Shown: one piece after another, positions 1-20,244 of the stretch
Layout of the letters: each line of letters opens with the position of its first letter
Position numbering within the stretch: position 1 is the stretch's first letter
IMG/VR virus record: IMGVR_UViG_3300020470_001428
Coordinates: 1 to 20,244 of that record
Strand: one strand, 5' to 3'
From: a virus
Length of the DNA stretch: 20,244 bases
Program-made: the position numbers and the translations under genes
The notes under the pieces: model-generated
The model's database searches: none
Told to the model about the DNA's origin: nothing
Seen by the model: only the letters and a program-made list of their open reading frames with translations

Positions 1-2
1 AT

Positions 3-236
3 TTTTCAATACAAAAAATACCAAGCTCAAGCCATGTCACATATCACATAGATTCTATTGCAAAAAATAATTGGAACAGAGGCTTAGCAAGAAAAGACAA
101 CATCTTACTGATAGGATCTTCTCCTGCAAGAATATTGGTTTATGACTTAGATACTAACGAGTTCCTAAAAGAAATTAAACTAGAACAAGATATGAAACAT
201 GCTATTCATGGACTGGAGATACTAGATGAAGTTTAA
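3..236 (+). CDS. C-terminal end of an unrecognised protein (5' cut by window), possibly beta-propeller
   Basis: The reading frame is open from the left edge to TAA at 234-236, giving the last 77 residues of a longer protein. The visible part contains the stretch WNRGLARKDNILLIG followed by ARILVYDLDTNEFLKEI. This looks like the last blade of a beta-propeller of the DUF4915/TIGR03032 kind, where a conserved 'RGLA' segment precedes a strand ending in a 'DL-TGE'-like turn. That family match is only an impression from pattern memory. The next small gene starts inside it, in another frame, at 226. The coding frame is well supported; the function is not. Confidence 0.55.
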   Translation, partial: FSIQKIPSSSHVTYHIDSIAKNNWNRGLARKDNILLIGSSPARILVYDLDTNEFLKEIKLEQDMKHAIHGLEILDEV

Positions 237-414
237 CAAAGACCTCGCTCTAAAAAATGGGGCAGAAAAAGTAAAAAATGGAAAGCTTTTTTGGGGTTGG
301 CTGTTGCCAACGAAAGATGGTTATCGTAAGATGATTGCTTACGCCCATCGTGATGAAATTTTTTGGGTTCATCCTGAGTACAAAAATGGGCAAGACGATA
401 AGAAGAAAAAGTAA
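226..414 (+). CDS. Small hypothetical protein, 62 aa
   Basis: A 62-residue ORF starts with ATG at 226, overlapping the previous stop by 11 nt, the same overlap style as elsewhere in the window. The product is lysine-rich with a tryptophan/aromatic core (KLFWGWLLPTKDGYRKM, then EIFWVHPEY) and ends in a run of lysines. The alternation of hydrophobic residues suggests a small beta-sheet domain. I recognise no family and see no membrane segment or signal peptide. Minus-strand ORFs across the same DNA are less credible because all neighbours read rightward. Confidence 0.5.
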   Translation: MKFNKDLALKNGAEKVKNGKLFWGWLLPTKDGYRKMIAYAHRDEIFWVHPEYKNGQDDKKKK

Positions 415-490
415 AAAAGACAAGAAACGCCTGAAAACAGAACGTAGGACTAGAGCCGCAAAATCCACTGGCTCGGTTCACCCAAAGTAG
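386..490 (+). CDS. Very small, highly basic protein, 34 aa
   Basis: ATG at 386 opens a 34-codon frame that closes with TAG at 488-490, starting inside the end of the previous gene in a different frame. The product begins MGKTIRRKSKKDKKRLKTER; roughly half of its residues are Lys or Arg. Such a peptide could bind nucleic acid, but nothing in the sequence shows this. A GAG at 375-377 is the only ribosome-site candidate. It fits the packed overlapping style, but at this size it could be chance coding in a lysine-rich region. Confidence 0.35.
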   Translation: MGKTIRRKSKKDKKRLKTERRTRAAKSTGSVHPK

Positions 491-553
491 GTCTTACTTA
501 AACAAACTTAGGGAATTTTCTGAAAATAAAAACGGCACTGTTTTCATTCCGTG

Positions 554-559
554 TATAAT
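554..559 (+). promoter_or_regulatory. Consensus -10 box (TATAAT) upstream of the nrdA leader
   Basis: A perfect TATAAT lies at 554-559 in the only large non-coding gap. A start near 566 would place the structured segment at the very 5' end of the transcript. No convincing TTGACA-like -35 is present at 15-19 bp spacing; position 531-536 reads AACGGC. If this is a promoter it may need an activator, a phage factor, or an alternative sigma. Chance occurrence in A+T-rich DNA is possible. Confidence 0.45.
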
Positions 560-565
560 ATCTTG

Positions 566-703
566 TTGGGTTAAAAAGAGCTTCATAAAGAGAGCTAGAG
601 CGACACCAACTCAACATGCCACTGTTGCACCAAGTTAGTAGTTAAAACTTTACATTTCAACCCCTAATCAATTTCTTGGTAAAACATGTGTCGCTCTTTT
701 TAT
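566..703 (+). ncRNA. Candidate structured RNA (small RNA or nrdA leader)
   Basis: About 138 nt lie between the likely start after the TATAAT box and a T-run. Complementary segments can be read directly. AGAGCGACAC at 597-606 pairs perfectly with GTGTCGCTCT at 688-697. CAACA at 612-616 pairs with TGTTG at 623-627, with a 6-nt loop. ACCAAG at 629-634 pairs with CTTGGT at 675-680. These three are nested consistently: one closing stem holding two inner helices. Possible extra pairings are GGGTT 568-572 with AACCC 659-663 (pseudoknot-like) and GTTGG 565-569 with CCAAC 606-610 (competes with the closing stem). I do not recognise a known riboswitch, tRNA or intron. It may be a stand-alone RNA or an attenuator for the reductase operon starting 31 nt downstream. 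Confidence 0.45.
597..702 (+). terminator. Possible intrinsic terminator or attenuator formed by the closing stem
   Basis: The 10-bp perfect stem 597-606/688-697 is followed at once by five T's (697-701) and then ATATTCTG, the layout of a rho-independent terminator. The loop of about 80 nt is far larger than usual but contains its own helices. It could end transcripts from upstream genes, or act conditionally ahead of nrdA. Confidence 0.4.
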
Positions 704-734
704 ATTCTGTAAAACATAAGCGTGTGGACATCTA

Positions 735-3194
735 ATGACATCAAATATCAAGGTTAAGAAGCGTAACGGAAGACTGGAAGAAGTAAACCTAGATAAGATA
801 AACAAATGCGTAGAAAGAGCTTGCGAAAACTTAGATGATGTAAATGCTAGTGAAGTGGTTCTTGATGCAAGCCTTCAGCTTTATAATAAAATAACTACGT
901 CTGAAATAGACACGGCTTTGATAATGTCAGCTCGCTCAAAAATAGAGCAAGAGCCAAACTATAACTACGTTGCTACCAACTTGCTTCTTGCAAGCCTGTA
1001 TAAAGAAGTCTTTGGCAAAAGCGTCAATGGAGACTTTGCAGATGAATACAAATCTTGTTTCATAAAAAATATCAAGACTCTTGTAAAAGAAGACAGGCTC
1101 AGTGAAGATATTCTTGATTATGACTTAGAACTACTTAGCGAAAATCTAGTTATAGAAAGAGACAAAAATTTTAAGTATTTAGGAATTCAAACTCTATACG
1201 ATAGATACTTCATACATAAAGAAGGCAGACGTATGGAAACGCCTCAAGCATTTTACATGCGTGTTGCGATGGGTCTTTGTCTAAATGAAGAAAATAAAGA
1301 AGAGAGAGCTATTGAAATTTACAATATGATGTCTGAGTTTAGATACTCACCGTCTACACCAACTCTTTTCAATAGTGGAACTTGTCACTCTCAATTATCA
1401 TCTTGTTACCTAAGCACAGTAGACGATTCTATTGATGGAATTTTTGGTACTATTCATGGCCAAGCCAGACTATCAAAGTATGCTGGAGGTCTTGGTGTGG
1501 ACTGGAGTTCCGTTCGTTCTACTGGTTCTTATATTAAAGGTACAAATGGTCAGTCTTCTGGATTGATCCCTTGGTTGAAAATATTTAATGACACGCTTGT
1601 CGGCGTTAACCAAGGCGGTAAACGTAAAGGTGCTGGCTGCGCTTACTTAGAGGTGTGGCATCTTGACGTTGAAGACTTTTTAGACCTAAGAAAAAATACA
1701 GGCGATGATCGTCGCCGTTGTCATGACATGAATACCGCCTTATGGATTTGCGATGAATTTATGCTTGCAGCTCAAAAAGGCAGAGATTGGTATCTATTTG
1801 ACCCGTCTGAATGTCCTGATCTACATGAAACATACGGCAAAAAGTTTACAAGAGTTTATAACAAATACAAGAAGATGGCAAAAGAGGGAGATATTAAAAA
1901 CTTCCGTGTTATAAACGCTAAAGATTTATGGAAGAAGATGCTCAAGTCCTTGTATGAAACAGGGCATCCATGGATTACTTTTAAAGATCCTTCTAATATT
2001 CGTTACAGCAATAAACATGAAGGTGTAGTTCATTCCTCTAATTTATGTACAGAGATACTTCTTCATACTAAACCAACGACATATGAAGATGGTGAGGTTG
2101 TTGAAGTAGGAGAGACCGCCGTTTGTAACCTTGCCTCTATCAATCTTGAGAATCATGTTAAGGTTCGCACTATTGACTGGAAGAAGCTACAAAAAACAGT
2201 AGAGGTGGCCATCAGAGGTTTGGATAATGTCATTGATATTAACTTTTACCCAACTAAAGAAGCCGCCAAGTCTAATCTAAGAAACCGCCCTGTTGGTCTA
2301 GGTATTATGGGTACTCATGGCTTGCTTCACAAGTTAGGAGTCGTTTACAATTCTCAAGATGCTGTGCTTCTCTGTGGCAAGATACAAGAATTTATCTCTT
2401 ACCATGCCATCCTGACCTCTTCTAAACTAGCGAAGGAAAGAGGTCATTACGAATCTTATGAGGGTTCAGAATGGAGTTATGGCAATTTGCCCATCGACAC
2501 TTATTGTCGTTTGATGAACGAGAGACACCCAGAATACACAAAGAGTGGTGGAGACAATCATTACAAGTCCTCCGATTTTGAAAAAATGGATTGGGGCAAA
2601 GTCAGAAGCCATATAGCTGTACATGGAATGAGAAATTCAAATGTTATGGCTATTGCTCCTACTGCAACAATTTCTTATATACAAGGATGCTCACAGTCTA
2701 TTGAGCCTGACTATTCGGTGCTTTTTGTCTACTCAACATTGAGTGGAGAATTCACAATGATTAATGAGCATTTTGTAGAAGTCGCTAAGAAAAATGGCAT
2801 ATGGGGAAAAGACCTCATCGAAGCGTTGAAAGCCGCTGATGGAGATGTCATGTCTATTAATTTAGACGAGGAAATACAGCGAGAATTTAAAACCGCTTTT
2901 GACATTGAAGCAAATATATTGATAGATGCTGCGGCTGAAAGACAAAAATGGATTGATATGGGAGAATCTCTCAATCTATATAATAAAGGCACAAGCCTAA
3001 AATATCTCAACGACATGTATATGCACGCTTGGGAGCAAGGTTTAAAAACAACATATTACTTGAGAAGCAAAGCGGCTACGAGACTTGAGAAGTCTACTGT
3101 TCAAACTGTTAAAGAACAGGAAGTGCCTGAAGAAGATTTAAGTAAAATCAAAGCTTGCTCTATAGACGACCCAGATTGTGAAAGTTGCCAATAA
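735..3194 (+). CDS. nrdA: Class I ribonucleotide reductase large subunit
   Basis: The catalytic subunit that reduces ribonucleoside diphosphates to deoxy forms, working with NrdB. Its 819 residues match class I alpha subunits. An ATP-cone regulatory domain fills about residues 3-95 (starting VKKRNGRLEEVNLDKIN). Active-site residues are all present: first redox Cys at C224 (SQLSSCYLS), N436-x-C438-x-E440 (NLCTEI) with the thiyl-radical Cys, and second redox Cys C464 (AVCNLASINL). Near the C-terminus a Tyr-Tyr pair (TTYYLRS) fits the radical-transfer dyad, and the tail ends CESCQ, supplying the CxxC that re-reduces the active site. The TAA overlaps the nrdB ATG. The start at 735 has only a weak ribosome site (GTGTGGA). 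The ATP cone implies dATP/ATP overall activity control. Identification is secure. Confidence 0.97.
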   Translation: MTSNIKVKKRNGRLEEVNLDKINKCVERACENLDDVNASEVVLDASLQLYNKITTSEIDTALIMSARSKIEQEPNYNYVATNLLLASLYKEVFGKSVNGDFADEYKSCFIKNIKTLVKEDRLSEDILDYDLELLSENLVIERDKNFKYLGIQTLYDRYFIHKEGRRMETPQAFYMRVAMGLCLNEENKEERAIEIYNMMSEFRYSPSTPTLFNSGTCHSQLSSCYLSTVDDSIDGIFGTIHGQARLSKYAGGLGVDWSSVRSTGSYIKGTNGQSSGLIPWLKIFNDTLVGVNQGGKRKGAGCAYLEVWHLDVEDFLDLRKNTGDDRRRCHDMNTALWICDEFMLAAQKGRDWYLFDPSECPDLHETYGKKFTRVYNKYKKMAKEGDIKNFRVINAKDLWKKMLKSLYETGHPWITFKDPSNIRYSNKHEGVVHSSNLCTEILLHTKPTTYEDGEVVEVGETAVCNLASINLENHVKVRTIDWKKLQKTVEVAIRGLDNVIDINFYPTKEAAKSNLRNRPVGLGIMGTHGLLHKLGVVYNSQDAVLLCGKIQEFISYHAILTSSKLAKERGHYESYEGSEWSYGNLPIDTYCRLMNERHPEYTKSGGDNHYKSSDFEKMDWGKVRSHIAVHGMRNSNVMAIAPTATISYIQGCSQSIEPDYSVLFVYSTLSGEFTMINEHFVEVAKKNGIWGKDLIEALKAADGDVMSINLDEEIQREFKTAFDIEANILIDAAAERQKWIDMGESLNLYNKGTSLKYLNDMYMHAWEQGLKTTYYLRSKAATRLEKSTVQTVKEQEVPEEDLSKIKACSIDDPDCESCQ

Positions 3195-4201
3195 TGAAAA
3201 AGACTAAAGAAATCATTTCTGATAAAGTCGCTGTAGTAAACCAAATTCTTCCCCATACAAACAAATGGGCTTGGGATTTGTTTATTGATGGCGCAGCTAA
3301 TAACTGGATGCCAACAGAAATTTCTATGGCTAAAGACATTGAACAGTGGCGTTCTGATTTGTTGACTAATGATGAGAAGCTCGTGGTAAAAAGATCTTTA
3401 GGATTCTTTGCTGGTTCAGAGTCTTTAGTAGCCAACAATCTTCTTTTAAGTATCTTCAAGTATGTAACCGATCCTGAGTGTCGCCAATATATACTTAGAC
3501 AGGCTTACGAAGAAAGCCTACATAACTTAACGGTTGTCTACTGCTGCGATTCTCTCGGTCTAAAAATTGATGAAGTCTACCAAGCATACAACTCAATACC
3601 TAGCATCAAGTCTAAAGACGAGTTCCTGATGAATATCTGTACCGATATTAATAGGCCGGACTTTAACATCAACACTTTAGAAGGCAAGAGAGAGTTTCTA
3701 AGAAACATTATTACCTACTATGTTATCTGCGAAGGAATATTTTTCTTCTCCGGTTTTGCAATGCTTCTATCTTTTAATAGACAAAATAAACTACCGGGAA
3801 TTGGAGAACAAATTCAGTACACTCTTCGTGATGAAAGTTTGCATATTAAATTTGGAACAACTCTTATCAATAGAATTAGAGAAGATAATCCAAAGGTTTG
3901 GACTAAAGCTTTTGAAAAGGAAACCTTAGAACACATAGATAAAGCTATGGAACTTGAACTTGCTTACGCAAGAGACGTTCTTCCAAACGGTATCTTAGGT
4001 TTGAATTCTGATATGTTTATTGACTATGTACAATACATAGCAAATCGAAGGCTAGAAGATTTGAATTTACCAAGTCCTTATGAAGATACTAAAAACCCAT
4101 TTCCTTGGTTAAGTGAAATTATCGACTTAGAGAAATGTAAGAACTTCTTTGAAACTCGCGTTACTGAATATGCAGTTGGAAACATTGAAGACGATTTCTA
4201 A
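3194..4201 (+). CDS. nrdB: Ribonucleotide reductase small subunit lacking the radical tyrosine (class Ic/Id-like)
   Basis: The dimetal radical-generating partner of NrdA, 335 residues from the ATG that overlaps nrdA's stop (TAATG). Metal ligands read in order: E76 (GSES), E107 and H110 (EESLH), E180 (CEGIFFF), E214 and H217 (DESLH). The first carboxylate is Glu rather than the Asp of E. coli-type class Ia. The radical tyrosine of class Ia sits four residues after the first His; here that residue is V114 (HNLTVVY). Chlamydia-type class Ic proteins have Phe there with all-Glu ligands, and the local sequence resembles them. The C-terminal tail keeps the relay Tyr (TEYAVG) and ends in EDDF, as needed to dock on NrdA. 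The metal content (Mn/Fe or Mn/Mn) is inferred, not visible. Confidence 0.95.
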   Translation: MKKTKEIISDKVAVVNQILPHTNKWAWDLFIDGAANNWMPTEISMAKDIEQWRSDLLTNDEKLVVKRSLGFFAGSESLVANNLLLSIFKYVTDPECRQYILRQAYEESLHNLTVVYCCDSLGLKIDEVYQAYNSIPSIKSKDEFLMNICTDINRPDFNINTLEGKREFLRNIITYYVICEGIFFFSGFAMLLSFNRQNKLPGIGEQIQYTLRDESLHIKFGTTLINRIREDNPKVWTKAFEKETLEHIDKAMELELAYARDVLPNGILGLNSDMFIDYVQYIANRRLEDLNLPSPYEDTKNPFPWLSEIIDLEKCKNFFETRVTEYAVGNIEDDF

Positions 4202-4344
4202 TGCTTAGAAGTATCACAATAGACAACAATATGCTTAGATGGTTAGCTGAGCAGTTGAACAAAGAAACAGAAGCTGGTAACAAAATTACCAGAAGCACTC
4301 TTTCCAATTTGATTTGGGAATATGAAAAGAAGGAAGAAAAGTGA
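4201..4344 (+). CDS. 47-aa ribbon-helix-helix (CopG-like) candidate regulator
   Basis: ATG at 4201 overlaps the nrdB stop (TAATG), and TGA at 4342-4344 overlaps the GTG start of dut, so this frame exactly fills an otherwise empty 140-nt gap. The product starts MLRSITIDNNMLRWLAEQL and continues with ITRSTLSNLIWEYEKKEE. This fits a ribbon-helix-helix fold: a short polar beta-strand (RSITID), helix A, a turn, then helix B starting T-R-S. CopG itself is about 45 residues, so the size suits a complete domain. Such proteins bind operators as dimers. A role in controlling the reductase/dut genes is inference from position only. Confidence 0.6.
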   Translation: MLRSITIDNNMLRWLAEQLNKETEAGNKITRSTLSNLIWEYEKKEEK

Positions 4345-4775
4345 CTTACGGTTACAAATATTTTGAAGTTAAACTGCTACACGACTCTGCTAAACCTCCA
4401 ACAAAAGGGCATATGAGTGATGCTGGCTGGGACTTATACGCTTTTGAAACAGTGTCTATACCCGCTGGAGCTACCGTCCTTGTTTCTACTGGTATTTCTA
4501 TGGCTATCCCTAAAGATCACGTTGCTCTAATTTGGGACAGATCTTCAATGGGAGTCAAAGGAATCCATAGACACGCAGGTGTTGTAGACTCTGGATACAG
4601 AGGTGAAGTAAAAGTTTGTCTGCACAATACAACAAAAGAGCCGTATCATATAGAAAGAGGCGACAGAATCGCACAAATGTTAATACAAGAAGCCCCAACC
4701 TTTATACAACATGTAGTTCATGAACTAGACTCTACAAGCAGGGGCGATGGAGGGTTTGGTTCTACAGGTAAGTAG
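4341..4775 (+). CDS. dut: dUTP diphosphatase
   Basis: Trimeric dUTPase that hydrolyses dUTP to dUMP and pyrophosphate, keeping uracil out of DNA and supplying dUMP. All five family motifs are present in 144 residues: I at 26-33 (SDAGWDLY), II at 65-70 (WDRSSM), III at 80-90 (GVVDSGYRGEV, catalytic D83), IV at 106-114 (RGDRIAQML) and V at 131-143 (STSRGDGGFGSTG), the P-loop-like tail that closes on the substrate. It starts with GTG in a GTGA overlap with the previous gene; AAGGAAG at 4330-4336 is a good ribosome site. It belongs with nrdAB and the dNMP kinase as the nucleotide-pool part of the operon. Confidence 0.97.
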   Translation: MTYGYKYFEVKLLHDSAKPPTKGHMSDAGWDLYAFETVSIPAGATVLVSTGISMAIPKDHVALIWDRSSMGVKGIHRHAGVVDSGYRGEVKVCLHNTTKEPYHIERGDRIAQMLIQEAPTFIQHVVHELDSTSRGDGGFGSTGK

Positions 4776-4776
4776 T

Positions 4777-5463
4777 ATGGCTAGAAAAAAGAACAATGAG
4801 TCAGGATATACTACTAGACGGAAGGCTTTAAAGCCTAAAACGGAAAATCAAACAGAATACATTGACATTATAAATCAAAACGATGTCACATTTTGCACAG
4901 GCCCAGCAGGAACTGGAAAAACAGCAGTAGCAGTTGGACTAGCCTGTGACTATTTATTAGATAAAAGAGTTGAGAAGATAGTTGTTACTAGACCTGTCAT
5001 TGAGTCAGGTAGAGGACTGGGCTTTTTACCCGGAACTTTTGAGGAGAAAATACATCCTTATCTTGTTCCTGTATTAGAAGAGATGCAATACAGGTTAAAT
5101 AGCAACAGAGTTCAGGCGTATAGAGAAGAGGGCAAAATTGAAGTAGTGCCTTTGGAATATATGAGAGGGCGTAACTTTCACAATTCCTTTATAATATTAG
5201 ACGAAGCCCAAAATGCTACGTTTGAACAGTTGAAGATGTTTATAACTAGAATTGGTTGGGATTCTAAAGCTGTGATTAATGGCGATATAGACCAGACAGA
5301 CCTAGTTTCAAGGGACCAAGGAGGTCTTGAAGAGTTTCTTGATCGTCTTGAAGATGTTGAAGGAGTTGGTATTGCTGAACTTACAGAAGATGATATAATT
5401 AGAAACAAGATAATTTCTAGAATCTTAGACGCTCTTTATGATGACACGGTAAGATATTCCTAA
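4777..5463 (+). CDS. phoH: PhoH-like ATPase
   Basis: A P-loop ATPase of the PhoH family, common in marine phages of many types. From ATG 4777 the protein has 228 residues with a short basic N-terminal tail. The Walker A motif is GPAGTGKT at 42-49, Walker B is FIILDEAQN with D132 and E133, and a later INGDIDQTD stretch is typical of the family. AGGT at 4766-4769 is the nearest ribosome site, and the start lies 1 nt after the dut stop. An in-frame upstream start at 4747 would lie inside dut and is unlikely. The role is uncertain: proposals include RNA-related or phosphate-stress functions, but no specific substrate can be read here. Confidence 0.95.
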   Translation: MARKKNNESGYTTRRKALKPKTENQTEYIDIINQNDVTFCTGPAGTGKTAVAVGLACDYLLDKRVEKIVVTRPVIESGRGLGFLPGTFEEKIHPYLVPVLEEMQYRLNSNRVQAYREEGKIEVVPLEYMRGRNFHNSFIILDEAQNATFEQLKMFITRIGWDSKAVINGDIDQTDLVSRDQGGLEEFLDRLEDVEGVGIAELTEDDIIRNKIISRILDALYDDTVRYS

Positions 5464-5822
5464 TGCCCACCTATGACTACCTATGTAACGCTTGCGGTCA
5501 TGAGTTTGAGCAATCTCATGGTTTTGGAAAAACTCCTGAGCCATGTTCTTGTGGAAGCAGTGATATTAAAATAGTTATCAATCAAGCTCCTGTTGCGTTT
5601 GTTAAAGGAGAGCCAAAGACTCTTGGTCAACTTGCCGAAGCAAATACCAAAAACATGGGTCGTTATGAACTTGAGGATCACAGGGCAAAGCAGGAAAAGG
5701 GAAATCTAAAAAAACAAAAACCAAAAGAGTGGTGGCAGAAGTCAGGCGATGCGAGCAAGACTGATATAAATAAAATGTCTGCATCGCAGAAAGCTAGGTA
5801 TATACAAGATGGAAGAAAATAA
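5463..5822 (+). CDS. FmdB-like zinc-ribbon protein
   Basis: A 119-residue protein starting MPTYDYLCNACGHEFE, the signature opening of FmdB-type putative regulatory proteins. C8 and C11 form the first zinc knuckle; C28 and C30 (EPCSCG) form the second. After the ribbon the protein is basic and low in hydrophobics (KKQKPKEWWQKSGD), suggesting a flexible tail. It starts in a TAATG overlap with phoH. The family has no settled function; nucleic-acid binding is plausible. Confidence 0.8.
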   Translation: MPTYDYLCNACGHEFEQSHGFGKTPEPCSCGSSDIKIVINQAPVAFVKGEPKTLGQLAEANTKNMGRYELEDHRAKQEKGNLKKQKPKEWWQKSGDASKTDINKMSASQKARYIQDGRK

Positions 5823-6078
5823 TCTAGAGGATATACCATTTGAAGATAAGATTATAAAGTGCGCTGATTGCGAAGCCGATTTATTGAAAATGGTCAAAGT
5901 AGCCGACTCGGATAACAAGTTTTCTATATCTGCTACCTGCCCTTTATGCGATGGATCTAGCTGGACAATAGACTTATCTGGCAAATACTACCAAGCAGCT
6001 TCGGATGGTTTTCTAGTTGGAGATATAACAGAACAAGACAACAAATTTGTAGTGGAGATGATTAAAGATGAGCGATGA
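5809..6078 (+). CDS. Small two-CxxC (zinc-binding) hypothetical protein
   Basis: An 89-residue acidic protein with cysteine pairs at C18/C21 (CADC) and C44/C47 (CPLC). The 22-residue gap between them is typical of a single zinc-ribbon built on beta-strands (KFSISATCPLC, then SSWTIDLSG). It overlaps the previous gene by 14 nt and the next by 11 nt. It is unlike the FmdB-like neighbour apart from the cysteines. I recognise no family. Two consecutive zinc-ribbon genes suggest a small cluster of adaptor or nucleic-acid-binding proteins. Confidence 0.7.
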   Translation: MEENNLEDIPFEDKIIKCADCEADLLKMVKVADSDNKFSISATCPLCDGSSWTIDLSGKYYQAASDGFLVGDITEQDNKFVVEMIKDER

Positions 6079-6388
6079 CGTAGAACAATTTTTGACTCCT
6101 GAAGACACAACTTATGTTTATTACGATAAAGATGGACAAGTTGTAGAAGAAGAAATTGGTTCTTCTTGTGCTTACATAGCTACTGTAAAAGGTAAAAGCT
6201 TTAACTACGTAAAATCCATGAGAGGTCGTTTATTTGACCCTTTTGGCATGGACGCAAATAAGATTAACGCAGTTAATACAAAGTTCTCTAAAGTCAGTGT
6301 TGATACTTTTAACCATTACATAAAGTATTTGGAGACAAAGCAGAATAATAGCTTGACTTGGGCAGAGAGGAGTTTCTTAAATGACTAA
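6068..6388 (+). CDS. Hypothetical protein, 106 aa
   Basis: A 106-residue ORF overlapping its neighbours on both sides. The N-terminal half is acidic and beta-rich (TTYVYYDKDGQVVEEEIG). The second half includes a repeated 'S-x-VxxxxFNxYIKYL' helix-like region and the phrase MRGRLFDPFGMD. There are no cysteine clusters, membrane segments or catalytic motifs. I do not recognise it. Clean overlaps and ordinary composition make it a real gene with high probability. Confidence 0.7.
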   Translation: MSDDVEQFLTPEDTTYVYYDKDGQVVEEEIGSSCAYIATVKGKSFNYVKSMRGRLFDPFGMDANKINAVNTKFSKVSVDTFNHYIKYLETKQNNSLTWAERSFLND

Positions 6389-6701
6389 GAAAACAGGAAA
6401 ACTAACTAAGGTCGAAAAATTTTACATTGAAAACAATAAAGATAAGACCTCTGAAGAGATTGCTAAAGATTTAAATAGAACTAAGTCTTCAGTAGATAAA
6501 CATATCAAGACTCTTGACAGAAGTTCTCACACTTCGGAAGCAAAGTCAAATCCTTCAGATGTATCAAGTTTAATGGGTCATAAAGAAGGCAGAGGGGTAA
6601 CTATCATGACTCCAGCAGCCTCTGAACGTGGTGACGAAACGAGATCTTCTAGAACTTCTAAATCTAGACATCACAACGCTATACATACGATTAAAAAATA
6701 A
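6381..6701 (+). CDS. Small helix-turn-helix protein with disordered tail
   Basis: A 106-residue basic protein. Residues 10-45 contain a helix-turn-helix like those of sigma region 4 or MarR-type domains: VEKFYIENN, then KTSEEIAKDLNRTKSSVDKHI, where 'S-EEIA-LNR-SSV-HI' is the classic pattern. The second half is Ser/Thr/Arg-rich and probably unstructured, apart from a patch VTIMTPAASERGDETR that looks deliberately conserved. The ribosome site GAGAGGAG at 6365-6372 is among the best in the window. It may be a phage transcription factor or a polymerase-binding adaptor, but no target is visible. Confidence 0.7.
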   Translation: MTKKTGKLTKVEKFYIENNKDKTSEEIAKDLNRTKSSVDKHIKTLDRSSHTSEAKSNPSDVSSLMGHKEGRGVTIMTPAASERGDETRSSRTSKSRHHNAIHTIKK

Positions 6702-7186
6702 TGACTGTGTTCTTAAGTAAAGAATTGGATAGCTATATAAATCAGTACGCTGACTCTAATCCAATATGGATAGCCGAACTTTCTAATGGAGAGACTGTTT
6801 ACCAAGATGATGGTAGACCTAATGTTGAACCTGAAAGCGGTTGGCTTAGAATGAAGCAATACTGCGAAGAAAATAATTTGCATATAGAAAGTATTAAAGT
6901 CAGAAACCGTTCTCACGTAGAAGATGTCGGTTCTGGACATGATGGTTACTTTTTTTGCAAAGGAGCTGGAGCCTTATTATTTCAAGACCTAACAGTTCAT
7001 ACATTTAATATAGGCCATATTGAAAATGGGAAGTTATATGTAAGAACTTGGAGGCTTCCTGAATTGATTCCAGAGCGTTTTGAAGAGAGGAGTCTTTACG
7101 ATACTCCTCATGAATGTTTGATTACAAAGAAAGGCATATTGGATGGACAAAAATTACAAGCACAAGACGACAGGGCAGGCATGTAA
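6701..7186 (+). CDS. Hypothetical protein, 161 aa
   Basis: A 161-residue ORF beginning in a TAATG overlap with the previous gene. It contains WIAELSNGETVYQDDGRP near residues 23-40, a helix with WLRMKQYCEENNLHIESI, and a glycine-rich HDGYFFCKGAGALLF segment, then a second half rich in Arg and Glu (RLPELIPERFEERS). Its mixed alpha/beta composition suggests a globular cytosolic protein. No known motif was recognised. The next gene starts 44 nt before its end, the longest overlap in the window. Confidence 0.7.
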   Translation: MTVFLSKELDSYINQYADSNPIWIAELSNGETVYQDDGRPNVEPESGWLRMKQYCEENNLHIESIKVRNRSHVEDVGSGHDGYFFCKGAGALLFQDLTVHTFNIGHIENGKLYVRTWRLPELIPERFEERSLYDTPHECLITKKGILDGQKLQAQDDRAGM

Positions 7187-7568
7187 CGCTGCTCAATACA
7201 TTGCTGAAATGGTTTGTCTCAGAGAAGCTGAAAAACAAAGAGTCGGTAGACCAGCTTATGCTTTATGGAATACTGATAAATGGCAAAAGAAATTTAAAAG
7301 CCAAGTAACAAAAGCTTATACTCTTCTCAAGAAATATAGCGATAAAGCTATCATCAACGCCTTGAACTCTTACAAAGGCAAAAACATATATTCTTTGCGT
7401 GTCAAATTTCTTGAACCTATGATTAAAAAGGAACAAGAGTCTATTGATAAGCTAGAAGCGACAGAAATAAAAAAAGTTAAATATGAAGACAACACTATGC
7501 AAAAACCAAGAAAAAGTTTTGGCAAGAAAAGTTTGTTTTCCAAATTGGAGAATTTAGACAATGAGTGA
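7143..7568 (+). CDS. Hypothetical basic helical protein upstream of recA/uvsX, 141 aa
   Basis: A 141-residue, mostly helical, lysine-rich protein. The conserved-looking N-terminus reads HKTTGQACNAAQYIAEMVC, followed by a helix KFKSQVTKAYTLLKKY and a basic C-terminal tail (QKPRKSFGKKSLFSKL). The start is ATG 7143, with AAAGG at 7130-7134 eight nt upstream. It ends 8 nt inside the recombinase gene, so the two are translated together. Size, charge and position suit a DNA-binding recombination accessory factor, but I see no family motif; the neighbouring 9016-9495 product is an alternative for that role. Confidence 0.7.
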   Translation: MDKNYKHKTTGQACNAAQYIAEMVCLREAEKQRVGRPAYALWNTDKWQKKFKSQVTKAYTLLKKYSDKAIINALNSYKGKNIYSLRVKFLEPMIKKEQESIDKLEATEIKKVKYEDNTMQKPRKSFGKKSLFSKLENLDNE

Positions 7569-8628
7569 TGCAGCATTAAAAACCATTACTAAAAAATACG
7601 GAAATATATTGGTTAATGGAGCTGATGTATTTGAAGAACTGCAAGACATGCAGGTTATTCCTGTAAGCCCATCTCTAGACTATGCTCTTGGTGGTGGTTT
7701 TCGAGAAGGAACTTGGATTCAAATGATTGGAGATCCAAAGTCTGGAAAAACAACTACAGCTTTACAATTCGCTGCAAATTGCCAGAAAAAAGAATATGGA
7801 GAAAGACCCATATTTTATGTGAATGTAGAAGGTAGATTAAGCACAAAGAACTTTGAGGGAGTTCATGGTTTAGACGCTAGCAAGATTACTGTAGTTCAGT
7901 CTGAAACAGAAACTCTTAGCGCAGAGAAGTATTTAGGCGCTATAGAAAAGATAGTAAAAGCGCATCCTAATTGTGTCGTAATTATTGATTCGATATCTAG
8001 CTTTATAGCACAGAAAGATCTGGACGAAGAAGTAAGAGGCGATTATAGACCGGGAGTTCCTAAGATATTGTCTAACTTCTGCAAGAAGATGAGCAGTATT
8101 GTTCCTAAACAAAGGGCTATCATCATCATGATTACACACTTCATTGCTAACACTGGTGGTATGGGAAAAAAGAAAGTAGCCGATGGCGGCGTAAAGGTTC
8201 GCTATCAAGCAGACACGATACTGGAAATTGCTTGGATTCAAGCGTGGAAAGAAAAGAATGATGGCCGACAAATTGGACAAGCATTACACTGGAAAGTGAT
8301 TACTTCTGCGCTTGGAGGTTTTGTGGGAGCAGAAGCTATTGGATGGCTTCGCTATGGCACAGGCATTGATTACAAGCAAGAGTTATTCGATCAGGCAAAC
8401 GACTTCGATTTGATTTCCGCAGCTGGAGCTTGGTACACATGTGATTTTTTAGTCGATGACCCGAAGCCTATAAAAAAACTTTTAGAATCCGAAGGAATCG
8501 AAAAAGATGATGAAGAAAAGATTACTAAATTGGTCAAGTTTCAAGGTCAACAAAAGCTCAGAGCTTTTCTTGATGAACACGATCTATGGCCTGCTTTACA
8601 AAATTCATTAAAGGAAATGCTGTTTTGA
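7561..8628 (+). CDS. RecA/UvsX-family recombinase
   Basis: A strand-exchange ATPase that forms filaments on single-stranded DNA and, in T4-like phages, starts recombination-dependent replication. In 355 residues the core reads SLDYALGGGFREGTWIQMIG, Walker A GDPKSGKTT at 57-65, a strand YVNVEGRL with the likely catalytic E90, and Walker B CVVIIDSISSF with D143. The C-terminal third is helical and acidic. It lacks the large C-terminal domain features of bacterial RecA and is closer in length to UvsX (about 390). GGAG at 7547-7550 precedes ATG 7561. A frame-overlapping endonuclease gene follows. I leave the symbol blank because RecA and UvsX cannot be told apart by eye. Confidence 0.93.
   Translation: MSDAALKTITKKYGNILVNGADVFEELQDMQVIPVSPSLDYALGGGFREGTWIQMIGDPKSGKTTTALQFAANCQKKEYGERPIFYVNVEGRLSTKNFEGVHGLDASKITVVQSETETLSAEKYLGAIEKIVKAHPNCVVIIDSISSFIAQKDLDEEVRGDYRPGVPKILSNFCKKMSSIVPKQRAIIIMITHFIANTGGMGKKKVADGGVKVRYQADTILEIAWIQAWKEKNDGRQIGQALHWKVITSALGGFVGAEAIGWLRYGTGIDYKQELFDQANDFDLISAAGAWYTCDFLVDDPKPIKKLLESEGIEKDDEEKITKLVKFQGQQKLRAFLDEHDLWPALQNSLKEMLF
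8610..8615 (+). promoter_or_regulatory. Ribosome binding site deciding a TTG start
   Basis: AAAGGA at 8610-8615 lies 9 nt before TTG at 8625. This makes the TTG, in a TTGA overlap with the recombinase stop, a better start than the in-frame ATG at 8586, which lies deep inside the recombinase gene without a comparable site. Confidence 0.6.
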
Positions 8629-9047
8629 AAGCCATAGGTTTTGATGGCCGAGAAAGAAATTGGAACCTATCAAAGTGCGTAGTTTCAGGAGATCAGACAA
8701 GACCTCGAAGTAAATTGCATATTTTAGCAAGAAAATTACTCCGTGAGCAGTTTCCTTATGATACAATTCTTGAGGAAGTGCCGCTTGTCGGCTCACATAA
8801 GCCATCAAGAAAATCTACTCTATACGTTGATTTCTTGATACCGTCATATTCTTTGGCGGTAGAAGTACATGGGCGACAGCACTTTGAATTTGTCGCCCAT
8901 TTTCATGGCAACAGACAAGGTTTCAGAAAGTCAAAAGCTAGAGATAGAGACAAAGCAAATTGGCTTCATAACAATGACATAGAACTTGTCATTTTAAGTT
9001 ATTCAGGAACAGAGGATGAATGGCGAGAATCAATTATCAATAGATAG
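8625..9047 (+). CDS. Vsr/DUF559-like PD-(D/E)XK endonuclease
   Basis: A 140-residue nuclease of the very-short-patch-repair-like fold. Visible elements: helix RSKLHILARKLLREQF (28-43), E51 (ILEEVPL), D69 in LYVDFLIPS, then LAVEVHGRQHFEF with E80, H82 and H86, and a basic segment KARDRDKANW (104-113). The order E...D...ExH...H...D matches Vsr-type enzymes and the EDxHD homing-endonuclease family related to them. It starts at TTG 8625, supported by the ribosome site at 8610-8615. EDxHD enzymes have been described in a phage recA intron, so its position just after a recA-like gene is notable. Alternatives are a structure-specific replication nuclease or a mismatch-nicking enzyme. The fold assignment is firm, the substrate unknown. 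Confidence 0.75.
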   Translation: MKAIGFDGRERNWNLSKCVVSGDQTRPRSKLHILARKLLREQFPYDTILEEVPLVGSHKPSRKSTLYVDFLIPSYSLAVEVHGRQHFEFVAHFHGNRQGFRKSKARDRDKANWLHNNDIELVILSYSGTEDEWRESIINR

Positions 9048-9495
9048 GTTAGAAGAGTTTGTAGGCAAGCTAGATGCATACATGTCTGACATTGTTCATG
9101 TAGAGCCAAACTCTGAAGTAGAAAAAATACTTTCACTCACAGCATTTGAACTTAAATCTTTAACTTCAGAAGAATGTTGTGAAAAGGCTTACGCTATATA
9201 CAACTACTGTAATTTTCTACAAAAAAAACATAATAAAGAAGTTGCTAAATCCAAATGGTGTGAAGAGTTTATAAATTATGCTGTGTCAAAAGTTTCAAAT
9301 CAATTTGATAAGTATACTAAGTGGGAAGTGAAAGTAAATTCTGTGATAAGAGAAGACGACTTCGTACAAAAAGTGTGGCGCGTCAAAAGAGTAATTGATG
9401 GGAATGTAACTTCTTCATCCGATATCATAAGAGATATCAGAAAACAAGCAGATACACTACTTGAACTAAGCAGAAGAAAGTATAGTAGGAATTAA
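9016..9495 (+). CDS. Helical hypothetical protein, candidate UvsY-like recombination mediator
   Basis: A 159-residue, almost wholly alpha-helical protein starting inside the nuclease gene (32-nt overlap). Central helices read AYAIYNYCNFLQKKHNKEV and KWCEEFINYAVSKV, and the C-terminal third has TSSSDIIRDIRKQADTLL. The pattern of a helix with aromatic residues followed by N-K-E-x-A-K, then a charged helix, resembles the general build of T4 UvsY (137 residues), which loads UvsX onto SSB-coated DNA. This is a loose, by-eye resemblance supported by location between recombinase and helicase. Start choice is uncertain: AGAGG at 9011-9015 is too close to ATG 9016, while GGAAC at 9006 is weak. Confidence 0.6.
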   Translation: MNGENQLSIDRLEEFVGKLDAYMSDIVHVEPNSEVEKILSLTAFELKSLTSEECCEKAYAIYNYCNFLQKKHNKEVAKSKWCEEFINYAVSKVSNQFDKYTKWEVKVNSVIREDDFVQKVWRVKRVIDGNVTSSSDIIRDIRKQADTLLELSRRKYSRN

Positions 9496-9497
9496 TC

Positions 9498-9965
9498 ATG
9501 TCACCTTTAGAACTAATAAAAAATGGAATAATAGAAAATGATCTTGAAAAAATTGCTCAAGGCTATAATGCCCTCACAGGAGAAGACATCTCACCAATCA
9601 CAACAAGCGAACCAACCAGAGAACCAGCCAGAAGAACAGCAAAGCCAGAAGACACAGAGTCAGACGAAGTGTCATCGTCAGTGCGGGTGCGGTCGGAGAT
9701 AGAAGACTTCACAATGAAACGCGATAGTCTTCCTGCTGGAAAGTATGGAAGAAAAGAAACAATACAAGTTGGAGAAAACCAATTTGTGGACGATGGAAGT
9801 GAAGCCACAGGAAAAGAATTTGAAACTCCAGACATTGCTCCAACACCTCGTAGAAAACCAGTACAAATGATTGAAGTAGTTTGTCACGCTTGTGGAAAGA
9901 AAGAAGAGATAAATCCGGCTTATAAAACTGGAAGTTATCATCGCTGCGCGAGGTGCGTAGGTTAA
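9498..9965 (+). CDS. Zinc-ribbon protein with long disordered middle, 155 aa
   Basis: Three parts are visible. Residues 1-32 form a small helical head (SPLELIKNGIIENDLEKI, then YNALTGED). Residues 33-120 are rich in Ser, Thr, Glu, Pro and Arg and look unstructured. Residues 125-155 form a zinc ribbon with C129/C132 (CHACG) and C150/C153 (CARC) and end right after it. This head-linker-ribbon form suggests a tethering or adaptor protein. Its stop TAA overlaps the ATG of the helicase gene, so it could serve the replisome, but there is no direct evidence. It starts 2 nt after the previous stop. Confidence 0.7.
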   Translation: MSPLELIKNGIIENDLEKIAQGYNALTGEDISPITTSEPTREPARRTAKPEDTESDEVSSSVRVRSEIEDFTMKRDSLPAGKYGRKETIQVGENQFVDDGSEATGKEFETPDIAPTPRRKPVQMIEVVCHACGKKEEINPAYKTGSYHRCARCVG

Positions 9966-11455
9966 TGGACAAAATAAACGATGTGACAGCAGAAAAATCT
10001 GTAATTGCAGGTTTGATACAACATGGGCAAGATGCCTTTGATGATGTTGATGGCATCCTTACAGCTAACTCTTTCACGCAAGAAGAAAACCAAATTATGT
10101 GGAGTTGTTTAGAACAGCTCTTCAAAGACTCTACAACTGTTGACTTACCAACACTTTATGGCGCTTCCAAAGTTTTAAGTTTAGACGAACAGTTTTCTAA
10201 GAAAAAATTAAAAGACTACTTCAAAAAGCTAAGCGCCACGACTATTGAAAAATCAAATGTAAATCATCAGGCTGCAACTGTTGCCAAATTGGAAGTAGCT
10301 AGAGAAGTTTACCGATGCTCTTTGATGGTTCAACAAAATATACTGGAAGTAAAGAGCGACAAGTCTATCTCTGAAATTTTGGCGATTGGAGAAGAGCCTT
10401 TTTATGGGCTTGCAGATACGCTTCAGAATCGTGGCGGCAATGAACCAGTAGACATATTTCAAGATATTGATGAGCATATAGACGACCTGATAGAGAACCC
10501 CTGCGAAATGATGGGCGTAAGTACAGGTTTTCCAAGATATGACAAGATGATAGGAGGAGGACTTAGACAGGGGAATGTAGACCTTATAGGAGCAAGAACA
10601 AAAGTTGGTAAAAGTTTCTTTGCAGATACGGTCGCTTTGCATGTAGCTGGAAAACTAAATATTCCAGTTCTGGTTTTAGACACCGAGATGCAACAAAAAG
10701 ATCATGTGTACAGGATATTAGCTAGTATCAGCGATGTGCAAACTAATGAAATATCAACAGGTCAGTTTTCAAAATCAAAGGCAAAAATAGAGAGAGTTAA
10801 ACAAGCTGCTGAAACCCTCAAGAAAATGCCCTACAAATATTCTCCTGTGGCAGGTGTTCCGATACAAGAAATTGTGGCTATCATCAGACGTTGGGTTAAA
10901 AGGGTTGTTGGTAGAGACGAAAATGGAAATACAAACCCTTGTCTTGTCGTCTATGATTATTTGAAGCTAGGCGGTTCATCAGAAATGAAAGGCAATGAAC
11001 AGCCACATATAGCTTTGGGCTTTAAGATGCAAGAACTGGTCAATGTCTCAATAAAGGAAAATGTCTCAGTCCTCTCTTTTGTTCAATTAAATAGAGAAGG
11101 GATTACTAGAGAAGGTGAAGACGTTATAGCGGGTTCTGATGATATTGCTCGGTATTGTAGTAGCTTCTGTCTATTCAAGAAAAAATCAGAAGAAGAAGTC
11201 GCTGAAGATGGCGGAGAAAGCGGAAACAGAAAACTAAAACCTATCCTGCATAGGCATGGAGGAGGTTTAGAAGAAGACTTTGACTATGTTAATATGAATT
11301 TGATTGGCGAGTATGGAAAGCTAGTTGAAGGATTTACAAAGTCTGAATATATGCTTGCTAACAAAAAGGAAAAAGAAGGTTTTGATAACGAAGTCAATGA
11401 TGACAAAGAAGGCTTCGTAGTTGAAGAAGATATTGACCCGGAGAAACCATTTTGA
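9965..11455 (+). CDS. DnaB-like replicative DNA helicase
   Basis: A hexameric 5'-3' helicase that opens the fork and works with the primase next to it. The 496 residues show an N-terminal helical domain (EKSVIAGLIQHGQ, like DnaB N-domain helix 1), a linker, then the RecA-type motor. The sequence VSTGFPRYDKMIGGGLRQG leads into Walker A GARTKVGKS (209-217), Walker B CLVVYDYLKL with D331, and SFVQLNREGI, corresponding to the H3 region. The C-terminus is acidic. The start is ATG 9965 (TAATG overlap), with AGGTG at 9951-9955; the in-frame GTG at 9953 is part of that site. It is comparable to T4 gp41 and DnaB in length. Confidence 0.92.
   Translation: MDKINDVTAEKSVIAGLIQHGQDAFDDVDGILTANSFTQEENQIMWSCLEQLFKDSTTVDLPTLYGASKVLSLDEQFSKKKLKDYFKKLSATTIEKSNVNHQAATVAKLEVAREVYRCSLMVQQNILEVKSDKSISEILAIGEEPFYGLADTLQNRGGNEPVDIFQDIDEHIDDLIENPCEMMGVSTGFPRYDKMIGGGLRQGNVDLIGARTKVGKSFFADTVALHVAGKLNIPVLVLDTEMQQKDHVYRILASISDVQTNEISTGQFSKSKAKIERVKQAAETLKKMPYKYSPVAGVPIQEIVAIIRRWVKRVVGRDENGNTNPCLVVYDYLKLGGSSEMKGNEQPHIALGFKMQELVNVSIKENVSVLSFVQLNREGITREGEDVIAGSDDIARYCSSFCLFKKKSEEEVAEDGGESGNRKLKPILHRHGGGLEEDFDYVNMNLIGEYGKLVEGFTKSEYMLANKKEKEGFDNEVNDDKEGFVVEEDIDPEKPF
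11440..11443 (+). promoter_or_regulatory. Ribosome binding site for the TTG-started primase
   Basis: GGAG at 11440-11443 lies 8 nt before TTG 11452, which forms a TTGA overlap with the helicase stop. No ATG occurs near this point in the primase frame, so this site supports the non-ATG start. Confidence 0.55.
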
Positions 11456-12558
11456 AAAAGTTGTCTGGGGAAGAACTAAAGTTTCTTTCCGATAAAATTG
11501 CTTTGAATATCATACCTGTACTTGCGCATTTCGGAATAGAAGCTCAGGTATTTGATGATTATGTTACTTGTCCTTGTCCAATTCATGGTGGCGATTGCCC
11601 TACTGGATGGACTATGACAACAGACCCAGAGAACAACTACTTAGGCATATGGGTTTGTTGGACTGAACATTGTGAAGAAGAAATAGATAAGACCACAGGA
11701 AAGAAGAAGTATATTAACAATCCTTTAGGTCTGATAAGAGCTTTGCTAGCTAATAAATATGAAAAAGACAGCGTTTCATTCGGAGAGGCAATATCATTTG
11801 CCATGAATCTTGTTGAAACTAATTTTGAAGACTTATCGAAAGGTTCTTGTAAAGTAGACTTTACGAAGAAAGGTCTATCAAATGCCGAAAGAAATTTTAA
11901 GAGACGAGAGCAAAACAAAAAACTTGGACACCCAAGAAGCAAAGTTAGGAAGTCTTTGTTGCGACCATCTAGCTATTTTTTAAACAGAGGGTACAGCGAA
12001 GAGGTTCTTGACGCTTTTGATGTGGGAACTTCTCGGAACCCAAAAGGCGTTATGAGACAAAGAATCATAGTGCCAGTTTATGACGACGAAGGAGAAGTCA
12101 TGGTCGGGTATCTTGGAAGATGGCCGTCTGAAGAGTATTCTAAATATAACCAACCTAAATGGAGGTTCTCTAAAAAGTTTTATTCTGGTGCTTGGCTTTA
12201 TGGTTATCACATAGCCAGAGATCATATTGAAAACACAAAGACTGTAGTCTTAGTTGAGGGACAAGGAGATGTTTGGAGACTATGGGAGTCTGGAATAAAG
12301 AACTCTGTTGGAATGTTTGGTTGCAGTATAACTGATACACAATTAAGAATACTAGAAAACTCCTCTGCTGAAAAAATCGCTCTAATATCTGATAATGACA
12401 AGGCAGGACAAAAAGCTAGAATCTCTATCAGAAAAAAGTGTGAAGGTAAACTTCAGGTAATGGATATAATGATTGAATCAAAAGACATCGGAGAAATGTC
12501 AATTGCAGAAATACAACAAAAAGTAAAACCTCAAATTGAAGGATTGTATAATGACTAA
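11452..12558 (+). CDS. DnaG-type DNA primase (zinc-binding and Toprim domains)
   Basis: Makes RNA primers for DNA synthesis, paired with the upstream helicase. In 368 residues, the N-terminal zinc-binding region has C40, C42, H45, C49 (TCPCPIHGGDC) and C69, H73, C74 (WVCWTEHC). This is a variant of the CHC2 finger with more Cys/His than the usual CHC2 set. The Toprim domain has E269 (VVLVEGQGD) and the D314-N-D316 motif (LISDNDKAG) for metal binding. The core RQRIIVPVYDDEGEVMVGYL is typical of the polymerase fold in phage primases. There is no C-terminal helicase-interaction domain of DnaG size, as in T4 gp61-sized proteins. TTG start at 11452. Confidence 0.9.
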   Translation: MKKLSGEELKFLSDKIALNIIPVLAHFGIEAQVFDDYVTCPCPIHGGDCPTGWTMTTDPENNYLGIWVCWTEHCEEEIDKTTGKKKYINNPLGLIRALLANKYEKDSVSFGEAISFAMNLVETNFEDLSKGSCKVDFTKKGLSNAERNFKRREQNKKLGHPRSKVRKSLLRPSSYFLNRGYSEEVLDAFDVGTSRNPKGVMRQRIIVPVYDDEGEVMVGYLGRWPSEEYSKYNQPKWRFSKKFYSGAWLYGYHIARDHIENTKTVVLVEGQGDVWRLWESGIKNSVGMFGCSITDTQLRILENSSAEKIALISDNDKAGQKARISIRKKCEGKLQVMDIMIESKDIGEMSIAEIQQKVKPQIEGLYND

Positions 12559-13312
12559 AATATTAGGGTTCTCTGGCGCAAAGCAAAGTGGGAAGAGTAC
12601 ATGCTGTAAATTTATACATGGATATCAATTAAGACTAAATGATATAGTCAAAAAGTTTTTCATGGACGATGAAGGCTCTCTTCTAATAGACGCCACACAA
12701 ATAGATGAGCATGGCAATGAAGTAGAAGGATTAGGAGTTCTTGATATTGAAAGACAAGACCCAGAATTTGTAGATTATGCCTCTCAGATAATGTGGCCTC
12801 ATGTAAGATCTTTTAGTTTTGCAGACCCGTTGAAAATAATAGCTGTTAACCTATTTGGATTGAACGAAGAGCAATGTTACGGCTCAGACGAAGACAAGAA
12901 TACGCCTGTCAATATTAAATGGGAAGATATGCCGGACGTTGTAAACGCTTCTGGTTTTATGACAGCAAGAGAGTTCTTACAGTATTTTGGAACAGATATT
13001 TGTAGACGTATAAAGCCCGATATTTGGACAAGTTCTTGTTTAGATAGAATACTTTCGAGCGGTACTGAATTTGCAATTGTTCCTGATGTCAGATTTCCTA
13101 ACGAGGTTGAAGCAATACAGAAAGCTGGAGGAAAAGTAATCAGGCTTACGAGAAAGCCTTTTGAAGATGCTCATCCAAGCGAAACTTCTCTAGATGCTAA
13201 AGAAGAAATATTCGACTACGTATTAGATAACAGCGAGAAGGATCTTCACGAAACTAACTTAGCTCTCATGGAAGTATTAAAGGATTGGGGATGGCTAACA
13301 ACAAAATCATAA
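12551..13312 (+). CDS. Deoxynucleoside monophosphate kinase (T4 gp1-like)
   Basis: Converts dNMPs to dNDPs with ATP, feeding dNTP synthesis; in T4 it also recycles nucleotides from degraded host DNA. 253 residues open with ILGFSGAKQSGKST, a P-loop at G9-S16 (GAKQSGKS). The conserved late block is VPDVRFPNEVEAIQKAGG followed by VIRLTRKP and HPSE, which fits the phage dNMP kinase family. The start is ATG 12551, with AAGGA at 12539-12543, overlapping the primase stop by 8 nt. The long insert (about 25-75), acidic and poor in motifs, probably forms the nucleotide-binding lid. Confidence 0.9.
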   Translation: MTKILGFSGAKQSGKSTCCKFIHGYQLRLNDIVKKFFMDDEGSLLIDATQIDEHGNEVEGLGVLDIERQDPEFVDYASQIMWPHVRSFSFADPLKIIAVNLFGLNEEQCYGSDEDKNTPVNIKWEDMPDVVNASGFMTAREFLQYFGTDICRRIKPDIWTSSCLDRILSSGTEFAIVPDVRFPNEVEAIQKAGGKVIRLTRKPFEDAHPSETSLDAKEEIFDYVLDNSEKDLHETNLALMEVLKDWGWLTTKS

Positions 13313-13860
13313 GTATACCTTGGGATGACAGGATGGTGACTCGCGCTCAAAAAAAAGCGAAGAGTCTCGGAAGAATAAGGAACTCAATATTGAAAGGCGG
13401 CGGCAACGCTGCTGGTTACTTAGGAGAGGAAGCTGTAGCATCTTATATTGGAGCAGAAATAACTAGCTGCAATAAAGGCTCAGACAAATATGACTACGAC
13501 ATCATAGCTAAAGATGGCCGTAGGTTAGAAATAAAAACAAAAAGACGAACAGTTTATCCACAGGAACACTTTGATGTGTCTGTCGCTAAGACAAGCGTTC
13601 ATCAAAGACCTGATTTGTATATTTTTGTAAGTATTGAATTTGCTAAGGTGACGATGGAAAACGGAAGACGTGTTTATCGTAACATAAAAAGTATTTGCAT
13701 CTTGGGGCAGGCAGAGCCTGAAGATTTTTTTGCGAGAGCCAAAATTTGGCGAGAAGGTGATATTGATGGTAGAAATGGTTTTAGAACACATGTAGATATG
13801 TATAACCTGCCCATATCGGAAATAGATCCGTTAGATGATAGTTTGTTACCACAGAAGTAG
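13291..13860 (+). CDS. PD-(D/E)XK nuclease-like protein, 189 aa
   Basis: The core signature is visible: helix GYLGEEAVASYIGAEI with E46/E47, then YDYDIIAKDGRRLEIKTKRR with D70 and E80-I-K82, which is D-x(n)-E-x-K on adjacent strands. This is the metal site of restriction-type and resolvase-type nucleases. The N-terminus is basic (RAQKKAKSLGRIRNSIL) and likely contacts DNA. The start is ATG 13291, with AAAGGA at 13279-13284; it overlaps the kinase by 22 nt. A role in host DNA breakdown or branch processing would fit, but the substrate is unknown. Confidence 0.75.
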   Translation: MANNKIISIPWDDRMVTRAQKKAKSLGRIRNSILKGGGNAAGYLGEEAVASYIGAEITSCNKGSDKYDYDIIAKDGRRLEIKTKRRTVYPQEHFDVSVAKTSVHQRPDLYIFVSIEFAKVTMENGRRVYRNIKSICILGQAEPEDFFARAKIWREGDIDGRNGFRTHVDMYNLPISEIDPLDDSLLPQK

Positions 13861-14860
13861 TAGTCTTGGAACTTTAGAATTTTGTCAGCAGAAATACTTT
13901 TTGCAGTACAATCTCTCGTTCAAAGACAAAACTAACGCAAAAGCCTTGATGGGTACTATTACTCATAAAGTCATGCAGACTCTTGGAGACAAGAAGGTTG
14001 CAATGAATAAAGGTCTTAACATTGTAGAAGATGAAGAAACAGGAAGAGACCTAACTCTAGAAGAGTGTGACGACCTTGAGCTTCTAAATGACATAGCTTT
14101 TGATTATTACACAAATGCTTTTCCAGAGGTCAATCTTGGAGAAAAAGAAAAGAGGCAATGTCTTCGTTGGGCAGAGAAAGCAGTAGCATATCAAGATGGA
14201 TTGTTAGACCCTAGAAATCAAAACGTATTTGCTACTGAGCTATTCTTTGATATAGAAATAAAAAAGCCTTGGGCAAAATACAAGTATGAGTTTGAAGATC
14301 AAACAATCGAAGGATACCTTTCAATCAAAGGCACTGTAGACCTAATCCTTAAACAGGGAGAAGACTACTACGAGATATTAGATTACAAAACCGGAAAGCG
14401 GTTAGACTGGGCGACTGGAGAAGAGAAGACTTATGAAAAGCTACAAAAAGATACACAGCTACTTCTTTACTACTACGCTCTCAAAAATATGTATCCAGAA
14501 AGAGAATTTTCAGTAAGCATATATTACATCAATGCTGGCGGATTATTCTCGATGGTATTTGATGAAAGTGACTATGAAAAAGCTGAATCAATACTAAGGA
14601 AGAAGTTTGAGCAGATAAGAGACATCCAACAACCTAGACTTCTTTCTAATGAACACTCACATTGGAAATGTCAGAAGCTTTGTAGATTCAGTAGCGAATA
14701 CGAAGACTCAGGAAAAAGCATTTGCCAACATATAAGAGATGAAATCAAAGAAAAAGGCGTAGTCAAAGTTGTTGAAGAATACGGAAAAATAGAAAAGATT
14801 GCCACTTACGGTGATGGTGGCGGTAGACTAGCAGACACAGAAGAAAAGGATAAAAAATGA
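13835..14860 (+). CDS. Cas4/RecB-type PD-(D/E)XK exonuclease, probably with a cysteine-bound metal cluster
   Basis: A 341-residue nuclease of the RecB/Cas4 group. Visible features: SSSLGTLEFCQQKYFLQY (8-25, with C17), H44 (GTITHKVM), D169 (GTVDLIL), D183-Y-K185 (EILDYKTGK), and the QxxxY motif Q208...Y212 (TQLLLYYYAL). Three late cysteines, C279, C283 and C297 (HWKCQKLC and SICQH), join C17 in the one-plus-three arrangement that holds a [4Fe-4S] cluster in Cas4 and AddB. No cas genes or repeats are nearby, so a replication or recombination nuclease is more likely than CRISPR adaptation. The C-terminus is a charged tail. The gene overlaps the previous one by 26 nt. Confidence 0.85.
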   Translation: MIVCYHRSSSLGTLEFCQQKYFLQYNLSFKDKTNAKALMGTITHKVMQTLGDKKVAMNKGLNIVEDEETGRDLTLEECDDLELLNDIAFDYYTNAFPEVNLGEKEKRQCLRWAEKAVAYQDGLLDPRNQNVFATELFFDIEIKKPWAKYKYEFEDQTIEGYLSIKGTVDLILKQGEDYYEILDYKTGKRLDWATGEEKTYEKLQKDTQLLLYYYALKNMYPEREFSVSIYYINAGGLFSMVFDESDYEKAESILRKKFEQIRDIQQPRLLSNEHSHWKCQKLCRFSSEYEDSGKSICQHIRDEIKEKGVVKVVEEYGKIEKIATYGDGGGRLADTEEKDKK

Positions 14861-15555
14861 ATCAGCAAATAGACGGAAATATCAAAGGTCATCCGAGAAG
14901 GTCTTCTAATGGTCAAGATCTTTACGTTTACTATATGCTTGGTGATAATGGTTACTTTGTTGATATTGGAGCGCATGATGGAAAAGATGGCAGTAATACA
15001 TACGCTTTAGAAAAAGCTGGATGGAATGGCATATGCGTTGAACCCAGTCCTGTTCATCAAGAATCTCTGTCTAATCATAGAGATTGCATCATTGATACTT
15101 CTTTGGTCTATGGCGAAAAAGTAAAGAAAAAATACTTCATACATAATTACGCTGAGAGGTATGAGCAGTACAAAAAACAGAAAGAGCTTCTCGAAAGCCA
15201 AGGTCATAAATTTATAAACTTCCACGCTTATTTAGGTGGAAGCGGTATTGTTGACCATCTTGATGAAGACTATGAAGACAGGCTAGAAGGCGAGTATGTA
15301 GAGCTAGAAACAACTACTTTGCTAGACATATTAAAAAGATACGACGCCCCAAGAGTAATAGAATTTTTAGATATTGACATTGAAGGAGCAGAGTTTGAAG
15401 TAATTAAAAACTTCCCCTTTGATGAATATGAGTTTAAGATAATTTGCATTGAAGTTAGACCTCACACGAGAGAGCCTATTACTGAGCATTTAACAGCGAA
15501 TGGTTATAGGTACGCTCAAGATATTGGTCAGGACGCCATATTTAGGAAAATTTGA
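14857..15555 (+). CDS. FkbM-family SAM-dependent methyltransferase
   Basis: A class I methyltransferase, 232 residues. Motif I is GYFVDIGAHDG (32-42), followed by NTYALEKAGWNGICVEP, whose acidic residue would bind the SAM ribose, and a late block EFLDIDIEGAEFEVI matching the 'DvEGaE' signature of the FkbM family. Members usually methylate sugars or small molecules, often in glycan synthesis. It lies between nuclease and polymerase genes, with ATGA and TGATG overlaps on either side, so it is co-expressed with replication. No signal peptide or membrane segment is present. The substrate is unknown: a glycosylated phage component, a host glycan or a modified base are possibilities. Confidence 0.85.
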   Translation: MNQQIDGNIKGHPRRSSNGQDLYVYYMLGDNGYFVDIGAHDGKDGSNTYALEKAGWNGICVEPSPVHQESLSNHRDCIIDTSLVYGEKVKKKYFIHNYAERYEQYKKQKELLESQGHKFINFHAYLGGSGIVDHLDEDYEDRLEGEYVELETTTLLDILKRYDAPRVIEFLDIDIEGAEFEVIKNFPFDEYEFKIICIEVRPHTREPITEHLTANGYRYAQDIGQDAIFRKI

Positions 15556-17468
15556 TGACTTGGACACCACTGCATCTACACACTCACTACAGCCTTTTGG
15601 ACGGCCTCAGTAAGCCCTCACAGGTCGCTGAGCGATGTTCTAGCTTAGGTTATACCTCTTGCGCCTTGACCGATCACGGCACTATATCAGGCGCTGTGGC
15701 CTTTACACAGGCAATGAAGAAAAAGAATATCAAGCCTATTCTTGGGTGTGAGTTTTACCTAAGCCAGCAAGATTGCAAAGTGAAGTCCGAGGAAAATAGA
15801 AGCCTCAGTCATTTATGCGTGCTTGCTAAAAACAAAAAGGGTTGGAACAATCTAATTCAAGCAGTTTCAAAAAGTAATGACGAAGAAAATTACTACTACA
15901 AGCCGAGGTTAGATCTTGCAGAATTAAACCTTTTTGCAGATGGCAACTTGATAGCTTACAGTGGGCATCTTGGTAGTGATTTAGCAAATGCAATATTTGT
16001 AGATCCAAAATCTGCTTACAATGCAAAAACAGAAGAGGAAGCTAAAAGGTATACACATCCAAACTGGGATAGTGAAGTACTGAAGATTGCAAATAGGTAT
16101 AGGACCATATTTGGCAAAGAAAACTTTTTCATTGAGATACAAGCTATTGATCAAGATAATTCTCCAGCAGCAAAGCTAGTAGTTCAAGGTCTACGATACA
16201 TAGCTAAAAAGTATAAGTTTCAAACTGTAGCTACAGCAGACTCACATTATCCAGAGAAAAAAGATGCAAACGATCAACTACTGCTCCTTTGTTCCGCATT
16301 AAAAACTACTCTGCCTAAAATCAAGAAAAAGCTAAGAGAGTCTGGAGAAGCTGCGTTTGCTGGCTTTTTAAAATCCAATAACTTTCATATTCCATCTCTT
16401 GAAGAAATACAAAATGTAAACACGGCACAAGAAATAGAAAACTCAATGCTAATAGCTAGTATGTGCGAAGACTACAACATACTAGGTAAGCCAATGCTTC
16501 CTAAATTCAAATGCCCGAAGGACTTCTCAGAAGACCAATATCTGAGACATCTATGTAGAGAAGGCTGGAAAAGCAGATTAGCCCCAACAGGAAAAGTAAA
16601 TACCGAACAAAGTAAACAAGTATATGCAGATCAAATCAAGAAAGAACTTGATGTTATCAGTGATGCAAACTTAGCTGGCTACTTTTTAATAGTTAGAGAC
16701 ATTGTTAACAGTGTAGTTGATAAGAATCATATTCCCGGACCGGGAAGAGGCTCTGCTGCTGGATGTTTAGTATCATACTTAGTAGGAATAACACAGGTTG
16801 ACCCAATTGATTATGGCTTATTGTTTGAACGTTTTTACAATGCGGGAAGAAATACTGAAGACCATGTATCCCTGCCTGATATTGATATAGATGTTCCAGC
16901 TAATAAAAGAGATGAAACAATAGACTATATACGAAGTAAGTATGGAAGTGAAAAAGTCGGACAGATGGTAACATTTGGAAGATTGCAAGGTCGAGGCGCA
17001 ATTAAAGAAGTTTTGAGAATGAATGAAGCTTGCGGCTATGACCAAATGAACGAAATAACAAAAAGTCTTCCGCATGAGCATGAAGTATCCGACCAATTAG
17101 CAGAGATGGATAACCCATCTGTAATTAAGTGGACTCTCATGAACCAACCAGAAACACTTCGTGGCTATTGTAGATTAAATGATGATGGTGTTCTTGAAGG
17201 CGATTACGCTAAATTTTTCGATCAGGCTATGAGAATAGAGGGGACTTTTAAGTCACAAGGTAAACATGCCGCTGGCGTAGTAATATCCTCTCATGATCTC
17301 AATGATGTTTGCCCAATGGTAAGAGACAAAAGAGGTAGCGAGAAGATAGCTGGAATGGAAATGAATGATTTAGAATCTATGGGTCATGTAAAATTCGACA
17401 TTCTTGGTATTTCACTAATGGATAAAATGATGGGAATTAGAGATCAACTAAAGGAAAGACATGGATAG
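15555..17468 (+). CDS. dnaE: DNA polymerase III alpha subunit, N-terminal half (PHP + palm with all catalytic Asp)
   Basis: The first piece of a split replicative polymerase, 637 residues. A PHP domain (about 1-270) opens with HLHTHYSLLDG (H7, H9, H11) and keeps TDHG (D40, H41), E66 (GCEFY), H86 (LSHLCVL) and a late DSHY, so most metal ligands of an active PHP domain are present. The palm has PGPGRGSAAG, the catalytic pair D444 and D446 (PDIDIDV), SQGKHAAGVVISS, and the third Asp D615 (VKFDILG, E. coli D555 equivalent). The protein stops 22 residues later. The start is ATG 15555 (TGATG overlap), with AGGA at 15544-15547. The break is a clean stop codon within the family alignment, not a frameshift within a run. 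The C-terminal half is at 18343-19935. Confidence 0.93.
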   Translation: MTWTPLHLHTHYSLLDGLSKPSQVAERCSSLGYTSCALTDHGTISGAVAFTQAMKKKNIKPILGCEFYLSQQDCKVKSEENRSLSHLCVLAKNKKGWNNLIQAVSKSNDEENYYYKPRLDLAELNLFADGNLIAYSGHLGSDLANAIFVDPKSAYNAKTEEEAKRYTHPNWDSEVLKIANRYRTIFGKENFFIEIQAIDQDNSPAAKLVVQGLRYIAKKYKFQTVATADSHYPEKKDANDQLLLLCSALKTTLPKIKKKLRESGEAAFAGFLKSNNFHIPSLEEIQNVNTAQEIENSMLIASMCEDYNILGKPMLPKFKCPKDFSEDQYLRHLCREGWKSRLAPTGKVNTEQSKQVYADQIKKELDVISDANLAGYFLIVRDIVNSVVDKNHIPGPGRGSAAGCLVSYLVGITQVDPIDYGLLFERFYNAGRNTEDHVSLPDIDIDVPANKRDETIDYIRSKYGSEKVGQMVTFGRLQGRGAIKEVLRMNEACGYDQMNEITKSLPHEHEVSDQLAEMDNPSVIKWTLMNQPETLRGYCRLNDDGVLEGDYAKFFDQAMRIEGTFKSQGKHAAGVVISSHDLNDVCPMVRDKRGSEKIAGMEMNDLESMGHVKFDILGISLMDKMMGIRDQLKERHG

Positions 17469-17682
17469 GAAGACTAGCTACAGGCAAAACATAAAAGACA
17501 AGATTGAGTCAGGTAGGTATGTAGACTACAAAGGGCTAACTATTTGCAGGATAAATGACTTCTATCCCCTTATGCACAAAAAAATCAGATATCAAGTACA
17601 CTCTTATTTTTTCAGCAAGTTATATGAAGATGTTGATGAAGCGTTAGACAAATTTTTTGAAATTAGAAGGAAGATAAGATGA
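17461..17682 (+). CDS. Small hypothetical protein inserted in the split polymerase locus, 73 aa
   Basis: A 73-residue basic protein lying between the two polymerase halves. It starts at ATG 17461, with an excellent ribosome site AAAGGA at 17450-17455, overlaps the first half by 8 nt and ends in an ATGA overlap with the exonuclease. The sequence is rich in Lys, Arg and Tyr (DRKTSYRQNIKDKIESG, then a C-terminal helix VDEALDKFFEIRRKIR). I recognise no motif, and it is not an intein fragment or a recognisable piece of DnaE. It could be an accessory subunit bridging the polymerase parts, but only position suggests that. Confidence 0.75.
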   Translation: MDRKTSYRQNIKDKIESGRYVDYKGLTICRINDFYPLMHKKIRYQVHSYFFSKLYEDVDEALDKFFEIRRKIR

Positions 17683-18362
17683 ATTATAAAGACATTATTG
17701 TTTTTGATTTTGAAACGGGTTCTAGAAATCCAGAAAAAACGCAGCCTATACAAATTGCGGCTGTTGCCATACATGGCCGTAAGTTGACCGTCCAGCCAGA
17801 CGGTTACTTTGAAAGCTTGATTAGACCTATATTGGACGACGAAGAAGCAATCAAGATGGGACTAGATCCTATTCAAGATGAAGCATTAGCTGTAAATGGC
17901 AAAACAAGAGCAGAGCTTGCGAAAGCTCCTTCAGAACGGACTGTATGGAAAAAGTTCACAAACTTTGTAAATAAATACAACTGGAAAGGAACTCCTTACT
18001 TCGCTCCGATTGCAGCGGGTTATAATATCGTTGGTTTTGATATGCCGATTGTTCAAAGAATGTGTGAACTATATGGGCCAATCGACAAGAAGACAGGAAA
18101 GCAGACACTCTTTAACAAAATCCACAGGATTGACGTAATGGATAACGTCTGGATGTGGATGGAAAACAATGCAGATGTTAAATCGTTAAGTATGGATTCC
18201 ATGCGAGACTTATTTGGCATGAGTAAAGAAAACGCTCATGATGCTTTGCAAGACGTTAAAGATACGGCCAACCTAATGATTGGCTTTATGAAACTACATA
18301 GAAGAATTGCGCCGAAGATTAAATTTGAAAAGGCTTTTGCTGATGGAAACCTCCACATTTGA
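17679..18362 (+). CDS. DEDDh 3'-5' exonuclease (DnaQ/epsilon-like)
   Basis: A 227-residue proofreading-type exonuclease. ExoI is D10-F-E12-T-G (VFDFETGS). ExoII holds N116 and D121 (AGYNIVGFD). ExoIII is H187-DALQ-D192 (AHDALQDV), where H-x4-D marks the DEDDh subtype to which DnaQ and the PolC exonuclease belong. It likely removes mismatched 3' ends for the split polymerase whose two halves flank it; the ribosome site AGAAGGAAG at 17665-17673 and ATGA overlap give coupled expression. No clamp-binding peptide is obvious. The C-terminal tail KFEKAFADGNLHI overlaps the start of the second polymerase half by 20 nt. Confidence 0.92.
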   Translation: MNYKDIIVFDFETGSRNPEKTQPIQIAAVAIHGRKLTVQPDGYFESLIRPILDDEEAIKMGLDPIQDEALAVNGKTRAELAKAPSERTVWKKFTNFVNKYNWKGTPYFAPIAAGYNIVGFDMPIVQRMCELYGPIDKKTGKQTLFNKIHRIDVMDNVWMWMENNADVKSLSMDSMRDLFGMSKENAHDALQDVKDTANLMIGFMKLHRRIAPKIKFEKAFADGNLHI

Positions 18363-19935
18363 ACCGCTTGAACTTGGATTTGAAGATGAAAAAGCTTGGG
18401 ATCTAATATGCTCAGGAAAAACAAAAGGTGTTTTTCAGCTAGAGAGCAACTTAGGTAAGTCTTGGGCCAAAAGAGTTCAGCCAAAAAACATTGAAGAACT
18501 ATCTGCTCTAATATCAATTATTAGACCGGGAACATTGAAAGCCATCGTAGATGGTAAATCAATGACTCAGCACTATGTTGATAGGAAGAACGGAGTGCAA
18601 GAAATAACTTATCTTCACCCGTCCCTTGAGCCAATCCTCAAGAAAACTCAAGGAGTTCTTGTATACCAAGAGCAGTCTATGCAGATTGCACAACAATTGG
18701 CAGGGTTCAACCTTCAAGAAGCTGACAATCTTCGCAAGGCTATTGGTAAGAAAAAAGCAGACTTGATGGCTAAGGTAAAAGAGGACTTTTTAAAAGGAGC
18801 CTCCGAACAAGGCATCATCACGACAGAAGAGGCTGAAGAGATTTTTAGCTGGATTGAGAAATCTAGTCGTTATGCTTTTAATAAATCCCATGCTGTATCT
18901 TATGCAATATGTGCATATTGGAGCGCTTATGCTAAGGCTCACTTTCCGCTAGAATTTTATTGTAACTACCTCATTCATTCTTCTGGCAAGCCAGATCCGC
19001 AACAAGAAGTTAGAGAGCTAGTTAACGATGCAAAGAATTTAGAGATATATGTAAATCCTCCATCAATAAAAGCTCTGAATACCCAAACAGACATAATCGA
19101 AGACCGCATACATTTCGGTCTAATAGACATAAAATCTGTTGGGGCAAAACAAATTGATAAGTTTAGGGATGCGGTAGTATATCTAGAGCAAACTATAGGC
19201 AAGCAACTTTGTGAAGTTAATTGGTATGAGTTTCTCATTTTAGCTTCGCAAAAAATCAACTCAAGAATGTTGACAGCTTTAATATCAGTAGGGTTTTTTG
19301 CAGATCTTCCAGAGAGTAGACAGCAAATGTTAGATGAGTTTGATACTTGGTCAAACATAACTAAAAAAGAAGCTGAATGGGCAGAAAGCAACTTTGAAAA
19401 TTACGAAAGTTTAGTAGATTTGCTGAAAGCTATGGCTCCTGTTAAGAAAGATGGAGGAGCAGCATTTAACTCCAAACGCTCTCAAATAATTTCTGATTTA
19501 GTTATCCAATGTGAAAACCCATCCTATTCTCTAAAAGACGATCCTGAATGGGTTATCAGAACCGAAGAGAACTACTTAGGAATAGGACTTACATATTCAA
19601 GGGTAGAAGCCTATGACACTAGCTTAGCCAACACCACTATTAAAGAATTTATTAATGGTAAAAGGGGCAATGTTAAAATGGCCGTTACTATAAATGAGGT
19701 CAAGAGATACACTGCTAAAAAGGGTAAAGCTATTGGCCTTGAAATGGCCTTTTTATGCGTCGAGGATACTACAGGTACTATGGACAGCGTTACAGTATTT
19801 AGTGATCAATGGGATAAATACAAAAACATTTTATACGAAGGGAATAACGTGATCTTGATTGGACAAGATTCAAAAAAGAAAAGATACCAATTAGACGATG
19901 GCTTCATAGTCAATGAAGTCATTGAGTTACGTTGA
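18343..19935 (+). CDS. dnaE: DNA polymerase III alpha subunit, C-terminal half (fingers, HhH, OB-fold)
   Basis: The second piece of the split polymerase, 530 residues from ATG 18343, with AAGG at 18330-18333. It resumes where the first ends: an LGFEDEKAWDLICSGKTKGVFQLES opening corresponds to the E. coli region after FDFLGL, where DDKKSFDML and VFQLES occur. The fingers contain YAFNKSHAVSYA (177-188) and LGKKKADLM-like charged segments; a helix-hairpin-helix-type region follows near GVGAKQIDKFRD; an OB-fold begins near 443 (VKRYTAKKGKAIG, then EMAFLCVEDTTG). 637 + 530 = 1167 residues, close to full-length E. coli DnaE (1160), so nothing large is missing. TTG 18307 is also in frame but lacks support. 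Confidence 0.93.
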   Translation: METSTFEPLELGFEDEKAWDLICSGKTKGVFQLESNLGKSWAKRVQPKNIEELSALISIIRPGTLKAIVDGKSMTQHYVDRKNGVQEITYLHPSLEPILKKTQGVLVYQEQSMQIAQQLAGFNLQEADNLRKAIGKKKADLMAKVKEDFLKGASEQGIITTEEAEEIFSWIEKSSRYAFNKSHAVSYAICAYWSAYAKAHFPLEFYCNYLIHSSGKPDPQQEVRELVNDAKNLEIYVNPPSIKALNTQTDIIEDRIHFGLIDIKSVGAKQIDKFRDAVVYLEQTIGKQLCEVNWYEFLILASQKINSRMLTALISVGFFADLPESRQQMLDEFDTWSNITKKEAEWAESNFENYESLVDLLKAMAPVKKDGGAAFNSKRSQIISDLVIQCENPSYSLKDDPEWVIRTEENYLGIGLTYSRVEAYDTSLANTTIKEFINGKRGNVKMAVTINEVKRYTAKKGKAIGLEMAFLCVEDTTGTMDSVTVFSDQWDKYKNILYEGNNVILIGQDSKKKRYQLDDGFIVNEVIELR

Positions 19936-19960
19936 CTCTCAAGTGCTTTGAGACTATAAC
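19932..19960 (+). promoter_or_regulatory. Sigma70-type promoter for ssb
   Basis: TTGACT at 19932-19937 and TATAAC at 19955-19960 are each one base off consensus, with an ideal 17-bp spacer. The -35 overlaps the stop of the polymerase gene. Transcription would start near 19967, leaving a leader of about 29 nt before ssb. It is the best sigma70-like site in the window and could give ssb independent expression. Confidence 0.65.
19937..19953 (+). repeat. Inverted repeat within the promoter spacer (possible operator)
   Basis: TCTCAA at 19937-19942 and TTGAGA at 19948-19953 are perfect inverted copies with a 5-nt centre, filling the space between the -35 and -10 boxes. As DNA it resembles an operator for a dimeric regulator. 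As RNA it would be a short hairpin at the end of the polymerase transcript without a T-run, so terminator function is doubtful. Confidence 0.5.
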
Positions 19961-19995
19961 TATATTTAGTAACAATATAAATGCGAGACATTTAA

Positions 19996-20244
19996 ATGAA
20001 TACGATTTCAAACTATTGCAGATTTATCGGAAGATTAACAGACGACCCTAAAGTTGTCGAATTTGAAAATACAAATCTTTGTACTTTTACTTTAGCTATT
20101 AATGAATATAGAAAAGAAAAGAACGGAGAAAAAAAGAAGACTGTCAACTATTTTGATTTTGAAGCTTGGGATTCTGGCGGAGAGACTATTAGTCGATACT
20201 GTTCTAAAGGAGATATAATTGATTTAGTTGCTTCTGCAAGAAAT
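19996..20244 (+). CDS. ssb: Single-stranded DNA-binding protein (3' cut by window)
   Basis: The first 83 residues of a bacterial-type SSB. It begins MNTISNYCRFIGRLTDDPKV and continues LCTFTLAINEYRKEK, TVNYFDFEAWDSGG and ISRYCSKGDIIDLVAS, which are the strands of the OB-fold that binds ssDNA, including the W and F residues that stack on bases. SSB coats fork DNA and interacts with the recombinase and polymerase machinery. The ribosome site is weak (GCGAGAC upstream). The acidic C-terminal tail is beyond the window. Confidence 0.93.
   Translation, partial: MNTISNYCRFIGRLTDDPKVVEFENTNLCTFTLAINEYRKEKNGEKKKTVNYFDFEAWDSGGETISRYCSKGDIIDLVASARN

Follow-up and report, generated by a model that had tools for sequence, protein, structure and literature searches.

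A pseudoknotted RNA with a terminator-like closing helix ahead of ribonucleotide reductase genes in uncultured phages: a probable cis-acting leader

Results

The window analyzed here is the whole of IMG/VR record IMGVR_UViG_3300020470_001428, 20,244 bases on one strand, 5′ to 3′, with genes for NrdA, NrdB, a dUTPase, PhoH, a UvsX-like recombinase, a DnaB-like helicase, a primase and a split DNA polymerase III alpha. The large subunit of a class I ribonucleotide reductase (RNR) is encoded by nrdA (735–3194, + strand; Pfam Ribonuc_red_lgC and ATP-cone, NCBIfam PRK07207), the gene probably regulated by the RNA described below, and nrdA shares an operon with nrdB for the small subunit (3185–4201, + strand; Pfam Ribonuc_red_sm). 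The NrdA has no close match among cultured phages, the best in the collection being 49% identical. Elsewhere in the window the family C polymerase (PolIII alpha) occupies two ORFs within 15552–19935, with PHP and NTPase domains at 15552–17468 and the finger domain at 18307–19935, separated by a 73-aa ORF and a DnaQ-like exonuclease (RNase_T, 17679–18362). An HNH endonuclease-like ORF (8586–9047) lies directly 3′ of the UvsX-like gene, and has the same place in a related contig (L067).

The gap ahead of nrdA, which starts at 735, is covered by no ORF and holds a series of features on the + strand, several of which the initial annotation had correctly located. The TATAAT box that it placed at 554–559 is part of a −10 region, GTGTATAAT (551–559), that stands directly 5′ of the RNA in nearly all clades. 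Across 198 kb of loci, 15 of 19 occurrences of GTGTATAAT were directly 5′ of the RNA, and of the four others the one in L126 also directly precedes it, having been missed by the pattern used. No sigma-70 two-hexamer match was found in the promoter region, and the promoter is therefore probably −10 driven or extended. Near the predicted transcript start is the 5′ strand of helix P1, GUUGGGUU (565–572), which pairs with its 3′ strand, AACUCAAC (608–615). It is followed by an unpaired, A-rich and conserved junction J1/2, AAAAAG at 573–578 (AUAAAG in the consensus, from the covariance model (CM) and a comparison table), and by the P2 hairpin (579–596; AGCUU 579–583 with GAGCU 592–596), which covaries across clades. 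The perfect 10-bp stem noted earlier is P3, with AGAGCGACAC (597–606) pairing with GUGUCGCUCU (688–697), and comparison of relatives indicates that the latter strand doubles as the 3′ half of a terminator-like stem; the U-run at 697–701 lies directly 3′ of P3 in most clades. The helix ACCAAG 629–634/CUUGGU 675–680, likewise present as first described, forms the P5 arm (629–680) in the long third loop. A further and stronger alternative helix, perfect over 10 bp in the window and overlooked in the first reading, joins UAAAAAGAGC (572–581) to GCUCUUUUUA (693–702) and is a candidate antiterminator.

In the window alone these structures are no better than chance. The minimum-free-energy z-score was −1.66, with 14 of 200 shuffles folding as well, which is not significant, and three perfect 10-bp inverted repeats with loops of 30–120 nt were found against a mean of 2.2 in dinucleotide-shuffled windows. 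The window's own stem and folding energy were consequently dropped as evidence; the stem, on which the first reading had relied, becomes convincing only once relatives are compared.

Relatives were sought in IMG/VR through NrdA, class II RNR and E. coli-type NrdA, and also through DNA patterns independent of RNR. Distinct copies in IMG/VR contigs numbered 55 by motif, with 57 covariance-model matches and further copies beyond these, and the phages carrying them are uncultured and mostly marine. They share a common plan that runs from the GTGTATAAT promoter through the P1 5′ strand, AUAAAG, the P2 hairpin, GCUARAGCGRCAC, the P1 3′ strand, a variable arm of 65–129 nt, GUGUCGCU and an intrinsic terminator to RNR, with the last 8–10 nt of GCUARAGCGRCAC forming the P3 5′ strand and GUGUCGCU its 3′ strand. 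Four clades were distinguished: clade A, the window-like copies (L001–L009, L036, L048, L076, L082) and a class II group close to them; clade B (L014–L020, L040, L051); clade C (L021–L032 and relatives), situated about 130 nt before nrdA; and clade D (L031, L037, L053). One copy (L012, 2700–3000) follows this plan except that its P3 5′ strand is broken (AAAATTCAC versus GTGTCGTTT). Other pattern matches (L066, L069, L071, L073 and L078 as examples, and L201) were G+C-rich or coding stretches that lacked the motif and were rejected, as was the only match among genome contigs (L206, Vibrio maerlii), which was inside a coding gene and lacked the pseudoknot, so that it is not a host copy. No CM match occurred in 398 Pseudomonadota genomes, searched under strict filters and with no positive control. 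Against cultured phages, blastn with this region of the window found no relevant match, and the four phages with the nearest RNRs had no copy of the RNA. T4 Gp23, used as a taxonomic marker, was not found, its control being equally silent.

Since P1 and P3 cross, the two helices (565–572/608–615 and 597–606/688–697) form an H-type pseudoknot, whose first loop contains P2 and whose third loop contains the long arm. The initial annotation had set 565–569 against 606–610 as a pairing that competes with the stem, which was an off-register reading of the conserved P1, and had taken the crossing pairing for an alternative state, where comparison shows it to belong to the fold throughout. Among its four additional pairings, two were not conserved and were rejected as family features: 612–616/623–627, which is mutually exclusive with P1 and was seen only in the window's own clade, and 568–572/659–663. 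What stood of that reading is a structured RNA between a promoter-like −10 box and a T-run ahead of nrdA, in an arrangement resembling a switch or attenuator, its key pairing having been slightly misread.

Uncompensated change in the stem would have spoken against this structure, and across clades both P1 and P3 change with compensation. Because MAFFT alone misaligned J1/2 and P2, covariation was counted on a CM-guided alignment (A4), which was fitted to the structure and hence leans towards the model. In this alignment of 57 copies 91% of cells were paired, compared with 70% (sd 1.1) in shuffled and 28–48% in slid controls; double-change cells numbered 187 against 67 (sd 9) in shuffles, and 12 of 13 pairs had changes on both sides. 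Per-sequence helix searches against shuffles, made for P1, P3 and the alternative helix, are independent of A4, and the sequences in them had been chosen for having P1 and P3, which is somewhat favorable. For P1, self complementarity was 9.5 versus 5.5 when shuffled and 6.1 across sequences (43 sequences); on A4, double changes were seen at seven of its eight pairs. P2 occurs as AGCU/AGCU, AGCC/GGCU and AGCGA/UCGCU in different clades, 84–86% of its cells being paired. The anchored P3 helix averaged 9.7 bp versus 3.4 in shuffles, with double changes at pairs 5, 6 and 7 (G-C/A-U and C-G/U-A exchanges, for example in L108, L119 and L126) and A-U/G-U/G-C variation at a fourth position; compensated variants included AGCGACAC/GUGUCGCU, AACGACAC/GUGUCGUU, AAGUGACAC/GUGUCACUU, AAGUAACAC/GUGUUACUU and GAACGGCAC/GUGCCGUUC. 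Support for the P5 arm was moderate (p<0.05 in 40% of sequences), and compensated variants in the window's wider clade were CUAAG/CUUAG, ACCAAAUA/UAUUUGGU and AUCAAGC/GCUUGAU. The alternative helix overlaps P2 and P3 and competes with both, sharing its 3′ arm with P3. Helices of this type reached p<0.05 in 51% of sequences and were 7–12 bp long in clades A and C (12 bp in L202) and weak elsewhere; no antiterminator conserved across all clades was found.

In nearly all copies an intrinsic terminator precedes RNR, consisting either of P3 and a U-run or of a separate hairpin between the RNA and the gene. In most copies P3 runs straight into the U-run, and in the window the G+C-rich stem, ending at 688–697, is followed directly by U697–U701 as in an intrinsic terminator, with a loop of about 80 nt (81 in the window) that is atypical for one. 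Copies with no U-run after P3 (L010, L026–L029, L126, L173, L176, L213, L239, L277, L289) have a canonical hairpin terminator shortly after it, and two (L107, L178) have no clear terminator. The distance from terminator to RNR start codon is usually 13–60 nt, too short to hold another promoter, so that transcription of RNR has to pass through the RNA. Clade C is different in having two terminators in tandem, and a stretch of about 100 nt that includes a promoter-like GGTACAATT box separates them from nrdA.

Searches of whole records with the CM, in about 100 viral contigs of up to 145 kb, gave one strong copy per positive contig, and wherever the downstream gene was readable it was RNR, or one small gene followed by RNR. 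This linkage holds also for copies found by DNA pattern with no reference to RNR. Three RNR families occur behind the RNA: PRK07207-type NrdA, PRK09103 (E. coli-type) NrdA and an AdoCbl-type class II enzyme, the last closest to AdoCbl-dependent RTPR and below the cut-off of that model. Five contigs (L067, L084, L105, L118, L119) have the neighbors of the window, namely the upstream gene and a 62-aa ORF on one side and dUTPase, PhoH and others on the other, and have kept the RNA with a class II RNR in place of nrdAB; in five others (L014, L017, L021, L030, L037) the RNA and nrdAB are found together amid other neighbors. The element therefore follows RNR as a function and not one gene or one locus. 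Small genes intervene between RNA and RNR in L178, L173, L033, L096 and L097. The intervening gene is a small nuclease-like ORF (...VVRVVDGDTVDIEI...) ahead of the class II RNR in L178 and L173, and an ORF of 66–74 aa (MLDFNSSRDNSKKFE..., MFEKTDGKEAPKFEV...) ahead of nrdA in L033, L096, L097 and L098. A tRNA gene (6292–6365) lies downstream of the class II RNR and PhoH in L178.

Discussion

The present study describes an RNA for which the pseudoknot, its covariation, a terminator, strict linkage to RNR and in-place exchange of RNR class are established by sequence comparison, and from these we infer control of RNR by the element. The reading that we favor, with some reserve, is that the RNA is a cis-acting 5′ leader of phage RNR operons, a transcription attenuator that is probably riboswitch-like. 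Promoter, structured domain, terminator and gene in that order are the usual riboswitch layout, and here a conserved structured domain lies in the 5′ leader of a metabolic gene with an expression platform, the terminator, behind it, apart from two clear exceptions. Transcription would start at GTGTATAAT, and the first ~60 nt would form P1, whose loop holds the P2 hairpin, leaving the P3 5′ strand waiting until its 3′ strand emerges and P3 closes the pseudoknot. The U-run directly after P3, or in other clades the separate terminator hairpin, would then end transcription unless the fold were prevented, and read-through would give the RNR mRNA. Because the fully folded pseudoknot would itself be the terminator in clades with the U-run, folding there should lower RNR expression (an OFF state). 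The best candidate for the ON state, although not universal, is a helix in which J1/2, together with the 5′ strand of P2, pairs with the 3′ strand of P3 and the U-run. The signal would most likely be nucleotide-related (a dNTP, an NTP or an RNR product, any such ligand being conjectural), because the RNA is shared by RNRs of the O2-dependent class I and of the AdoCbl-dependent class II. It is possible, as a more tentative extension, that this is a new class of phage riboswitch in which a deoxynucleotide or other RNR-related nucleotide is sensed through an H-type pseudoknot whose closing helix is the terminator, providing direct RNA feedback on class I and class II RNR operons alike. Against a leader we have counted the two copies lacking a clear terminator, the broken P3 5′ strand of L012, the small intervening genes, the 80-nt loop and the want of a universal antiterminator, and the GGTACAATT box of clade C would bypass it.

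The chief alternative is a stand-alone gene for a small RNA, with a promoter, compact pseudoknot and terminator of its own. Its product would act in trans, for instance by binding to the RNR mRNA or to a protein of host or phage, and its adjacency to RNR would reflect functional linkage or inherited synteny. A strong promoter-like box of its own precisely at the 5′ boundary of the fold with a terminator at the 3′ end, the locking of both ends in the pseudoknot as in stable noncoding RNAs, and the tandem terminators and second promoter-like box of clade C are all in keeping with such a gene. We nonetheless consider it less likely, since association with RNR persists across three RNR families, through in-place class exchange and amid unrelated flanks, and since in most clades the space between terminator and RNR is too short for a promoter. 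A structured RNA with a conserved pseudoknot at the start of a transcript, followed by a terminator and an operon, could also work by processive antitermination, as HK022 put and the Bacillus EAR/epsC element do, in which case it would modify host RNA polymerase to read through the terminator into the RNR operon. This is improbable, because in most clades the terminator stem is P3, so that the RNA would be acting on a terminator of its own making, and the Rfam scans run gave no match to EAR/epsC or to any other family. A replication-origin or primer RNA (an R-loop forming transcript) heading a replication module would fit the single copy per contig and the position at the opening of the nrdAB-dUTPase-PhoH-UvsX-helicase block in the window's clade; it is highly improbable given that clades B, C and D share no neighbors with it apart from RNR and that selection acts on RNA pairing, G-U pairs included. 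A chance inverted repeat beside an ordinary terminator, with no RNA element, would account for the lack of significance in the window alone but is contradicted by the covariation counts, with compensatory changes in two crossing helices in more than 55 sequences, and can practically be set aside.

That the RNA was retained while the enzyme was exchanged for a distant type suggests that control lies with metabolites of the pathway and not with the enzyme. Few metabolic genes are as widespread in lytic phages as RNR, and little is known of how they tune it. A general RNA sensor linked to RNR would offer a tractable candidate for a new riboswitch, one whose possible ligands can be clearly listed. 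The RNA could also mark a group of uncultured marine phages.

The RNA appears to be previously uncatalogued, as it matches no Rfam family, in agreement with the initial annotation, which recognized none. Rfam 15 at the gathering score gave no match over the RNA in the window, in nine loci or in 15 further loci; at a permissive E-value the window (500–740) gave only chance-like matches, and at E≤1 there were none over the RNA in L065, L081, L082 and L021. Phage leader RNAs have been described in the literature searched, none of those found being for RNR. A metagenomic "nrdJ motif", named after nrdJ, was reportedly introduced by Weinberg in 2017 (NAR), and our RNA may overlap it; the Rfam 15 scan at E≤1 of the class II loci L065 and L081 gave no match over the RNA. 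Cobalamin riboswitches also occur as leader RNAs upstream of class II RNR (nrdJ), but the Rfam cobalamin model had no match in the loci scanned, and the phage RNA serves class I RNRs as well, which use no B12. In Mesoplasma, 2′-deoxyguanosine riboswitches are located upstream of RNR, like the phage RNA, for which a nucleotide-type ligand is similarly plausible; these are purine-type three-way junctions, whereas the phage RNA has no Rfam match. Similar in setting are manA, wcaG and PhotoRC-II, orphan leader RNAs of riboswitch type from marine phages and metagenomes (Weinberg 2010, PMC2864571). These too are structured, stand in front of metabolic genes in marine phages and are known chiefly through metagenomes, but they precede other genes, and the RNR-linked loci had no Rfam match to them in the scans run. 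Use of a riboswitch by marine phages is also seen in Melnitz and Mosig, where a glutamine riboswitch controls tmRNA (PMC9004378), although this belongs to a known family and no similarity to the RNR-linked RNA was found. For a pseudoknot aptamer embedded in a terminator there is a precedent, the HMP-PP (thiS) riboswitch (PMC6478431), which also shares nucleotides between aptamer and intrinsic terminator. It differs in gene and sequence and in that its terminator and aptamer states exclude each other, whereas in the phage RNA P3 would be pseudoknot helix and terminator stem at once.

What the first reader, a model, noticed from the sequence alone, without database searches (positions are those of the whole stretch)
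15555..19935. Split Pol III alpha gene with a DEDDh exonuclease gene inserted between its halves
dnaE is broken into two ORFs totalling about 1167 residues, near full length. The break follows the third catalytic Asp (D615) by 22 residues, so the first protein keeps PHP and the entire palm active site and the second carries fingers and OB-fold. A separate proofreading-type exonuclease and a 73-aa gene sit exactly at the break, all with overlapping starts and stops. In Gram-positive PolC the exonuclease is inserted inside the polymerase chain; here a similar insertion exists at the gene level. The two halves must associate for activity, which would be an unusual two-piece replicase with its proofreader built in stoichiometrically.
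Basis: partly seen in the sequence, partly recalled or inferred. Interest (0 to 1): 0.82.

Follow-up and report, generated by a model that had tools for sequence, protein, structure and literature searches.

The report
Two-piece viral DNA copying enzyme
Hundreds of uncultured viruses carry their main DNA-copying enzyme as two separate proteins, cut at one exact hinge with the proofreading gene between the halves; the cut is old, maintained and apparently functional, so the two pieces must find each other for the virus to replicate.

Summary
The dnaE halves are 637 and 530 aa. The cut lies 22 residues after the third catalytic Asp (D615), in the palm/fingers linker. A 73-aa ORF and a DEDDh exonuclease lie between, all overlapping. 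On TIGR00594 the halves match positions 1-576 and 581-1020, so nothing is missing.

It is neither an artefact nor decay. The split with the exonuclease between occurs in 240 distinct viral lineages at 95% identity, against one relative whose junction is unbroken. Catalytic residues of palm and exonuclease are invariant in 172/172 and dN/dS is about 0.01-0.1. Sixteen long records (79-176 kb) hold no other A-, B- or C-family polymerase. No intein, known RNA element or excision repeat was found. An unrelated cultured phage, phiT1, is split at the same linker.

Best explanation: an obligate, non-covalent two-subunit Pol III alpha with a separate epsilon-like proofreader, co-translated from one operon.

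Not supported: the PolC analogy and a built-in, stoichiometric proofreader. The exonuclease lies outside dnaE in the unbroken relative, phiT1's break lacks it, and the 73-aa gene is absent from over half of the lineages. Assembly and activity are inferred.

The parts
15555..17468 (+). dnaE-N: Pol III alpha N-terminal half, PHP + palm + thumb, 637 aa, ends 22 residues after catalytic D615
   Evidence: Pfam/PHROG/NCBIfam matches; D442/D444/D615 invariant in 172/172 relatives; dN/dS 0.02-0.05
17461..17682 (+). 73-aa ORF of unknown function; predicted alpha-beta4-alpha fold; C..YQVH..EAxDKF motifs conserved
   Evidence: no family match; conserved in 74 of 171 distinct loci; AlphaFold pLDDT 89.8, no PDB fold match
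17679..18362 (+). exo: DEDDh 3'-5' exonuclease, epsilon-like, 227 aa, free-standing gene
   Evidence: RNase_T 2.5e-16, phrog_192 'DNA polymerase exonuclease subunit' 6e-25; D10/E12/D121/H187/D192 invariant 172/172
18343..19935 (+). dnaE-C: Pol III alpha C-terminal half, fingers + HhH + OB-fold, 530 aa; starts inside the 3' end of exo (20-nt overlap, the commonest value among relatives)
   Evidence: PF17657 3e-49; AlphaFold pLDDT 87, best PDB match M. tuberculosis DnaE 7pu7 TMq 0.64; overlap of 20 nt in 60 of 171 distinct loci
17469..18342 (+). the interruption: 874 nt between the dnaE-N stop and the dnaE-C start, almost wholly coding, with no intein, Rfam RNA or flanking repeats

Best explanation
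The locus encodes an obligate two-subunit C-family (DnaE-type) replicase. One polypeptide carries PHP, palm and thumb with all three catalytic aspartates. A second carries fingers, HhH and OB-fold, which bind incoming nucleotide and template. The cut lies in the short palm-to-fingers linker, so each protein is made of whole domains. The two are translated from adjacent, overlapping genes of one operon and are inferred to dock non-covalently, recreating the normal alpha fold. A separate epsilon-like DEDDh exonuclease, encoded between them, is inferred to supply proofreading. Shown: the gene structure, its conservation, purifying selection, intact catalytic residues and absence of another polymerase in long relatives. 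Inferred: association of the halves, polymerase activity, and functional partnership with the exonuclease.
For: Domain content and clean cut. Split with exo between in 497 loci, 240 distinct at 95% identity. Invariant palm and exo catalytic residues in 172/172. dN/dS about 0.01-0.1 on all four ORFs. Sixteen long records each hold one palm, one fingers and no PolA or PolB. No intein in the window halves; no Rfam element and no flanking repeats. Independent split at the same linker in cultured phage phiT1, which lies in a different part of the tree. L487 shows the same linker as one continuous chain, with the window's halves aligning on either side.
Against: No biochemical, transcript or complex-structure evidence. 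Most records are fragments (the longest used are 79-176 kb 'linear'), so a host or missing-segment polymerase cannot be fully excluded. No sliding clamp was found with PF00712, so the surrounding replisome is incompletely understood.
Confidence: 0.86

Rival explanations
1. The halves are rejoined covalently after all, by protein trans-splicing (as in cyanobacterial DnaE), RNA splicing, or ribosomal frameshift/bypass.
For: Relatives L018-L021 carry intein sequence in both dnaE halves, at other positions, and L487 has a LAGLIDADG ORF in its palm, so dnaE of this virus group is a target of such elements.
Against: No intein motif at the end of N or start of C in the window. The gap is filled with two overlapping, conserved genes. 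No Rfam element in the window or seven relatives. The distance between N and exo varies from overlap to 2.5 kb among relatives.
Confidence: 0.06
2. Assembly artefact or a decaying, inactivated dnaE.
For: A single metagenomic contig viewed alone would allow it.
Against: Same arrangement in 240 distinct lineages from many independent assemblies; dN/dS about 0.01-0.1; all catalytic residues invariant; no other polymerase.
Confidence: 0.01
3. Three-part holo-core: the exonuclease (and the 73-aa protein where present) is a structural bridge between the halves, required for polymerase activity and in fixed 1:1:1 ratio. (A sub-case of the main explanation, not exclusive of it.)
For: The exonuclease sits in the break in 497 of 499 scorable loci. 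104 of 171 distinct loci have exo and dnaE-C overlapping and 39 have both junctions tight, so coupled translation is likely.
Against: phiT1 has the same split with only a 49-aa ORF and no exonuclease in the break. L487 keeps the exonuclease apart from dnaE. Methyltransferase genes also occur in the break in some relatives. Stoichiometry cannot be read from gene order.
Confidence: 0.2
4. Origin: the split arose when the exonuclease gene came to lie inside an intact dnaE, and L487 preserves the ancestral order (dnaE, ssb, then exo downstream). (About origin, so compatible with the main explanation.)
For: L487 has the junction in one ORF and the same exo gene 2.2 kb downstream, in the same PDDEXK-dnaE-ssb synteny. 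A tree with all split lineages as one clade is 6.5 log units better than the free search, p-AU 0.625.
Against: The free quick search nests L487 within the split lineages (support 86-93), which would make it a re-fusion; not decidable. It is one contig only; the dedicated search found no second one.
Confidence: 0.5

Closest known systems
Bacterial DnaE (Pol III alpha) with separate epsilon (DnaQ)
   Same: PHP, palm, thumb, fingers, HhH and OB in the same order; separate DEDDh exonuclease; N+C cover TIGR00594 1-1020 of 1022
   Different: two polypeptides cut at the palm/fingers linker; exonuclease gene between the halves; ends after the OB-fold, with the extreme C-terminal domain not matched
PolC of Gram-positive bacteria
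   Same: C-family polymerase closely tied to a DEDDh exonuclease
   Different: PolC has the exonuclease inside the PHP domain of one chain (PMC3919608); here it is a free gene between palm and fingers halves, and both halves match DnaE far better than PolC
Cyanobacterial split DnaE with split intein
   Same: dnaE encoded in two pieces
   Different: no intein in the window, so the product cannot be trans-spliced by that route
Minimal split Pol III alpha of group 2.2 jumbo phages (PMC7824862)
   Same: phage C-family polymerase in two stand-alone proteins expected to reconstitute one enzyme
   Different: there only a minimal catalytic core, distantly located genes, and a co-resident family B polymerase; here the PHP-to-OB protein in one operon and the only polymerase found
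Split PolA of OM43 phages MEP401/402 (PMC10580990) and split PolB of phage MIJ3 (PMC6892783)
   Same: phage replicase in two ORFs with another ORF between
   Different: different polymerase families; MIJ3 has a split intein, and an intron was suspected in MEP401/402
Rossellomorea phage phiT1 gp20/gp19/gp18 (PV767480)
   Same: dnaE split at the same linker, in a cultured phage
   Different: placed outside the clade, 49-aa ORF in the break, no exonuclease there

Membership tests
C-family DNA polymerase, DnaE type | PHP domain and palm with three catalytic Asp | tested here: met
   PF02811, PF07733; D442/D444/D615 invariant 172/172
C-family DNA polymerase, DnaE type | fingers, HhH, OB-fold | tested here: met
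C-family DNA polymerase, DnaE type | single polypeptide from PHP to OB | tested here: not met
   separate ORFs in different frames; 240 of 241 distinct lineages split
DEDDh exonuclease (DnaQ-like) | five catalytic residues D,E,D,H,D | tested here: met
   invariant 172/172
PolC | exonuclease inserted in PHP of the same chain | tested here: not met
   exo is a separate ORF after the palm; the PHP match runs 7-197 without it
Split-intein DnaE | N- and C-intein fragments at the junction | tested here: not met
   no intein match in the window halves; the same libraries do detect inteins in L018
Jumbo-phage minimal split Pol III (PMC7824862) | minimal core without PHP, distant genes, co-resident PolB | tested here: not met
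   PHP present, adjacent genes, no PolB in 16 long relatives
Two-subunit polymerase | the halves physically associate and are active together | not testable with these tools

The most novel reading that the evidence does not exclude
An ancient, virus-wide replicase design in which the C-family polymerase is permanently divided into a catalytic palm subunit and a fingers/OB subunit, with the palm/fingers linker as a recurrent natural fission point. The operon-encoded exonuclease (with the 73-aa protein where present) binds at the new interface, giving a core that differs in architecture from both DnaE-epsilon and PolC.
Probability: 0.25. Interest if true: 0.85.

Novelty: new variant of a known kind. 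Interest (0 to 1): 0.64.

Why it matters
A full-size replicative polymerase naturally divided between palm and fingers, kept so across hundreds of viral lineages and reached independently in a cultured phage, suggests that this linker need not be covalent. It gives natural material for testing how C-family polymerases assemble and how their proofreader docks, and for building split, switchable polymerases. Annotation pipelines that expect a single dnaE would miscall such viruses as having truncated polymerases.

Tried and rejected
Search for the exonuclease in 50,697 phage records: no match, so no cultured relative of that gene is in the collection. Rfam on the window and seven relatives, and on the L487 interruption: nothing. 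Flanking repeats for excision: none. Terminator-like sites between the genes on the coding strand: none; promoter-like sites below chance. The idea that the 73-aa protein is a theta-like (HolE) subunit was considered because of its size and place next to exo; the model is alpha-beta4-alpha with no PDB fold match, and from general knowledge theta is all-helical, so dropped. T4-type capsid PF07068 did not ring in any genome, controls included, so nothing is concluded. Bacterial genomes: the intact DnaEs are single ORFs at 30-40% identity; the one split hit, L279, is a contig in a 'Lokiarchaeota' MAG with the viral gene order, probably misbinned. Dassa et al. 2009 on fractured genes is not held.

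Full report
Observation. The window is an entire IMG/VR record of 20,244 bases. Its right part holds an operon-like run of genes on the + strand: DnaB-like helicase, primase, dNMP kinase, a 191-aa ORF, a PD-(D/E)XK nuclease, an FkbM methyltransferase, dnaE-N, a 73-aa ORF, an exonuclease and dnaE-C; by inspection an ssb-like ORF begins at 19997. The start of dnaE-N conserved among relatives is ATG 15555, giving 637 residues; dnaE-C from ATG 18343 has 530. PHP and palm are in the first, fingers, HhH and OB-fold in the second. D615 is followed by 22 residues. Overlaps are 8, 4 and 20 nt. Every number in the finding holds.

Nothing is missing at the cut. On TIGR00594 the halves match 1-576 and 581-1020, on phrog_405 41-619 and 623-1074, and on T. 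aquaticus alpha (2hpi) the matches end at 637 and resume at 648. In L487, a relative with the junction in one chain (...VMCVRDLLKVKGIDFNLDIEEIPLDCERTWALFAEGNTKG...), the window's N end (...KMMGIRDQLKERHG) and C start (METSTFEPLELGFEDEKAWDLICSGKTKG...) align by eye on either side of the linker.

It is a conserved trait. Eight searches of viral contigs and one of GTDB contigs gave loci that were annotated with profile HMMs. Of 499 loci in which the end of the palm and the start of the fingers could both be scored, 497 have separate ORFs with the exonuclease between. The other two are one contig, L487/L519, with the junction in one ORF. Collapsed at 95% identity over the fingers start this is 240 split lineages against one. 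These searches were seeded from split members, so the ratio describes this virus group, not phage DnaEs in general. The commonest exo/dnaE-C overlap is 20 nt, in 60 of 171 distinct loci, as in the window. In a tree of 26 split sequences with bacterial and phage DnaEs, the split ones fall on one side of a branch with support 100.

It is maintained. Nei-Gojobori dN/dS of window against relatives is about 0.01-0.1 for all four ORFs where synonymous sites are not saturated. The palm aspartates and the five DEDDh residues are invariant in all 172 sequences examined. Sixteen long records (79-176 kb) each hold one palm (in pieces in L200, where an intein interrupts it), one fingers and no family A or B polymerase, with positive controls ringing. 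These records are not certified complete, so this is strong but not absolute evidence that the two-piece enzyme is the replicase.

It is not rejoined by a recognisable route. No intein is detected in the window halves, while the same libraries do see intein sequence in both halves in the distant relative L018. No Rfam RNA was found in the window or seven relatives, no flanking repeats, and no terminator-like site on the coding strand. The gap length varies widely among relatives, and in some it also holds a TylF-type methyltransferase gene.

The cut can be reached independently. Cultured Rossellomorea phage phiT1 encodes DnaE as gp20 and gp18, annotated as two 'DNA polymerase III subunit alpha' genes, with a 49-aa ORF between, cut at the same linker. 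It lies outside the split clade. There is no exonuclease in that break, so the cut does not need one.

PolC's exonuclease is inserted in the PHP domain (PMC3919608), a different place, and here the exonuclease is its own gene. In L487 the exonuclease is 2.2 kb downstream of dnaE, after an ssb-like and a glycosyltransferase-like ORF (these two names are by inspection). The 73-aa gene is found in 74 of 171 distinct loci, so it is not needed for the split. Its predicted fold is confident (pLDDT 89.8) but matches nothing in the PDB.

Origin. L487 either keeps the pre-split order or has re-fused. The free quick search nests it (support 86-93), but a tree with the split lineages as one clade is 6.5 log units better and is not rejected (p-AU 0.625). 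I leave this open.

Literature. Precedents are the minimal split Pol III of jumbo phages with distantly located genes beside a PolB (PMC7824862), split PolA in OM43 phages (PMC10580990), split PolB with an intein (PMC6892783), and intein-split cyanobacterial DnaE (PMC3919608). None found describes a PHP-to-OB DnaE cut between palm and fingers with its proofreader gene in the cut. Only openly licensed papers could be searched.

Verdict. A real, conserved, very probably functional two-subunit Pol III alpha of a large uncultured virus group: a new variant of a known kind. Assembly, activity and the role of the exonuclease in the complex remain to be shown at the bench.

Noticed in passing
L361 2125-5407 (Rossellomorea phage phiT1, PV767480): Cultured phage with DnaE split at the same palm/fingers linker, with a 49-aa ORF between the halves; outside the window's clade.
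   Followed up: yes
L487 4406-5140 and 9801-10448: Relative with the palm/fingers junction unbroken and exo downstream, but its palm is interrupted just before the catalytic PDID motif by a LAGLIDADG endonuclease ORF; no Rfam intron found there.
   Followed up: partly
L018 3405-5697 and 6968-8950 (also L019-L021, L199-L201): Both dnaE halves carry intein sequence at conserved sites (GPGRG|C...HN|SAAGC and FNK|S...SN|SHAVAYG); the one in the N half is broken into separate frames and may be a split intein, making a three-piece polymerase. L093, L097 and L274 also have dnaE-N in two ORFs near residue 400.
   Followed up: partly
window 15555-16250 (PHP domain): The PHP metal-ligand residues are intact in the window and about 50 of 172 relatives but lost in most others, while exonuclease residues are never lost.
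   Followed up: partly
L009 6245-6997, L035 8688-9422: A TylF-type methyltransferase gene lies in the dnaE break between exo and dnaE-C.
   Followed up: partly
L279: A contig binned in a 'Lokiarchaeota' MAG (JABXKB010000087.1) carries the viral split dnaE with exo between; probably a misbinned virus, 95% identical in DnaE-C to viral contigs L366-L368.
   Followed up: partly
window 14857-15555: An FkbM methyltransferase gene sits between the PD-(D/E)XK nuclease and dnaE-N in the window and L005/L026 but is absent from L002-L004, whose DnaE is 97% identical.
   Followed up: no
L365 2022-5635 (Bacillus phage vB_BpsS-140): Its dnaE is in two overlapping ORFs, broken near the PHP/palm boundary, and has no annotated gene; a split or a frameshift.
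   Followed up: no
records of L016, L160, L262 and 13 others: No beta clamp (PF00712) found in 16 long relatives although they encode a DnaE-type replicase.
   Followed up: partly
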